Shown: positions 1 through 64,000 of the stretch, one piece after another
Numbering within the stretch: position 1 is the stretch's first letter
Layout of the letters: the number at the start of each line of letters is the position of its first letter
NCBI GenBank assembly: GCA_029945445.1
Contig: JAQSCO010000060.1
Span: 124,001-188,000 of the forward strand
Direction: 5' to 3'
DNA from: Lacunisphaera sp.
GTDB taxonomy: Bacteria > Verrucomicrobiota > Verrucomicrobiia > Opitutales > Opitutaceae
DNA: 64,000 bases
Notes under the pieces: model-generated
Told to the model about the DNA's origin: nothing
The model's input: only the letters and a program-made list of their open reading frames with translations
Database searches by the model: none
Translations under genes and position numbers: made by a program

Positions 1-287
1 TACCGGGCCAGCATCCGGTTGTCGTTGGCGAAGACCGCCGCGGCGACGATCTGGGTGTCGACGCTGAGCAGGCTGGACGGCAGTTCCCGGACGTCGGGGT
101 TCTGCTCCAGCCGCGGCACCAGGGTGGCAAACAAAAGCAGCCGGGTCTTCTCCAGGCGATTGCGCACCTCCGAGTTGAACTGCTGGCGGTCGTAATAATA
201 GAGCCCCGCGAACGCGAGTGACAGTGTCACACCGCAGATCAGCACGATGAAGAGGGTCAATTGCCAGCGGAAGGGGAGGCTTTTCAC
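1..287 (-). CDS. Membrane-anchored sensor-like protein, N-terminal part only
   Basis: This gene runs off the left edge, so only about 95 N-terminal residues are visible. It starts at a GTG, with an in-frame TAG eight codons upstream and no ATG between. The protein opens with a short basic stretch (VKSLPFRWQ) and one hydrophobic segment at about residues 9-30. An amphipathic helix (RQQFNSEVRNRLEKTR) and the beginning of an extracytoplasmic region follow. This layout is typical of membrane sensors such as histidine kinases or cyclases, but no catalytic domain is visible, so the function stays open. The frame is convincing; the family is inference only. Confidence 0.6.
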   Translation of the reverse strand, partial: MKSLPFRWQLTLFIVLICGVTLSLAFAGLYYYDRQQFNSEVRNRLEKTRLLLFATLVPRLEQNPDVRELPSSLLSVDTQIVAAAVFANDNRMLAR

Positions 288-364
288 GTTAAAGAAGCGG
301 CAGCCCCTCTAGGGCAAAGCATCGGGAAATAATGTCAAATGTCATTCAGTCAGCGCCGGGAAAA

Positions 365-1084
365 TCACCCAGCCGGAGCAAAGTCCGAATACGTGACCCG
401 CAGGTCCTCCTGAGTGCCGATAAAGAAGATACGCCCGGTGAAATGCGAGCTGCTCGCCGCCGGCAGGCTCGGGCGGTCCGGCGTGGGCGGGGTGAAATTC
501 ATTTCCACGACCAGCTCGTTCATCTTCACGCCGAGGATGGGCGTGTAGGGTTCGCGGAGGGAGAGGGTGAACTTCTCCACGTGCGGCCGCCGCTTGTTCA
601 CGGTCAGGCGGAGCTGCAGATGACGCAGCATCTTGTCGGCGCCGGCGGACTCCTCGCGGAAGCCACCGAGAAACTCGGCGCGCTCGGCGTCCTCGCGGAC
701 CAGCTGCAGGCTGCCGGGCTCGATGTCGCCGCGGGCGAAATTGGCGGTGGTGGCGGGCACCGGGTTGGCGGCGCGGAGTTGCTGGTATTTTTCCAGCTCC
801 CTCGCCGCGGGCGGCTGGCCGTTGTAGAGCAGCAGGGTCCATTGCGCACCGGGCGGCTTGGCGGGGTCGTAACGCTCGGCGGTCGACACCTCCTTGCGGA
901 CGGTCGTCGTCGTGTAGGCCCAGTGCGCCGGCAGCTCGGCGCTGAATTTGCCCAGCGCCGCGCGCAGGTAATCAGGCAGGGCGGCGCGAGCGGCCGAGGC
1001 GGCGGCCAGCCCGGCCAGCAGCACGACGGCGAGCCTAGGCCACAGGCGGCGGAACCGACGAGATGAACCAATCGAACTTCCCAT
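365..1084 (-). CDS. Secreted protein of unknown function
   Basis: A 239-aa protein with a classic Sec signal peptide: an arginine-rich n-region (SSRRFRRLWPR), a hydrophobic core (LAVVLLAGLAAASAA) and a probable AxA cleavage site near residue 34. The mature part is mixed alpha/beta with no motif I recognise and no further membrane segment, so it is probably periplasmic. Its start lies 50 bp inside the 3' end of the upstream thioesterase gene on the same strand, suggesting translational coupling. An in-frame GTG about 20 codons further down would remove most of the signal peptide, so the ATG is preferred. Confidence 0.65.
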   Translation of the reverse strand: MGSSIGSSRRFRRLWPRLAVVLLAGLAAASAARAALPDYLRAALGKFSAELPAHWAYTTTTVRKEVSTAERYDPAKPPGAQWTLLLYNGQPPAARELEKYQQLRAANPVPATTANFARGDIEPGSLQLVREDAERAEFLGGFREESAGADKMLRHLQLRLTVNKRRPHVEKFTLSLREPYTPILGVKMNELVVEMNFTPPTPDRPSLPAASSSHFTGRIFFIGTQEDLRVTYSDFAPAG

Positions 1085-1469
1085 GGAAGGTGAGCGTGCC
1101 GGCGCGGTCCTTCAGATCAATCAGGATAACCGCGCCCGCGCGCCCGCGCGCGGCCAGTTCGGACCGCAGGCCGGCGGCGGTGGCGGCGTCGGGTGCGCCG
1201 AAGGCGAGCAGGTCGCCGGTGGCTGGCTTGCGGTATTTCACCTCGACGCCGCGCACGACGGCGAAGACCCGGCCGGACAGCTCGGCGAAGTTCCGCTGCA
1301 GGCACTCCGCGCTGGCGCCCTCGGCGAGGGCGAATTGCGCGGCCGCGTGCATCGTGCCGAGGTGATTGTGCAGCAGCGGGGTGAAGGGCAGCTCGAGCAG
1401 GTGCGCGGCGCCGGCCGGGGCGACCCGGATGCCGAGTTGCCGGGCGAGGGGGAGGTCCGCGGCCTTCAT
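1035..1469 (-). CDS. Hot-dog fold thioesterase-like protein (DUF4442/YiiD-type)
   Basis: A 144-aa protein with the hot-dog signature LHNHLGTMHAAAQFALAE at about residues 34-51, close to the NHxGTxHAGA motif of acyl-CoA thioesterase-like proteins, followed by the expected strand pattern (VEVKYRKPATGDLLAFG). Such proteins hydrolyse or bind acyl-CoA or acyl-ACP thioesters; the substrate cannot be read from sequence. The frame is open 23 codons upstream, but that part (RRVGSK, cysteine) does not look like the family, so the ATG at 1469 is chosen. Its 3' end overlaps the secreted protein gene by 50 bp. Confidence 0.8.
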   Translation of the reverse strand: MKAADLPLARQLGIRVAPAGAAHLLELPFTPLLHNHLGTMHAAAQFALAEGASAECLQRNFAELSGRVFAVVRGVEVKYRKPATGDLLAFGAPDAATAAGLRSELAARGRAGAVILIDLKDRAGTLTFHGKFDWFISSVPPPVA

Positions 1470-1614
1470 CGCCGCCGATTTCGAGCCTACGCGCCGCGAA
1501 CGCAACGCCGGAGTGATGCATTCTAAGTGAGAAGACACCGCGCCGGAATATCCGTTCGCCCCTCAAGCACGAGGGCGCGGACGGCCGCGTGGTCGTGGAG
1601 TTCGCGGTGGGGAA

Positions 1615-2010
1615 CTAGTTGGCGGCGCGGACTGGGCGGGCAGCGAGGAGCTGGTTCACCCGGGTGACCAGCTCGTGCGGGCTGAACGGCTTGGTGATGT
1701 AGTCGAGCGCGCCGAGTTCCAGACCGAGGTTGCGCGAGTCAGCCGAGGCCCAAGCGGAGACGATGATGACGGGAAGGGTGGCGGTCAGCGGGTCGCGGCG
1801 CAGGATTTCGCAGACCCCGAAGCCGTCAAGGTCGGGCAACATCAGGTCGAGCAGGATGAGGTCGGGTCGGTTGCGCTTGATGCAGTCCAGTGCCTCCCAG
1901 CCATTGGCGGCGGTGGTGACCTCATGCCCGGCGCGAACCAGATGGAATTCCATGAGTTGGGTGAGCTCGGGCTCATCATCGACCGCGAGAATTTTAGCAG
2001 CATGAAACAT
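1615..2010 (-). CDS. Single-domain response regulator (CheY-like receiver)
   Basis: A 131-aa stand-alone receiver domain. The acidic pocket (DDE at residues 11-13), phospho-acceptor Asp55 in LILLDLMLPD, the conserved Ser/Thr region (VSAWAS) and Lys107 in the ITKPF motif are all present, so it should be phosphorylatable. There is no output domain; such proteins act through protein partners or within phosphorelays. The start at MFHAAKILAVDDE is chosen because the 38 codons upstream lack receiver character and an AGGG sequence lies just ahead. No kinase is adjacent; the truncated sensor at the window edge is two genes away. Confidence 0.9.
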   Translation of the reverse strand: MFHAAKILAVDDEPELTQLMEFHLVRAGHEVTTAANGWEALDCIKRNRPDLILLDLMLPDLDGFGVCEILRRDPLTATLPVIIVSAWASADSRNLGLELGALDYITKPFSPHELVTRVNQLLAARPVRAAN

Positions 2011-2080
2011 GCCCCAACCCTGCCAGCCGTGGGTGACAATCCGGTGCGGCGCACGTGACGATTGCGCAACAAGGCCTGCG

Positions 2081-2545
2081 TCACCAGCGGTGGTAGGCCG
2101 GATGGCCCGGCTGCACGGCGACAAAGGTGCCGCGGCAGGTTGCGCGCGGCTTGCCCGCGGCGGTGAGCACGCCCTCGATCGTCGCGCGGTCGGCGGAGGA
2201 TTCCACGACCTTGGCGGTGAGCTCGATGGGGCCGTCGGTCGGGGTGGGGCGGAGCAGCTTGATGGCGTAGTCGGCCGTGACCGTGCAGGGCGGGGAGGCG
2301 AGCTGGTTGCGCTGCATGAGGTGCCAGGCGGCGGTCCAGTTGCAATGGCAGTCCAGCAGCGCGCCGATGATGCCGCCGTTCAGCATGCCCGGGAAGGCCT
2401 CGTGGTGCGACGCGGGCCGCCAGGTGGCCACCGTTTCCTCCCCGCGGACATAACTGCGGATGTGCAGCCCCTTGGGATTGGCCGGCCCGCAACCGAAGCA
2501 AATGCTGAGAGGGGCGAAACGTTCCTGCAGGCTGGTTTCGTTCAT
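2081..2545 (-). CDS. PaaI/hot-dog family thioesterase
   Basis: A 154-aa hot-dog protein. The stretch CFGCGPANPKGLHIR near the N-terminus and HHEAFPGMLNGGIIGALLD at about residues 60-78 match PaaI-type acyl-CoA thioesterases, in which the N-GG-I turn precedes the long hot-dog helix. The C-terminal strands (VTADYAIKLLRPTP) complete the domain. A likely role is hydrolysis of an acyl- or aryl-CoA. The start at MNETSLQERFAP was chosen over an upstream in-frame start that is 13 codons away. It is separated from the receiver gene by 70 bp on the same strand, so both may share a transcript. Confidence 0.85.
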   Translation of the reverse strand: MNETSLQERFAPLSICFGCGPANPKGLHIRSYVRGEETVATWRPASHHEAFPGMLNGGIIGALLDCHCNWTAAWHLMQRNQLASPPCTVTADYAIKLLRPTPTDGPIELTAKVVESSADRATIEGVLTAAGKPRATCRGTFVAVQPGHPAYHRW

Positions 2546-2640
2546 GGCGCCAGTGAGACGTTTATGGGGTCCAAGGAAAACCAAAAGTTCGTGAGATTTT
2601 TAACTGGCGCCCGACGCGTCATATGCCATGGTGGGCGCCG

Positions 2641-2654
2641 GATAAATATTTATC
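2641..2654. promoter_or_regulatory. AT-rich perfect palindrome upstream of the ParA-like gene
   Basis: GATAAATATTTATC is a perfect 14-bp palindrome ending 4 bp before the ATG of the ParA-like gene, in an otherwise GC-rich context. It contains a TAAATA sequence that could serve as a -10 element of a leaderless transcript, or the whole palindrome could be an operator. No Shine-Dalgarno sequence is evident for the gene, which fits leaderless initiation. Regulatory function is inference. Confidence 0.4.
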
Positions 2655-2658
2655 ACTA

Positions 2659-3549
2659 ATGGCCCGCAAGATAGCCTTCCTCAACTACAAGGGCGGTGTC
2701 GGTAAGACCTCGCTGATCGTAAATACCGCGGCCAGCCTGGCTCGACGTGGTATGCGCGTGCTTTTGCTGGACTTCGACACGCAGTCGAATGCCAGCATCT
2801 GGCTCATGAAGCTCGAGCGCTGGAACAAGATCAACGCGACCGGCGTGGGCTCGGTTTATTCGATCTTCGATCCGGGCACCGCGCGACTGAAGGACTGCGT
2901 CATCAAAGACGTGGTGGAGGGCAAGGACGGCGAGAAATTGCTGCCCGGCCTCGACCTCGTGCCGACGACCTTTAATCTCGTCGACTTGGAGGGTGAATAC
3001 AAACCCGACCCGAAGCGTCCGTCGTATGCGATTTTTCAGGAGCAACTGGCGGAGATCGAGGCGAATTACGATTTCATTCTGTTCGACTGCCCGCCGAATG
3101 TCCTGCGCGCCTCGCAGAACGGCGTCTATTGCGCCGGCGAGATCTACGTGCCGTCCAACCCCGACGCCCTGAGCCTCATCGGTTTCACGCTGCTGGTGGA
3201 GAAGCTGCTGCGCTTCCAGCAACAGTCGGCCAGTTTCCGCACCACGGCGATGGGCCCGGCTTCGATGGTCTACGGCATCGTGTTCAACTCGATCAAGTCC
3301 AACACCGACATCGAGGTGCCGAAGATGCGGATGCAGCTTCGCCTGAATCAATTCAAGACCCAGAAGCGCGGCTGCGCCCCGTCCGCCAAGATTTGCACGA
3401 CGCAGATCCGCGACGCGATGATCGTGCGCCGCGCGGTCACGCTCGGCTTGCCGGTCTTCCTGGTCGGCACGGAGGGCAACGAGGAGGACAGCGTGTCCAA
3501 CGACTATCTCAAGCTCGCGACCGAGATCATGGAGAATGCTCCGCCCTGA
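2659..3549 (+). CDS. ParA/MinD-superfamily ATPase (orphan ParA-like)
   Basis: A 296-aa cytoplasmic P-loop ATPase of the deviant Walker A class: KGGVGKT at residues 11-17 with both signature lysines (K11, K16), the LLLDFDTQSN switch region (D40) and a Walker B motif FILFDCPPN (D143). ParA proteins dimerise on ATP binding and position DNA or protein cargo on the nucleoid or membrane. No ParB, parS site or replication gene lies nearby, and a same-strand gene for an unknown protein follows 26 bp downstream, so a chromosome-partition role is unlikely; positioning of a protein complex is a reasonable inference. The start at MARKIAFLNYKGG is family-typical; the 12 codons upstream are excluded. Confidence 0.9.
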   Translation: MARKIAFLNYKGGVGKTSLIVNTAASLARRGMRVLLLDFDTQSNASIWLMKLERWNKINATGVGSVYSIFDPGTARLKDCVIKDVVEGKDGEKLLPGLDLVPTTFNLVDLEGEYKPDPKRPSYAIFQEQLAEIEANYDFILFDCPPNVLRASQNGVYCAGEIYVPSNPDALSLIGFTLLVEKLLRFQQQSASFRTTAMGPASMVYGIVFNSIKSNTDIEVPKMRMQLRLNQFKTQKRGCAPSAKICTTQIRDAMIVRRAVTLGLPVFLVGTEGNEEDSVSNDYLKLATEIMENAPP

Positions 3550-3575
3550 TCCGCGCCCAGCCCCTTTAAATCACC

Positions 3576-4550
3576 ATGGCCAAATTCACTTCCACGGAAT
3601 GGGACGACATCCGCAAAAAATTCCGCCACTCGATCATGGCGGACACCTCGCTGGTCAGTCTCGCGCAGAATCTCGACACGCAGGAATGGCCCCATAAGGG
3701 CGACGAGGAGAAGCCGTCCAAATACATTGATTTCTCCTACGACGAACTGCTGACGATGCCCGAGATCGCCGGTAAGGTCGACCAGGCGGACCATCTCATC
3801 GGCATCCTCAAGGAGACCCTCGCGTTCGACGACCCGTTTGGCGACATGGTCGCACAGGTCGAGGAGACTTCGGCGAAGGACAATCCCATCCTCAAGACGC
3901 TGGCCCGGCTCAACATCCCCGACATCTACCCGATGCAGTTGGCGAACTTCAGCGAGGGCACGCGCCTCGTCTGCAGCTCCGAGGGGGTCAAGACCATCGG
4001 CGAGTTCGCCAATCTCGGCCAGCAGATGTCCACCCGGGTCGTGCTCGGCGGCGATTTCCGCAATGCGCTCAACGCCCTGACGCACGGGGACGAGGAAGGC
4101 ATCAGCCAGTTCCTGCCCTATCGCAAGGGTTCGATCGGCCTGCATCTCGCCGAGGCGATCGGCCTGATCGCCGCCGGTGTGCCGCGGCCCGACCAGGTTG
4201 GCCTGGCTAAATTCTACGGCGCCAAGCTCGGCGCCCAGGACCTGACCGCGGCCCGGACCTTGAACAAGGATCAGGTGGAAAAGATCGAGTCCGGCATGCG
4301 CGTCACGGTCAATGTGGCCCTGGAGTGGTTCAAGGACGCCAAGGACGGCAAGGAAGCCCTGGTCAAGCACCTCTCCGATGGCGGCACCTACGAACGCTAT
4401 TTTGTCGTGCTCAACGACCCGGTCCGCGAAGCCATCGCCGTCCGCCTGCTCAGTGGCGCCCTGAAGGGCAGCGTGTCGGTCAAGACCGCGGCTGCGCCCC
4501 TCGAGGAGAAAAAGGCCGGGCTGTTCGGCCGCCTGTTCGGTAAGAAGTGA
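3576..4550 (+). CDS. Unknown protein encoded next to the ParA-like ATPase
   Basis: A 324-aa soluble protein I do not recognise. It is rich in acidic and amphipathic helices, has no signal peptide or hydrophobic membrane segment, and ends in EEKKAGLFGRLFGKK, a short basic, aromatic tail that could form an amphipathic membrane- or partner-binding helix. It starts 26 bp after the ParA-like gene and ends 18 bp before the coiled-coil gene, so the three are probably one operon. By position it is a candidate partner or adaptor of the ATPase; that is inference. Codon usage looks like its neighbours. Confidence 0.8.
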   Translation: MAKFTSTEWDDIRKKFRHSIMADTSLVSLAQNLDTQEWPHKGDEEKPSKYIDFSYDELLTMPEIAGKVDQADHLIGILKETLAFDDPFGDMVAQVEETSAKDNPILKTLARLNIPDIYPMQLANFSEGTRLVCSSEGVKTIGEFANLGQQMSTRVVLGGDFRNALNALTHGDEEGISQFLPYRKGSIGLHLAEAIGLIAAGVPRPDQVGLAKFYGAKLGAQDLTAARTLNKDQVEKIESGMRVTVNVALEWFKDAKDGKEALVKHLSDGGTYERYFVVLNDPVREAIAVRLLSGALKGSVSVKTAAAPLEEKKAGLFGRLFGKK

Positions 4551-4568
4551 ACCTGACGCATTTCCGCC

Positions 4569-5327
4569 GTGGATAATCCGCCGCCATCAAACGCCGGGGC
4601 GTTCCCGCCTCCGGCGCCTTCTCCGGCCATGCCGCCGCCGCCCCGGCCGCTGGCCGCCCCGCCGCCGCCGTCGTTCGCCGCCCCCGGAGGCCTGAAGTCC
4701 TCGGTCAAGAGCCCCGGCGGCCTGAAGCCGCTCGTCCTGCCGCGCCGCCCCAGTCCTCTGCAGCGGGCGCAGGAGGCCACCCAGGCCACCGCCGAGGCTC
4801 GCAGGTCCATTGGTGCAATTATTTCCCAGTCCCGTCCGCCCTGGGGGGGCAAGCCTTCCCTGAGCGGCTCGCAGGTGGAAGAGCTGGAGAAGGCCCTGCG
4901 CGCCCTGGAGGCCAAGGTGGGCGAGCGCGAGATGGCCCTGGCCGCGGCCGAGGACAAGCTGGCGGAGCGCGACCGCGCGCTCGCCGAAACCGAGGCCCTC
5001 CTGCAGGCCCGCGAAAAGGTCATCGACGCCATGCGCAAGCAGCCCGCGCCCCAGTCCGCCAACATGGTCAACCCCGAGGAAATGGCCGCCTTGGTCAAGC
5101 TCAAGGAGGAACTCGACCGCCAGGAAGCCTCCATGAAGGAGCAGCGCGCCGCCCTGCAGGAACGCGAGGATTTCCTCAACCAGAGCGAGACGTCCCTCTT
5201 CGAGAAGATGCAGGCGCAGCAGGAGAAGGAGACCGAGCTCGAGCAAAAATCGGAGGATCTCAAGAAAGCCATGCAGCGGGCGGGGCTGTCCAAGGCCGAG
5301 CCCAAGGAACCGATGGAAAAGGCCTGA
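4569..5327 (+). CDS. Proline-rich, coiled-coil protein of the ParA-like operon
   Basis: A 252-aa protein with a GTG start. Residues 1-40 are almost only Pro and Ala. Residues 40-65 contain two PGGLK repeats and several Lys/Arg. Residues 100-156 and 170-236 are strongly heptad-like, charged coiled coil with repeats of the type LAERDRALAE. There is no membrane segment. A basic disordered N-terminus followed by a coiled coil recalls the general architecture of ParA partner proteins, which activate the ATPase through such tails, but no homology is claimed. It is 18 bp downstream of the 324-aa protein gene. Confidence 0.75.
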   Translation: MDNPPPSNAGAFPPPAPSPAMPPPPRPLAAPPPPSFAAPGGLKSSVKSPGGLKPLVLPRRPSPLQRAQEATQATAEARRSIGAIISQSRPPWGGKPSLSGSQVEELEKALRALEAKVGEREMALAAAEDKLAERDRALAETEALLQAREKVIDAMRKQPAPQSANMVNPEEMAALVKLKEELDRQEASMKEQRAALQEREDFLNQSETSLFEKMQAQQEKETELEQKSEDLKKAMQRAGLSKAEPKEPMEKA

Positions 5328-5373
5328 CGGAACCAATTGCAGTTTGCCCTTTCCAAGGGCTGATCCCCGCCCT

Positions 5374-6708
5374 ATGCCCATGCACTTTATGACTCTTCGT
5401 CCGCTCCTTTCCGTCACCGTCCTTGCGGCCCTTTGGGCCACCCCGGCCCTCGTTCGGGCCCAGGAAATCAGCGCCGCCGAGGAGCAGCGGCTCGAGGCCC
5501 TGGCCCGGGAAAATGCCGAGGTCTACCGCCCGAAGACCACGGTCACCGTCGGCTTCCGGATGCTGAGTTCCGGCGCCAACGTTCATTTCGGCAACCTTGG
5601 CGTCGTTCCCGCCGACGTCACGGTGGCCCCTCTTTCGGATGGCAAGGTGGATCGCACGTATAACAACGGCTACGTGCTGGTGGACACCCCGCGCGCCACC
5701 GAACTCGACACCAATGGCGTGCAGACCTCCATCCCGGGGCTGGGCAACCGCTACCAGATCACGGCCACGACTGATGTCACGGATGCCAATGGCAATGTCA
5801 CGGGCACCACAACGAAGCTGGTTTCCGACAACGTCAGCTACACCAGCGGCCTGACGCGCTTCTGGGGCTACAGTTCGCCGAATCAGGCCACCAGCAACGG
5901 CTACATTGCCATGAGCGCCTATAGCACCACCAGCGACGGCCAGAGCCTGGCGAAGAAGCAGGGTGCCTCCGGCGGCGTGGAACTGCAGTTCTCGCAAGTC
6001 CTCGGCCGCGTCTCGAAGCGCGCCGAATGGGGTTTCACCACCGGCGTCGCGCTGAACGACATCAGCAGCAAGACCAGCGGCAACGTGTCGGCCACGCTGC
6101 ACACCCTGACGGACTATTACTCCCTGAACGGCCAGCCGGCCCCGACCACCGCCCTGGACAACCCTTACCAGGGCGGGACCTACGTGGACGTCGTCGGCAC
6201 CGACGGGACGACGGTGATTGCGCCCTTGGGCTTTGAGACCACCACGGCGCTCAGCCAGCTGCCCAACGGCGCCCTGAGCGCCAACACCTCCCTCGTGGGC
6301 GGCGCCACGGTGCACGGCGTCTACAAGCTGAAGGGCGCCTATTTCATGGTCAAAGTCGGACCGTCCATGCGCGCCCAACTGACGGAACGGCTCGGCATCA
6401 ATGCCAGCGTCGGCGTCGCCGGCGCTTACGCGGGCACCCGTTACAGTGTTTCGGAATCGATCGATATTCCCGATGTCGGCGGAACCATCTCCACCCCGGC
6501 GACCGAGCAGAGTTCCGCGAGCAAGTTTCTCAGCGGCTATTATGCGGACTTCAATGTGGAGTGGAGCGCGAACGAGACGACCGGCCTCTTCGGCGGCCTG
6601 ACGGCGCAGAAATTTGGCGACTACGACCAGTCGGTCGGCGGCCGCATCGCCCGGGTTGACCTCGGCAGCACGGTCGGCGTGCGCGGCGGCGTCAGCATCA
6701 GGTTTTGA
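5374..6708 (+). CDS. Predicted outer-membrane beta-barrel protein
   Basis: A 444-aa exported protein with a signal peptide (LLSVTVLAALWATPALVRAQ, cleavage after the AQ). Mature residues alternate polar/hydrophobic strands with Gly/Thr/Ser-rich loops, and the chain ends in a terminal phenylalanine (VRGGVSIRF), the usual signal for beta-barrel assembly. A short helical stretch (AAEEQRLEALARENAEVYRP) follows the signal peptide. The ATG at 5374 is preferred to a TTG ten codons upstream; two further in-frame ATGs lie within six codons. It follows the coiled-coil gene by 46 bp and ends 7 bp before the convergent ispH. Barrel function is unknown. Confidence 0.75.
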   Translation: MPMHFMTLRPLLSVTVLAALWATPALVRAQEISAAEEQRLEALARENAEVYRPKTTVTVGFRMLSSGANVHFGNLGVVPADVTVAPLSDGKVDRTYNNGYVLVDTPRATELDTNGVQTSIPGLGNRYQITATTDVTDANGNVTGTTTKLVSDNVSYTSGLTRFWGYSSPNQATSNGYIAMSAYSTTSDGQSLAKKQGASGGVELQFSQVLGRVSKRAEWGFTTGVALNDISSKTSGNVSATLHTLTDYYSLNGQPAPTTALDNPYQGGTYVDVVGTDGTTVIAPLGFETTTALSQLPNGALSANTSLVGGATVHGVYKLKGAYFMVKVGPSMRAQLTERLGINASVGVAGAYAGTRYSVSESIDIPDVGGTISTPATEQSSASKFLSGYYADFNVEWSANETTGLFGGLTAQKFGDYDQSVGGRIARVDLGSTVGVRGGVSIRF

Positions 6709-6715
6709 CCGGGCT

Positions 6716-8452
6716 TCAGCCGGCGGCCAGGTCCGCCAGCACCGCGTCGATGTTCCGCAGCCCCTGCGGCGGGAAGAAGGAATTGATCCGCGTCACCACC
6801 TGCTGCACGAGGCCGTCCGGGCACGAGGCGCCGCCGGTGATCAGCACGCGCTTCGGCGTGTCGTCGCCCGGCCAGAGCGGGTGCACCTCCGTGTGGCCGC
6901 CCTTGCCGCTCTTGGCCGAGGGGAACACGTAGTGGGTGATCTCGTCGCGCGAGTTGATGTTGGCCTCCGACTGGATGAAGAACGCGCGGTGGCCGAGCTT
7001 CTGCTCGCACAGGCGGTAGAGCTGGTAGGTGTTCGAGCTGTTCTTGCCGCCGAGGATGAACGCCGCATCGAGCGGCTCGGCCAGCGCGCGCTGCAGGGCG
7101 TCCTGGTTGACCTGCGTGGCGTAGCAGAGCGTGTCCTTCTTGCCGGCGCCGCCGACGTGCGCCGGGCCGTCCGTCTCGCCGTATTTGGCGACGAAGAGTG
7201 ACTTGAAATAGTCGATGATCGAGGCGGTCTCGTTCATCAGCAGCGTCGTCTGGTTCACGATCGCGATGCGGTCGAGGTGCCGGGCCGGGTCGAAGCCTGG
7301 CGTGTGCAGCCCGGCGAAGCGGGTGAGCAGCGCCATGCGCTTGGCCTCGGTCGGCACGGCGATGAAGTCGCCGAGCATCTTCGCCTCCTCCAGGTTGCGG
7401 ATGATGATCGAGGGCGCGTGGCGGCGGGTGTTCGAGAAGGTCGCCTTCGTCTCCTCGTGCTCGCTCTTGCCGTGGATGATGATGCTGTAGCCGTCGCGGC
7501 CGAAGGTGCGCGCGGCTTTCCAGACTTTCTCCACCAGCATGCAGGTGGCGTCGAACTGCGCGACGCGGATGCCCTTGCGGACGAGCCGCTTCTTGTCCTC
7601 GTCGGTGGCGCCGAAGGCCGGGATGATGACGATGTCGTCACAGGTGAGCGTGTCCCAGAGCAGCGGCTCGGGCCCTCCCGGCGGGGCGATGCGGCCGTCG
7701 ATGCCGAAGGGCAGGCCCTTGTCGGTCTGCAGGAAGCGCAGGCCGCGGCGGAGCAGGTCGTCGTTTACGAACGGATTGTGGATCAGCTCGCTGAGCATGA
7801 ACACGCGCTTGCCGGGATTCTCCGCCAGCGACTCGTAGGCGCGCTCGATGGCGTTCTTCACGCCGAGGCAGAAGCCGAAATGGCTCGGGATCACGTAGCG
7901 CACGGCGCCGAAGTCGAGAGTGGCGGGCTTGGAGGCGGAGCGCTCGTTGGTGCGGGCGAGGGCCTTGATGGCCTCGCACAGGCGGCTCTGGTAGAGACCG
8001 CGCGCGGCGTCGTCCTGCTGGTAGATGTCACGGTTGCGGTCGCGCTCGACCCGGAACTTGTAGATGTAGTCGTTCTCGCCGAGATGCAGGTAGGGGACCT
8101 CGATTAGGTAGGGCTCAAGCCCGTCGAGCACCGCGTTGAGCGCCGGCGCCAGTTCCGCGCGCAGGCCGTCGAGCTGGTCGAGGGTGCGGAACTCCACCTC
8201 GCGGTCGGCCGGGGCGCCGTCCACCTGGGCGAAGAACACGCGGTAGCGCGGCCCGTTGGTCTCGCTGGTGAAATATTCGACCGGCGGCGTGTGCTTCGGG
8301 AAGCACGATTCCAACCGGGCAACGGCCATCGCCTCATCAGCGCCGACGAACGCGTGGCCCGTCATCGTGCCCGCCCGGCGCACGGCCAGCTGGTTGCTCG
8401 CGTTGAAGGCGAGCATGACGCAGAGCGCGGGGGCGGGGATGTCGGCGGACAT
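6716..8452 (-). CDS. ispH: 4-hydroxy-3-methylbut-2-enyl diphosphate reductase, long form
   Basis: IspH (LytB) makes IPP and DMAPP from HMBPP in the last MEP-pathway step with a [4Fe-4S] cluster. The three cluster cysteines are visible: C195 (FGFCLGVKNA), C304 (FDATCMLVEK) and C544 (TGGASCPDG). Also present are H332/E334 in SEHEETKAT, the proton-relay Glu region, and the substrate-binding SSN at 472-474. At 578 aa it is far longer than the 316-aa E. coli enzyme: about 190 extra N-terminal residues and a wider spacing between the second and third cysteines, resembling plant/cyanobacterial enzymes. The start at MSADIPAPALC was chosen; the open frame extends 71 codons further into the 3' end of the RES gene. 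Confidence 0.93.
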   Translation of the reverse strand: MSADIPAPALCVMLAFNASNQLAVRRAGTMTGHAFVGADEAMAVARLESCFPKHTPPVEYFTSETNGPRYRVFFAQVDGAPADREVEFRTLDQLDGLRAELAPALNAVLDGLEPYLIEVPYLHLGENDYIYKFRVERDRNRDIYQQDDAARGLYQSRLCEAIKALARTNERSASKPATLDFGAVRYVIPSHFGFCLGVKNAIERAYESLAENPGKRVFMLSELIHNPFVNDDLLRRGLRFLQTDKGLPFGIDGRIAPPGGPEPLLWDTLTCDDIVIIPAFGATDEDKKRLVRKGIRVAQFDATCMLVEKVWKAARTFGRDGYSIIIHGKSEHEETKATFSNTRRHAPSIIIRNLEEAKMLGDFIAVPTEAKRMALLTRFAGLHTPGFDPARHLDRIAIVNQTTLLMNETASIIDYFKSLFVAKYGETDGPAHVGGAGKKDTLCYATQVNQDALQRALAEPLDAAFILGGKNSSNTYQLYRLCEQKLGHRAFFIQSEANINSRDEITHYVFPSAKSGKGGHTEVHPLWPGDDTPKRVLITGGASCPDGLVQQVVTRINSFFPPQGLRNIDAVLADLAAG

Positions 8453-8483
8453 GGATTTACGGAAGCGCCCGGTGCAAGGCAGG

Positions 8484-8966
8484 TCAACGCCGCTGTGCGG
8501 GCTGCGCCAGCCGGAGATCGAAGGAGAACGGCTCCGGCTTGCCGACCTTGATCTTGGCGAACTGTGGGTGCGCGGGGTTGAGCAGGTAGTTGAATTCGCC
8601 GAGAATGACGGAGCTGGGCACGCGCAGGGCCACACTGCGCTGGGCCTTGATCCAGTCTGTGCCAAAACTTTGGCTTTCCAGAGAGTAGGGGTTGGCTCTC
8701 CACGTGTCCGGCAAACTCGCCGGCTTCTCGATCAGTTCATCCGCAATCTCCGCCGGCAATGCCACCCACGGCATGGCGAAATGGATTTTTGGATTCCGGA
8801 TATTGACCAAGACTTCGAGGGCGGCCAGGGCGCGCGTTTCTGCGCAATAGACCATCGGCACATCGATCAGATTCCAGCGACCGCCATAGATCGCGGCCCC
8901 TTCGCCGGTAAAGGCTTCGTCAGCGTGCCGCTGGGGAGTCAGCCTCCAGATGACGTAGGCGTTCAC
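8484..8966 (-). CDS. RES-domain toxin of an Xre-RES toxin-antitoxin pair
   Basis: A 160-aa RES-family protein. The motif YGGRWNLIDVPMVYCAE at about residues 27-43 followed by ALAALEVLVN matches the Arg/Trp/Asn and Glu positions of the family, whose characterised members degrade or modify NAD+ and arrest growth. It starts at a GTG that overlaps the TAG stop of the antitoxin gene by one base (TAGTG), an arrangement that couples toxin translation to antitoxin synthesis. The longer open frame upstream is only antitoxin shadow. Family and pairing are well supported; toxicity is inferred from the family. Confidence 0.9.
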   Translation of the reverse strand: MNAYVIWRLTPQRHADEAFTGEGAAIYGGRWNLIDVPMVYCAETRALAALEVLVNIRNPKIHFAMPWVALPAEIADELIEKPASLPDTWRANPYSLESQSFGTDWIKAQRSVALRVPSSVILGEFNYLLNPAHPQFAKIKVGKPEPFSFDLRLAQPAQRR

Positions 8967-9379
8967 TAAAACACGCCGTGCTCGATCCGTCCAATCACGT
9001 TCTCCACTTCCCGCGCGCCGGGCTCCGTCTGGGCATAATCCACCGGCGTGCGCCAGCCCAAGGCCGGCAGTTCCGTCTGCAACCATTCCCGGACGTTTTC
9101 CTCCGTGGCAAACAATTGCTTGGCGCGATCAAAAATTCGCATCAGACGTGTTGCTCGCTCACCTTCATGCACCTTGAGTTTCGCCTTATCGGCCACGCGC
9201 CGGGCGTAGGTGCGGGTGGGAATCTGGATAAGCTTGGCCAGCTCATCACTCGTGTAGCCGGCTTGCTTGCCGAACCTCACGACCTCCATCACGGGCAGGC
9301 CTTCCTCGACCTTCTGCGCCGTGGCATGGTTGTCGTGGATTTGCTCGTAGGTGGTGGGCTTGACCTTGCGCGTTTTCAT
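8966..9379 (-). CDS. Xre/MbcA/ParS-type antitoxin
   Basis: A 137-aa antitoxin of the MbcA/ParS/Xre type (DUF2384 C-terminus). Residues 43-70 (TSDELAKLIQIPTRTYARR) form the helix-turn-helix-like segment. The C-terminal WLQTELPALGWRTPVDY and the closing GRIEHGVF are the signature of this antitoxin family, which wraps the RES toxin active site. It is the first gene of the pair, with the toxin GTG overlapping its stop codon. A double palindrome about 45 bp upstream is the obvious autoregulatory operator. Confidence 0.9.
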   Translation of the reverse strand: MKTRKVKPTTYEQIHDNHATAQKVEEGLPVMEVVRFGKQAGYTSDELAKLIQIPTRTYARRVADKAKLKVHEGERATRLMRIFDRAKQLFATEENVREWLQTELPALGWRTPVDYAQTEPGAREVENVIGRIEHGVF

Positions 9380-9421
9380 GCCGCCAAGCTACTGCCCTCG
9401 GCGTTCGGTGCAAGGAGAAAA

Positions 9422-9455
9422 TGCCATTTGGCAGTCGCGTTACTGCCAAATGGCA
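9422..9455. promoter_or_regulatory. Double-palindrome operator of the Xre-RES pair
   Basis: Two 13-bp arms, TGCCATTTGGCAG and CTGCCAAATGGCA, form a perfect inverted repeat with an 8-bp spacer. Each arm is itself a palindrome with half-sites TGCCA and TGGCA, so the site offers two complete operators with centres 21 bp apart, about two helical turns. It lies about 45 bp upstream of the antitoxin start on its strand. Autorepression through such sites is standard for type II antitoxins; its use here is inferred. Confidence 0.75.
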
Positions 9456-9522
9456 AGGCGTGTAACTAGGGCGAATCCTCCGGATGAGCCGCGGCTCGAC
9501 GGGACGACTCACCCTACCTTAC

Positions 9523-12216
9523 TTACAGTTTCAGAGCTTCCGCCAGCTTGGTGGCGTCGCCGCCGCCGCCCTGGGCGTAGTCGGGCTTGCCGCCGCCCTT
9601 GCCGCCGAGCTTGGCGGTGAGCGCGCCGATGAGCTTGCCGGCCGCGTGGCCGGCCTTGATGGCTTCGGGCGAACAGTAGGCGACGAGGCTGACCTTGCCG
9701 TCGAGCACGGCGCCAAGTTGGACCACGGCACCGGGGCCGATCTTGTGCAGCACCTGGCTGCCGAGCGAGCGGAGGGCGTCCTGGTTCTCGGAGGTGACAA
9801 CTGCGGACACCCACTTGAGGCCGTCCTTGGCGACGGCCGCGGCGGCGAGTTCCTCGGCGAGGCCGGCGGAAGCCTTGGCCTCAAAAGCCTTCAGCTTCTT
9901 CTCGAGTTCCTTCTGGTGGGTGAGGACCGACTCGAATTTCTGGGCGACGTCCTGCACGCCGGCGCCGAGCCGGGCGCTGACGATGGCGAGGGCGGCTTCC
10001 TTCGCCGCAATGTGATCGAGCGCGGCCTGGCCGGCGACGGCCTCGATGCGGCGCGTGCCGGCGGCGATGGCCATCTCGGCGACGATCTTGATGACGCCGA
10101 TCTCGCCGGTGGTGGTCACGTGCGTGCCGCCGCAGAGTTCCTTCGAGAAGCCGCCGATGTCGACGAGACGGACGTATTTGCCGTATTTGTCGCCGAAGAA
10201 GGCGAGGACGTCCTCGGGCTTCTTGGCGTATTCGATCTCGGCGGAGACGACGCGGTCGTTCTCGAGGATCTTCCCGTTGATGAGTTGCTCGCACTCCTTG
10301 ATCTGCGCGGCGGTGAGCGCCTCGAAGTGAGTGAAGTCAAAGCGCATCCGGTAGGGCGTCTTGTGCGTGCCGAACTGCCGGACGTGCGTGCCGAGCATTT
10401 TTCTCAGGGCCCAGTGGATCAGGTGCGCCGCCGAGTGGTGGCGGTTGATCGCACGGCGACGGTGTAAGTCGACGTGGAGCGTGGCTGTGGCACCGGCGGA
10501 AATCGCGGTGTCCTTCGCAACCCTGTGCAGATGGCGGCCGGACTTGTCCTTGATGCAATCGAGGATGTCGACTTTGGCGCCGTTGATCTGGGCATCGCCG
10601 CTGTCACCGACCTGTCCGCCCATCTCGGCGTAGAAGGGGGTTTGGTCGAAAACCAGATAGGTGTCTTTCTCAGACTTCACCACGTCGATCACCTTCGCGT
10701 GGGTGGCGTGGGTGGAGTCGATTTCGTAGCCAACGAACTTGGTCGCCTCGGCCTTGGCGTCGCCTTCTGTCGCGGCGACGATGACGTCGGTCTTCCGTGC
10801 CAAGCGGCCGCGTTCGCGCTGTTTTTCCATCTCGGCCTCGAAGCCTACGCCATCAACAGTCAGGCCGTTTTCAGCGGCTAAGAGTTGAGTCATGTCGAGG
10901 GGGAAGCCATAAGTGTCATAGAGCTCAAATGCCAATGCCCCTCTAACCCTGTTAGTCTCATCCAAGCCTATGTAGGCGACATTGTGGAGCTTATCGTAGA
11001 ATAGTCTTAATCCGTTAGACAGTGTTCGCCCAAACGACTCCTCCTCCGCCCGGATCGCGCGTTCGATCATCGTGCGCTGGGTGTGGAGTTCGGGGAAGAC
11101 GCCACCGAGCGACTCGATGACCGGCGCGACGAGTTGCTCGAAGAAGCCGGTCGGCAGGCCGAGGTTCTTCTGCCCATACATGATGCCGCGACGGAGAATG
11201 CGGCGGATGACGTAGTTGCGGTCAACGTTGCCGGGCAGGATGCCGTCGGCAATCGCGCAAGAAACGCATCGCGCGTGGTCGGCAAGGACGCGGAAGGTAA
11301 TGTCAATCTGCTGCTGCTCGGTCAGGCCGGTGCGCTCGGTCGGCACTGTGCCGGTGTAGGTCTTACCGGAGAGGGCGGCGATCTTTTCAAAAGTCGGCTT
11401 GAAGACGTCGGCGTTGTAGTTCGACGGCTCGGCCGAGAAGTCCTTAAAACCCTGCGTCGTGGCGTGGATGCCGGCGACGCGCTCGAAGCCCATGCCGGTG
11501 TCGACGTGCTTGGCGGCGAGCGGCGCGAAGGTGCCGTCGGCGTTTGCGTTGAACTGGATGAAGACGTGGTTCCAGATCTCGATGCAGCGCGGCGACGAGC
11601 TGTTCACCAGCGCGCGGCCGGCCTGCTCGTCGTCGGAGGGCAGCAGGTTGAAATGGATCTCGGAGCACGGGCCGCACGGGCCGGTGTCGCCCATCATCCA
11701 GAAATTGTCCTTCTTGTTGCCGTTGATGATGTGGACGGCGGGGTCAAGGCCGGCGGCCTTGAAGATGCCGGCCCAGATGTCGTAAGCCTCCTGATCAAAG
11801 TCGGACGGGTCGCCCTTGGATTTGTCCGGCGAGTAGACCGTCGCGAACAAGCGTTTCGGCGGGATGCCCCAGACCTTGGTGAGCAGTTCCCAGCCCCAGG
11901 TGAGCGAGTCCTTCTTGAAGTAGTCGCCGAAGGACCAGTTGCCCAGCATCTCGAACATCGTGTGGTGGTAGGTATCGAAGCCGACATCCTCGAGGTCGTT
12001 GTGCTTGCCGCCGGCGCGGATGCATTTCTGGGTGTCGGCCACGCGCTTCCAGGGGGCGGGCTGGTCGCCGAGGAAGTAGGGCACGAACTGGTTCATGCCC
12101 GCGTTCGTGAACAGCAGGTTGGGGGCCGTCGGCATGAGCGAGGACGACGGCACGATGGCGTGCTGCTTCGAGGCGAAGAAATCGAGGAACGACTGGCGGA
12201 TCTGGGCGGAGGTCAT
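9523..12216 (-). CDS. alaS: Alanyl-tRNA synthetase
   Basis: A full-length 897-aa class II alanyl-tRNA synthetase that charges tRNA-Ala in the cytoplasm. The N-terminus (SAQIRQSFLDFFASKQHAIV, then NAGMNQFVPYF) is the canonical catalytic-domain start. The editing domain keeps HHSAAHLIHWALRKML with the HxxxH zinc motif and the LCGGTHV motif. The C-terminal oligomerisation/C-Ala part ends in the glycine-rich GGKGGGKPDYAQGGGGD. Nothing appears truncated. It is transcribed away from the MBL hydrolase gene and stops 144 bp before the Xre antitoxin start. Confidence 0.98.
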   Translation of the reverse strand: MTSAQIRQSFLDFFASKQHAIVPSSSLMPTAPNLLFTNAGMNQFVPYFLGDQPAPWKRVADTQKCIRAGGKHNDLEDVGFDTYHHTMFEMLGNWSFGDYFKKDSLTWGWELLTKVWGIPPKRLFATVYSPDKSKGDPSDFDQEAYDIWAGIFKAAGLDPAVHIINGNKKDNFWMMGDTGPCGPCSEIHFNLLPSDDEQAGRALVNSSSPRCIEIWNHVFIQFNANADGTFAPLAAKHVDTGMGFERVAGIHATTQGFKDFSAEPSNYNADVFKPTFEKIAALSGKTYTGTVPTERTGLTEQQQIDITFRVLADHARCVSCAIADGILPGNVDRNYVIRRILRRGIMYGQKNLGLPTGFFEQLVAPVIESLGGVFPELHTQRTMIERAIRAEEESFGRTLSNGLRLFYDKLHNVAYIGLDETNRVRGALAFELYDTYGFPLDMTQLLAAENGLTVDGVGFEAEMEKQRERGRLARKTDVIVAATEGDAKAEATKFVGYEIDSTHATHAKVIDVVKSEKDTYLVFDQTPFYAEMGGQVGDSGDAQINGAKVDILDCIKDKSGRHLHRVAKDTAISAGATATLHVDLHRRRAINRHHSAAHLIHWALRKMLGTHVRQFGTHKTPYRMRFDFTHFEALTAAQIKECEQLINGKILENDRVVSAEIEYAKKPEDVLAFFGDKYGKYVRLVDIGGFSKELCGGTHVTTTGEIGVIKIVAEMAIAAGTRRIEAVAGQAALDHIAAKEAALAIVSARLGAGVQDVAQKFESVLTHQKELEKKLKAFEAKASAGLAEELAAAAVAKDGLKWVSAVVTSENQDALRSLGSQVLHKIGPGAVVQLGAVLDGKVSLVAYCSPEAIKAGHAAGKLIGALTAKLGGKGGGKPDYAQGGGGDATKLAEALKL

Positions 12217-12314
12217 GAATCAGTGGGGAGCAAAGGACAGAGGACCGCCGGAGCCAAGGCAAGAACAGGAATTTACGTTTGCGGAAGGGACCGGTCGGAG
12301 CATCTAGTGGGCGC

Positions 12315-12959
12315 GTGAAGATCCATGTCCTGCCTTCCGGCCCGATCAAGACCATCGGCTACCTGCTGACCGAGCCCGCGCTCGGTGCGGCGGTGCTGGT
12401 CGACGCCCCGCAGGGCATCATGGAAAAGATCGCCCCGGTCCTGGCGCAGGAAGGCTGCACGCTGAAGGAGCTGTGGCTGACCCACGGCCACTGGGACCAC
12501 ACGCAGGACGCGGCCAAGGTGGTGCGCGAGACCAAGGCGCTGGTCCGCGGCCACCTTGACGACCGCGTGCTCTACGAGTCCCCCGCGATCATGGAGGAGC
12601 GCATGGGCATGAAGCTCGGCCTCGAGCCCGTGCAGATCGACCACTGGGTCTCGCAAGGCGAGACGTTCAAGGCGCTCGGCCGGGACTTCGAGGTGCGACA
12701 CGTGCCGGGACATTGTCCGGGCAACGTCCTGTTTTATCAGGCTGATACCAGCGCCGCGTTTGTCGGCGATGCGTTATTCAAGGCCGGGGTCGGGCGGTGG
12801 GATTTCCCGGGCGGCGACTTCGAGACCCTGGCGCAATCCATCCGTGAGCAAATCTACACGCTGCCCGACGCCACGGTCGTTTTTCCCGGTCATGGCGCAC
12901 GCACCACGGTCGGCGCGGAGAAGGCCGGCAATCCCTACGTGGCGGCGGTCACCCCATGA
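12315..12959 (+). CDS. Glyoxalase II-like MBL-fold hydrolase
   Basis: A 214-aa metallo-beta-lactamase fold hydrolase. All metal-binding motifs are present: THGHWDHT (HxHxDH) at about residue 57, VPGHCPGN, FVGDALF and the terminal FPGHGARTT. Compact proteins of this type hydrolyse thioesters such as S-lactoylglutathione analogues, though the substrate cannot be deduced. The start is the GTG in VKIHVLPSGPIK; the frame is open 12 codons further up to a TTG without family character. The stop overlaps the ribD start by 4 bp (ATGA), so the genes are translationally coupled. Confidence 0.88.
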   Translation: MKIHVLPSGPIKTIGYLLTEPALGAAVLVDAPQGIMEKIAPVLAQEGCTLKELWLTHGHWDHTQDAAKVVRETKALVRGHLDDRVLYESPAIMEERMGMKLGLEPVQIDHWVSQGETFKALGRDFEVRHVPGHCPGNVLFYQADTSAAFVGDALFKAGVGRWDFPGGDFETLAQSIREQIYTLPDATVVFPGHGARTTVGAEKAGNPYVAAVTP

Positions 12960-14119
12960 GCCTGCACGAACATTACATGCGGCGCGCGATCGAGCTGGCG
13001 GGCAGCGTCTGGGGCACCACGCACCCGAACCCGATGGTCGGAGCGCTCCTGGTCGAGGACGGCGAGATCGTCGCCGAGGGCGCGACGGCGCCCGCGGGCG
13101 GGCCGCACGCCGAGATGAACGCCCTGCAGGCCCTCGGCCGGAAGCCCAAGCCCGGGGCGACCCTCTATGTGACCCTCGAGCCCTGCTGCACGCACGGCCG
13201 CACGCCGCCCTGCACCGACGCCATCGTGGATGCCGGCATCGCCCGTGTCGTGGTCGGCGCGACCGATCCGAATCCCGCGCATGCGGGCAAGGGCTTTGAC
13301 GTGCTGCGCGCGGGCGGCGTCGAGGTCGAGACCGGCGTGCTGGGGGACGACTGCACCGACCTGAACCTGATTTTCAATCACTGGATGCTGACCGGCGGGC
13401 CGCTGTTCGCCGCCAAGTCCGGCGTGACGCTCGACGGCAAGGTCGCGACCCGGACCGGCGATTCCAAGTGGATCACCAGCGAGCAGTCGCGCGCCGACGG
13501 CCACCGCTGGCGCCGGCTGTTCCCGGCCATCGCGGTCGGGGCCGGCACGATCCGCGCGGACAATCCGCGGCTCACCGCCCGGGGCCCGTGGGGGGAATGG
13601 TGCCCGTGGCGGTTCGTGTTCGACGGGCTGCTGCGCACGGTCTTGGACAAGTCGATGCCCGGCGTCTACACGGACGAGTTCCGCGAGCGGACCATCGTGG
13701 TGACCACCCCGCACGGCGGGCTCGGCTACGTGCGCAAGCTGAACGCGCTCGGCGTGAAAACCTGGATCCTGCCGGGCCTGTCGCCCAAGGTGAGTTTCCA
13801 GGATTTCCGCAAGCGCTGCGCGGCGGAGGGGATCACCGGCGTGTTTTTCGAGGGCGGCGCGCAACTGCTCAGCGAGCTGCTGCAGGCGCGCGAGCTCGAC
13901 TACCTTTTCACCTACCATGCGCCGGTGCTGCTCGCCGACGACAAGGGCAAGAGCATCCTGCGCGGCCTGCGCACAGAGACGCTCCCCGAGGCCATCCGGC
14001 TGGAACGCGTGCGCCATGAGATCCACGGCGACGACTCGCTGATGCGCGGCTTCGTGAAGTATCCGGCGAAAATCACCGTGGACGAGGCGACCTTCAACCG
14101 GAAGCTGTATGGGGAGTGA
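12956..14119 (+). CDS. ribD: Bifunctional riboflavin biosynthesis deaminase/reductase RibD
   Basis: A 387-aa RibD catalysing the deamination and side-chain reduction steps of riboflavin synthesis. The N-terminal CMP/dCMP-deaminase-like domain has the zinc site HAEMNAL and PCCTHGRTPPC. The C-terminal reductase domain begins near residue 150 (AAKSGVTLDGKVATRTGDSKW), with the GGAQL region typical of the family near residue 300. It is longer at the C-terminus than the 367-aa E. coli protein but intact. It overlaps the MBL gene by 4 bp and rdgB by 11 bp. No FMN riboswitch is apparent upstream. Confidence 0.96.
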   Translation: MSLHEHYMRRAIELAGSVWGTTHPNPMVGALLVEDGEIVAEGATAPAGGPHAEMNALQALGRKPKPGATLYVTLEPCCTHGRTPPCTDAIVDAGIARVVVGATDPNPAHAGKGFDVLRAGGVEVETGVLGDDCTDLNLIFNHWMLTGGPLFAAKSGVTLDGKVATRTGDSKWITSEQSRADGHRWRRLFPAIAVGAGTIRADNPRLTARGPWGEWCPWRFVFDGLLRTVLDKSMPGVYTDEFRERTIVVTTPHGGLGYVRKLNALGVKTWILPGLSPKVSFQDFRKRCAAEGITGVFFEGGAQLLSELLQARELDYLFTYHAPVLLADDKGKSILRGLRTETLPEAIRLERVRHEIHGDDSLMRGFVKYPAKITVDEATFNRKLYGE

Positions 14120-14741
14120 GCTGCGGCGCATCCACCTCGCGACCGGAAACGCGCACAAGGTCGTGGAATTCCAGCGCCTGGCGGACGAGTCCGGTCTGGC
14201 GCTGGAGATGGTGCCGGCGCGGCAGATGCCGGAGGTGGTCGAGGACACGGGAACTTTCATCGGCAACGCCCGGAAGAAAGCGCAGGCACTGCAGGCTCTC
14301 CTGCCGGCGAACGCCTGGGTGCTGGCGGACGACAGCGGAGTATGCGTCGATGCGCTCGGCGGGTTGCCGGGCGTGGAGTCGGCCTACTTTGCCGGGCCAC
14401 AGCATGATGGCGCCGCCAACCTGGGGAAGCTGACCGAGGTCATGCGCGAGGTGCCGGAAGGGCGGCGCGGCGCCCATTTCCTCTGCGTGCTGGTGCTGCG
14501 CGGCCCGGACGGAGTCGAGCAGGTGGGCGAGGGCCGCTGCGAGGGCGTGCTTGGGCGCGCGCCGCGGGGCGGCGGCGGATTTGGCTATGACCCGCTGTTC
14601 ATTCCCCACGGGCACACCCGGACCTACGCCGAGCTGGCGGAGGCCGAGAAAAACCGGATCAGTCATCGCGGCCGCGCCTTCGCGCGCTTGGCGCAATGGC
14701 TCAGCGGCCGGAGCCCGTTTCGATCGCCTCCAGCCACGTGA
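14109..14741 (+). CDS. rdgB: RdgB/HAM1-type non-canonical purine NTP pyrophosphatase
   Basis: A 210-aa house-cleaning enzyme that hydrolyses dITP/ITP and XTP to monophosphates, keeping deaminated purines out of DNA. The motifs are present in order: ATGNAHKVVEF near the N-terminus, ADDSGVCVDALGG with the catalytic Asp at mid-protein, GGGGFGYDPLF, and SHRGRAFARL near the end. Its start overlaps the ribD stop by 11 bp. It converges on the two-component regulator gene, 44 bp away. Confidence 0.95.
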   Translation: MGSELRRIHLATGNAHKVVEFQRLADESGLALEMVPARQMPEVVEDTGTFIGNARKKAQALQALLPANAWVLADDSGVCVDALGGLPGVESAYFAGPQHDGAANLGKLTEVMREVPEGRRGAHFLCVLVLRGPDGVEQVGEGRCEGVLGRAPRGGGGFGYDPLFIPHGHTRTYAELAEAEKNRISHRGRAFARLAQWLSGRSPFRSPPAT

Positions 14742-14785
14742 TGACTTCGTTCTGGTAGGCACGGGTGCGCCAGCCAAGCCCATGC

Positions 14786-15460
14786 TTACGTCGTCAGGTT
14801 CTTGCTGGTCGCCTCGGTATACAAGGTAGCGGCCTGCGTCCGCCGGGCGATGTTCAGTTTGCTGAAGATGGTCGCGAGGTAGTTCTTCACGGTCTTTTCC
14901 GTGAGGCCGAGCTGGTCGCCAATTTCCTTGTTGGTCAATCCCGCGGCGAGCAGGGCCACGACGCGCCGCTCCTGCGGGGAAAGCAGGCTGAGCTTTTCCA
15001 CTGCACTCGGCGTGCCGCGATTCTTGACGAGGTTCATCACTTGGCCGGCCAGGGCGGGATCCAGCACGGAGTTTCCGGCGGCCACGGTCCGAAGGGCCGC
15101 GGCCAGCGTCGCCCCGTCGTTGTCCTTGAGCAGGTAGCCGCGGGCGCCGGCCGTCAAAGCGTCCTGCACATGGCGCTCACTTTCGCTGGAGCTGAGGATC
15201 AGCACCTGGGTCTGCGGGCGCGCCTTGAGCAGTTCGCGGCAGGCCTGCAGGCCGGACTTGTCCGGCAGATGCACGTCGAGCAGCGCCACGTCCGGCTTTA
15301 ATTTCGTCACCGCCGCCACGCCGTCGGCCGCCGTGCCGGCCTCGCCGACGATCTCGATGTCAGGATAGTCCTCCAAGGCGCTGCGCAGTCCGAGCCGGAT
15401 GATCGGGCTGTCGTCGATCAGCAGCACGCGGGTGGTTTTGGCGGCAGGTGCGGCGCTCAT
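14786..15460 (-). CDS. NarL/FixJ-type response regulator
   Basis: A 224-aa DNA-binding response regulator. The receiver domain has the acidic pair at residues 16-17, phospho-acceptor Asp62 (VALLDVHLPDKSG) and a switch Ser in LILSSSESE. The LuxR-type helix-turn-helix occupies about residues 155-215 (LSPQERRVVALLAAGLTNKE, then LTEKTVKNYLATIFSKLNIA). It is the second gene of the pair: its start overlaps the kinase stop by 4 bp. Its targets are unknown. Confidence 0.94.
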   Translation of the reverse strand: MSAAPAAKTTRVLLIDDSPIIRLGLRSALEDYPDIEIVGEAGTAADGVAAVTKLKPDVALLDVHLPDKSGLQACRELLKARPQTQVLILSSSESERHVQDALTAGARGYLLKDNDGATLAAALRTVAAGNSVLDPALAGQVMNLVKNRGTPSAVEKLSLLSPQERRVVALLAAGLTNKEIGDQLGLTEKTVKNYLATIFSKLNIARRTQAATLYTEATSKNLTT

Positions 15461-16716
15461 GCGGGCGAAGCAACGGGGAGGGTCAGCAAAACGCGAGTTC
15501 CTTTTCCCGGCGCGGATTCGATCCGCAGGTGGCCGCCCATGGCGGCGGCGCGCGCCGCCATGTTGCCGAGGCCGTGGCCCGCACTGCTGCGCGGGGCGGC
15601 CGGCGCAAAGCCCGTGCCGTCATCCTGCACCGCGAGCGCCACCTGCTGCTCGCTCCGGCCGGCGAGCACAGTGACATGCCGCGCGCCCCCGTGCCGCAGG
15701 CTGTTGCTCACGGCCTCGCGAAGGATGTTCATGATCTCCGCGATATGCGGCGGGGCAATGAGCGCGACCGCCTCGGCGTCGAGCCGCTGCTCGATGCGCA
15801 CGCCGTCATCCGTGGCGAAGGACTGGATCAGGCCGGTCAGCGCGGCGGTGAAGGACAGGCCGTGCAGGCGGGCCGGTTCCAGGTCCTGCAGGTAGGCGCG
15901 CACTTCCTGGTTCAGCCGGCGCAGCTCGACCATGCACTGGTCGACGCGCTGGCTCAGCTCGGGCGCGAGGGTGTTCTTCTTTTGCACGCTCTCCAGTGTC
16001 AGGCAGACCGCATAGAGGGTCTGGCAGATGTTGTCGTGCAACTCGCGGCCCAGCCGGATGCGCTCCCCGACCGACTGGTCCAGCAGCGAGCGGTTGACCT
16101 GCAGGTCCTCCTCGGCGCGCAGGCGGGCGTCATGCTCGTGCGCGAGTGCCACGGTCCGCTCGTTGGAAATCTTGGCAAAGTGCTCCATGCCCACCGCCTG
16201 CGCCCGGGAGGCGGCCCAAGGCGTGCGCGTCACGCCGTCCGGCGCCAGGGACCGCCGCGAGTCGACCAGCACGAGCATCATCGGCACGATCGCGAGCAGC
16301 AGGGAAAGGAGCACGATGACCGCCAGGATGCGCTGGTGCAGGATCTGCACGCGGATTAGCGCGGGGGCGGCGAAAGTCACGCGCGCCGACCAGCCGGGCG
16401 AGCCCGCGATGTCCTGGGTGAAGCTCAGCGCCGAGCCGGCGGCGGGCAGCGGCGCGGGCGGCTTCTCCGCCCGGTAAAGCTCCACGGTCCCGCCCAGCAT
16501 CGCCCCGAGTTCGCGCAGGAACGCCTGGTCCCAGTTGTCCGGCGTGCGTCCGCTGACTGCGACCGTCCGGCCGAGGCGCTCGCGCAGTTCGTCGACGGCG
16601 ATGCCCTGCAACTGCCGGGTTTCCCGGTGCAGCCACCATTGCAGGGTGACGGTCGTCCCGAGGAAGAGCAGCAGGAGCAGCAGGGCCAGCCCGAGCGAGC
16701 GTGTGGAGAGGTTCAT
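15457..16716 (-). CDS. NarX/DesK-type sensor histidine kinase
   Basis: A 419-aa membrane histidine kinase. A first membrane segment at residues 8-27 (LGLALLLLLLFLGTTVTLQW) and a second near residue 140 (ILAVIVLLSLLLAIVPMMLV) enclose a periplasmic sensor of about 110 residues. The HisKA_3 box GRELHDNICQTLYAVCLTLE carries the phospho-accepting His. The ATPase domain ends in HGLGNMAARAAAMGGHLRIE. A TTG seven codons upstream also opens the frame, but the ATG is preferred. It partners the regulator encoded immediately downstream with 4-bp overlap. The signal is unknown. Confidence 0.93.
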   Translation of the reverse strand: MNLSTRSLGLALLLLLLFLGTTVTLQWWLHRETRQLQGIAVDELRERLGRTVAVSGRTPDNWDQAFLRELGAMLGGTVELYRAEKPPAPLPAAGSALSFTQDIAGSPGWSARVTFAAPALIRVQILHQRILAVIVLLSLLLAIVPMMLVLVDSRRSLAPDGVTRTPWAASRAQAVGMEHFAKISNERTVALAHEHDARLRAEEDLQVNRSLLDQSVGERIRLGRELHDNICQTLYAVCLTLESVQKKNTLAPELSQRVDQCMVELRRLNQEVRAYLQDLEPARLHGLSFTAALTGLIQSFATDDGVRIEQRLDAEAVALIAPPHIAEIMNILREAVSNSLRHGGARHVTVLAGRSEQQVALAVQDDGTGFAPAAPRSSAGHGLGNMAARAAAMGGHLRIESAPGKGTRVLLTLPVASPA

Positions 16717-16811
16717 ATCGGGACGATTCGGTCCCAAACGTATACAGTTCGCCCGCGGCGCGTCAAAACCTTCGACAAACGCCCTGTGGCGGGTAGGGTT
16801 TTGACCCTTTT

Positions 16812-18340
<1,529 letters not shown>

Positions 18341-18344
<4 letters not shown>

Positions 18345-19765
18345 AGATCCTGCCGGTCAATCCGACCGACAACGCCTCGCCCGAGGCGCTGCGCGCGTTT
18401 CTCGGAACGTGCGCGGACCTCGCCGCCGCCGCGCGGCAGCCCCAGCTGGTCAGCATCAGCATGGCGGTCGACAGCCTCGATCCGCTCGCCGTGCTCGAGT
18501 CCATCTTCGAGCCGACGCAGCTGCACTTTTATGCCGAGCGTCCCGCGCAGGGCTTCGGCGTCGCCGGCGCCGAGGCGATGCTGGCGGCGAGTTTCACCGG
18601 CCCGACACGATTTGCCCGGGCCAAGGCCTTCATCGGGCAGACGCTGCAGCACACGATCGCCGTCGGCCCGGTGGAGGAGAACTTCGCCGGCCCGCACTTC
18701 TTCGTTCTCGGCGGCTTCGCCCACGAGGCGCCGGCCGGGGTGCCGTTTTCGCCGCTGCAGGTCTTTGTGCCGCGCTGGCAGGTGTCGCGCATGGGTGACG
18801 GTTCCGTGGCCGTGGCCAATGTGCTGATCGGCCCGGGCCTGCCGCTCGAGGCCATCGCGCAGAAACTCTGGAAGGCGCACGCCAAGTTCCGCTCGTTCGA
18901 CTACGGCGCGGCGACGAACCGCGCCCGGCCATCCGCGCCGAAGCGGATCGAGGAGGTCGGCTCCGCCGGCGGCTACCAACACGCGGTCGGCCAGGCCCTG
19001 GCGGAGATTGCGCGCGGGGACTACGAGAAGGTTGTCCTGGCCCGCGCGCAGCGGCTGACCACGGCCGAGGAGTTTCATCCGCTCGGTGTGCTCAACCACC
19101 TGCGCCAGCACTATCCGGCCTGCTACGCTTTCTCGGTGGCGAATGGGGCCGGCCAGAGCTTCATCGGCGCGTCACCCGAGCGGCTCGTCCGCGTCGCGGC
19201 CGGCCGCATGCACACCGAGGCGCTCGCCGGCTCGGCCCCGCGCGGAGCGTCCGCCAGCGAGGACGCCGCGTTTTCGCGCGCCCTGCAGCAGAGCGACAAG
19301 GACCTGCGCGAGCACCGCATCGTCCTCGGCTCCCTCGCCCGGCGCGTCGCCGATCTCGGGATCAAACTCGAACACGCCGACCAGCCGCGCGTGCTGGGCC
19401 TGGCGAACGTCCAGCATCTCCACACGCCCATCAGCGCCACGCTGCCGGAGGGCGTGCATATCCTCGACCTGGTCGAGCGCCTGCACCCGACGCCGGCCGT
19501 CGGCGGCACGCCGCGCACGCCAGCCGTGGCGGCGATCGCCCGGCTGGAAGGCTTCGAGCGCGGACTCTACGCCGGGCCCATCGGCTGGGTGGATCACCGG
19601 GGCGGCGGCGAGTTTTTCGTCGGCCTGCGCTCCGCGCTGATCGACGGCCACACGGCGACGGCTTATGCCGGCGCGGGCATCGTGGCGGGTTCCGAGCCCG
19701 AGAACGAATTTGCCGAGACGGAGTTAAAGTTCAAAGCTCTCATTGAAGCCCTGACCAACCGATGA
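18341..19765 (+). CDS. menF: Isochorismate synthase MenF
   Basis: A 474-aa chorismate-utilising enzyme, here most likely isochorismate synthase, the entry step to menaquinone, because menD follows immediately. The C-terminal chorismate-binding domain shows HPTPAVGGTPRTPA, YAGPIGWVDHRGGGEFFVGL and the terminal YAGAGIVAGSEPENEFAETE motif that coordinates Mg2+ and chorismate. The start is a GTG overlapping the metG stop; the open frame extends back through metG but that is shadow. The menD ATG overlaps the stop by 4 bp. A salicylate or anthranilate role is less likely given the context. Confidence 0.93.
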
Positions 19766-21501
19766 ACCGCCCAGCCGCCAGCTGCCTCGACTACCGCAAC
19801 GCCAACAGCCTGTGGGGCAGCGTGCTGGTCGAGACGCTGCACCGGCTCGGACTGCGCGAGGTCGTGATCTCGCCCGGCTCGCGCTCCACGCCGCTGACCA
19901 TGGCTTTTGCCCGCCACGAGGGCCTCGACGCCATTCCGGTGCTGGATGAACGCTCGGCGGCTTTCTTCGCCCTGGGGCTGGCCCGGCAGCATCAGCGTCC
20001 GGTGGCGTTGCTGTGCACGAGCGGCACGGCGGGCGCCAACTACTTCCCGGCGATTATCGAGGCGCAGGAGAGCGGCGTGCCGCTGCTCGTCCTCACCGCG
20101 GACCGGCCGCCCGAGTTGCGGGAGTGCCGCTCGGGCCAGACGATCGACCAGCAGAAACTCTTTGGCGGCCACGTGAACTTCTATCACGAATTCTCCGTGC
20201 CCCAGGCCACGCTCGCGATGCTGCGCTATCTGCGGCAGACCACGGCGCACGCGTGGGAGCGGACCCACTGGCCTTTTGCCGGTCCGGTGCATTTGAACGC
20301 GCCGTTCCGCGATCCGTTGCCGCCCATCGCGGACGACACGGCCGGCGTCCTGCGGCATGAACTGGACGAGCGCAAATTCTTCGCCGCACTCAAGCCGCGG
20401 CACCGCCAGGAATCCCGCCTGACTGGCGCGGTCCGGCTGGGTGGACGCGGGTTGATCGTCGCCGGGCAGGTGCGGACGCAAAACCCCGCGGCTTATGCCC
20501 GCACCGTGGGAAGATTGGCGGCCCGGCTCGGCTGGCCGGTGCTGGCCGACGCCCTGTCGCCGTTGCGGCATCACGCCCATCTGGTCCCGAACCTGGTCAC
20601 GACTTACGATTGCATCGCCCGCTCGGCCGCGCTGACCAAAGAGCTGCAGCCGGACCAGGTGCTGTGCCTGCACGACTGGCCGACCAGCAAGGCGCTGCGG
20701 CAATGGCTGCAGGCAGACGATGTGGCGATCACCTTCGTGAGGCGGGATGACCGGAATCCCGATGCGCTGCACAGCCGCACGACGCTGGTCCGCGCCTCGG
20801 TCGAGTCGCTGGCCAGGGTGGTCCGGCCCGGTCCCAAGGCGCGCGGTTGGCTCGCTGGTTGGCTGCGGACGGAACGCCGGCTGGCCCGCCAGCTGGCGCG
20901 CGAGCTGGCCGCAAGCGAAGGAGTCTTTGAGGGGCGGGTGAGCGCGCTGCTGCCGGGCCTGCTGCCGAGCGGCACGCCGTTATTCGTGGCGAACAGCATG
21001 CCGGTGCGCGACCTCGAGTATTTCTGTCCCGCGAACCGCCGCGGCCTCGTGGTGCACTGCAACCGCGGCGCCAACGGCATCGACGGCACGCTGTCGACGG
21101 CATTGGGCGTCGCCCACGGCAACCCCCAACCCGCGGTGCTGCTCACGGGTGACCTGGCCCTGTTGCATGACACGAACGGCTTCATGTCCGCGCCGCACCT
21201 GAAGGGCAGCCTGACCATCGTGCTGATCAACAACAACGGGGGCGGCATTTTCCAGCACCTGCCGGTCGCGCAGTTCGAGCCACCCTTTGAGAAGTTCTTC
21301 GCCACGCCGCAGCAGGCGGACTTCAAGAAACTCTGCGCGGCCTATGGCGGCGTCACGCACGTCGCCGTGAAAAGCTGGGCGCAGTTGGCCAAGCAGATCG
21401 CAAAGCTGCCAAAGCGTGGCGTGCGCGTGCTGGAGATCCGCACCGACCGGAAGCGTGACGCCGCGTGGCGCAAGGCGCTGTTCGCGAAGCTGGCGGGGTA
21501 G
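19762..21501 (+). CDS. menD: SEPHCHC synthase MenD
   Basis: A 579-aa thiamine-diphosphate enzyme that joins isochorismate and 2-oxoglutarate in the menaquinone pathway. The N-terminal pyrimidine-binding domain starts ANSLWGSVLVETLHRLG, with SPGSRSTPLT and the catalytic Glu region LDERSAAFFALGLAR. The ThDP/Mg motif GDLALLHDTNGF and INNNGGGIFQHLP lie in the C-terminal domain. Length is normal. The TAG stop codon falls inside the GTAG tetranucleotide of a degenerate REP-like hairpin. Confidence 0.97.
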   Translation: MNRPAASCLDYRNANSLWGSVLVETLHRLGLREVVISPGSRSTPLTMAFARHEGLDAIPVLDERSAAFFALGLARQHQRPVALLCTSGTAGANYFPAIIEAQESGVPLLVLTADRPPELRECRSGQTIDQQKLFGGHVNFYHEFSVPQATLAMLRYLRQTTAHAWERTHWPFAGPVHLNAPFRDPLPPIADDTAGVLRHELDERKFFAALKPRHRQESRLTGAVRLGGRGLIVAGQVRTQNPAAYARTVGRLAARLGWPVLADALSPLRHHAHLVPNLVTTYDCIARSAALTKELQPDQVLCLHDWPTSKALRQWLQADDVAITFVRRDDRNPDALHSRTTLVRASVESLARVVRPGPKARGWLAGWLRTERRLARQLARELAASEGVFEGRVSALLPGLLPSGTPLFVANSMPVRDLEYFCPANRRGLVVHCNRGANGIDGTLSTALGVAHGNPQPAVLLTGDLALLHDTNGFMSAPHLKGSLTIVLINNNGGGIFQHLPVAQFEPPFEKFFATPQQADFKKLCAAYGGVTHVAVKSWAQLAKQIAKLPKRGVRVLEIRTDRKRDAAWRKALFAKLAG

Positions 21502-21553
21502 GGCGCCACTCCGTTCCGCGCCGCACGGCGGGGAAGGGACGCACCGCTCTACC
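21497..21553. repeat. Degenerate REP-like inverted pair at the 3' end of menD
   Basis: The outer arms GGTAGGGCG and CGCTCTACC pair over nine positions with one G-U pair, and an inner hairpin TTCCGCGCC/GGCGGGGAA pairs over eight of nine. The element begins with GTAG and ends with CTAC, like the better-preserved elements at 35.4 and 37.7 kb. It overlaps the menD stop codon and lies between convergent genes, where it may act as a terminator. Confidence 0.5.
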
Positions 21554-23452
21554 TCACAACTGGATCGGCATGCCGACCTCGATGATCTGCATCGGGGGCA
21601 GGCGGTAGTAGTCGCGCACCTGGCTGGCGTTGCGGCTGAGGAACGCGTAGAAATGCTTCTGCCACTCGAACATCTTGGTGTCGCCGCCCGTGATGATCAT
21701 CTCGCGGTTGAAGTAATAGGTCGCCTCGTTGAGCTTGAGCGGCACGCCGGCGTCGCGGACGCGCTCCATCAGCGTGGAGACGTCGGGCGACTCCATGTAG
21801 CCGTAGGCGCCGATGGCGCGCCAGACGCCGTGGCCGATCTCCGCGACGGTGAAACGTTCGGCATCGTCCACGGCCGGGACGTCCTCGGTGGTGATGCTCA
21901 GGAGCACGACGGTCTCGTGGAGGACCTTGTTGGCCTTGACGTGGTGCAGCAGCACGAGCGGCGTGCCGGTGGGATTGCCGGCCATGAATACGCCGGTGCC
22001 GCGCACGCGGGTGACGCGGTCGCTGCAGGCGATGTTACGCAGCTCGTCCTCGGTGATCTCGTTGGCGTAGATGCGGCGGAAGATCTCGGTCTTGCCGCTC
22101 TTCCACGTGTGCATGATCGCGAGCAAGGCCAGCCCGATGATGATGGGCAGCCAGCCGCCATCGGCGAACTTGTGCAGGTTGGCGCCGATGAAGGCCGCCT
22201 CCACCACGAGGAAGAACGCGGCGAGCGGGACGATCTTCCACCAGGCCCAGTGCCAGAGCTGGCGGCAGACGCGGAAGAAGGCGAGGGTCGTCACCAGCAT
22301 CGTGCCGGTCACGGCGATGCCGTAGGCCGCGGCGAGGTTTTCGCTGGAACGGAAGGTGAGCACGACATAGATGGAGCCGAGGGCGAGCGCGGTGTTCACC
22401 AAGGGAAGGTAGATCTGGCCGAAGTGCTGGGCGTTCGTGTAGCGGATCTTCAGGCGCGGAAAATAACCGAGCTGAATCGCCTGGCGCGTGAGCGAAAACG
22501 TGCCGGAGATCAGCGCCTGGCTGGCGATGATGGCGGCGCCGATGGACAGGCCGATGAGCAGCAGCCGCGGCATGCCCTCGGGCACCAGCGCGAAGAAGAG
22601 GTTGTCGATCTCGGACGGATGCCGGAGCGCGTAGGCACCCTGGCCGAAGTAGTTCAACAGGAGGCCCGGGAAGGCGATGCCATACCAGGCGAGCGCGATG
22701 TATTTGCGGCCGAAGTGCCCCATGTCCGCGTAGAGCGCCTCGGCCCCGGTGACGGCCAGCACGACCGCGCCGAGGATGACCGCGGCGTAGCTGGGGTGCG
22801 ACAGCAGGAGGTTGAGGCCGTGCACGGGATTTAGCGCGGCCACGATTTCCGGCTGGTCCACAATGTGCCAGAGTCCGGCCAGGCCGATGGTGAGGAACCA
22901 GACCAGCATCACGGGGCCGAACACACGGCCGATTTTCTTCGTGCCCTTGTATTGGAAATAAAACAACCCGGCCAGAATGACGCAAACGGCCGCGGGAATG
23001 TAGCGCTCGGCGGCGGGATCGAAGCTTTTCAAACCTTCCACGGCGCCGAGCACGGAGATCGCCGGAGTGATGACGCCGTCGCCGTAAAGCAGGGCCGCCC
23101 CGAACAGCACCAGCAGCGTGAACCAGCCCGTGCGGGTGCTCTTGTCCCGGTCGGTGTGGGTCAGGGCGAGCAAGGCGAAGATGCCGCCCTCGCCGCGGTT
23201 GTCCGCCTTCATGACGAAGAGCAGGTATTTCACGCACACCACAACGACCAGCGCCCAGAACACGAGGGAGAGCGCCCCGAAGATGCCGGCCACCCGGTCG
23301 CCCTCCGGCAGCGCATGCAAGCACTCGCGCAGGGCGTAAAGCGGGCTGGTGCCGATGTCGCCGAACACCACTCCCAGCGCACCAAGCGTGAGACCGGCAC
23401 TGGCGGCGGCGCTGACCTTGGACGGGGTGGGCTGCATGAAAGGGGTCATCAT
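21554..23452 (-). CDS. kup: Low-affinity potassium transporter Kup
   Basis: A 632-aa KUP/HAK/KT-family potassium uptake permease of the inner membrane, probably K+/H+ symport. The family signature GVVFGDIGTSPLYALRE lies in the first membrane helix; the remaining roughly eleven hydrophobic helices follow, and a soluble C-terminal domain of about 170 residues ends the protein. An ATG at 23452 is chosen, with a second ATG in the next codon and a GTG six codons upstream as alternatives. It sits between the menF-menD pair and menB on the opposite strand. Confidence 0.95.
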   Translation of the reverse strand: MMTPFMQPTPSKVSAAASAGLTLGALGVVFGDIGTSPLYALRECLHALPEGDRVAGIFGALSLVFWALVVVVCVKYLLFVMKADNRGEGGIFALLALTHTDRDKSTRTGWFTLLVLFGAALLYGDGVITPAISVLGAVEGLKSFDPAAERYIPAAVCVILAGLFYFQYKGTKKIGRVFGPVMLVWFLTIGLAGLWHIVDQPEIVAALNPVHGLNLLLSHPSYAAVILGAVVLAVTGAEALYADMGHFGRKYIALAWYGIAFPGLLLNYFGQGAYALRHPSEIDNLFFALVPEGMPRLLLIGLSIGAAIIASQALISGTFSLTRQAIQLGYFPRLKIRYTNAQHFGQIYLPLVNTALALGSIYVVLTFRSSENLAAAYGIAVTGTMLVTTLAFFRVCRQLWHWAWWKIVPLAAFFLVVEAAFIGANLHKFADGGWLPIIIGLALLAIMHTWKSGKTEIFRRIYANEITEDELRNIACSDRVTRVRGTGVFMAGNPTGTPLVLLHHVKANKVLHETVVLLSITTEDVPAVDDAERFTVAEIGHGVWRAIGAYGYMESPDVSTLMERVRDAGVPLKLNEATYYFNREMIITGGDTKMFEWQKHFYAFLSRNASQVRDYYRLPPMQIIEVGMPIQL

Positions 23453-23473
23453 TGCACGCGGGGCGGCCACTCC

Positions 23474-23505
23474 AAGCAGTTTTGCGGAAAGGGGAAAAAC
23501 TGCTT
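23474..23505. promoter_or_regulatory. Ten-bp inverted repeat ahead of kup
   Basis: AAGCAGTTTT and AAAACTGCTT form a perfect 10-bp inverted repeat with a 12-bp loop in the kup-menB intergenic region. In the kup mRNA direction it would form a stem ending directly before GGAG, about 18 nt upstream of the chosen ATG. It could be an operator or a leader hairpin affecting translation. Function is not established. Confidence 0.4.
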
Positions 23506-23581
23506 GACCCCGCGTTTGGTAAAAAGGCCCGGCGCCGGCAAAAACGGTTGCGGCTCAGGCCTTTTCGGGTGACGGTGCGGC

Positions 23582-24415
23582 ATGTCACTCGCGTGGAAAT
23601 CCGCCAAGAAATACGACGACATCCTCTACCACAAGGCCGCCGGCATGGCCCGGATCACGATCAACCGGCCGGAAAAGCGCAACGCTTTCCGTCCGCAGAC
23701 CGTCGCCGAGATGCACGACGCGCTGCTCGATGCGCGCGAGGACCAAACCATCGGCGTGATTTTCCTGACCGGCGCCGGCCCGGCGAAGGACGGCAAGTAT
23801 GCCTTTTGCGCCGGCGGGGACCAGTCCGTCCGCGGCCACGGCGGCTACATCGACGGCAAGGGCGTGCCGCGCCTCAACGTCCTCGATGTCCAGAAGCTCA
23901 TCCGTTCGATCCCCAAGGTCGTCATCGCGCTCGTCGCGGGCTACGCGATCGGCGGCGGCCACGTGCTCCACGTCATCTGTGACCTCACCCTCGCGGCCGA
24001 CAACGCGATTTTCGGCCAGGTCGGCCCGAAGATGGGCAGCTTCGACGGCGGCTTCGGCTCCAGTTATCTCGCGCGCAGCGTCGGCCAGAAGAAGGCCCGG
24101 GAAATCTGGTTTCTCTGCCGCCAATACAACGCGCAGGAGGCGCTCGACATGGGCTTGATCAACAAGGTCGTGCCGGTTGCGCAACTCGAGGCCGAGGGCG
24201 TCGCGTGGGCGCAGGAGATCCTGCAGCGCAGCCCGCTGGCCATCCGCAACCTCAAGTCCGCCTTCAACGCCGAGCTTGACGGCCAGAGCGGCATCCAGGA
24301 ACTCGCCGGCAACGCGACGATGCTCTATTACATGACCGAGGAAGCGAAGGAGTTCATGACCGCGCAGAAGGAGAAGCGGAAACCCGACGTCAGGAAGTTC
24401 CCCTGGCTCCCGTGA
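23582..24415 (+). CDS. menB: 1,4-dihydroxy-2-naphthoyl-CoA synthase MenB
   Basis: A 277-aa crotonase-fold enzyme that closes the naphthoquinol ring of menaquinone. The oxyanion-hole segment [14 protein letters not shown] and the region [20 protein letters not shown] are type-specific for MenB. The C-terminus ([20 protein letters not shown]) matches the trimer-forming tail of the family. No truncation is seen. It starts 130 bp from the divergent kup start, so menB has its own promoter separate from menF-menD. Confidence 0.96.
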
Positions 24416-24427
24416 GCCGCCACGCGC

Positions 24428-24919
24428 TCAACCGCTGCTCTTCGTGCTGACGTCTGTCGTCCACACGACGATCCAGCCGCTTTCCTTGTCCACGTAGGCC
24501 ATCGTTGAGCTGTCACTGTCGTCGGCCCCGAGGGGGACGAGGCTGGCGGTCACGGCCAGCGGGGCGGCCCGGGTGGGTTGCGGCGCGGGTCGGCCGATGT
24601 AGAACGCAAAGGCGACGGCGGCGGCCGCCGCGAGCGGGGCGCCGAACCAGATGACGGGCGCGAGCGGCCGCTTCTTCGCGGGGCGGGCCTTCTCGGCGTG
24701 CAGTTGCGCGCGCAGTTCGCGCCACGCGTGATCTGCATCGGGCACCGCCACGTTGGCGGCATCCGTCTTCAGGAAAAGCGTGGCCTCGCTCAGCGTGGCG
24801 CGGAGCCGCTCGCAGGCGGGGCAGGCCGCGACATGCTTGGCGAGGGCGGCGTGCTGCTCGTTGGTCAGCACGCCGTCACGCTCGGCCAGGAGCAGGGGTT
24901 CGATGTCGCGGCAGTTCAT
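24428..24919 (-). CDS. Zinc-finger anti-sigma factor
   Basis: A 163-aa membrane-anchored anti-sigma factor. The N-terminal ZAS-type motif is H29-x3-C33-x2-C36 (KHVAACPACE) with an additional Cys3. A single membrane helix spans about residues 88-109 ([21 protein letters not shown]), leaving a short C-terminal extracytoplasmic tail. It should hold the ECF sigma factor encoded at the head of this operon inactive until a signal arrives. Unusually, two genes for exported proteins separate it from the sigma gene. Confidence 0.85.
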   Translation of the reverse strand: MNCRDIEPLLLAERDGVLTNEQHAALAKHVAACPACERLRATLSEATLFLKTDAANVAVPDADHAWRELRAQLHAEKARPAKKRPLAPVIWFGAPLAAAAAVAFAFYIGRPAPQPTRAAPLAVTASLVPLGADDSDSSTMAYVDKESGWIVVWTTDVSTKSSG

Positions 24920-24947
24920 GATTCAGGAGGGAAGAGCAGCTTTGGAA

Positions 24948-25355
24948 TCAGCGACGGTAACCGTAGCTGACCTCGCGGTCATGGCGGCCATAGCGTTCGT
25001 GCCGTTCGTAGGACACCCACTCGCGATTGGTGCGGATCTCGTAGTGGCCGCCAATGTAGCGGCGGATCTCGCGGCCGCGGTGGTCACAGCCGTCCACGAC
25101 CCAGCGACCGTCGACCCACACCCGGAAACTGACCTCGCGCCAGTAGCCGTCGTCACAGCGGTCGTTCACGACGACCACGGGGGCGTAATCGTGGCCGTAG
25201 CCGTGGTTGTTGCGATTGAGTTCCGAGGCGACGAGCACGCCACCGATGAACCCGCCGATGACGGCGAGGGTCTTGTCGCTTGCTGCGGCCGGCTTCGGCG
25301 CGAGCGAGAGAGCGGTGACGGCGATAAGGGCGAGAGCGGTGAGTTTGGTTTTCAT
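24948..25355 (-). CDS. Small exported Arg/Tyr-rich protein of the ECF operon
   Basis: A 135-aa exported protein. A signal peptide (TKLTALALIAVTALSLAPKPAAA) precedes a glycine-rich hydrophobic stretch (TLAVIGGFIGGVLVASEL) that resembles the segment seen in small periplasmic proteins with RcnB-like or YXWGXW tails. The rest is rich in Arg, Tyr, Trp and His (RREIRRYIGGHYEIR). Two Cys in the middle could form a disulfide. The ATG at 25355 has a strong GGAGGA ribosome-binding site, which decides it over the upstream open frame. Function unknown; envelope stress binding is a guess. Confidence 0.75.
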   Translation of the reverse strand: MKTKLTALALIAVTALSLAPKPAAASDKTLAVIGGFIGGVLVASELNRNNHGYGHDYAPVVVVNDRCDDGYWREVSFRVWVDGRWVVDGCDHRGREIRRYIGGHYEIRTNREWVSYERHERYGRHDREVSYGYRR

Positions 25356-25460
25356 ATGTCCTCCAAGGTTGGGTTCACTCCTTGGGACGAGGCGCGCGGG
25401 GGCTTTATTCAAATTTCCGCAGGAATTCTTGGCGCACTCGCAACTCACTGGCCGGCAAGC

Positions 25461-25898
25461 CTATCGGCTGACCAAAATAACCGCCAGCATCTCGCCCTTG
25501 CCGACCGAGGGGCCGGCGAGAACGGTGGTCCCGCCGCGCTGCAGCACGTATTCGTGCCGCACGCCGGCGGACCAGCGCACCTTGAGCAGGACGGTCTTGC
25601 CGTCGGAACTCTCGGTTGTGAGTTCCACGCTTTGCCCGTTGCCGAGCGAGAGTTCGCCGTTGCCCGGAACGCTGATCGAGGCCGAGTCCTCGCCGAGGAA
25701 CTTGAAGCTCTCAAAGCGGAGGATGCGCTTCAGGTTCGGCACATAGGCGGCAAGACGCCGGTCGGATTCGCCGCTCTCGTTCGAGGCGGAGATGAGGATG
25801 CCGCGGATCGTCACGCCGCCGGCGGCGCGGGCGGTGGGCGCAAAGCCGGCGACGGCGGCCAGCAGGAGGAGGGCGAGGATGAGGCGGTTCATTTTCAT
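25461..25898 (-). CDS. Exported protein coupled to the ECF sigma factor
   Basis: A 145-aa protein with a clear signal peptide (NRLILALLLLAAVAGFAPTARA). The mature part is beta-rich (VTIRGILISASNESGESDRR, then GNGELSLGNGQSVELTT) with no cysteine or membrane helix. Its ATG overlaps the sigma factor stop by 4 bp (ATGA), so it is made together with the sigma factor. I do not recognise the family. Its position suggests it is a target or signal-sensing partner of the ECF system. Confidence 0.78.
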   Translation of the reverse strand: MKMNRLILALLLLAAVAGFAPTARAAGGVTIRGILISASNESGESDRRLAAYVPNLKRILRFESFKFLGEDSASISVPGNGELSLGNGQSVELTTESSDGKTVLLKVRWSAGVRHEYVLQRGGTTVLAGPSVGKGEMLAVILVSR

Positions 25899-26482
25899 GG
25901 TTGCTCCTTGAGTTTCTGCGCCAGCAGTCGGCGCGCATGGTAAAGCCGGGACATGACCGTGCCGGCCGGAATAGCGGCGGCTTGGGCGATTTCCTCGTAA
26001 GAAAGTCCCTGAACCTCCCGCAACGCAAGCACGGTGCGGAGCTTGGGCGGCAGGGAATCGAGGGCGTGCTTCAACTGGGCCGTGCGCTCGCGGCCCTCGG
26101 TCTGTTGCCGGGCATCGTCCGTCGTGACGGGCTCGGGGACGGACTCGACGGCATCGTCGCCGACGGAAAAAGGCAAGAAGCGGTCGAACCAGCGCCGGCG
26201 CTTGCGCAGGTGGTCGATGGCGCGGCGCGTCGCGATGGGATGCAGCCAGGTGGTGAACTTCGCCTCGCCGCGAAACGCGGGCAGTTGTTTCCAGACGGTG
26301 AGCCATACTTCCTGGCAGACATCGCGCGCGTCGGCCTCGTGGCGGATGATGGCATACACGAGCCGGAAGACCGGCTCGTAGTGCGTGCGCATCAGCACGC
26401 CGAACGCCGTCTCGTCGCCCTGCTGCGCCCGGCGCAGCACGTCAGGGTCGGTCACGGGGGGAGTGGAGGAATTGACGGCCAC
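25895..26482 (-). CDS. ECF-type RNA polymerase sigma factor
   Basis: A 195-aa sigma-70 family factor with only regions 2 and 4. Region 2 is at residues 25-95 (YAIIRHEADARDVCQEVWLT, then FTTWLHPIATRRAIDHLRKR); region 4 is at about 140-190 (LDSLPPKLRTVLALREVQGL, then SYEEIAQAAAIPAGTVMSRL). It heads an operon with two exported proteins and the zinc-finger anti-sigma factor. It probably directs transcription of its own operon after envelope stress, as is usual for the group. Confidence 0.94.
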   Translation of the reverse strand: MAVNSSTPPVTDPDVLRRAQQGDETAFGVLMRTHYEPVFRLVYAIIRHEADARDVCQEVWLTVWKQLPAFRGEAKFTTWLHPIATRRAIDHLRKRRRWFDRFLPFSVGDDAVESVPEPVTTDDARQQTEGRERTAQLKHALDSLPPKLRTVLALREVQGLSYEEIAQAAAIPAGTVMSRLYHARRLLAQKLKEQP

Positions 26483-26510
26483 GGGCGGAAGGGGACAGGG
26501 GGAACGCGGT

Positions 26511-27680
26511 TCAGTTCCGCGTCAGCAACTGGGCCGCGGCGGCGATGGGCAGATCGACGTGGATCAGGCTGCGGTTGAGGGGGGAGCGGTCGGGGGACTT
26601 CAGGCTGAAGCCGTAACCTTCGCCGAGGGCGATGTGGTTCGCCGCGTTCTCGTCGAGCAACGGGTGATGGAACAGCCGTTCCGCGCGCGCGAGCGAGGTC
26701 TCGTGCGGGATGAGCGCAACTTCGCCCAGCCGGCCGGCGCCCTCATCGGTGTCGAGCAATTGCCGGAGCAGCTCGGCGCCCGTGCGGGCCTGCGCGGTGA
26801 CGACGCGTCCGCGGCGGAACTCGAGCTCGATGCCGTCGATCACCGCGCCGCCGTGGTTGATGGGGCGCGCGACGCGCACGGTGCCCTCGGCGGAATCCCG
26901 GTGCGGCGCCGTGAAGATCTCCTCGGTGGGCAGGTTGGCGACAAAGTGCAGTCCGGTGGTGGTCACCAGCTGGGCCGTGCTCCACACATGCCCGGGGGGC
27001 AGGCTGACCGTCAGGTCCGTGCCCTCGCCTTGGTAGCGCAGGCCGGCCAGGCGTTGGGCGTTCAACTCGTCGCAGTGCTGCCGGAGGTAGAGCAGGTGTA
27101 CCTGCCACGCGGCCAGCGGAGCGGGCTCGTTGACGCGCATGGCGGTGAACACGTCCTCCCACAACGCCGCGAGGCGCTGTTCGGCGGGCAAATCGGGGTA
27201 GGCGGCCTGGGCCCAGGCCGGACCAGGGGCGGGAGCGATGGTCCAGTTGGTGGCGCCCGCCACGAGCTGCTGGGCGACCGGGCCGTAATATTCCCAGCCG
27301 ATCCGGCGCAGCTCCGTCACCGCGTCCGCGGGCACCCCGTCCAGCAAGCGTGGCTGACTGCCCTGGAGGATGAGCAGCGCGTCCTGGTGGCGGATATGGT
27401 CCTGCATGCGGCGGGCGTTGGCGCCCACCAGTTGGACGAAGCCGCGCCAGTCCTTATTCAACGCAAATTCGCGCAGCCTCGCGCCATCACCCCAGATGAC
27501 CTCGACGTCGCCCGCCGCCGCCTGGCGCACGGCCTCGACGATCACCTCGGCGCTGCGGGCGACGCCCTGCAATTCGTAGGGCTCGGCGATGAGCAGGCGC
27601 TGGCCGCGCTGCAGGTTGAGCCCGGCGCGCAGGATGACCTCGGCGAAGGCGCGGAGACGGGGTGCAAAGTCGGCCAGCAT
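26511..27680 (-). CDS. M29-family thermophilic-type aminopeptidase
   Basis: A 389-aa M29 metallo-aminopeptidase. The metal-ligand regions are recognisable: NLPTEEIFTAP, the GEVALIPH segment, DENAANHIALGEGY and NRSLIHVDLPI. These enzymes release N-terminal residues from peptides in the cytoplasm with two divalent metals. The C-terminus ends right after the HVD ligand motif and so is about 20 residues shorter than usual for the family. The ATG at MLADFAPRLRAF is chosen over a long upstream extension without family resemblance. A second M29 enzyme is encoded at 35.5 kb. Confidence 0.88.
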   Translation of the reverse strand: MLADFAPRLRAFAEVILRAGLNLQRGQRLLIAEPYELQGVARSAEVIVEAVRQAAAGDVEVIWGDGARLREFALNKDWRGFVQLVGANARRMQDHIRHQDALLILQGSQPRLLDGVPADAVTELRRIGWEYYGPVAQQLVAGATNWTIAPAPGPAWAQAAYPDLPAEQRLAALWEDVFTAMRVNEPAPLAAWQVHLLYLRQHCDELNAQRLAGLRYQGEGTDLTVSLPPGHVWSTAQLVTTTGLHFVANLPTEEIFTAPHRDSAEGTVRVARPINHGGAVIDGIELEFRRGRVVTAQARTGAELLRQLLDTDEGAGRLGEVALIPHETSLARAERLFHHPLLDENAANHIALGEGYGFSLKSPDRSPLNRSLIHVDLPIAAAAQLLTRN

Positions 27681-27697
27681 GCTTCGAGTTTCTGCGC

Positions 27698-28828
27698 TCA
27701 GCCGGACTGCACCTCGAGGACCACGGCGTCGTTGAGGTAGTTGCTCAGGTAACCGTAGGTCACCGTGCCGTAGCCGCCCTGGCCCCAATCGGGTCCCCAG
27801 GAATTCTTGAAGAGAAAGACGGTGTCCTCCAGCCGGCCGGTGGGGCACGTGTAGCCGACGATGGTGACGGCGTGCCCGGAGCCTGAGACGGGTTTCTGCG
27901 CGCTGAGGTAACCGGTGCGGATGGAGCGGTAGTTGGGCCAGCTCAGACCCACGGGGATCGGCACGCCGACGTTCAGCGCCTGGACGAGATTGTTGATGAG
28001 TGTGGCGGGATCGCGGCCGGGCAGGCGGTGCACAAAGACCCGCTGGTGGTTTCGCGCCTCCTCCACGACGGCGGGCGGCGGGTTCTCGATCGCGCCGATC
28101 TTCGAGCCAAAGGTGTTGGGCATGGTGGACTGCAGCGGAATGCCGTAGGCGCGCAGGGCCTCGACCACCTCGGAGATCGCGAAACCCTCGTCGGCATCCT
28201 CCTTGGCGGTTTCACCGCCCGCGGTCCCGGGGACGGGCGTGCGCTGCACGGTCTTCCGCACGGCCCAGATGAGGTATTCCTCGGAAAATTTTTCCACGCG
28301 GCCGGCCAGTTCGGCGTTTTGGAATTCGAGCGCGCCCACCACGGCGAAGATGGCGCAGCTCGGCCGGCGGCCCTGGTTCTTCACGCCCAGCTCGAGCTGC
28401 AGGAACTTCGCGCGTAAGTCGACCTCGGGACGGAGCTCGGCCGGCCGGCCGAATTGCTGCAGCAGGACATCGAAGCGCGTCGCGGCTTTTTTGGCGGTCG
28501 TGGATTTGGGGGCGCCCGGTGCCGGCTTGGGCGCGGTGGCGACGGAGGGGCTGGAGGCGGCCAGCGCGGCCGCGGTTTCCGCCGCGGGGTCGTAGTGAAA
28601 CCGGGCCTGCCATTCCGGGGCGAGGTCGCGGAGCCGGATCGATGCCATGCCGCCGGCGTGGGTGATGACGAGGGTGCGGGCATTGACCGAACGCACGAAG
28701 ACCTGGCGATAGGTGGCGCTGCCGACGGTGAGCGAGTCGATCTTCGCGCCCGGGCCGAACTCCTCGGCCAGCCCCACGCTCAAGAGCAGGCAGAAAAGCA
28801 GGGCGGCGACTCGGGACAGGCGATTCAT
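27698..28828 (-). CDS. Exported papain-like (C1) cysteine protease
   Basis: A 376-aa exported protease. A signal peptide covers residues 1-21. Residues 30-80 form a small beta module (ATYRQVFVRSVNARTLVI, then IRLRDLAPEWQARFHYD), a linker rich in Ala and Pro follows, and the papain domain occupies about residues 135-376. The catalytic residues are Cys158 (QGRRPSCAIFAV), His319 (GSGHAVTIVGY) and Asn342 (FKNSWGPDWGQGG). It acts outside the cytoplasm and no inhibitor or pro-region of the usual type is seen. Confidence 0.88.
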   Translation of the reverse strand: MNRLSRVAALLFCLLLSVGLAEEFGPGAKIDSLTVGSATYRQVFVRSVNARTLVITHAGGMASIRLRDLAPEWQARFHYDPAAETAAALAASSPSVATAPKPAPGAPKSTTAKKAATRFDVLLQQFGRPAELRPEVDLRAKFLQLELGVKNQGRRPSCAIFAVVGALEFQNAELAGRVEKFSEEYLIWAVRKTVQRTPVPGTAGGETAKEDADEGFAISEVVEALRAYGIPLQSTMPNTFGSKIGAIENPPPAVVEEARNHQRVFVHRLPGRDPATLINNLVQALNVGVPIPVGLSWPNYRSIRTGYLSAQKPVSGSGHAVTIVGYTCPTGRLEDTVFLFKNSWGPDWGQGGYGTVTYGYLSNYLNDAVVLEVQSG

Positions 28829-28878
28829 GGCGGCGTGACCCTACGTTAGGGCAGGGAAGCGCTAGAAGGCAACCGGCC

Positions 28879-28907
28879 AAAAAAATGCGACCCGGCGGGG
28901 TCGCATT
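28879..28907 (-). terminator. Rho-independent terminator of the aldolase gene
   Basis: AATGCGACCC/GGGTCGCATT is a perfect 10-bp stem with a 4-nt loop; on the minus strand it is followed by a run of seven T. It lies 19 bp beyond the aldolase stop codon. Confidence 0.9.
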
Positions 28908-28925
28908 GGGTGCGGCGCGCGGCGC

Positions 28926-29876
28926 TTACTTGCCGAGGCTCTTGCGCAGGTCGTCGAGCTGGCCGGCGGAGCCGAGCAGCACGTTGCGGCTGGCGATAAA
29001 CTTCGCGTATTCCTCGATGAACACCTTGCCCGGGGGACGGAAGTCGAACTCCTTGGGGTTGTCGCGGAAGAACTCGCGGTGGACGCGGGTCCAGACCAGG
29101 CGGCCGTCGGTGTCGATGTTGATCTTGGTGACGCCGAGCTTGGCGGCGGGGAGGTATTCGTTGACGTCGACGCCCATCGAGCCGGCGATCGTGCCGCCGG
29201 CGGCGTTGATGCGCGCGACCTCGTCCTGCGGGACGGAGGACGAACCGTGCATGACCAGCGGGTAGTTGGGCAGGCGGGCCTTGATTTTCTCGAGCACGTC
29301 GAAATGGAGGGATTGCTTGCCCTTGAATTTGAAGGCGCCGTGCGAGGTGCCGATGGCGGCCGCGAGGCAGTCGCAACCGGTCCGCTTGACAAAGTCCTCG
29401 GCCTCGGCCGGGTCGGTGAGGCAGGCGTTGCCTTCCTCGACCTTGATGTCCTCCTCGACGCCGCCGAGCATGCCGAGCTCGGCTTCGACGGAGATGCCCT
29501 TGGCGTGGGCGGCGTCGACGACGCGCTTGGTGATCTCGATATTCTTTTCAAACGGATCGTGCGAGGCGTCGATCATCACGGAGCTGAAGAAACCGGACTT
29601 GATGCAGTCATAGCAGGTCTCCTCGTCGCCGTGGTCGAGGTGCACCGCGAAGATGGCCTCGGGGAAAATCTCCGCGGCGGCACGGATGATGGCCTCGAGC
29701 ATGCGCTTGTCGGTGTATTTGCGCGCGCCCTTGGAAATCTGGATGATGAAGGGCGCCTTGGAAGCAATGGCCCCCTTGAAGAGACCCATGGCCTGCTCGG
29801 CGTTGTTGATGTTGTAGGCGCCGACGGCGTATTTCCCGTAGGCGTGTTTGAAGAGCTGGGCGGTAGTGACGATCAT
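28926..29876 (-). CDS. fba: Class II fructose-bisphosphate aldolase
   Basis: A 316-aa zinc-dependent aldolase that interconverts fructose-1,6-bisphosphate with glyceraldehyde-3-phosphate and dihydroxyacetone phosphate. Metal and catalytic motifs: AVHLDHGDEETC, SVEAELGMLGG, AIGTSHGAFKF and VMHGSSSVP, with the phosphate-binding KINIDTDGRL. Length lies between the E. coli FbaA and GatY/KbaY types. A second ATG four codons upstream is possible. A strong terminator follows. A role in tagatose metabolism is less likely because no partner genes are nearby. Confidence 0.93.
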   Translation of the reverse strand: MIVTTAQLFKHAYGKYAVGAYNINNAEQAMGLFKGAIASKAPFIIQISKGARKYTDKRMLEAIIRAAAEIFPEAIFAVHLDHGDEETCYDCIKSGFFSSVMIDASHDPFEKNIEITKRVVDAAHAKGISVEAELGMLGGVEEDIKVEEGNACLTDPAEAEDFVKRTGCDCLAAAIGTSHGAFKFKGKQSLHFDVLEKIKARLPNYPLVMHGSSSVPQDEVARINAAGGTIAGSMGVDVNEYLPAAKLGVTKINIDTDGRLVWTRVHREFFRDNPKEFDFRPPGKVFIEEYAKFIASRNVLLGSAGQLDDLRKSLGK

Positions 29877-30033
29877 GGCAGAGTGCATTTACTCGCTGCA
29901 GGAACGGTGCCACAAGCCAATTCCCGACGCATCCGTGTCAAAAGACGGCGCAAATATTGGCTTCTGACCCGCAAGCGATGCGGAGTCTCATCGGTGGAGC
30001 GCGGCCTCCGGAGGCCGGATTCCACCTGCCATC

Positions 30034-32856
30034 TCAACGAGGCGGGAACTCAAACTCCGCCTTGTCCTGCTTCTGCGATAGCACGAGGTAGGCGCTGAAC
30101 TTGTTGCCGCGCTTGGAGACGAAGCCTTCGATGAGGTCCGACCGGCCGCCGTCGAGCAGCTTGAGCACCTGCTCGGCCGGGATCTCCACCTCGCAGAGTT
30201 TCTTGGAGAGTTTGAACATCTGGCGGTTGTCCTGGTCGGGCTTGCGCACGTAGTAGGCGTCGCCGAGTTCCACGAGCTCGCCGGCGGGCTCCTTGCTCTC
30301 GCCGAGGACCTTGGCCTTGGAGAGGTCGGCCTTCTCGCGCGCCTTGCGGGCGATCGGGTTGCCATCCTTGTCGAGCTTCGGCTTCCGCGGCGGGAATTCC
30401 CAGGACATCTTGGGGCCCTCGCGCTTCAGGAACGCGTCGAAGGGCCGGCCCTTCTTGGAAATGAAACCCACGATGAGGTCCGTCTTGCCCTCGCTGACCA
30501 TCTTGGCCGCCTGCTCCAGCGGAATGGTCTTCTGGCACATGATGCGGCCGACGCGGAAGGTCTGCTCCCAGGTGCCGTCGGGTTTCTTCTCACGGACGAT
30601 GTAGCTGCTGCCGTTCTCGCAGATCTCGGCGCCGGTCTTCGGGTCGGTCCAGACGGGCGTGAGGGTGCCGATGTCGACCTTGTCGCCGAAATCGAAGGCG
30701 GTCTTCCACTTCTTCGTGGTCACGTCCTTCTTGGTTTCCTTGTCCTTCTTCGTCTCCTCGACGATCTCCAGCTTGAGCACGGCGGAGAAACGATTGCGGG
30801 TCTTGTTCGAGATAAAGCCGTCGAGCGGGCCGACCGAGCGCTTGGTCACGAGTTCCATCACCTCGGATTCCTCCATGCGGCGGCCGCCGACGATCTTGTA
30901 GACCATCAGCTCGCCGTCCTGCGATTTGTAGCCGCGGAGCGTCTCACGCATTTTTTTGCCGTCGGTGGGGGAGATGATCTCGGTCACGCGGGCGACGGAG
31001 TCGTCCTCCTCGAAGCCCTTCACGCGCTCCACGATGCCCTTCGTCTCCTTGACGATCTCGGCCATGAACTTCTCTCGGGAATACTTGCCGTGCTCCATCT
31101 CGCGCAGGTGCCATTCCCATTCGCCGGTCATCGCCGGGCTGGTGATCTCGGTGGCCTTCACCGCGGTGAGGAACTGCATCAGCTGCTCGGCCTTGGTGGA
31201 GGGCACGAGTTCGCGCTGGTTGCGGTCGAGATACTTCTGGTTGACGAGGCCCTCGATCGTATCGGCGCGCGTGGCCGGCGTGCCCAGGCCGCGCTCCTTC
31301 ATGGCCTCGGCGTATTCCTCGTCGTCGATGAGTTTGCCGGCGCCCTCCATGGCGGAGAGCAGCGTCGCCTCGGTGTAGCGCGGCGGCGGCTTGGTCGTCT
31401 CGGTGTGCAGGGTGGCGTCGAGGGTCTTGGCCTGCGCCTTGTCCTCAGGGGAGAGGGCGGGCAGGGCCTTCGAGTCCGGCGAGTCGTCGTCGATGGTGTT
31501 CTTGCCGTAGACCGCGAGCCAGCCGGGCGACGTCATGACCTTGCCCTCGGTGCGGAAGGTGTGATCGGCCACGACGCTGAGGCGCGTGGTGATATCGAAT
31601 TCCGCAACGGGGTGGAACGTCGCCACAAAGCGCCGCGCGATCATGTCGAAGAGCTTGGCCTCGGCCTCGTCGAGGTGCTTGGCCTCGTGCTGGGTCGGGA
31701 TGATGGCGAAATGGTCCGAGACCTGGGCGTTGTTGAAGATGCGCTTGTTCGGCTGCACCCAGCCGGAGTCGAGCACGCGTTGGGCGTGTGGCTTCAGTTC
31801 GCCGTGCAGGTTGGCGAGCGTCTCGCGGACGAGCGGCATGTAATCCTCCGGCAGGGCGCGCGAGTCCGTGCGGGGATAGGTGATCATCTTGTGGCGCTCG
31901 TAGAGGGCCTGCGCGATCTGCAGCGTGCGCTTGGCGGGGAAACCGAAGCGGCCGTTCGCCTCGCGCTGGAGCGTGGTCAGGTCGTAGAGCTTGGGCGCGA
32001 TCTGCGTGCTGGCCTTCTTTTCCTCGGTGACGCTGGCGACGGGCTGCCCCTGGCAGGCGGCGAGGATGGCCGCGGCCTTCGCCTCATCCCAAAGGCGGTC
32101 GATACGGTCGTGCTCGTCCTCGCTCTTCTTGAAGTCCGGCCGCTGGTAGGCGCCCTCGTAGTTGCCCTTGGCCACGCCGAAGTTCGCCGTGATGCGCCAG
32201 TAGCCGCGCGGGATGAAATTGCGGATCTCCAACTCGCGGTTGAAGACGATGGCGAGGGTGGGGGTCTGCACGCGGCCGACCGAGGCGACGTTGCCGGCGC
32301 GGGAGCCGAACATGCGCTTGGTCAGGGCGCGGGTGCCGTTGATGCCGATGAGCCAGTCGCTCTCGCTGCGGCAGCGGGCGGCGTCGGCCAGACCCTGCAT
32401 CTGCTCGGCGCTGCGGAGGTGCTTGAAGGCCTCGTTGATGCCGGCGTTGGTCATGGACGACATCCACAGCCGCTTGAAGGGCTTTTTGCACTTCGTCAGC
32501 TGGTATATATAAGTGAAGATCAGCTCGCCCTCGCGGCCGGCGTCGCAGGCGTTGATGACGCTGGTGACATCCTTGCGGGCGAGGAGCTTCTTGAGCTGGC
32601 CGAAGCGGTCCTTGCCCTCGGGCAGGGGCTGCAGCTGGAACTCATCCGGGATGATCGGCAGCGTCTCGAGCCGCCAGAAGCCGTATTTCTTCTTGTCGAT
32701 GTCCTCCGGCATCTGGAGTCCCACCAAATGGCCGACCGCCGACGAGATGACGTATTCGTCGTTCTCGTAATGGTCGGTCTTCTTCGGGATTTTCCCGAGG
32801 GCGCGCGCGAGGTCCGCGGCGACGGACGGCTTCTCGGCAATGATGAGGCACTTCAT
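30034..32856 (-). CDS. topB: DNA topoisomerase III with repeated C-terminal domains
   Basis: A 940-aa type IA topoisomerase that relaxes and decatenates single-stranded regions. The Toprim domain starts KCLIIAEKPSVA and holds the acidic motif NACDAGREGE (D105). The active-site Tyr is Tyr327 in MITYPRTDSRALPEDY. It is longer than the 653-aa E. coli TopB. After about residue 650 come at least three related units built around GFISNKTRNRFSAVLKLE, GFISKKGRPFDAFLKRE and GFVSKRGNKFSAYLVL, the latter two followed by an EFPPR or WEFPPR ending. Such C-terminal repeats replace the zinc fingers of topoisomerase I in some bacteria. Confidence 0.93.
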   Translation of the reverse strand: MKCLIIAEKPSVAADLARALGKIPKKTDHYENDEYVISSAVGHLVGLQMPEDIDKKKYGFWRLETLPIIPDEFQLQPLPEGKDRFGQLKKLLARKDVTSVINACDAGREGELIFTYIYQLTKCKKPFKRLWMSSMTNAGINEAFKHLRSAEQMQGLADAARCRSESDWLIGINGTRALTKRMFGSRAGNVASVGRVQTPTLAIVFNRELEIRNFIPRGYWRITANFGVAKGNYEGAYQRPDFKKSEDEHDRIDRLWDEAKAAAILAACQGQPVASVTEEKKASTQIAPKLYDLTTLQREANGRFGFPAKRTLQIAQALYERHKMITYPRTDSRALPEDYMPLVRETLANLHGELKPHAQRVLDSGWVQPNKRIFNNAQVSDHFAIIPTQHEAKHLDEAEAKLFDMIARRFVATFHPVAEFDITTRLSVVADHTFRTEGKVMTSPGWLAVYGKNTIDDDSPDSKALPALSPEDKAQAKTLDATLHTETTKPPPRYTEATLLSAMEGAGKLIDDEEYAEAMKERGLGTPATRADTIEGLVNQKYLDRNQRELVPSTKAEQLMQFLTAVKATEITSPAMTGEWEWHLREMEHGKYSREKFMAEIVKETKGIVERVKGFEEDDSVARVTEIISPTDGKKMRETLRGYKSQDGELMVYKIVGGRRMEESEVMELVTKRSVGPLDGFISNKTRNRFSAVLKLEIVEETKKDKETKKDVTTKKWKTAFDFGDKVDIGTLTPVWTDPKTGAEICENGSSYIVREKKPDGTWEQTFRVGRIMCQKTIPLEQAAKMVSEGKTDLIVGFISKKGRPFDAFLKREGPKMSWEFPPRKPKLDKDGNPIARKAREKADLSKAKVLGESKEPAGELVELGDAYYVRKPDQDNRQMFKLSKKLCEVEIPAEQVLKLLDGGRSDLIEGFVSKRGNKFSAYLVLSQKQDKAEFEFPPR

Positions 32857-32989
32857 GTGGGGCCGAGCCGTTAGGGCCCGGCGCCGACAATTTCAAGCAA
32901 TACTTTTTTCTTGCGGTCGCGCCGGCGACAGGAAATGCCGCGGTTTTCGCAGGGACGCCGACTTGCTGCGGCCACGGATTTTATCTCGC

Positions 32990-33016
32990 AAAAGGGCGCA
33001 GCAAGACTGCGCCCTT
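32990..33016 (-). terminator. Terminator of the class V aminotransferase gene
   Basis: AAGGGCGCAG/CTGCGCCCTT is a perfect 10-bp stem with a 5-nt loop, followed on the minus strand by TTTT. It begins 2 bp after the aminotransferase stop codon and precedes the topB upstream region. Confidence 0.85.
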
Positions 33017-33018
33017 GC

Positions 33019-34098
33019 TCAGGATTTGAGCTCCGCCAGCACGGCGTCGAGCGCCTGGAGCAACGCGGCCATCGTCTCGGTGGTCTCGTCGCCCATGTTG
33101 GAGATGCGGAAGGTCTGCCCCTTCAGCTTGCCGTAGCCGCCGTCGATGACGAAACCGTGTTTCGCCTTGAGCGCCTTGTTGAGCGCCGCGAGGTCGACCT
33201 GGCGGGTGTTGGCGAAGCAGTTCAGCGTGACCGAGCCGCAGCCTTCCTTCGGGAACAGTTTGAAGCCCTGGGCGAACGCCCAGTCGCGCACCTGCTGGTT
33301 GTTGCGTGCGTGGCGGGCGTAGCGGGCCTCGAAGCCCTCGGCCTTGATGTCGTCGAGCTTGGAGCGAAGCGCGTAGATGAGCGGGATGACCGGGGTGCTG
33401 GGCGTCATGCCGGCCTCGTGGTTCTTCTGGAACTCGAGAAAATCGAAATAATAGCCGCGGGTCTTGCTGAGCGCCGCACGGGCGAGGGCGCGCTTCGACG
33501 GGCTGAGCAAGGACATGCCCGGGGGCAGGGCGAGGGCCTTCTGCGAGCCGGTGATGATGACGTCGAGGCCGAGTTCGTCCTTCTTGATCGGCATGGCGCT
33601 GAACGAGCTGACGGTGTCGACGATGCTGATGACGTCGGGGAACTGCCGCAGCACGGCCGCCAAGGCCGGCAGGTCGCTCATGCAGCCGCACGAGGTCTCA
33701 TTGTGGATCAGGGTGACGACATCGTATTGGCCGGTGGCGAGTTCCTGGCGCAGCGCCTCGGGGTCGACGGGCTGGCCCCACTCGGACTTCAGCGCGCCGG
33801 CGGCGAGGCCGCAGCGCAGGGCGACATCGAGCCACTTATCGGAGAAGGCGCCGTTCATGCAGCACAGCACCTTTTTCTGGGTGAGGTTGCGGATCGAACC
33901 CTCCATCACGCCCCAGGCGCTGCTGGTCGAGAGATAGACCGGGTCGGCGGTGTAGAACAGCGCCTGCAGGTCCGGCTGGATCGACTGGTAGAGCGCCACG
34001 AAGTCCGTGCTGCGGTGGCCGATCATGGGCTGCGCCATCGCGCGCAGGGTTTTCTCCGAAACGGCAATCGGGCCGGGAATGAAAAGTTTGTAGCTCAT
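33019..34098 (-). CDS. Class V aminotransferase (alanine/serine-glyoxylate type)
   Basis: A 359-aa PLP enzyme of the class V fold. The N-terminal KLFIPGPIAVSEKTLRAMAQ and GHRSTDF are typical of alanine-glyoxylate and serine-pyruvate aminotransferases, and the PLP lysine lies in ITGSQKALALPPG. The C-terminal GFVIDGGYGKLKGQTFRISN carries the substrate carboxylate-binding Arg. Phosphoserine aminotransferase activity is an alternative and would fit serine synthesis. The start at MSYKLFIPGPI is chosen over one 12 codons upstream. It is divergent from lpxK with a 90-bp intergenic region. Confidence 0.88.
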   Translation of the reverse strand: MSYKLFIPGPIAVSEKTLRAMAQPMIGHRSTDFVALYQSIQPDLQALFYTADPVYLSTSSAWGVMEGSIRNLTQKKVLCCMNGAFSDKWLDVALRCGLAAGALKSEWGQPVDPEALRQELATGQYDVVTLIHNETSCGCMSDLPALAAVLRQFPDVISIVDTVSSFSAMPIKKDELGLDVIITGSQKALALPPGMSLLSPSKRALARAALSKTRGYYFDFLEFQKNHEAGMTPSTPVIPLIYALRSKLDDIKAEGFEARYARHARNNQQVRDWAFAQGFKLFPKEGCGSVTLNCFANTRQVDLAALNKALKAKHGFVIDGGYGKLKGQTFRISNMGDETTETMAALLQALDAVLAELKS

Positions 34099-34188
34099 GT
34101 GACGTGAAGCCGGTGTTGCATGTCGCAACCCCAACAGTTAGCACAAACTCACACCCGCCCCTTCCTCAGCGTCAAAGCCAATTTACTC

Positions 34189-35397
34189 ATGCCCAACCGC
34201 TGGTTCCGTCATAAAGTCGATGAGTTCGAGCAGTTCGCCATCGACGTTATCATGGGGCGCCGCGAGGGGACGATGGCGATGCTGTTCGGGGCGTTCCTGC
34301 AGGTGTGCTCCTATCTCTTCAGCGGCATTGTGCAGCTCCGGCTCTGGCTCTACCGCCACCGCATCCTGCGCGACCAGCCGCTCGGCTGCCTCGTCGTGGT
34401 CGTGGGCAACCTGACCGTCGGCGGCACCGGCAAGACGCCGATCGTGGAAATGTTCGCCAAGGCCCTGCGCGACCGCGGCCGCAAGGTCGCGATCCTGTCC
34501 CGCGGCTACAAGAGCAAGGCGCCCCCGCTGTGGCAGAAGTGGTGGTTCTGGCTCAACCACACCGAGGAGCCGCCGCCGCGCGTCGTCAGCGACGGCGAGA
34601 AGGTGCTGCTCGACTCCGAGCTGGCCGGCGACGAGCCGTTCATGCTCGCGCGCAACCTGCCGGGCGTGGTCGTGCTCGTGGACAAGGACCGGGTGAAGGC
34701 CGGCGCCTACGCAATCGCCCGCTTCGGGTGCGACACGCTCGTGCTCGACGACGGCTTCCAGTATTTGCCGCTCAAGGGCCGGCTCAACCTGCTGCTGGTG
34801 GACAAGACCAACCCGTTCGGCAACGGCTTCCTCTTGCCGCGTGGCATCCTGCGCGAGCCGATCAAGCACCTCCAGCGCGCGTCCTACGTTTTCCTCACGA
34901 AGTCGAAGGGGCATCGCGACGAGGAGCTCGAGGCAATGATCCGCAAGTTCAACCCCGGCGCGGAAATCATCGAGTGCGCCCACAAGCCGCAATACCTGCA
35001 GCGCCTCGGCAACGGCGAGCACCTGCCGCTCGCGGCCCTCGCCGGGAAGAAGATCGGCGCCTTCAGCGGCATCGCGGCGCCCGAGAGCTTCGAGGCGTTC
35101 CTGCGCGAGACCGGCGCCAAGCTCGGCTACACGCGGCGGTTCCTCGACCACTACCGGTTCACGGCGGAGGATCTGACCGAGGTCTTCGCCGAGGCCCTGG
35201 CGGCCGGCGCGGAGATGATGATCACGACCGAGAAAGATGCGGTGCGCCTGGCCGCGACCGAGAAATTCCCCCTGCCATGCTATTACCTGCGGCTGGAGAT
35301 CGAGATTCTGCGCGGCGCGGCGGACTTCGACGAAGCGGTCGGCAAGATCTGCTTCCCCAACGGCGTGCCGGTGATGGCGACTAATCCGCCGATGTGA
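34189..35397 (+). CDS. lpxK: Tetraacyldisaccharide 4'-kinase LpxK
   Basis: A 402-aa inner-membrane lipid A kinase that adds the 4'-phosphate to the tetraacylated disaccharide. An N-terminal hydrophobic helix ([20 protein letters not shown]) anchors it; the P-loop is [12 protein letters not shown], with the characteristic [11 protein letters not shown] and [10 protein letters not shown] motifs after it. It is longer than the 328-aa E. coli protein, mostly at the N-terminus and after the P-loop. Its presence implies an outer membrane with lipid A. The start [13 protein letters not shown] avoids an uncharacteristic 23-residue extension. Confidence 0.94.
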
Positions 35398-35400
35398 GCG

Positions 35401-35454
35401 GGTAGGGGCGCTTGCCCCCAAGCGCCCGGGCCGTTGAGGGCAACGGCCCCTACC
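35401..35454. repeat. REP-like inverted pair downstream of lpxK
   Basis: Outer arms GGTAGGGGC/GCCCCTACC are perfect over 9 bp. Inside lie two hairpins with perfect 9-bp stems: GGGCGCTTG-CCCC-CAAGCGCCC (35406-35427) and GGGCCGTTG-AGGG-CAACGGCCC (35428-35446, sharing its last bases with the outer arm). Each hairpin is flanked by GTAG or its complement, the hallmark of REP elements in inverted pairs. Confidence 0.8.
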
Positions 35455-35503
35455 GAATACCTTTGAGATTGAACGCCGCCGCCAAGTCCCGAAGGTTGGG
35501 CCC

Positions 35504-36619
35504 ATGAGTGATCCCCGTTTTGCCCGGCTGGCCGAGGTGCTGACCGGCTTCTCCACCGAATTGAAGAAAGGCGAGCGCGTGCTCATCGATGCCTTCGATG
35601 TGCCCGACACCTTCACCATCGCCCTTGTGCGGGCGGCGCAGGAACGCGGGGCCCTGCCTTACGTGAACATCCAGCGCGCCCGCGTCACCCGCGAGCTGTT
35701 GCGCGGCGCCACCGCCGAGCAATACGGCACGACCGCCGAGGTCGAGCTGGCGCGCATGCAGAAGATGCAGGCCTACATCGCCGTGCGCGGCTCGGACAAC
35801 ATCTTCGAGACCTCCGACGTTCCCGCGGAGCGCGTCCAGGCCGTCGCCAAGGTGCTCAAGCCCGTGCTCGACCACCGCGTCAACAAGACCAAGTGGGTCG
35901 TCCTGCGCTGGCCGTCGTCGGCCATGGCCCAGCAGGCGGGCATGAGCACGACGGCGTTCGAGGATTTTTATTTCCGCGTCTGCACCTTCGACTACCGCCG
36001 CTACGGCCCGGGCATGAAGGCGCTGGCCGACCTGATGGACCGGACCGACCGCGTGCACCTCAAGGGCCCGGGCACCGACCTCAAGTTTTCCATCAAGGGC
36101 ATCGGCGCCGTCCCGTGCGGCGGCCTGCGCAACATTCCCGATGGCGAGGTCTTCTCGTGCCCCGTGAAGGAGAGCGTCGAGGGCTTCATCCAATACAACG
36201 CGCCGACCGTCTACCTCGGCACGTCGTTCGACAACATCCGGCTCGTCTTCAAGAAGGGGAAAATCGTCGAGGCGACGAGCAACAACACGAAGCGCTTGAA
36301 CGAGATTCTTGATACCGACCCCGGCGCGCGCTACATCGGTGAGTTCGCCATCGGCTTCAACCCGCACATCCTCGAGCCGATGCGCGACATCCTGTTCGAC
36401 GAGAAGATCGCGGGCTCATTCCACTTCACGCCCGGCCAGGCCTACGAGACCGGCGGCAACGGCAACAAGTCGGCCGTCCACTGGGACATGGTCAACATCC
36501 AGCGCCCTGAATACGGCGGCGGCGAAATCTGGTTCGACGGCAAGCTCATCCGGAAGGACGGCCTGTTCACGGTGCCGGCATTGAAGAAGCTCAATCCCGA
36601 GCAATTGCTGAAGGCATGA
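35504..36619 (+). CDS. M29-family aminopeptidase, second copy
   Basis: A 371-aa M29 metallo-aminopeptidase related to the one at 26.5 kb. Recognisable regions are [61 protein letters not shown] and SAVHWDMVN, in the family order of metal ligands. Function is removal of N-terminal residues from peptides. The ATG is family-typical ([17 protein letters not shown]). Downstream lies an inverted repeat of ACACGGAA units. Confidence 0.88.
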
Positions 36620-36627
36620 AGAAAGTT

Positions 36628-36697
36628 AACCACGGAACACACAGAATACACGGAATCGATCCGTCGGCTTTCTGTGTATTCCGTGTATTCTGTGGTT
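36628..36697. repeat. Inverted repeat of ACACGGAA-type units
   Basis: The left arm (36628-36656) reads as AACCACGGAACACACAGAAT followed by another ACACGGAA unit. The right arm (36670-36697) is its approximate complement, ending TTCTGTGGTT. Each arm is made of three copies of an 8-9 bp unit related to ACACGGAAT or ACACAGAAT. The right arm ends one base before the ATG of the deaminase gene, so no ribosome-binding site is visible there. Confidence 0.8.
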
Positions 36698-36698
36698 T

Positions 36699-37682
36699 AT
36701 GAATCCGAATTCCTCACTCGCCGCATTCATCCAGTCGCTCCCGAAGACGGAGACACACCTGCATTTCGAGGGGACGCTGCCGCTGGAGTTGCTGCGGCAG
36801 GTCCGGCCGGAGTTCGCCACCCCGCCGGCGTCGTGGGCGCACAACTTCAAATTCCGCGACTTCGCGCATTTCGAGACGGAGCTGCTCGACATGGCGTTCT
36901 CGTGGTTCACCTCGGCGGAGCGCTACCACACGGCCGCCAAGGTCGTCTTTGCCCGACTGGCCGCCCAGAACATCAAATACGTGGAGACAAGTTTTGCCTC
37001 CGGGTGCATCGAGTTTCTCGGCCTCAACGGGCGTGAAGTGCTCGAGGCCATCCGCTCCGCCGTGCCGGCGGGCCTGGAAGTCCGTATTTTCCTCGGCATC
37101 CATCACAATGGCTGCACGCCGAAGATGAAGCCGGTGCTGGCGGACGCGCTGACCTGGCCGGATCTCGCGGGCATCGACCTGCACGGCACGGAGAGTTTTC
37201 CGCTCGAGCCGTGGACCGCCGACTACTGGGAAGCCGCACGTCGCGCCGGCAAATACACCAAGGCGCACGCGGGCGAACTCATGGGCGCAGATTTTGTGAA
37301 GCGCGTGCTCACGGAACTGAAACCCCAGCGCATCGAGCATGGCATCCGCTCGCTGGAGGATCCGGCGGTGGTCGCCGAAATCAAACGGCGGGGGATCGCG
37401 CTCGATGTCTGTCCGATCAGCAACCACAAGCTGGTGCCGGGCATCAGCCTGGAGAACCACCCGATCCGCCAACTCTTCGATGCCGGCGTGAAGGTGACCG
37501 TCAGCACCGACGACCCGCTGTCCTTCGGCAATACCTTGGCCCACGAATATGTCGCCTTGGTCGAGCGGCGGGGCTTTACGAGGAAGGAAATCGTGCAGCT
37601 CATGCGCAACGGCTTCGAGGTGGCGCTGATGCCCGATATGCAGAAGAAGCCCTGGCTCGACCAGTTGGACGCCGCGCGCTGA
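36699..37682 (+). CDS. Adenosine deaminase-family enzyme
   Basis: A 327-aa amidohydrolase of the adenosine/adenine deaminase family. The zinc ligands H20 and H22 lie in TETHLHFEG, then the catalytic region KAHAGE, the His motif RIEHGIRS and the Asp pair STDDP follow in order. It deaminates adenosine, adenine or a modified purine such as a futalosine-related nucleoside; the sequence does not decide. It is the first gene after the ACACGGAA inverted repeat and its start lacks a visible ribosome-binding site. A REP-like element lies just downstream. Confidence 0.86.
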   Translation: MNPNSSLAAFIQSLPKTETHLHFEGTLPLELLRQVRPEFATPPASWAHNFKFRDFAHFETELLDMAFSWFTSAERYHTAAKVVFARLAAQNIKYVETSFASGCIEFLGLNGREVLEAIRSAVPAGLEVRIFLGIHHNGCTPKMKPVLADALTWPDLAGIDLHGTESFPLEPWTADYWEAARRAGKYTKAHAGELMGADFVKRVLTELKPQRIEHGIRSLEDPAVVAEIKRRGIALDVCPISNHKLVPGISLENHPIRQLFDAGVKVTVSTDDPLSFGNTLAHEYVALVERRGFTRKEIVQLMRNGFEVALMPDMQKKPWLDQLDAAR

Positions 37683-37689
37683 ACTCAGG

Positions 37690-37741
37690 GTAGGGGCGGT
37701 GCTTGTCGCCGCCCGCGGGCGTCCGCAAGGGACGCCCCTAC
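37690..37741. repeat. REP-like inverted pair downstream of the deaminase gene
   Basis: Outer arms GTAGGGGCG/CGCCCCTAC are perfect over 9 bp. Inside, GGGCGG...CCGCCC and GGGCGTCC-GCAAG-GGACGCCC form two hairpins, the second a perfect 8-bp stem. The architecture is the same as at 35.4 kb. Confidence 0.78.
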
Positions 37742-37752
37742 AAATTCCGAGC

Positions 37753-37778
37753 GGCGGTGAGCGGAGTCACCGCCCTAC
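37753..37778 (-). repeat. Single REP-like unit next to the inverted pair
   Basis: GGCGGTGA-GCGGAG-TCACCGCC is a perfect 8-bp hairpin followed by CTAC, so on the minus strand it reads GTAG plus hairpin. It is a solitary unit 11 bp from the inverted pair, and both fall in the poorly conserved extension ahead of the pseudouridine synthase. Confidence 0.7.
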
Positions 37779-37822
37779 CTGCCTGCTTGCAGGCATTGGA
37801 TTGTCCTGCATGGTTCGCTCGC

Positions 37823-38746
37823 TTGGAGACCACCACCTACACTGTCCCTGATGGCATCCGCCGTGAACGCGCCGACAAGGTCCTCGCCCACGCCTTTCCC
37901 GAGCACAGCCGGGTCGCGTTCCAGCGCGCGTTGGAGGCCGGACTCGTCAAGGTGGACGGCAAGGTGATCACCCAGGCACAGGAGGTGAGCAGCGGTCAGC
38001 CGATCGAGTTCAGTTTCCCGGAAACCGTGGCGGCCGAACTGAAGGGCGTGGACATCCCGCTCGACGTGATTTTCGAGGACAAGCACCTCATCGTGCTCAA
38101 CAAGGCGGCGGGCATGGTTGTCCATCCCGGCACGAACACCGGCGAGGACACGATGGTGCACGCGCTGCTCGCGCATTGCGCGGGCGGGCTCAGCGGCATC
38201 GGCGGCGTCGAGCGGCCGGGCATCGTGCACCGGCTCGACAAGGAGACGACCGGCCTGATCGTCGTGGCCAAGCACGACGCCGCGCACCGCGCGCTCGCCG
38301 ACCAGTTCGCCTCCCGCACCCTGCAGAAAGAATACGTTGCGCTCATCTCGGGCGTGCCGGATCAGGACAGCGGCACGATCAACCGCGCCATCAGCCGCCA
38401 TCCCGTGCACCGGCACCGCATGACGGTGGGCGAGGGCGGGCGGCCTTCGCGGACCGACTGGACCGTCGTGAAGAAGTTCGGCGAGCTTGCCGCCTTGGTG
38501 CGCTGCCGGATCCACACCGGCCGCACGCACCAGATCCGCGTCCACCTGAAATCCCTCGGGCACCCGATCCTCGGCGACACCACTTACGGCTGGAAACAGA
38601 ATCCCGGCCGGCCGGTCCCGCCGCGTGTCATGCTGCATGCCGAGCACCTCGTGTTCGCGCATCCGGTGAGCGGCAAGGTGATGGACCTGCACGCCCCGCT
38701 GCCGAAGGACTTCAAGCAGGTGGTGGCGGCGCTCAGGAAACTGTAG
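37823..38746 (+). CDS. rluD: RluD-family 23S rRNA pseudouridine synthase
   Basis: A 307-aa pseudouridine synthase. The N-terminal S4-like RNA-binding domain (RADKVLAHAFPEHSRVAFQR) precedes the catalytic domain, with the catalytic Asp in GIVHRLDKETTGLIVVAK and the terminal motif GRTHQIRVHLKSLGHPI. The open frame runs 40 codons further upstream, through REP-like sequence, so that part is not protein-like; I place the start at the TTG of LETTTYTVPDG with limited confidence. Its stop codon TAG is part of the REP-like hairpin at 38.74 kb. Confidence 0.88.
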   Translation: METTTYTVPDGIRRERADKVLAHAFPEHSRVAFQRALEAGLVKVDGKVITQAQEVSSGQPIEFSFPETVAAELKGVDIPLDVIFEDKHLIVLNKAAGMVVHPGTNTGEDTMVHALLAHCAGGLSGIGGVERPGIVHRLDKETTGLIVVAKHDAAHRALADQFASRTLQKEYVALISGVPDQDSGTINRAISRHPVHRHRMTVGEGGRPSRTDWTVVKKFGELAALVRCRIHTGRTHQIRVHLKSLGHPILGDTTYGWKQNPGRPVPPRVMLHAEHLVFAHPVSGKVMDLHAPLPKDFKQVVAALRKL

Positions 38747-38801
38747 GAGGGGCTTTACGCCCCGATCGGAAGAAATCGCGGCGTAAAGCCGCTCCTACAG
38801 T
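38740..38801. repeat. Long REP-like hairpin between rluD and the M28 peptidase gene
   Basis: The arms are 22 bp long with one mismatch: ACTGTAGGAGGGGCTTTACG at the left and its complement ending GCTCCTACAGT at the right, around an 18-nt centre. GTAGGAG opens both ends in inverted orientation. The left GTAG supplies the rluD stop codon. The stable stem between convergent genes probably also ends transcription in both directions. Confidence 0.85.
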
Positions 38802-38813
38802 TCTAATCTACGC

Positions 38814-41108
38814 TCAGTTCTTCGGCACAACGGGCTTCAGCAGCGTTTTGATCTTGTCGAGCCGGTCGCTGTAGGCGTCGAGCGCATGGCCCACGATGCC
38901 GGAGTATTGCTCGGCTTCGGACCAGCGCCGGCTCTCGATCGCCTCGCGCACGCCGGGCAGCGTCTTCACGCCATAGCCCGTGAGCAGGCCCGGGGCGTAG
39001 ATCATGTGCTTGAACCAGTCGCGGCCGGGCAGGCCGGTGGGATCGGTCAGCGACTGCTCCATGCCCTGCAGCAGGCTCTCCAACTCGACCTGCTGGGTGG
39101 CGGTGAGCTTGAGTCCGGCGGCCAGGGATTGCGCCCCGGCCTCGTCGCAGGCCGCAGCGCTCTGCTTCAGCCTGAGCGTGGCATTGTCGAGCGCGGCGAG
39201 GTTCAGGAACGGCACGGCGGCCTTCTTCTCCGGTTGCACGTAGGCCTCGGTCGGATCCGAGGCGAGGATGAAGGCGTTTGCGTCGATCATCTTGTTCGTG
39301 CGCTCGGTGGCTTCGCGCATGGTGTCGGCGAGCTGGTGGATTTCCTTAAGGTAGCGGTCGACCGTGTCGGCGAAATCGCCCTGGCGCACCGGCGGCAGGT
39401 CCGCGTTGGCGGTGCGCAGGATCGCCCGGCCGATGGTCTGGGCGAGGGCGACACCATAGCGGTAGCCCGGATCGCCGAAGCGGTCGTAATGGTCGAAGGA
39501 ATCGTAGATCGAATGATAGACACCCTCCTGCTGGTCCTCGCCGCCGTATTCGAGGCTCAGCGTGGAGATGCCGAGGTGCTGCAGGAACGGCGTGAAATCC
39601 GAGCCGGAACCGAGCGCGCCGATCGGCACCGGGCCGCCGCCGGCGACCAGCTTCGCCACCGCCTTGGCCTCGTCCGACGCGCCCTTCCTGCTGCCGTCGA
39701 CGAGGGTGCGGGCGCGGAGCCGCTCAAGCACCGTGACGCCCATCTGGGGATCGCGGACGCTGCCGGCGATCTGGTTGACGAACGCCTGCAGGGCATGGCT
39801 GCCCGCTGCGCCAAGGAAGCCGCGGGTGTTGGTGTCGGAGTTGACGTAGAGCACGGCCTTGCGCTGCAGTTCTTCGGCGTGGGTCTCGGCCCACTCGGTG
39901 GAGCCCAGCAGGCCCGGTTCCTCGCCATCCCAACTGCAGTAGACGATCGAGCGCTTGGGCTGCCAGCCGGACTTCACCAGCGCGCCGATGGACTTGGCCT
40001 CGGCCATCATCGCGACGTGGCCCGAGAGGGGATCCCACGCACCAAAGACCCAGCCGTCGCGGTGGTTCCCGCGGATAACCCATTCGTCGGGCAGCTCGCG
40101 GCCCTTGATCGTCGCGATGACATTGTAGATCGGCTTGAGGCTCCAGTCGGAGGTGATGGCGAAGTGCGCCTTGGCCGGGCCGGGACCGATGTGATACGTG
40201 ATGGGCAGGCCGCCGCGCCAGCCCTCGGGCGCGACCGGGCCGCCGAGGGCGGCGAGCAACGGCTGCGCGTCGGCGTAGGAGATCGGCATCACCGGGATTT
40301 TCAGGACGGTCTTGGCCTCGGCGACGGTCAGACGCTTGGCATCCTTGGTGGCGCCAATGCCGGGTGTGAGCGGGTCGCCGGGATAGACCGGCATGTCGGC
40401 CACGGAGCCGCGCTGCACGGCGTCGGCGGGACGATAGCCGCCCTTCGGGTAGGTGTCACCCGCGCCGTAACCGTCATCGCGCGGGTCGGAATAAATCAGG
40501 CAGGCCACGGCGCCGTGCTCATAGGCGAGCTTCGGCTTGAGGCCGCGCCAGCCGCCGCCGTAGCGAACGATGACGATGCGGCCCTTCACGCTGACGCCGT
40601 GGGTTTCCAGTTCCTTGTAGTCGTCCGGCATGCCCCGGTTGACGTAGACCAGCTCGGCGGTCACATCGCCGTCGGCGCCGTAGGCATGGTAGGGCGGCAG
40701 GGCATCCTTGGCGTTGGCCGAGGCGCGGTCACCGGGAATCACCGGCTCATGCAGCTTGGCGGTGAAGGTGGTCGGGGCGACCAGCTCGAGCTTTTGCGTC
40801 AGCGGGGTCGGGTAGAGCACGTAGAAGGTCTCGATGTGCGCGTCCCAGCCCCATTCCTGGAACTTGGCGAGGGTGAACTCGGCGTTGAGCTTGTCGTGCG
40901 GCGAGCCGACGTGGTTTGGCTCGGCGGCCATCTGCTCGAGCCACGCGCGAAGATCGGCCGGGTTTAGTTGCGCGTCGAACTTGGTTTCGAGGCTCAGCTG
41001 GGCGGCGGCGTGCTCCGGCACGAAGCCGAGCAGCGGGGCGGGATTGTCGGCGGCCAGCAGGGCGGGGCCGGTCGCGAGCAAGGCGAGGAACAGTTTGGCG
41101 GGTTTCAT
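38814..41108 (-). CDS. Glutamate carboxypeptidase II-like M28 peptidase
   Basis: A 764-aa exported M28B metallopeptidase with signal peptide (KLFLALLATGPALLAA). The order is protease-associated domain (about 150-300), catalytic M28 domain and a C-terminal transferrin-receptor-like dimerisation domain (about 590-750). All co-catalytic zinc ligands and the catalytic Glu of GCPII are present: H349, D359, E396, E397, D425 and H532. The family removes C-terminal Glu or other residues from small peptides. Exported, so it probably works on environmental or periplasmic peptides. Confidence 0.93.
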   Translation of the reverse strand: MKPAKLFLALLATGPALLAADNPAPLLGFVPEHAAAQLSLETKFDAQLNPADLRAWLEQMAAEPNHVGSPHDKLNAEFTLAKFQEWGWDAHIETFYVLYPTPLTQKLELVAPTTFTAKLHEPVIPGDRASANAKDALPPYHAYGADGDVTAELVYVNRGMPDDYKELETHGVSVKGRIVIVRYGGGWRGLKPKLAYEHGAVACLIYSDPRDDGYGAGDTYPKGGYRPADAVQRGSVADMPVYPGDPLTPGIGATKDAKRLTVAEAKTVLKIPVMPISYADAQPLLAALGGPVAPEGWRGGLPITYHIGPGPAKAHFAITSDWSLKPIYNVIATIKGRELPDEWVIRGNHRDGWVFGAWDPLSGHVAMMAEAKSIGALVKSGWQPKRSIVYCSWDGEEPGLLGSTEWAETHAEELQRKAVLYVNSDTNTRGFLGAAGSHALQAFVNQIAGSVRDPQMGVTVLERLRARTLVDGSRKGASDEAKAVAKLVAGGGPVPIGALGSGSDFTPFLQHLGISTLSLEYGGEDQQEGVYHSIYDSFDHYDRFGDPGYRYGVALAQTIGRAILRTANADLPPVRQGDFADTVDRYLKEIHQLADTMREATERTNKMIDANAFILASDPTEAYVQPEKKAAVPFLNLAALDNATLRLKQSAAACDEAGAQSLAAGLKLTATQQVELESLLQGMEQSLTDPTGLPGRDWFKHMIYAPGLLTGYGVKTLPGVREAIESRRWSEAEQYSGIVGHALDAYSDRLDKIKTLLKPVVPKN

Positions 41109-41120
41109 GGGGAGGGGAAA

Positions 41121-42050
41121 TCAGGCGAGGGCCTCGGCCGCGAGGCCCCAGCGGAGGTTGTGCAGGGAATGGTGGAAGCGGTCGATGTGCGCGAAGTCGG
41201 CCACCGTCAGCATCGTGACGAGCGCGGCCGGAAAGACATCAGCGCGCGCCGCGGGCAGACCCGGGATGGCCTGCCGCTCCTGCAGCGTGAGCGGGGCCAT
41301 TTCATCCAGCATGTGGTGCAGCGTCTCGGTGCCGATGATGGCCGGTGTGTCTTCCAGGGCCAGGCCGTGGCGCGCGCCCTTGATCGCGCGCACCGTGCTC
41401 ATGCTGCCGCCGGCAAAGACCGCGGCCGGGGCGGTGATCGGGAAACGAAATCCGCTGCGCTTTAGTTCATCGCGCACATGCAGGGCGAGGGCGGTGGACT
41501 CGGTCTGGACCAGCGGTGCCGCGGCATCCTTGACGAACATTTCGGTGAGCCGCACGCAGCCCAGCTGCAGGCTGACGGCCTGGGCGATGCGCCGATCGCG
41601 GAACAACAGGCACTCAAGGCTGCCGCCGCCAAGATCGAAGACGTAGAAATCCTTCAATTCCGCCAGCGCCGGATCGCAAGTCAGCCCGCGCCCGATGAGA
41701 TTGGCCTCCTCGTCGCCGGAGAGGATGCGGATCTCATGGCCGGTGGCGGCCAGTACGCGGGCGCGGAACTCGGCCCCGTTGGTGGCGTCGCGCACGGCGC
41801 TGGTGGCGACGAGCACGACCTTAGCGGGCGAAAACGGCGCGGCGTCGGCCAGCAGTACCTGGATGGCCGCGAGACCAGCCGCCATGCCGGCCTCGCTGAG
41901 CTGCGGTTCGCTCTGGCTGATCCCGGTGCTGATGCGCGCGTCGATCGTCCGGCTTTTCAATTCCTGCACGGCGCCAGAGGTGTTCCGTGCGGCCACCAGC
42001 ACCTTGATGGAATTGCTGCCGATATCGATGATGGCTACTGTCTGACTCAT
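41121..42050 (-). CDS. Ppx/GppA family phosphatase (short form)
   Basis: A 309-aa actin-fold phosphohydrolase of the Ppx/GppA family, acting on polyphosphate or pppGpp. The motifs AIIDIGSNSIKVLVA near the N-terminus, VATSAVRDATNG, LSGDEEANLIGRG and FDLGGGSLECL fit the nucleotide- and phosphate-binding loops. It lacks the C-terminal HD-like domain of the 513-aa E. coli Ppx, which is normal for the short form. It overlaps the rsmI stop by 4 bp. The substrate is unresolved. Confidence 0.9.
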   Translation of the reverse strand: MSQTVAIIDIGSNSIKVLVAARNTSGAVQELKSRTIDARISTGISQSEPQLSEAGMAAGLAAIQVLLADAAPFSPAKVVLVATSAVRDATNGAEFRARVLAATGHEIRILSGDEEANLIGRGLTCDPALAELKDFYVFDLGGGSLECLLFRDRRIAQAVSLQLGCVRLTEMFVKDAAAPLVQTESTALALHVRDELKRSGFRFPITAPAAVFAGGSMSTVRAIKGARHGLALEDTPAIIGTETLHHMLDEMAPLTLQERQAIPGLPAARADVFPAALVTMLTVADFAHIDRFHHSLHNLRWGLAAEALA

Positions 42051-42769
42051 GGCGTGAAATCCCTCGGCGCGATGAGCACGACGAACTCACCTTTCAGGCT
42101 GCCGGCGGTGAGTTTCGCCTGCACGTCGCCGGCGAGGCCGACGAAAAAGGTCTCGTGCAGCTTGGTCACTTCCTTGGCGATGCAGATGACCCGGTCGGGG
42201 CCGAGCACGGTGACGATCTCGGCGGCGAACTTCTCAATGCGATGACAGCTCTCGTAGAGTGCAAGCGTGTAGTCGAAGTCGCGGTGCTTTTCCAGAAACG
42301 TAATGCGCGCGGCGGACTTCGGCGGCAGGAAGCCCACGAACAAAAATCCATTCGTCGGGAGCCCCGCCGCGCTGAGCACGGCGGTGAGCGCGCTGGCGCC
42401 CGGCACGGGCACCACGGGGAGGCCGCGGCGGCGGCAGGCGCGGACAACGCGGAAGCCTGGATCGCTCAGGCCCGGCGTGCCGGCGTCGCTGACGACCGCG
42501 ACGGATTTGCCAAGGGAAACTTGCTCGGCGAGGCGTTCGGCGGCCTCGGCCTCGTTGTGGTCGTGATAGGCGGTGAGTTCGCGGTGCAGGCCTAGGCGCG
42601 TTAGCATGGCGCCGGTGGTGCGGGTGTCCTCGCAGGCGACGAGGTCGACGGCGCCAAGGATGGCGCGGGCGCGTTCGGTCAGGTCGGCGAGGTTGCCGAT
42701 GGGCGTGGCCACGACATAGAGGTGGCCGGGGAGGGGCGTCAGCGAGGCGTTCGCGGCGGGCGTGGTCAT
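42047..42769 (-). CDS. rsmI: 16S rRNA 2'-O-ribose methyltransferase RsmI
   Basis: A 240-aa SAM-dependent methyltransferase that modifies C1402 of 16S rRNA. The N-terminus HLYVVATPIGNLADLTERA and the SDAGTPGLSDPGFRVV segment are diagnostic, followed by PGASALTAVLSAAGLPTNGF. Its stop overlaps the Ppx/GppA start by 4 bp. Immediately upstream on the same strand is the small lipoprotein gene, so these genes appear to form one operon. Confidence 0.95.
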   Translation of the reverse strand: MTTPAANASLTPLPGHLYVVATPIGNLADLTERARAILGAVDLVACEDTRTTGAMLTRLGLHRELTAYHDHNEAEAAERLAEQVSLGKSVAVVSDAGTPGLSDPGFRVVRACRRRGLPVVPVPGASALTAVLSAAGLPTNGFLFVGFLPPKSAARITFLEKHRDFDYTLALYESCHRIEKFAAEIVTVLGPDRVICIAKEVTKLHETFFVGLAGDVQAKLTAGSLKGEFVVLIAPRDFTP

Positions 42770-42802
42770 GACAGCGCCGGCAAGCGGAAGGGCCGCGTGG
42801 GG

Positions 42803-42952
42803 TTACTTGCCCATGCCGGGGATGCGGCCTTCCCAGTCAGCGGGGCGGCTCCACGGGATCGAAGAGTTCTGCTGCGGGGCGCAGCCGGAGAAGCCGGCGA
42901 ACGCCAGCGTGGCCAGCAAAAGCGCGAAAAGGACTTTGCGAAAGTTGGGCAT
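42803..42952 (-). CDS. Small 49-aa lipoprotein
   Basis: A 49-aa gene too short for most gene finders. It encodes MPNFRKVLFALLLATLAFAG followed by FSGC, a lipobox, so Cys24 should be lipidated after signal peptidase II cleavage. The mature peptide is only about 26 residues (SIPWSRPADWEGRIPGMGK at the end). The start lies 2 bp after the stop codon of the coiled-coil protein gene, which is strong context for translation. I do not recognise a family with certainty. Confidence 0.75.
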   Translation of the reverse strand: MPNFRKVLFALLLATLAFAGFSGCAPQQNSSIPWSRPADWEGRIPGMGK

Positions 42953-42954
42953 GT

Positions 42955-43746
42955 TCAATTGGTCAATAGGACTAAATCACCGGTCTGCAACTGTCCTTTC
43001 AGGGTGGCGGACAGGACTTGGGCAAGGGAAAAACGGGGCCGGGCATCGCTGATTTGAACCCGGGCGACGGGCGATGTTCCCCGCCACAGGCCGAGAATCT
43101 CTCCCGGCCGGGCCCCGTCGCTGGCGCCGTAGTCCAACACGACAAAGGAATTCCGCGGGCCGACGCGCACGACCTGGTAGGGCGCGGCGACCGCGGGTTC
43201 GGCCGCCGGCGCTGGGGCGGCCGGTTCGGCCAGCGCGCGCGTCAGCAACCGGGTCAGTTGCTGCTCCAGTTCGGCAATGCGCCGCTGGTCGGGGGTTACC
43301 GCGCCGGCTGCCTCGGCCGACGGAGCGGCATTTCCGTCCGTCACGGCGGGCCTGGCGACCACTTGCCGGAGCGTGGCCAGCTCGGCCATGAGCGCGACCT
43401 CGCGCTCCGCGCGCTCGGTCAGCCGGCTCTTGGTCTCGGTGAGTTCGCGGGTGAGCTGGAACTGTTTGCTCTCGGTCGCGGTGGTGCGCGACTTGGCCGA
43501 GCCGAGCTGGGAATCCAGCTCGACGGCGCGCTGGCCGAATTCCGCCGCCTGCCGGCTCGCGTGCTTCACCTCGTAGTTCAGTCCGGCGATTTGCCGCGAC
43601 AGGCGGGTGTTGCGGGCGGCCAGCTCGGTGGCGGTGGCGTGTTCTCGCCAGAGGGCCAGAGCCAGTCCGACAGCAGCCAGGCTCAGCACCAAGGCGTAGA
43701 GCCGCAGGGTCAAGCGCGCACGGGCTGAGTTGAGGTGTGTAGACAC
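42955..43746 (-). CDS. Membrane-anchored coiled-coil protein
   Basis: A 263-aa protein with one N-terminal membrane helix (LYALVLSLAAVGLALALW) followed by a coiled coil over about residues 40-125 (AELATLRQVV at its end), a Pro/Ala linker, and a C-terminal beta domain (about 185-263: YQVVRVGPRNSFVVLDYGAS to TGDLVLLTN) resembling small domains found in FlgT- or SH3-like periplasmic proteins. It should face the periplasm. The 49-aa lipoprotein gene starts 2 bp after its stop, so the two are probably made together. Function unknown. Confidence 0.8.
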   Translation of the reverse strand: MSTHLNSARARLTLRLYALVLSLAAVGLALALWREHATATELAARNTRLSRQIAGLNYEVKHASRQAAEFGQRAVELDSQLGSAKSRTTATESKQFQLTRELTETKSRLTERAEREVALMAELATLRQVVARPAVTDGNAAPSAEAAGAVTPDQRRIAELEQQLTRLLTRALAEPAAPAPAAEPAVAAPYQVVRVGPRNSFVVLDYGASDGARPGEILGLWRGTSPVARVQISDARPRFSLAQVLSATLKGQLQTGDLVLLTN

Positions 43747-43811
43747 GTTGCTCGGCCCGCCAGATAAGGCTCGCCAGTCCGGAGTGCCTTGGCAATTCTC
43801 AATCGGTCTTC

Positions 43812-44306
43812 ATGGGCCCTGCCGAAACCATTTTTCTGGTTGAGTTGAGAGTCGGCAAGGCTCCATCCCGCAGGCCGCCAGCCGGGTTCACCCTGGTCGA
43901 GATCATGATTGTCGTGGTCATTATCGGGCTGCTGGCCGCAATGGCGATTCCCGCCTTCCAGCGTTCGCAGCAGCGATCACAAGCCGCGCGCCTGACGAAC
44001 GATTTCCGGCAGTTCGATTCCGCGTTTCAGCGTTACCTGATGGAAAACGGGCAGGGTCCCCCGGCCGCCGGGGTCGGCGTCGTTCCCACCGGGATGACCG
44101 GCTATCTGCCCGTGGCCTTCACCCAAACCTCGCCGTTGGGCGGCAACTACCAGTGGTCGGGACCGAGCAGCTACGTGGTGCTGAGAAACAGCAATGCCAC
44201 CGATGCCGTCATGACGCTGGTCGACACCGCCTTGGACGACGGAGACCTGACGACCGGGGACTTTCGGAAAGTAGTCGGCGTAGGCTACGGATATCACATC
44301 CAGTAG
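43812..44306 (+). CDS. Type IV pilin-like / type II secretion pseudopilin
   Basis: A 164-aa prepilin-like protein. The N-terminal methylation motif is PPAG-FTLVEIMIVVVIIGLLA, with cleavage after Gly and Glu at position +5, followed by a hydrophobic helix and a globular domain with GTG-type loop (LGGNYQWSGPSSYVV). The 25-residue leader is long. No pilus or secretion genes are adjacent, so it is an orphan in this window. Divergent from the coiled-coil gene and 4 bp from the 3' end of pgi. Confidence 0.85.
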   Translation: MGPAETIFLVELRVGKAPSRRPPAGFTLVEIMIVVVIIGLLAAMAIPAFQRSQQRSQAARLTNDFRQFDSAFQRYLMENGQGPPAAGVGVVPTGMTGYLPVAFTQTSPLGGNYQWSGPSSYVVLRNSNATDAVMTLVDTALDDGDLTTGDFRKVVGVGYGYHIQ

Positions 44307-44310
44307 CGCT

Positions 44311-45903
44311 TCAGCCCTGCCGGGTGTAGGTCGACTCGAACCAGGGCCTGCCGGCGGTCTTTGCTACCTTGTTGCCCGGATTGGCAGCGAGATGCTCGAG
44401 CACCTTGAAGATGGCCTCCGTCTTGTCGGGCAGGCCGAGCTTCGCGGCGAGGGTTTCCGCGGTGAACGCCGTGCCCGGGGCCGCGCGCAGGGCGGCATCG
44501 ATCTTGAGCTTGAGCGCAATGACGCCGCCCGCGGCCTTTTTGCCGGCCTCAACGCCGGGCTGGTGGTAGGCGTTGATGTTGATGAGCGAGGCGTAGAGGC
44601 CGACGGCGCGCTCGAACAGGGCGATGAGCATGCCGACCGTCTTCGGTGAAACCTCGCTGACGGTGATCGTCATGGAGTGGCGGTCCTTCTCGCTCAGCGC
44701 GTCGCGCGTGCCGAGGAAGAAGCCCTGCAGGAAATCGCCGCTCGTCACGCCCGGCTCGACTTCCATCGACGCGTCGGCCTGGCGGTCCTTGAGCACCTCG
44801 ATGAAGGTGAGAAAGAAATTGTTCACGCCATCGCGGAGCTGTTGGACATAGGCGTGCTGGTCGGTCGAGCCCTTGTTGCCATAGACGGAGAGGCCTTGGT
44901 TGACGACATGGCCCGCGAGATCCAGTTCTTTGCCGAGTGACTCCATGACGAGTTGCTGGAGGTAGCGCGAGAGAAGCAGAAAACGATCCTTGTAGGGTAG
45001 CACGACCAGATCCTTCGTGCCGCGGCCGTCGGTTGCCCAATACCACATGAGCGCCATGAGCGCGGCGGGATTGTCGCTGAGCTTCTTTTTGCGCGTGGCC
45101 ACATCCATGGCGGAGGCGCCGGCGAGGAGCTGGTCGATCTTGATGCCCTGGAGCGCGGCCGGTAGCAGGCCGACGGCGCAGAGCGCGGAGGTGCGGCCGC
45201 CGACCCAGTCCCACATCGGGAAACGCGCGAGCCAGCCTTCCATCTGCGCGACCTGGTCGAGCTTGGAGCCCTCGCCGGTGACGGCGACAAACTGCCTGGC
45301 ATAGTCGAGCCCGGCGGCCTTGAAGGCGGCTTGCGCCTCGAGCATGCCGTTGCGGGTTTCGGCGGTGCCGCCGGACTTGGAGATGACGATGACGAGGGTC
45401 TGCTTGAGGCGCGACCCGAGCTGCTTCAGCACATAGTCCATGCCGTCGGGGTCGGTGTTGTCGAAGAACGATACGCCCAGCTTGTCGCGCCCGCCCTTGA
45501 GCCGGCCGAGCGCATGGGCGACGAATTGCGGCCCGAGGGCCGAGCCACCGATGCCGATGAGGAGGATCTCCTTGAATTTGCCACCGCCCGGCGCGGCGAC
45601 CGCGCCCTTGTGCACCTTGGCGGTGAAGACCTTGATCGCCTCGAGGGTCGACGTGATGGCGGTGCGAAGCTCGGCGTTCGGCGCCAGTTCGGGCGCGCGC
45701 AGCCAGTAGTGGCCGACCATGCGTTTCTCGTCGGGGTTGGCGATGGCGCCGCCCTCGAGCGCCGCCATGTCGGCGAAGGCCTTTTGCATCCTCGGTTCCA
45801 TCATGGCCGGAAAGTCGTCCGGGAAAGGCATGCGGCTGATGTCGAGCGACAGGCCGAGCTTGGGGTTCGTGTAGTAAAGCGACTTGAAGCGGTCCCAGGT
45901 CAT
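44311..45903 (-). CDS. pgi: Glucose-6-phosphate isomerase
   Basis: A 530-aa PGI that interconverts glucose-6-phosphate and fructose-6-phosphate. The sugar-phosphate motifs [20 protein letters not shown] and [15 protein letters not shown], the [14 protein letters not shown] segment and [17 protein letters not shown] are present. The family-typical N-terminus begins [15 protein letters not shown]; the open frame extends 47 codons upstream without resemblance and is excluded. No Shine-Dalgarno sequence is obvious. Confidence 0.94.
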
Positions 45904-46114
45904 AGGTGAGGAGGAATAGCCGCGAGCGCCGGCGGGAGCTAGTCCGAAAACCGGCATAATTCGACCGGAGCATGACCGGCGTCCGAGCGCGTCAGTCGGG
46001 CCAGTCGCTGCCCGGCCCTCGGGAGTGGGCGGAGGCCGGCCCAAGACCGGTCCGGCTTTAAATTTTCGAGATTGCTAGCGTGCGGCGCCGGGCCTTTCAC
46101 TGAGGCTTCAAATC

Positions 46115-46924
46115 ATGGCATTCGATCTCAAGCGCGTGTTGAAAGTGATGCTGTTCGCCTCGAACGGGCCGCTTTCCGTAAAAGACATCCAGACGGCCAT
46201 CATCCGTTTCCACGAACAGGCCACGGTGCTGCCCCTGACGGAGGACCCAACGGTCGCCAGCCCTGAAGCCGGCGCCAGCGCCGAGGCTGGGCCAGCCGAA
46301 CCGGAGGAACCCGTGCTGCCCGCGCCGGTCGAGGATGACGAATTCTACCGCGACGTGCCGTCGCTCGTCACCACGGCGGAGATCCGCGAGGCGATGGACG
46401 GCATCTCGCTCGAGCTCCAGGCGGCCGCCAGCGAGATCCTGCTGGTCGAGGGCCACAGCGGCTGGCGCCTGGCCACGCATCCGCGCTTCGCCCGCTGGGT
46501 GCGACTGCTCCGCAACGAGCCGCCGCCGGTCAGGCTGAGCCCGTCGTCGCTCGAGACCCTCGCGGTGATCGCCTACCGCCAGCCGGTGACGCGCGCCGAG
46601 ATCGAGCAGATCCGCGGCGTCTCGGCCGACGCCGGCCTGGCCAAGCTGCTGGAGCGCGACCTGGTCTACATCGTCGGGCGCGCCGACCTGCCCGGCCGGC
46701 CGATCCAATACGGCACCACCGAGGCCTTCCTGGAATTCACCGGCATCAAGTCGATCGACGAGCTGCCATCCTCCGACGTGCTGTCGCCGCGGCAGATCGA
46801 TGCCTGGCTCCAGACCTCCAACCAGCCCCGGGCGGCCAGCGATGCCGACATGGGTCTGGACGAAACCGAGCAGACGCAGATGTCACTCGAGCAACCGGCC
46901 AAGTCGGAAACCGCGACCCCGTGA
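46115..46924 (+). CDS. scpB: Segregation and condensation protein ScpB
   Basis: A 269-aa condensin accessory protein that with ScpA and SMC compacts chromosomes. Two winged-helix domains are recognisable: the first begins KRVLKVMLFASNGPLS, is interrupted by a 30-residue acidic/Ala-Pro linker at about 45-75, and resumes DGISLELQAAASEILLVEG; the second is LSPSSLETLAVIAYRQPVTR with GIKSIDELP after it. The C-terminal tail is acidic. The next gene starts by GTGA overlap. No scpA is seen. Confidence 0.93.
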   Translation: MAFDLKRVLKVMLFASNGPLSVKDIQTAIIRFHEQATVLPLTEDPTVASPEAGASAEAGPAEPEEPVLPAPVEDDEFYRDVPSLVTTAEIREAMDGISLELQAAASEILLVEGHSGWRLATHPRFARWVRLLRNEPPPVRLSPSSLETLAVIAYRQPVTRAEIEQIRGVSADAGLAKLLERDLVYIVGRADLPGRPIQYGTTEAFLEFTGIKSIDELPSSDVLSPRQIDAWLQTSNQPRAASDADMGLDETEQTQMSLEQPAKSETATP

Positions 46925-47955
46925 GTCAGCGCCTTCGCATCGGGATCATCGGTGCCGGCGGCAACACCCGCGCGAAGCACATCCCGGAGTTCAAGAAGAT
47001 CTCCGGCGTGGAGGTCAGCGTGGTGTGCAACCGCACGATGGAGTCGAGCCAGCGGGTGGCGAAGGAGTTCGGTCTGCCGTTCGCCACGACCAGCGCGAAG
47101 GACGTCATCGAGTCCCCCGACATCGATGCGATCTGCATCGGCACGTGGCCGAACATGCACGCGAAGTTCGCCGTGGCCGCGCTCCGGGCCGGCAAGCATG
47201 TGCTGACCGAGGCGCGCATGGCCCGCAACCTGGCCGAGGCCGAGATGATGCTCGAGGAGTCGCTCCAGCGGCCCAGCCTCGCGGCGCAGATCGTGCCCGC
47301 GCCGATGTCCCTGCCGTTCGACGCCACCATCATCGAGATGCTGCAGCGCAACACGCTCGGCACGGTGCGCGAGGTGCTGCTGACCGCGACCTCGGACCAC
47401 GTGGCCGACAGCTCGCTGCCGTTGAGCTGGCGGCAGGACCTGACGCTCAGCGGCAAGAACACGCTCTACATGGGCATCTATTACGAGATGGTCCTGCGCT
47501 GGCTGGGGCACGGCGTGACCTCCGTGGTCGCCGACGCGGCGATCTTCACCAAGGAGCGCAAGGACGAGGAGGGCGTGCCGGAGCCCACCACCATTCCCGA
47601 GAGCGTGACCGTGCTGGGCAACTATCCCGACGGCGCGCGGCTGATCGCGCATTTCAGCGGGGTGGAGCGCAGCGGGGCGCGCGCCGAGATCCGGCTCAAC
47701 GGCAGCAAGGCCGGCCTGCGGCTGGACCTGGCGAAAGGCGAGCTCTGGCTGACGCGCGCCGGCGAGCCGGAGCAGTTGGTCACGATTGCACCCGAGAAGC
47801 GCGGGAGCTGGCAGGTGGAGGCGGATTTCGTGGACAGCATCCGCACGGGGCGGGGCGTGCGCCTGACGGACTTTGCGACCGGGGTGAAATACATGCAGTT
47901 CACCGAGGCCGTCTGGGACTCGTGGCACACCGGCGGCCGGCGCGTGACGCTCTGA
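46921..47955 (+). CDS. Gfo/Idh/MocA-family protein with altered catalytic motif
   Basis: A 344-aa Rossmann-fold protein of the Gfo/Idh/MocA family. The dinucleotide-binding motif GIIGAGGN at the N-terminus and GKHVLTEARMARNLAEAE near residue 100 are clear. In active oxidoreductases the latter region contains EKP with the catalytic Lys; here it reads EAR. The later D-x-G-x-H-x-x-D motif is also changed (MGIYYEMVLRW). It may be a redundant, non-oxidoreductase or structurally divergent member. Translation is coupled to scpB by a 4-bp GTGA overlap. Confidence 0.85.
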   Translation: MSQRLRIGIIGAGGNTRAKHIPEFKKISGVEVSVVCNRTMESSQRVAKEFGLPFATTSAKDVIESPDIDAICIGTWPNMHAKFAVAALRAGKHVLTEARMARNLAEAEMMLEESLQRPSLAAQIVPAPMSLPFDATIIEMLQRNTLGTVREVLLTATSDHVADSSLPLSWRQDLTLSGKNTLYMGIYYEMVLRWLGHGVTSVVADAAIFTKERKDEEGVPEPTTIPESVTVLGNYPDGARLIAHFSGVERSGARAEIRLNGSKAGLRLDLAKGELWLTRAGEPEQLVTIAPEKRGSWQVEADFVDSIRTGRGVRLTDFATGVKYMQFTEAVWDSWHTGGRRVTL

Positions 47956-47956
47956 G

Positions 47957-48283
47957 CTAGTGCTTGCTGCCCGAGTAGAAATACAGCGCGGCCACGGCCA
48001 GGCCGACCAGCACGAAGGCGAGGACAAAGTAGACGTAGCAGCCGCGCTTGACGTCCTTCGGCGACGTGACCGTCTCGCTCTGGTATTGGGCGAGGATCTC
48101 ATCGGCCAGGCGGGCGGTCTCCGCTGTGCCGCGTGGCGGGGGCGCGACCGGGGCCGAAGAAATGGCCGGCTGGCTCGGGGCGGGCGCCTGGCCACTCGCC
48201 TTGGCGATCTCGGCGTCAATCCAGGCGAGTTGCTCCTGTGCGAGGGCACGCTGGCGTTGGAGATCCTTTAGGCGGTCGGACAC
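47957..48283 (-). CDS. Small tail-anchored-like membrane protein
   Basis: A 108-aa protein with an N-terminal amphipathic helix (SDRLKDLQRQRALAQEQLAW), a Pro/Ala-rich middle and a C-terminal membrane helix (CYVYFVLAFVLVGLAVAALY) followed by a short basic tail. The start is a GTG; the longer open frame upstream overlaps rpmA and is not protein-like. Function unknown. It lies just after, and on the strand opposite to, the Gfo/Idh gene. Confidence 0.65.
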   Translation of the reverse strand: MSDRLKDLQRQRALAQEQLAWIDAEIAKASGQAPAPSQPAISSAPVAPPPRGTAETARLADEILAQYQSETVTSPKDVKRGCYVYFVLAFVLVGLAVAALYFYSGSKH

Positions 48284-48318
48284 GGAGGCAGCGTAGGAAG
48301 GACGGGGAGGGAGAAAAC

Positions 48319-48345
48319 AAAAAAGCGCACCTGGCGGGTGCGCTT
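48319..48345 (-). terminator. Terminator of the rplU-rpmA operon
   Basis: AAGCGCACC/GGTGCGCTT is a perfect 9-bp stem with a short loop, followed on the minus strand by six T. It lies 24 bp beyond the rpmA stop. Confidence 0.85.
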
Positions 48346-48368
48346 GAAAATAAACCTGGGCGGCCCGC

Positions 48369-48608
48369 TCAGACGACGCTGACCTTGCGGTGCGCCTTGT
48401 CGAACTCGACGGTGCCGTCGCGCAGGGCGAACAGCGTCCAGTCGCGGCCGACGCCCACGCCCTTGCCGGGGTGGTGCTTGGAGCCGCGCTGGCGGACGAT
48501 GATGCCGCCGGCGAGGACCTTCTGGCCGCCATAGAGTTTCACCCCGAGACGCTTCGAGTGGCTGTCGCGGCCGTTGCTGGATGATTTCTGACCTGTTTTA
48601 TGTGCCAT
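48369..48608 (-). CDS. rpmA: 50S ribosomal protein L27
   Basis: A 79-aa L27 of the large ribosomal subunit, with the N-terminal [20 protein letters not shown] followed by [20 protein letters not shown], the standard L27 sequence that reaches the peptidyl-transferase centre. It follows rplU by 12 bp on the same strand, the usual order. The N-terminal extension cleaved in Firmicutes is absent. Confidence 0.98.
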
Positions 48609-48620
48609 GGCAGTGGTTCG

Positions 48621-48935
48621 TTAAGCGGAGATGGATTCGATCTTGATGACGGAAAGCTCCTGGCGGTGGCCGCGCTTGCGCTCCATGCCCTTGCGCTTCT
48701 TCTTTTTGAACACAATGACCTTCTTGCCACGCTTGTTCTCCAAGACCTTGGCGGTCACGGTGGCGCCGGTGAGGAAGGGGGTGCCGACCTTGAAAGAGGC
48801 GCCTTCGCCGGCGGCGAGGACTTCGTTGATTTGGACCGTGGAACCGGCTTCCGTCTTCGGATAGCGGTCCACGATGAGGATGTCGCCCTCGCTGACCGAG
48901 AACTGTTTCCCCTGGGTTTTGATAGTGGCTTTCAT
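48621..48935 (-). CDS. rplU: 50S ribosomal protein L21
   Basis: A 104-aa L21 of the large subunit. The family features [20 protein letters not shown] at the N-terminus and the basic loop [20 protein letters not shown] with final SVIKIESI are present. Start [11 protein letters not shown] is chosen; the frame is open 33 codons upstream without family character. First gene of the rplU-rpmA pair. Confidence 0.97.
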
Positions 48936-49078
48936 AAATTCAAAGGGCGAAAAAAGGCGGCGGCGCAGAGGTAAGCAAGGATTTATTTTCAGCCCGCGGG
49001 AAAACCAGCCGGTAAGTTGCCGTCCGGCGGGCAAGTGGCGGCTTGTCGCCGGCGATTTTAAGCGGCAGAAAGCAAGGC

Positions 49079-49627
49079 ATGGCCCGCGCGATCAAGCAGG
49101 AGGAGTTGCAAAGCGATAATACCGTCGGTTTGGCGAGGTGGCTGCTGGGCAAGGCTTTAGTGCGCACGATCGGCGGCGGTCGAATGGAATACATCATCAC
49201 GGAAGTGGAGGCTTACGACGGTGTGCGCGATTTGGCCTGCCATGCGAGCAAGGGACGCACGAAGCGAACCGAGGTCATGTATCAACCGGGAGGAATCTGG
49301 TATGTTTATTTGTGCTACGGGATGCACGAGATGCTGAACCTCGTTACGGGGCCGGCGGACTACCCCGCCGCGGTGCTGATTCGCGGGGTGAACGGCATTC
49401 CCGGGCCGGGGCGGCTGACCAGGCGCCTGCAAATCGACCGGCAGCTCAACGGCCTCTCCGCGCGGCCGGCCAGCGGGCTGCATTTGGTGGACCGGGGCTT
49501 GGCCATTCCTCGCCGGCAGATCAAGTCCGGTCCGCGGATCGGCGTGGATTACGCCGGGCCCGTGTGGGCCCGGAAACCGTGGCGGTTCTACTTTGATCCG
49601 TCGTTCTTGGGTGGGGCGGATTTGTAG
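49079..49627 (+). CDS. mpg: 3-methyladenine DNA glycosylase (AAG/MPG family)
   Basis: A 182-aa AAG-family base-excision glycosylase, removing alkylated purines such as 3-methyladenine. The motifs are [32 protein letters not shown] with the catalytic Glu, [20 protein letters not shown] and [14 protein letters not shown]. The ATG at 49079 has AAGCAAGG ahead of it and is preferred to one 12 codons upstream. It overlaps the convergent DUF3108 gene by 40 bp at the 3' end. Confidence 0.94.
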
Positions 49628-50373
49628 TTGCTCAGGGAAAGGGTCGCGGAGCCGAAGCCGAGCTTCAGCTGCATCTTGACCGGCAGATTGCTCGCGTCCT
49701 GGGAAATCCAGACCTTGATCTCGCCGCCCTTCTTGAAAAGGCCCTTGGGATCCTTTTCCATGCGCGGGATCAGCAACAGTGTCCGGTAGGTGCCGAGCGG
49801 GGTGCGGACTTCCTCGTAACTGTCGGCGTAGATCGAGAGCGGATAGAAATCCCGGCCGAACTGGACGAGCAGGTCGCGCTTCTCACCGGGCTTGAGATTC
49901 CAGTCACGGGTCTGGACGAGCGCGCTGATCAGGTCCACGGGATTGCCCTCGGGAATCGGAATGTCCGTGGTGCGTTCGGTGCGTACGCGGTCGGTGTAGT
50001 GCGCCTGGCGCGCCTTGTAATCGAAGACCATTTCCGTGTCGGTGGCGCGCTTGGGATCGGCGCCGCTTTCCTTGACGCGCATCATCCGGCCGGAGCTTTT
50101 TTCAATCACCACCTCGGCTTGGTTGTCGAAGGCGTAGAGGCCGCGCACGATGCCCCGCGACTTCGTGTCGGTCGTGACGCTCACGACGTCGAGGCCGCCG
50201 AGCTTCTGGTCGTGGGCGGCAATGGTGATGTCGCCCGCGTGGGTGAAGATGGCGAAACCGACCCGGTAGGTGAACGTCTCGCCATCGCGGAACGCCGTGA
50301 ACGGCGCGGCGGTGGCGAGGCAGGGAAGACAGAGGAGCAGGATTTTCTTCACGGTAGCTGGGACAGCAGGCAT
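49588..50373 (-). CDS. Exported DUF3108-domain protein
   Basis: A 261-aa exported protein with signal peptide ([17 protein letters not shown]). The rest is a beta-sandwich-like DUF3108 domain ([18 protein letters not shown], then [20 protein letters not shown] and [20 protein letters not shown]). Members are envelope proteins of unknown function. Its 3' end overlaps mpg by 40 bp; it follows the MBL exonuclease gene on the same strand. Confidence 0.84.
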
Positions 50374-50409
50374 GGGGGAAAGTGCGCCGCGCGTCGAGGT
50401 TTTGCCGGC

Positions 50410-51390
50410 CTAAATCGACAGTTCCATCTGGTTCTGTTGGCCGATGGCCCACGCCTCGATGCCGCGGGCCCGCAGGGTGGCGGCGAATTCCCTGGCGAAA
50501 CCGTGCAGGGTGTAGACGAGCTTGGGCTGCACCTGATCGACGAACGCGAGCAGGTCGGGGAAGTCGGCATGGTCCGACAGCGGGAAGGCCGCGTCGCAGC
50601 CGTTGCGATAGATGGCGCCGTGGTCCATCGCCCAGCCGGTGGCCACGGCAGTGCGTTTCGGGTGGATCCAGGACAACGGTTCGCTCTGGCCCGACATCGG
50701 CGGCGCGATGATGACGTGGCCGGCATAGGCGCTGGTGTCGAGCAGCGCGAACGGCGGCAGCTTCATGCCGAGCTCCGCGTAGCGCCGGGTCATCCTGTAG
50801 CCGTGTGCATGCAGCATGACCGGCAGGCCGGTGCGGCCGACGATCTGCAGCAGCTCCTGGGTCTTGCCCAGGCTATAGGCGTAGAGCACGGGCGTCACGC
50901 GGTCGGCGAGCGCCTGCCGGCAGAAATCGATGAGGCCTTGCTCGATCCCGGCTTGCGGCGGGAACACATAGCGCGGCAGGCCGAAGGTTGTCTCCATGAT
51001 CAGGACATCGGCGCGCGGTGGAGTGCAGGGCTCGGCGGCGAGGCTCGGGCGGAGCTTGAAGTCACCCGTATAGAGCAGCGAACCCTGGTCCGTCGTCGCG
51101 TGCAGCATGGCTGAGCCAAAGATGTGCCCGGCGGGAAAGAGTTTCATCTCACAGCCAAACTCGGCGGCCCACGGCTGGCCGAACTCGAGGATCGTCTCGC
51201 GGCGTTGGCCGGCCATGCGCAGCCGCATCAGGCTGGCGGTGGCGCGGGTCGCGAGGATCTCGCGGTGCGGCCCGATGTGATCGGAGTGCGCGTGCGACAC
51301 GAAGCAACGGGTTTGCGCCCGGCGGGCATCGAGCCACCAGCCGATCTGCGGCAGGTTGACCCCGTCCTTCTGGCGCACTTCCCAAGGCAT
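50410..51390 (-). CDS. MBL-fold exonuclease (beta-CASP/CPSF-like)
   Basis: A 326-aa metallo-beta-lactamase fold nuclease similar to exonucleases found next to DNA ligases or RNA-processing genes. Metal ligands: SHAHSDHIG (HxHxDH), FPAGHIFGSAM, LYTGDFKL and the final PLSDHADFPDL. The LHAHGYRMTRRY region lies in the beta-CASP-like insertion. No ligase is adjacent. It could act on DNA or RNA ends. The ATG at MPWEVRQKDGVNL is chosen. Confidence 0.85.
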   Translation of the reverse strand: MPWEVRQKDGVNLPQIGWWLDARRAQTRCFVSHAHSDHIGPHREILATRATASLMRLRMAGQRRETILEFGQPWAAEFGCEMKLFPAGHIFGSAMLHATTDQGSLLYTGDFKLRPSLAAEPCTPPRADVLIMETTFGLPRYVFPPQAGIEQGLIDFCRQALADRVTPVLYAYSLGKTQELLQIVGRTGLPVMLHAHGYRMTRRYAELGMKLPPFALLDTSAYAGHVIIAPPMSGQSEPLSWIHPKRTAVATGWAMDHGAIYRNGCDAAFPLSDHADFPDLLAFVDQVQPKLVYTLHGFAREFAATLRARGIEAWAIGQQNQMELSI

Positions 51391-51466
51391 GGCGTCACAG
51401 AAAGAACCCAAAACGCGCGAAGTCAAAGGCGGGCTGGTGCGTCCGGGTCCGGCCGGCGTTCTGGCC

Positions 51467-52615
51467 TCAGCGGGCCTCAGCGGTCGCGAAATATTTCTTC
51501 CGGGCGAGCCGCCAGGCCGTGACGAAGAACGCGGTCAGCGGCACGGCGAGCATCATGCCGAGGATGCCGCCGAGGGCCTTGCCCCAGAAGAACACGGCGA
51601 CGATGATCGCCACGGGGTGCAGGCCGGTCTGCCGGCCCATGATGCGGGGCGTCAGCAGCCAGCCCTCGATCGTCTGCACCGCGGCGAATACCGCCACGCA
51701 AACCCCCACCAGATGCAGGCCGCCGCCGGGCTGGAGAAAGGCCAGCGGCAGGGCGATGCTCAACCCCAGGATCGAGCCCAGGTAAGGCACGATGTTGAGC
51801 AACCCGGTCAGCAGGCCGATCGCCAGGCCGAACTTCAGCCCGCCAATCGAGAAACCGGTGGCGAGCAGCACGCCCATGATGAGCCCGATGAGCAGCTGGC
51901 CGCGGAAAAACGCCACCAGGATGCCGAGAAATTCCCGGACCAGGAACACGACGTCGGCGCGATGCTCCGCCTGCAGGAAAGGCAGGTGCGCGGGCAGAGC
52001 CTTGGTGGGATCGTCGTCCGAGAGCAGGAAGAAGAAGAGATAGACGGGGATGACGGCCAGCGAGGCCACAAATCCGAAGAGCCCGAAAATACCCGCGCCC
52101 GCCGACAGGAGGGTGGGGGCGAGCTGTCCGAGGAGGTTTTGCGCCTGCAGGGACAGGCCGTCGAGGGCGGCCCTCACCGTGGCGTTGTCCAGGTAGGGAC
52201 GGATGGCCGCCAGCCACTCCGGGAAATGCAATTCCGCCCAGGCGGTGGTCTTCTGCCACAGCACCGGCAGGTAGGCGATGAACTCCAGAAGTTGGGTCAC
52301 GACCGCCGGGACGAAGGTGAGCAGCAGGGCGGCCATGAACAGCACGATCACCAGGTAGAGCAGGATGACGGCGACCGGCCGCTGCACCTTGAACCGCCGC
52401 TCGAAGACGCTGACCACCGGCCGCATGACCAGGGCGACGATGCCCGCGACCGCCAGCGGCCAGATGACGCCGGAGAAATAGCCAATGAAGCGCGCGACTC
52501 CCGCCAGCAAGAGATAGACGAGCCCCCCGATGCTGCAGATGGCGGCGAAGCCGAGCGCGAAGCCCACGAGCTTGCGCTGGGCGGGGGTGAGGAGCGGCGT
52601 GGAGTCGGCGGGCAT
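51467..52615 (-). CDS. AI-2E/PerM family transport protein
   Basis: A 382-aa inner-membrane protein of the AI-2E (PerM) family with about eight membrane helices, beginning LVGFALGFAAICSIGGLVYL and including the family-typical GLKFGLAIGLLTGLLNIVPYLG segment and the final GGILGMMLAVPLTAF. Substrates of the family range from autoinducers to Na+/H+; none can be assigned. The start at MPADSTPLLTPAQ avoids a 40-codon upstream extension. Confidence 0.9.
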   Translation of the reverse strand: MPADSTPLLTPAQRKLVGFALGFAAICSIGGLVYLLLAGVARFIGYFSGVIWPLAVAGIVALVMRPVVSVFERRFKVQRPVAVILLYLVIVLFMAALLLTFVPAVVTQLLEFIAYLPVLWQKTTAWAELHFPEWLAAIRPYLDNATVRAALDGLSLQAQNLLGQLAPTLLSAGAGIFGLFGFVASLAVIPVYLFFFLLSDDDPTKALPAHLPFLQAEHRADVVFLVREFLGILVAFFRGQLLIGLIMGVLLATGFSIGGLKFGLAIGLLTGLLNIVPYLGSILGLSIALPLAFLQPGGGLHLVGVCVAVFAAVQTIEGWLLTPRIMGRQTGLHPVAIIVAVFFWGKALGGILGMMLAVPLTAFFVTAWRLARKKYFATAEAR

Positions 52616-52744
52616 CGGGCGGTCCGCAGACAGAAAGCAGAGTACAGGGAGGGCAGCAAGCTCGCAGCAGAAGGCGGGAAAAGGCGCCGGGTTTCCTTCT
52701 TTCTTTGATAATCTAGGTAAGGCCGCCCAGCCCATGATTTCAGG

Positions 52745-53061
52745 AATCGCGCCTCCGCTTCGAGCTCGCTGTCCGCACCGACGGTTCGGTGCCCGTCACG
52801 CGGGTGGACGCCATCCGCCTCGCGCTGGGCACAAGCTTCCGTGACATCAGCCGGCTCGACCTCGGTTCCGGCGTGAAGCAGGCTTTGCTCGGTCCGCGGT
52901 CTGCTCGGGGCCGTGGTGGTCTCCCGGTTGCTGGCCGCCGGCTTCCCCAACATGCATTTGAGCAGCCTGCCGGTTCGCCTCGGCACCACGCTGCTCGCCT
53001 GCTGGCTCCCGGCGCGACGGCGGCCAAGGTGGCTCCTATGCTGGTCCTGCGGGCGGAGTGA
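52745..53061 (+). pseudogene. Possible remnant of a broken protein-coding gene
   Basis: The 420-bp gap between the AI-2E and RND genes holds no intact gene. On the plus strand the frame from 52745 reads in a protein-like manner for about 50 codons (RLRFELAVRTDGSVPVTRVD, then ALGTSFRDISRLDLGSGVKQ), but has a TGA just before it and no start codon, and then degenerates into Arg/Gly-rich text while another frame becomes plausible (SRLLAAGFPNMHLSSLP). This looks like a 5'-truncated, frameshifted remnant. I do not recognise the parent family. Confidence 0.35.
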
Positions 53062-55417
53062 GGCCTGCCGCCGGGCATTCCTTCGCCCGCGCGGCGTCGC
53101 GGAGCTTTTTTTCCTCGATGTGGCCGTGGAAGAGCCAGCGGGCGAGTGCCGGCATCAGCAGCATCGCGCCGAGCATGTTGAAGAGGAACATGAACGCGAG
53201 GAGGATGCCCATGTCGGCCTGGAACTTGATGGCGGAGAACGCCCAGGTGCCGACACCGATGGAGAGCGCGAAGCCCGTGAACACGACGGATGTGCCCATC
53301 GTACTGAAGGACATCGTGAGGGCATCCTCGAGGGACATGCCTTCGCGGATTTTTTCCAGCAGGGCCGAGCAGAGGTAGATGCCGTAGTCCACGCCGATAC
53401 CGACGCCCAGCGCCACCACCGGCAGCGTCGAGGTCTTCAAACCAATCTGGAGATAGACCATCAGCGCGTAAGCGAGGTCGGACACGATGATGAGCGGCAG
53501 CACGACGCAGACGGTCGCGCGCCACGAGCGGAAGGAAACCAGGCAAAGGACAATGATCGCACCGTAGAGCCAGATCAGCATGGGGAACTGCGCGGCGTCG
53601 ACGACCTCGTTGGTCGCGGCCATCACGCCGACATTGCCGGTGGCGAGCTGGAACTTGACCTTGTCCGAGACGTTGGCCTCGCGGAAGGCCTTCACGGCGT
53701 CGGTCACGCGCCGGATGGTCTCGGCTTTGTGGTCCTTCAGGTAGATCATCACCGGGATGACGCTGCCATCGTTGTTCAGGAGCCCGGAGGAAGTCTCGAC
53801 GGGCGAAACGGACTGGGCGAGTGCGGCGGGGTTGCGCGCGATGAGCTTCCACTTGAGGCTGCCCTCGTTCCAGCCGGCGTTGATCGTGCGGGCGTAATCA
53901 GGCAGGCAGAGCGTGGACTGCACGCCCTCGACGTTGCGCATGTGCCACGCGAAGCGGTCGACCAGTGCCATGATGTCGTGGTCGATGACGCCGTTGGGCA
54001 CCGTCTCGGCGATGACGGTGATGACGTCGACGCCGATGCTGAACTTGGTAGTGATGGCGGCGGTGTCCTGATTGTAGCGGGAACCCTGCCGCAGCTCCGG
54101 CACGCCCGCGTGCATATCGCCGATGCGGACCTGCTTGGCCTTGACGAAGCCGAAGGCCCACAGGCCCAGCGTGACAGCAATGATGGCCAGCGAGGTGCGG
54201 CCGGTGGTGAAGGCCACGAGCCGCCGCCAGTAGGGCTGGAGGGCGAAGCGCCGGATGTTGACGCGCTTCCGGAAATTCGCCGCCATCGTCGTGTAGGACA
54301 ACAGCACCGGCAGGAAGAAGCGGTCGGTCAGGATGATGAGGGTCACGCCCAGGCTGGCCGTGATCGCGAGTTCCTGGATGATGGGCACCTTGACGAGGTA
54401 GATGGTGAGGAAGCCGACCGTGTCGGTCAGGATCGCGACGGTGCCGGGGATGAACAGGTTGCTGAACGAGGCGCGGGCTGCGAGCTGCTCGTCGCGCCCG
54501 ATGTAGAACTCGTAGCGGAACGAGCGCAGCATCTGCGTGGCGTGGCTCAGCGCGATCGCGAACACCAGGAACGGCACGAGAATCGAGAGCGGGTCGATGC
54601 CGAAGCCGAAGAGGTAGAGCAGGCCCAGCTGCCAGATGACGGCGCACGTGGACGTCAGCAGCGGCAGGATGGTCAGGATGACCGACTGGGAGAAATAATA
54701 GAGCAGGAACGCCGAGATGATGATGGCGACGCCGAAGAACATGAGCACGCCGCGCGCGCCGTCGGTGATGTCGCCGATGACCTTGGCGAACCCAATGATG
54801 TGGATGCTGACGTCGGCCGACTGGTATTTCTGGCGGATGCGGGCCTCGAGGGCGTCGGCCACCTCAGCGTAGACGAGCTTCCGGCCCGTCTGCGGATCCA
54901 CGTCGAGCAGCGAGACGATGACAGCGGCGCCGGTGTAGTCGTTGGACACGAGCATGCCGACGCGGCCGGACTTGAGCACATTCTGCCTCACCCGCTCGAG
55001 GCCGGCGGCGTCGGCGACGAAATCGGCGGGGATGACGTTGCCGCCCTGCAGGCCGTCCTCGACAACCTCCATGTAGCGGACGTTGGGCGTGAAGATGGAG
55101 GTGACCTGCGCGCGGTCGACGCCGGGCAGGTAGAAGGCCTCGTCGGTGACGCGCTTGAGGGTCTGGAAGAACTCCGGCGTGAAGATGTCGCCCTGCTTCG
55201 CGAGGAGGGCAATGACGACGCGGTTGGCGCCGCCGAACTGTTCCTGGTATTTCTTGAAGTTCCGGATGTATTCGTGGTCGCTCGGGAGCTGCTTGTTGAA
55301 GCTCGCGTCGACGTGCGTCTTGGCGGCGAACCAGCCCAGGACCGCGGTCGTGAGAAGGAACAGCACCACGGTCAAGTGGCGGTGCTTGAAGATAAGTTTC
55401 TCGATGCGGGAGATCAT
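53036..55417 (-). CDS. RND/MMPL-superfamily exporter (HAE3-like)
   Basis: A 793-aa inner-membrane transporter of the RND/MMPL superfamily. One membrane helix at residues 13-32 (TVVLFLLTTAVLGWFAA) precedes a large periplasmic domain, six helices follow, and the pattern repeats in the second half: two six-helix bundles around GFAKVIGDITDGARGVLMFF and VVALGVGIGVDYGIYL. Such proteins export lipids or hydrophobic compounds driven by proton motive force. The start MISRIEKLIFKHRHLT is typical. Downstream partners in the same orientation are the YCF48-like, DUF1329 and DUF1302 genes. Confidence 0.9.
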   Translation of the reverse strand: MISRIEKLIFKHRHLTVVLFLLTTAVLGWFAAKTHVDASFNKQLPSDHEYIRNFKKYQEQFGGANRVVIALLAKQGDIFTPEFFQTLKRVTDEAFYLPGVDRAQVTSIFTPNVRYMEVVEDGLQGGNVIPADFVADAAGLERVRQNVLKSGRVGMLVSNDYTGAAVIVSLLDVDPQTGRKLVYAEVADALEARIRQKYQSADVSIHIIGFAKVIGDITDGARGVLMFFGVAIIISAFLLYYFSQSVILTILPLLTSTCAVIWQLGLLYLFGFGIDPLSILVPFLVFAIALSHATQMLRSFRYEFYIGRDEQLAARASFSNLFIPGTVAILTDTVGFLTIYLVKVPIIQELAITASLGVTLIILTDRFFLPVLLSYTTMAANFRKRVNIRRFALQPYWRRLVAFTTGRTSLAIIAVTLGLWAFGFVKAKQVRIGDMHAGVPELRQGSRYNQDTAAITTKFSIGVDVITVIAETVPNGVIDHDIMALVDRFAWHMRNVEGVQSTLCLPDYARTINAGWNEGSLKWKLIARNPAALAQSVSPVETSSGLLNNDGSVIPVMIYLKDHKAETIRRVTDAVKAFREANVSDKVKFQLATGNVGVMAATNEVVDAAQFPMLIWLYGAIIVLCLVSFRSWRATVCVVLPLIIVSDLAYALMVYLQIGLKTSTLPVVALGVGIGVDYGIYLCSALLEKIREGMSLEDALTMSFSTMGTSVVFTGFALSIGVGTWAFSAIKFQADMGILLAFMFLFNMLGAMLLMPALARWLFHGHIEEKKLRDAARAKECPAAGLTPPAGPA

Positions 55418-55433
55418 GGGCGGCGCGAAGCGT

Positions 55434-55490
55434 GGAGGGCTCGCGTCCCGGCGAGCCGCGGCCCCGGCCCCCAGGGACGCGGGCCTGCCA
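55434..55490. repeat. REP-like hairpin ahead of the RND gene
   Basis: GGAG followed by GGCTCGC-GTCCCG-GCGAGCC (perfect 7-bp stem), then after a GC-rich spacer GGGACGCGGGCC, which also pairs with GGCTCGCGTCCC across the element (12 positions with one G-U). It resembles the other REP-like elements but carries GGAG rather than GTAG. Confidence 0.5.
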
Positions 55491-55517
55491 TAAGACCCAA
55501 AAGGTGGGCTGGGGCGT

Positions 55518-56453
55518 TCATGGCTTGGGCAACTCCAACCGCACGGCGCCGGCCTCGCCGACCGCGATGATGGCATTGTTGCCGGCTTCGATCAGGTCGG
55601 CCACGCTCGTGCCGAAATCAGCCGGCTTCCAGTGGGTGAAGGTCTTTCCGGCATCGCGGCTGAGGAAGAAATTGCCGCCCTGGCCGCCGAGCACGATCAC
55701 GCCGTTTTGGAGCCGGGTGCCGCCCATGATCAGCACCTTGACCTCGCTGTTGAGTTGCGCCCAGTTGGTCCCGTGGTCGTCGGAGCGCAGGATGTGGCCG
55801 CGCAGGCCGTAGGCGATGATGCACCCGCCGTCGAGGGGCAGGATGCCGAACAAGGAGCCGTCGTAGGGCACCTCGGCCTTGAGCCAGGTCGCGCCGCCGT
55901 CATGGGAGGCCAGCACGGTGCCGCTCTCGCCGGCGAGGTAAAGGTAGCCGTCGGGGCCCGCGGTGATGCGGTTGAAATGCACCTCATCCGGCGAGGGCCT
56001 GACCGCCGTCCAGGACTGGCCGCCGTCGGCGGTGACGAGAAACTTGCCGTAGGCGCCGACGACGAAGCCGTGCCGGGCGTCGCGGAAAAGCACATCCAGC
56101 CAGACGGTGTCGAGGCCCTGGCCGTCGTCCTGTCGCGACCAGATTTGCCCGCCGTCGGCCGTGGCGAGGATGACGCCGTCGTGCCCGACCGCCCAGCCGT
56201 GCTGCGCGTCGGGGAAGGCAACCCCGGTCAGCATGGCCCGCGTGGGCGCAAGGCTCTGCGTCCAGGTGCGGCCGCCATCGGCCGAGAGGACGATATGGCC
56301 GCGGTCGCCGACGGCGACGAGCTTGTCCCCGGCGCGGACGACATCGAGCAACAGGGCCCTGGCGGCGAGCGGGGCGGGCTCGGAGGACTCGGCGGCGCCC
56401 AGGGGAAGGGCAACGCTGGCAGCCAGCAGGGCGGAAATTAGCCGACTAAGCAT
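55518..56453 (-). CDS. Exported YCF48-like BNR-repeat protein
   Basis: A 311-aa exported beta-propeller protein with signal peptide (LISALLAASVALPLGAAES). It is a YCF48/HCF136-like repeat protein: several Asp-box units of the type SADGGRTWTQS, TADGGQIWSRQ, TADGGQSWTAV, SHDGGATWLKA and SRDAGKTFTHW are spread at about 45-residue spacing. In this context it most likely assists assembly of the neighbouring RND/DUF1329/DUF1302 system rather than photosystem II. The ATG at 56453 starts the signal peptide. Confidence 0.88.
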   Translation of the reverse strand: MLSRLISALLAASVALPLGAAESSEPAPLAARALLLDVVRAGDKLVAVGDRGHIVLSADGGRTWTQSLAPTRAMLTGVAFPDAQHGWAVGHDGVILATADGGQIWSRQDDGQGLDTVWLDVLFRDARHGFVVGAYGKFLVTADGGQSWTAVRPSPDEVHFNRITAGPDGYLYLAGESGTVLASHDGGATWLKAEVPYDGSLFGILPLDGGCIIAYGLRGHILRSDDHGTNWAQLNSEVKVLIMGGTRLQNGVIVLGGQGGNFFLSRDAGKTFTHWKPADFGTSVADLIEAGNNAIIAVGEAGAVRLELPKP

Positions 56454-56500
56454 GGGGTGAACCACGGGAGTGTGCGCCGGACGCCGAGAAACACGCAAGA

Positions 56501-56530
56501 AAAAGGGCGGCCGGTGCGGGCCGCCCTTTT
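56501..56530 (-). terminator. Terminator between the DUF1329 and YCF48-like genes
   Basis: AAAAGGGCGGCC/GGCCGCCCTTTT is a perfect 12-bp stem with a 6-nt loop and T-runs on both strands. It lies 14 bp beyond the DUF1329 stop and before the YCF48-like start, so the DUF1302-DUF1329 pair may be transcribed partly apart from the downstream genes. Confidence 0.88.
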
Positions 56531-56544
56531 GGCTTCAAGTCAAC

Positions 56545-57900
56545 TCAGCGCACGCCTTCCTGGCGCAGCGTGGAGGGCGTGTAGTCCTGCGGCGTGCGGG
56601 TCAGGCCGAAGTCATACATCTTGCTCTCGTTGTCCAGGCCGATGGCGAGGTAGCGGCCGGCGATGAGGTCGGTGTGCACCTCGAGCGTGCTCCAGAAGAT
56701 CTGCGCATCGTAGTAGTTGATGCAATGCGCCTCGGAGACGCGCCAGAGCTGGCCGCGGCCGTCGTATTGGTCGGCGGCGAGGATCTGCCAGCTGTCCTCA
56801 TCGATGTAGAATGTGCGACGGGAATAGACGTGGCTGGTGCCGGGCTTGAGCGTGGCGTCGACGACCCAGACGCGGTGCAGTTCGTAGCGGGTGAGATCCT
56901 GGTTGATGTGGAGGGGCTTCAGGATGTCGCTGTATTTCAGTGAATCGCTGTGGAGCTTGTAGGAATTGTAGGGGACATACATTTCCTTTTTGCCCATCAG
57001 CTTCCACTCGTAGCGGTCGGGTGCGCCGTTGAACATGTCGAACTGGTCCGAAGTGCGCATGCCGTCGGCGGCGGTGCCGGGGTTGTCGTAGGCGACGTTC
57101 GGAGCGCGGCGCACGCGGCGCTGGCCGGTGTTGTAGAGCCACGCGCGGCGCGGTTCCTTCACCTGGTCCATCGTCTCGTGTACGACGAGGATGGAGCCGG
57201 CGAGGCGGGCGGGCGCGGTGACGGCCTGCTTGAAGTAGATAAGCACGTTGTCGAGGTCCTTCTCCTGGATGCCGTCGCGGCAGTAGTTGAAGAGGAACTC
57301 ATCCTCGAAATCCACGAGGGTGTAGCTGCCGTTGCGCTGCGGGGCCGCCTGGCTGATGCTGCGGTTGGCCGCGACACCGCGATAGCGGGTCAGGTGGTTC
57401 CAGATGGCCTCCAGGCCGCTCGCCGGGATCGGGAACGGGATGCCGACGACCGAGCCGGAGACGCCGTTGCCGCCAGTGGTGAGCGCGGCGGTGGTGGCAT
57501 GCTCCTTCGTGGCGTCGTAGACCCGCTGCGGGTTCGAGGCGCTGCGGTGCGATGCATAGACCGGCATGACGTAGTCGGGGTAGGCCTTGAGCAGGGCGAG
57601 GTGCCCCGGGGTCAGCTTGTCGGCATACTTGTCGGCGTTGGCGGCGCTGATGGTGAAGAGCACCTGGTCGCCCTTGAAGGGATCAGGATGATGCATCCCG
57701 GTCTTGTAGCCGGCGGGCGCGGTTGTTTGGCCGCCGGTCCAGGCCGGGATGGAGCCGTCGGCATTGCCGGCCTTTTCCCCGCCAAGCGGGGTGAGGTCGT
57801 TGCCGAGGCGGTTGGCGTCGGCGGCGGAGATCGCGGCCGAGGCCAGGACCGCCCCGGCGAGGAAACCGAGGGAAGAGAGCAAAAGGGTTTTCGTTTTCAT
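56545..57900 (-). CDS. Exported DUF1329 protein
   Basis: A 451-aa exported protein of the DUF1329 family, which has a LolA/LolB-like fold predicted to bind lipids. Signal peptide KTKTLLLSSLGFLAGAVLAS, then the conserved N-terminal part (ADANRLGNDLTPLGGEKAGN) and a C-terminal WRVSEAHCINYYDAQIFWST. It directly follows the DUF1302 gene (18 bp). DUF1302/DUF1329 pairs are found with RND exporters in Proteobacteria; the role is not settled. Confidence 0.9.
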   Translation of the reverse strand: MKTKTLLLSSLGFLAGAVLASAAISAADANRLGNDLTPLGGEKAGNADGSIPAWTGGQTTAPAGYKTGMHHPDPFKGDQVLFTISAANADKYADKLTPGHLALLKAYPDYVMPVYASHRSASNPQRVYDATKEHATTAALTTGGNGVSGSVVGIPFPIPASGLEAIWNHLTRYRGVAANRSISQAAPQRNGSYTLVDFEDEFLFNYCRDGIQEKDLDNVLIYFKQAVTAPARLAGSILVVHETMDQVKEPRRAWLYNTGQRRVRRAPNVAYDNPGTAADGMRTSDQFDMFNGAPDRYEWKLMGKKEMYVPYNSYKLHSDSLKYSDILKPLHINQDLTRYELHRVWVVDATLKPGTSHVYSRRTFYIDEDSWQILAADQYDGRGQLWRVSEAHCINYYDAQIFWSTLEVHTDLIAGRYLAIGLDNESKMYDFGLTRTPQDYTPSTLRQEGVR

Positions 57901-57918
57901 GTGGTAAGTCGGCAGGGG

Positions 57919-59934
57919 TTAGAACGAATACTTCAGGTTGCAGGAGACGTAGTCGCGATCGTTGATCAGATTGTAGCGGCCGGCCCCGAAGAAGTTCACG
58001 TAGCGGAGGTCGAGCGCCCAGGCATTCTGGAACGTGAACTCCGCGCCGACGGTGACGGACTTGCGCCCGTGGAGGAAGTTGCCCATCGGCAGCGGGGTGT
58101 TGCCGCCGACATCGTGGGAGAAGACGAAGAGCGGCGAGACGTTCACGCCGTTGTAGACGTTGTTGTAGTCGAGGCGGCCGACGAGCTGGTAGCCCCAGGA
58201 GAATTTGTCGGCGAAGGCCGCGGCGGGCTCGGAAGCGGGCGGAATCCCCGACGCGTTGTTGCCCGAGTTGGTCATGTAGTTGACGTCGCCGCTGACGAAG
58301 GTGCCGGGGCCGTCGAAGCGCAGGCTGCTCTTCGTGGGCAGGTCCGCGTTCACGAAGCCCGCCTCCGCGAGGAGGGTGGTCTGCTGGGCGCCCAGCAGGC
58401 CCTTGCCGACCCAGGTGGCGGTCATCTGGCCGGTCCAGACCTTGAGTCGCTGGTAGCCCGCGACGTATTCGCTGAGACCGATGGCGGGTTTGCCCGTGGC
58501 CGCGAGCGCCGCCGAGATCTGGTTGTTCGCGGAGAACCGGGCACTGAGCGGTGCAAGCGAGGCGAAGAGCAGCTCGACGTCGTCCACCTGCAGCGGCTGG
58601 TTGGTACGGTAGCTCAGTTCGCCCTGGAGAGCAACGCCAGCCAGGCTCGTGTTGAAGCTGGCACCGAACAGATGGATGTCCTTGGGAAACTCGATGATGT
58701 AACGGCCAGTGGCGGCGGCGAGGAGAAGTTCGCGCTGGGCGAGCTGGCCGGTGACTCCCGCGACCGTCGCATAGAACGGCTGCAGGGCGGCTGGGAGGGC
58801 GCCGGCCGGAACGCCGGTCAAGGTGGCGCCGATGAGGGTCGAGAGCGCGCCGCCAATGACAGCGGGATCCGCGGTGCCGAGGGCGGCCCCGAGGCTGGCC
58901 CCGAGCAGGGGGCTCAGGATGGCACCGGCATCGGCGCCCGCCTTGGCCCCGTTGACGGGGACGGTCGGGGTGGTGGCGGAAATCACCGGCAGCCGGCTGT
59001 GATAACTCATGTAGTAGAGGCCGAATTCCGTGTCCTTCAGGCCGTGGGCGAGCCACTTCAGGTTGACGCCGTATTGGCCGGCGCTGCCGGGCTCGCGGTC
59101 AACGCCGCGCGGGATGGCGCCGAGGGTGGAGAAATCGTTTATCGCGCCGAAACCGAGGTAAACCTTGGTGCCTCCCTTGGCGACAAAGTCATTGGTGCTG
59201 AAATAAGTGCCCGGCGGGTCGACGCGGGTGCGCTGCCAGTCGAAAAGGTAGAAGGCCTCGAGGCTGAGTTCATCCGTGAGGTTGACGGAGATGGACGCCA
59301 TGGTGAGGGGGCGGAGCGCCTCCTTGATTTCGGAACCGGGCGTGCGCAGCTTGGCGACGTCGATGGGGTTGATGGAATTGACGCCGTTCGGGATGAAGGT
59401 GCTTTCACCCCAGCTCAGGACCTGGCGGCCGAATCGGAAGGTGGTCGGCATCCCGCCGATGGTCTCCTTGGTGTAGACGTAGGCGTCGAGCAGTTCGGCC
59501 CCCTCGCCGACGATTTTCCGGGCTTCGTCGCCCAGCTGGGTGCGCTGACGGGTGCCGTTGGAGTTGACGAAGTCGTTGAAGTAAAAGCCGCGCACGAACA
59601 GGCCGGTATTCAAGTATTTGAGCTGCAGGTCGTGGCTGGCCTTCACCAGGAACGAGGACACGCCACTCCTGTAATTGAGGTTGCCGTCGTCGGCGTTGAC
59701 CGAGCGCTGCTGGCCGGCGACACCGCCAAAGGTATTGGTGATGCCGTAGAGCGCGGGATCCGGGTTGTCCAAGCGGTAGAGACCGCCGACCGAGATCGTC
59801 GTGTCGAAGGTGCCCTTGACGTCGCCGAGGGCAAAGACGAACGCCTGAGCGGCGGGCGCCAGTCCGAGGGCAACAGCCACGCCGGCAAACACCGGGCGGC
59901 GCAAACAGTGGAGGAGTGCTTTGCTTAGGTTCAT
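57919..59934 (-). CDS. DUF1302 outer-membrane protein
   Basis: A 671-aa protein of the DUF1302 family, predicted outer-membrane beta-barrel. Signal peptide FAGVAVALGLAPAAQAF, then GDVKGTFDTTISVGGLYRLD and the typical LGDEARKIVGEGAELLDAYV, RFGRQVLSWGESTFIPNGVN; the last residues (DYVSCNLKYSF) end in Phe as in assembled barrels. Start MNLSKALLHCLRR is chosen over one five codons upstream. First gene of the DUF1302-DUF1329-YCF48-RND run. Confidence 0.9.
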   Translation of the reverse strand: MNLSKALLHCLRRPVFAGVAVALGLAPAAQAFVFALGDVKGTFDTTISVGGLYRLDNPDPALYGITNTFGGVAGQQRSVNADDGNLNYRSGVSSFLVKASHDLQLKYLNTGLFVRGFYFNDFVNSNGTRQRTQLGDEARKIVGEGAELLDAYVYTKETIGGMPTTFRFGRQVLSWGESTFIPNGVNSINPIDVAKLRTPGSEIKEALRPLTMASISVNLTDELSLEAFYLFDWQRTRVDPPGTYFSTNDFVAKGGTKVYLGFGAINDFSTLGAIPRGVDREPGSAGQYGVNLKWLAHGLKDTEFGLYYMSYHSRLPVISATTPTVPVNGAKAGADAGAILSPLLGASLGAALGTADPAVIGGALSTLIGATLTGVPAGALPAALQPFYATVAGVTGQLAQRELLLAAATGRYIIEFPKDIHLFGASFNTSLAGVALQGELSYRTNQPLQVDDVELLFASLAPLSARFSANNQISAALAATGKPAIGLSEYVAGYQRLKVWTGQMTATWVGKGLLGAQQTTLLAEAGFVNADLPTKSSLRFDGPGTFVSGDVNYMTNSGNNASGIPPASEPAAAFADKFSWGYQLVGRLDYNNVYNGVNVSPLFVFSHDVGGNTPLPMGNFLHGRKSVTVGAEFTFQNAWALDLRYVNFFGAGRYNLINDRDYVSCNLKYSF

Positions 59935-60135
59935 AACTTGGTGCAACAAATGCGGCCGCCATAATTGGGGCGCGCTGGGTTAGGGGTGTGAGGTAGCAAG
60001 CCGGTCGGCTTGGGGGTTTACTGGCCGCGATAAAGTGGTTTTTCGGCGGGGACTTCAAGTGCTAAACCACGCTGCGGCATGGAGTTTGTTTCATTAGCGT
60101 TTTGACGCCCGGGGCAAATCGGCAACCGTGGGACG

Positions 60136-62973
60136 ATGGACGCGGCGACGCACATTCATCTCAAGGGCGCGCGGGAGCACAACCTGCGCAACCTCGAGCT
60201 GCGCATTCCGCGCGGCCAGCTCGTCGTGCTCACCGGCCCGAGCGGCTCCGGTAAATCCTCGCTGGCGTTCGACACCATCTACGCGGAGGGCTACCGCAAA
60301 TACATGGAGAGCCTCTCCGCCTCGGCGCGGCAGATGCTCGACCAGCTCAAGCGGCCCGACGTCGACTTCATCCACGGGCTCTCGCCGGTCCTCGCCATCG
60401 AGCAGCGCACCGGCGGCGGCTCGCCCCGCAGCACCGTCGCCACCGTGACCGAGGTGGCCGACTACGCGCGGCTGCTCTGGGCGCTCTGCGGCGAGCAGCG
60501 CTGCCCGAAGGACGGCGGCAAGGTCGAAAAGCGCTCGCTCGACGACTGCCTCGCGCAACTCTTCCGCGATGCGCCGGGCGAGCGCGCCATCATTCTCGCC
60601 CCATGGATGACCGCCAAGCCGTCGGTCCTGCGCGACGAGCTGCCGCCGTTGCGCCAGCGGGGCTTCCAGCGCGTGCGCATCGCGGGCGAGATCAAGTCGC
60701 TCGACGAAACGAAGCTGGTGCCCACCGGCTCCGCCGAGCTGGCCGTGGAGCTGGTGGTCGACCGCGTCGTCCTCAACACCGACCAGCGCAGCCGGCTGGC
60801 GGATTCGCTCGAGCTGGCGTTCCGCGAGGGGGCCAACCGCGCCACCGTGCTCGTGCAAAAAAACGCCGACGCGCCGTGGCGCGAGATCCACCTGAGCCAG
60901 AGCCTGAGCTGCGCGATCTGCGGCGAGGTGTTCGACGTGCTGACGCCGCGGCATTTCTCCTTCAACCACGCCGAGGGCGCGTGCGAGACCTGCGGCGGAC
61001 TCGGGCGGCAGCTGGTCTTCGCCGAGGACCTGATTGTGCCGCGGCCGGACAAGTCCGTGCGCGAGGGCGCCATCAAGCCGTGGCGCATCGGCGGCCGGAA
61101 CCTCATTATCCGCCACAACTCCATCCTCAAGCAGCTGGCCGAGCAACTGCCGTTCGACGCCGAGACGCCCTGGCAGGATCTGCCGGCCGAGACGCGCGCC
61201 GCGCTGCTGCACGGCGCGGGCGAACGGTTGTTCAGTTTCCGGCTCAGGCGCACGCAGAAGTCGGAACTCAAGCCGTTTCCCGGCATTGTCGCCCTGCTGG
61301 ACGCCAGCCGGCGGGAGACGAGCAGCGAGGGCTTCCGGGCGCGGTTGGCGACCTTCATGTCGAGCGACGGGTGCCCCTCGTGCCACGGGCTCCGGCTCAA
61401 CGCCCGCAGCCTTGCCGTTCTGCTCGGGGGCGTGAGCTTTGCGGCGTTCACGGCGATGGACATCCGCCGCTCGTTGGAATTCATGCGCGGCCTGCCCGCC
61501 GTCCTGCCGGCGACCGACGCCGTGCGCGAGGTGCTCGACGGCGTGACCCAGCGCCTGCATTTCCTGAGCGAGACCGGGCTCGGCTACCTCACACTCGACC
61601 GCGAATACACCACGCTGTCGGGTGGCGAGGCGCAGCGCGTGCGCCTCGCGACGCAACTGGGCATGGGGCTAGTCGGCGTCATCTACGTGCTCGACGAGCC
61701 GAGCATTGGACTGCATCCGCACGACAACCAGCGGTTGCTCGCCACGCTCAAGGAGCTGCGCGATCGCGGCAACACGGTCCTCGTGGTCGAGCATGATGCC
61801 GACACGATCCGCATCGCGGACGAGCTGATCGAACTCGGACCAGGCGCCGGCACCGAGGGCGGCGAGATTCTCTTCCAAGGCACCCCGGCGGAATGCGCGA
61901 AGCTTCCGGCCTCGGCCTCGCGCACGGGCGCCTACCTGGCGGGCAAGATGGGCGTCGAGAAGGACGCGAAGACCAAGTCGCCCGACGACCGCTGGCTCAC
62001 GGTGAAGGGCGCGACCGAGCACAACCTCAAGGGCGTGGACGCGAAATTCCCCGTCGGCCTGCTCACGTGCGTCACCGGCGTGTCGGGCTCGGGCAAGAGT
62101 TCGCTCGTGAACGACATTCTCGCTATCGCGGTCGCGCGGAAGCTCAACGGTGCGAAGGCGCTGCCCGGCCGCCATCGCGGGCTGACCGGTCTCGAGCATT
62201 TTGAGAAAGCCGTCGTCGTGGACCAGGAGCCCATCGGCCGGAGCCCGCGCTCGAATCCCGCGAGCTATGTCGGCCTGCTCGACCTGCTGCGCGACCTGTT
62301 TGCCAAGATTCCACTCGCGAAGGTGCGTGGCTATAAGGCCAGCCGCTTCAGCTTCAACGTGCGCGGCGGCCGCTGCGAGCGGTGCCAGGGCGACGGCCAG
62401 ATCCGCCTCGACATGCAGTTCATGGCCGACGCTTACGCGCCGTGCCCGAGTTGCGACGGCCGGCGCTTCAACCGCGAGACGCTCGAGGTGCGCTTCCACG
62501 GCAAGAGTATCGCGGATGTGCTCGCCCTGACCGTGCGCGAGGCGATGGAACTATTCCGCGCTGTGCCGCGCATCATGGAGAAACTGGCGACGCTCGACGC
62601 CGTCGGCCTCGGTTACCTGCAACTCGGCCAGTCGGCGACCACGCTCTCCGGCGGCGAGGCGCAGCGCATCAAGTTGTCGCTCGAGCTCAGCAAGCGTGAG
62701 CAGGGGACGACGCTCTACATCCTCGACGAGCCGACGACCGGGCTGCATTGGACGGACATCCAGCGCTTGATGGATCTGCTCTTCAAGCTGCGCGACGCCG
62801 GCAACACGCTGGTCGTCATCGAGCACAACCTCGACGTCATCCGGCTGGCCGACTGGGTCATCGACCTCGGCCCCGGGGGCGGACCCGACGGCGGCGAGAT
62901 TGTCTATGCCGGGCCGGTGGCGGGTTTGGTGCGGGAGCCGCGGTCCCTGACCGGGCAGGCGCTGAAAGGGTAG
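60136..62973 (+). CDS. uvrA: Excinuclease ABC subunit A
   Basis: A 945-aa UvrA, DNA damage-sensing ATPase of nucleotide excision repair. Two ABC units: Walker [14 protein letters not shown] and [13 protein letters not shown], signature LSGGEAQR in each, Walker [11 protein letters not shown] and [10 protein letters not shown]. Zinc-binding Cys clusters: CAICG...CETCGG, CPSCHG and CERCQG...CPSCDG. The UvrB-interaction domain (about 130-250) is present and length matches E. coli UvrA, so it is the repair form rather than the shorter UvrA2 paralog. It diverges from the DUF1302 gene. Confidence 0.94.
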
Positions 62974-63106
62974 AACCCGGCGATTGGGCGCACCGTCAGA
63001 GGGGCTGGCGGAGAGGCTATCGGTCCCGCCGCCATTTCCCTGCAACTTTCCGGCGGGGCCCGGTGTGATGGAGGTATCGGTAACGATCCTTCAACCCCAT
63101 CCCCCC

Positions 63107-63691
63107 ATGAAAAACCTGCTCCGCTCCTCCCTCGCCGCCGCGACGCTGTCGCTGGCCTTGACCGCCTCCTCCTACGCCGCCGACACCGAAGCCGGTGCCA
63201 TCGACATCGGCCAGCTGATGCCCTCCGCCAAGGGCCAGTTCGTCGAGATCAACCTTTCCTCGGCCATGCTGAAGTTCGCCGCGCGCATCGCCGCCCGGCA
63301 GGAGCCCGAGACCGCCGAGCTCATCCGCGGCCTCAAGAGTATCCGCGTCAATGTCGTCGGCATGGATGACTCCAACCGCGCCGCCACGGTCGAGAAGATC
63401 GAGAGCGTCCGCCGCAAGCTCGAGGCCGAGGGCTGGACCAAGATGGTCACCGTCCGCGAGAAGGAAGGCGGCGACAACGTTGATATCCACGTCAAGCAGC
63501 GCGGCGAGGAGGCCATCGACGGCCTGGTCGTCACCGTGATCGACCGGAAGGGCGAGGCCGTCTTCGTGAACATCGTCGGCAACATCAACGCCGACCAGAT
63601 CGCCAAGATCGCCGACAAGTTCGACATCGAGCCGCTCAAGAAGCTGCACATGAAAATCGAAGCCAAGCACCACGAGGAGAAGGGCGTCTGA
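63107..63691 (+). CDS. Exported DUF4252 protein
   Basis: A 194-aa exported protein with signal peptide (RSSLAAATLSLALTASSYAA) and a DUF4252 domain (LKSIRVNVVGMDDSNRAATV, then VFVNIVGNINADQIAKIADK). Members are small envelope proteins of unknown function, often next to regulatory genes. The ATG at 63107 starts the signal peptide; an open frame 41 codons upstream is excluded. It follows uvrA by 133 bp and precedes the truncated membrane protein by 31 bp. Confidence 0.84.
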   Translation: MKNLLRSSLAAATLSLALTASSYAADTEAGAIDIGQLMPSAKGQFVEINLSSAMLKFAARIAARQEPETAELIRGLKSIRVNVVGMDDSNRAATVEKIESVRRKLEAEGWTKMVTVREKEGGDNVDIHVKQRGEEAIDGLVVTVIDRKGEAVFVNIVGNINADQIAKIADKFDIEPLKKLHMKIEAKHHEEKGV

Positions 63692-63722
63692 GCCCCGGCT
63701 CGATTCGCCCGAGGACACGTCC

Positions 63723-64000
63723 ATGAATTCTGCCCCTCAAGCGGCCGCGCCCCGCCGCCATGTCTGGCGCTGGGTGCTGCTCGGTGCCGGCCTCTGCCTT
63801 ACGCCGTTTGTGGGCCTGGCGATTGTCCTCGCCAGCTTCCTCACCCTGCAACGCGATGCCTCCGCCCTGCGCCAACACGTCATGGACGCGACCGACGCCC
63901 ACTGGAGCACCAAGGTGCAGGTGAGCGTCGGCCGCCTGACGCTCGGCGCGGTCCGGCAGGGCCTGCGCTTCGTGCATGCCGAGGGCATCGACGATGCCCG
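63723..64000 (+). CDS. Membrane protein, N-terminal part only
   Basis: The gene runs off the right edge; 92 residues are visible. After an Ala-rich N-terminus (NSAPQAAAPRRHVWRWVLLG) a membrane helix (LGAGLCLTPFVGLAIVLASF) leads into an extracytoplasmic helix (LQRDASALRQHVMDATDAHW) and a beta-like segment (KVQVSVGRLTLGAVRQGLRF). It may belong to the same operon as the DUF4252 gene 31 bp upstream. Family unknown. Confidence 0.6.
   Translation, partial: MNSAPQAAAPRRHVWRWVLLGAGLCLTPFVGLAIVLASFLTLQRDASALRQHVMDATDAHWSTKVQVSVGRLTLGAVRQGLRFVHAEGIDDA

Follow-up and report, generated by a model that had tools for sequence, protein, structure and literature searches.

Bacteria that degrade oily compounds repeatedly carry genes for DUF1302 and DUF1329 proteins, two families listed in Pfam as being of unknown function, together with YCF48 and RND genes. 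The occurrence of these genes in a Lacunisphaera genome raises the question of which hydrophobic cargo such a set would carry across the cell envelope, and in which direction. The locus was analysed within a 64,000-nucleotide stretch of contig JAQSCO010000060.1 (assembly GCA_029945445.1), hereafter the window, which a first-pass annotation had read as containing a trans-envelope route composed of an inner-membrane pump, a periplasmic carrier and an outer-membrane barrel.

Organisation of the four-gene cassette

Four genes lie on the minus strand in the transcription order A (DUF1302), B (DUF1329), C (YCF48) and D (RND/MMPL) (Table 1). Strong family matches bore out the four same-strand genes called in the first-pass annotation, with the outer boundaries placed correctly, and its assignment to a likely Verrucomicrobium was right at the phylum level, the family being Opitutaceae. 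The ATG start of A at 59934 is conserved among aligned relatives. B scores 545 bits against PF07044 (cut-off 23.1) and has an additional LolA_like match, while the start codon of C was picked by inspection, so the 56453 end is approximate. TIGR00921 (HAE3) is the best NCBIfam model for D (E 2e-51), under its curated cut-off. A Pfam search of the cassette and its immediate neighbours gave no membrane fusion protein or TolC-type factor, the partners of HAE1-type tripartite RND pumps.

Table 1 Features of the cassette in the window
Feature	Position	Strand	Length and basis
A: DUF1302 outer-membrane beta-barrel (predicted, AmeA-like)	57919-59934	-	671 aa; PF06980 E 1.3e-162
B: DUF1329 periplasmic LolA-like carrier (predicted, AmeB-like)	56545-57900	-	451 aa; PF07044 E 1.2e-163
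C: YCF48/BNR beta-propeller, N-terminal signal-like segment (AmeC-like)	55518-~56453	-	PF14870 E 8e-26
D: RND/MMPL pump, HAE3 type (AmeD-like)	53036-55417	-	793 aa; PF03176 E 5e-31
Promoter-like element for A: TTGAAG, 18 nt, TTTATC	60029-60058	-	read in sequence
Terminator-like hairpin, probable attenuator	~56500-56530	-	read and folded

An alignment of relatives shows recurring CTTGAA-like and CTTCAT/CTTTAT-like boxes upstream of A, which form a putative promoter; no palindromic operator common to the A upstream regions of these relatives was found. Upstream of A, the divergent uvrA gene begins after about 200 nt. The cassette is followed (window 49588-52735) by genes for an AI-2E transporter, a metallo-beta-lactamase exonuclease-like protein (similar to TIGR04122 at a score below its cut-off) and a DUF3108 protein, which are also found 3' of the cassette in many Opitutaceae. 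Together with uvrA they make up a conserved neighbourhood, in which DNA repair is mixed with envelope genes.

Distribution and ancestry of the cassette

Among named records, those most similar to the window are Opitutaceae MAGs, above all a Lacunisphaera MAG with a B protein 88-89% identical to that of the window. Among 194 genomes from across the phylum, strong matches to both DUF1329 and DUF1302 were limited to 14 Opitutaceae genomes and a single further genome of the order, and the two genes adjoined each other in every one of the 16 loci. The A-B-C-D order was kept in all 16, indicating that the quartet is conserved as a set and is not a chance juxtaposition, the point on which a neighbourhood survey had been proposed in the first-pass annotation. 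uvrA lies upstream in 14 of the 16 loci (15 read at 19 kb, plus the window). Within the family, about half of the genomes (62/120) have a strong DUF1329 match. Eighty further loci from public genomes gave the quartet wherever both sides were covered, including one Gammaproteobacteria-labelled MAG and two Acidobacteriota MAGs, for all three of which MAG contamination is possible. Within Verrucomicrobiota the cassette is thus nearly confined to Opitutaceae, and it also occurs in Acidobacteriota and Pseudomonadota.

The same gene order was observed in plasmid cassettes of Massilia, Azospirillum, Cupriavidus, Diaphorobacter, Azoarcus and Pseudomonas. On the Vibrio alfacsensis plasmid pYa108 (L131), B precedes A, and the cassette is divergent from aromatic-type catabolism genes, with partition and replication genes nearby. 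Two P. aeruginosa plasmids (L038 and L132) carry A-B pairs with no adjoining C-D, one beside an acyl-CoA ligase and a thiolase gene and the other followed by a DUF1254 gene; B of the pair beside the ligase and thiolase genes is 61% identical to B of the window.

In trees of B and of D, most Opitutaceae sequences group together, with Gammaproteobacteria and Acidobacteriota MAGs as nearest neighbours and far from the aromatic-type cassettes on Pseudomonadota plasmids. Two Opitutales rows of the B tree are weakly placed with Acidobacteriota and the Gammaproteobacteria MAG, and D groups with the pumps of other quartets from three phyla (in a tree without AmeD). B is strongly constrained, with a mean column identity of 76%. 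The trees and the uvrA-adjacent position suggest that the locus is old and mainly vertically inherited in Opitutaceae, and old transfers of the cassette between phyla are likely. A recent arrival of a catabolic island in the window's genome was ruled out by the uvrA-adjacent site in most of the family and the grouping of most Opitutaceae B and D sequences.

A conserved hairpin between B and C

The terminator noted after the DUF1329 gene in the first-pass annotation was confirmed as a stem-loop in the B-C gap (56501-56530), in which about 12 base pairs enclose a 6-nt loop and lead into a T run. Its folding z-score is -3.2, with 1 of 200 shuffles as good, and a simple terminator scan did not report it. 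In a count over 100 loci, a terminator-like hairpin lies within 120 nt 3' of the stop codon of B in 50; the frequency is 2-7% after A, C or D and 2-6% in shuffled sequences (6% for B). Of the 23 loci closest to the window (duplicates removed), 22 have the hairpin, as does one P. aeruginosa plasmid cassette (L040). The B-C hairpins have 38 different stem sequences, indicating that the structure is conserved and its sequence is not.

The hairpin divides the set into A-B and C-D units, consistent with the two separate loci of P. putida (PMC10866462). Its likely effect, judged from sequence, is that C-D is transcribed less than A-B. This fits the proteome of Ca. Anaerobenzenivorax ORM2a, in which the spectrum counts of the porin-like (106) and DUF1329 (158) proteins exceed those of the YCF48 (65) and MMPL (60) proteins (PMC13101534). 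A conserved terminator at this position suggests a rule of stoichiometry, with many barrels and carriers and few pumps.

Predicted structures of the barrel and carrier

The model of A (pLDDT 83) matches the 18-strand channels of the OprD/Occ family (Z ~23; rmsd 3.2-3.5 A over ~305 residues, 10-12% identity). Around residues 327-405, this model has an extra helical stretch besides the strands of the barrel. The fold matches listed for A did not include FadL, to which A may still be similar, and A matches PF06980 only and not the FadL family PF03349, which is no argument against a FadL-like role. For B, the model (pLDDT 86) resembles Porphyromonas LolA3 (9tp6), the DUF1329 structure 4z48 and LolA/LolB proteins, so that B belongs to the DUF1329 family both by its PF07044 score and by a predicted LolA/LolB-like fold. 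A sequence search against solved structures was empty for A and did not turn up any relative for B.

The propeller and the pump

C matched solved Ycf48 structures by sequence (E 2e-26), and the YCF48 protein is an integral member of the set, not a bystander. D gave matches to MmpL and HpnN proteins. Its TM4 carries SHxxQ, where the sequence of the MmpL5 structure has D-Y in both halves, and its TM10 carries a conserved DYGIY. SHxxQ is invariant in 81 aligned D homologues, and every plasmid pump checked has it, while DYG is absent from five Beta-/Alphaproteobacterial aromatic-type pumps. From these motifs we infer that D has one canonical proton-relay site, not two. SHxxQ, seen in TM4 of D and of the pumps of L040-L042, L116, L119, L121 and L127-L131, is a possible lineage signature of an altered proton relay.

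D scores 61.7 bits against the HpnN model, whose cut-off is 751.85. A hopene cyclase was not matched in the window's genome, and none was above the cut-off in the 120 Opitutaceae genomes, by which hopanoid export was ruled out.

Association with beta-oxidation and FadL

The window's genome encodes a FadB-type enzyme, acyl-CoA dehydrogenases and ETF, and gave no match to FadL (PF03349). A relative, G010, has a second copy of the cassette (L030, G010:C25:791500-810500) that lies away from uvrA and inside a beta-oxidation cluster. It is flanked on one side by genes for an acyl-CoA ligase and a FadB-type enzyme, and on the other by those for a helix-turn-helix/M78-type regulator, a thiolase and a second FadB-type enzyme; genes for ETF and acyl-CoA dehydrogenase lie further out. 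The regulator is a candidate fatty-acid responsive regulator.

Across the 120 Opitutaceae genomes, the cassette is associated with the FadB-type enzyme when counted by genome (p 1e-4) and not significantly when counted by genus (p 0.11). Among genomes without FadL, the enzyme is present in 18 of 38 with the cassette versus 1 of 34 without (p 1e-5), in a split that was chosen after seeing the data, among genomes that are related and with cut-offs for 'strong' matches that were set by eye from the result tables. This association gave a median p of 0.002 with one genome per genus, and p values of 1e-4 and 0.015 at a completeness of at least 90%. No link was seen in genomes with FadL (6/24 with the cassette versus 4/24 without, p 0.72), and acyl-CoA dehydrogenase followed the same pattern across the split. 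Altogether, 28 of the 29 genomes with a FadB-type enzyme have the cassette or FadL. The pattern supports the hypothesis of a FadL substitute, for which it is what one would look like. Strict coupling to beta-oxidation was ruled out by the many cassette carriers without a FadB-type enzyme, and since these include 20 of the 38 FadL-less carriers, fatty-acid catabolism is not the whole story.

Possible function of the cassette

The reading that we favour, and to which we would give about an even chance, is that an AmeABCD-type system transports hydrophobic molecules across the envelope, the likeliest cargo being fatty acids or related lipids and uptake being favoured where FadL is missing. D would act as a proton-driven HAE3-type RND pump, with the C propeller on its periplasmic side, and would exchange its hydrophobic cargo with B, the LolA-like carrier that may shuttle it between D and the outer-membrane barrel A. 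The cargo in Opitutaceae would most likely be long-chain fatty acids or related lipids, and their uptake for beta-oxidation would be the favoured use in FadL-less strains. As an effect of the hairpin after B, the A and B proteins would probably outnumber C and D. The fold models of A and B, the conservation of the set and the published experiments on AmeABCD of Castellaniella defragrans (PMC6394551) all speak for a trans-envelope route. The pump, carrier and barrel of the first-pass reading are thus supported, whereas the genomic context in Opitutaceae points more to fatty-acid handling, perhaps uptake, than to export. Support for the favoured reading comes from the Tween20 phenotype of P. putida, in which PP_0765/PP_0766 and PP_2018/PP_2019 share a growth phenotype (PMC10866462), from the copy in G010, from the P. 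aeruginosa plasmid pair beside acyl-CoA ligase and thiolase genes and from the association in FadL-less genomes. Counted against fatty acids are the position of the window's copy beside uvrA, not beside catabolic genes, and the interpretation of AmeABCD as an exporter.

Efflux for tolerance, in which D would draw toxic hydrophobes such as terpenes, aromatics and solvents out of the inner membrane or the periplasm, with B and C as the link to A for their release, is a possibility that we regard as somewhat unlikely. An AmeABCD deletion mutant grows less on unmodified monoterpenes and accumulates slightly more Nile Red, and the authors interpreted the system, with a distinct AmeD lineage in conserved cassettes, as an exporter; yet real-time Nile Red efflux was equal in wild type and mutant (PMC6394551). 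A Betaproteobacterial quartet is co-regulated with aromatic pathways and has been suggested to act in solvent stress (PMC6449761), and many plasmid cassettes adjoin aromatic catabolism genes, whereas the Opitutaceae locus by uvrA is without catabolic or stress genes except for the second copy of G010 in its beta-oxidation cluster. Moreover, the need for the P. putida homologues on Tween20 is more directly explained by import (PMC10866462). A housekeeping role, with an endogenous envelope lipid moved between the inner and outer membranes independently of diet, as by HpnN or MmpL3, appears quite improbable. The fixed chromosomal site by uvrA in most of Opitutaceae, the strong constraint on B, the half of cassette carriers without a FadB-type enzyme and the envelope lipids moved by HAE3/MmpL relatives of D would suit it, but roughly half of the Opitutaceae genomes do without the cassette, which is hence not essential, the cyclase for hopanoids, the best-known HAE3 cargo, is unmatched as described above, and such a role would not predict the FadL-dependent link to beta-oxidation. 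That A-B is a passive barrel-carrier pair merely adjacent to an independent pump unit, C-D, is very improbable: the conserved hairpin, the A-B pairs on some plasmids and the split loci of P. putida would agree with two modules, but the order of the quartet is constant in three phyla, and in P. putida the genes share one fitness phenotype and predictions place the DUF1329 protein in contact with the barrel as well as the pump (PMC10866462).

Within the favoured reading of lipid transport, a more specific version is an energised, FadL-independent import of long-chain fatty acids, in which A and B would work inward, D and C would deliver to the inner membrane, the cassette would replace FadL in Opitutaceae, and transcription would largely stop after A-B, giving more barrels and carriers than pumps. 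Taken as a whole this version is unlikely. Import by an RND pump is the opposite of the usual RND direction. If the cassette does substitute for FadL, a transport system of unsettled role would gain a concrete cargo and direction to test, and lipid uptake by FadL-less Verrucomicrobiota with beta-oxidation would be explained.

Comparison with known systems

The pumps HpnN and MmpL3/4/5 are homologous to D as RND/MMPL inner-membrane proteins with hydrophobic cargo, but no DUF1302/DUF1329 partners are known for them. FadL would share with A the proposed role in outer-membrane fatty-acid entry; it differs in family (PF03349 versus PF06980), in that the A model fits OprD/Occ best and in that A needs carrier and pump partners.

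A DUF1302 protein has been identified in the outer membrane of Delftia (PMC3110197). The P. putida genes resemble the cassette in combining a DUF1302/DUF1329 pair with a periplasmic protein and an RND pump that are jointly needed on Tween20, but lie in two separate loci, whereas here one cassette has a terminator between its halves. The 'Nanopod' cluster of ORM2a likewise encodes a porin-like protein, DUF1329, YCF48 and MMPL proteins, and differs by two extra genes between the halves, an association with benzene degradation and a B protein distant from other DUF1329 proteins (PMC13101534).

A literature search, incomplete in coverage, did not find the set described in Verrucomicrobiota, and as far as seen the conservation of the B-C hairpin, the G010 copy in a beta-oxidation cluster and the FadL-dependent association with the FadB-type enzyme are undescribed. 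The closest counterpart is AmeABCD, compared here by published composition and order. Both comprise the same four families in the same order, namely a DUF1302 barrel, DUF1329/LolA-like and YCF48-like (COG4447) periplasmic parts and a HAE3-type RND pump (COG1033), with the outer-membrane barrel and its LolA-like periplasmic partner recognised here by fold and their localisation predicted. The present cassette differs in its Verrucomicrobiota host and its place beside uvrA, the Castellaniella copy lying in a monoterpene island, and on the Opitutaceae side it has a conserved B-C hairpin and, in relatives, a link to beta-oxidation. A co-regulated quartet of the same families has also been reported in Betaproteobacteria (PMC6449761). 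The complete set in a Verrucomicrobium, as the first-pass annotation had it, is present and widens the known range; given AmeABCD (PMC6394551) and the Betaproteobacterial quartet, it extends the range only, of a system that is itself not new.
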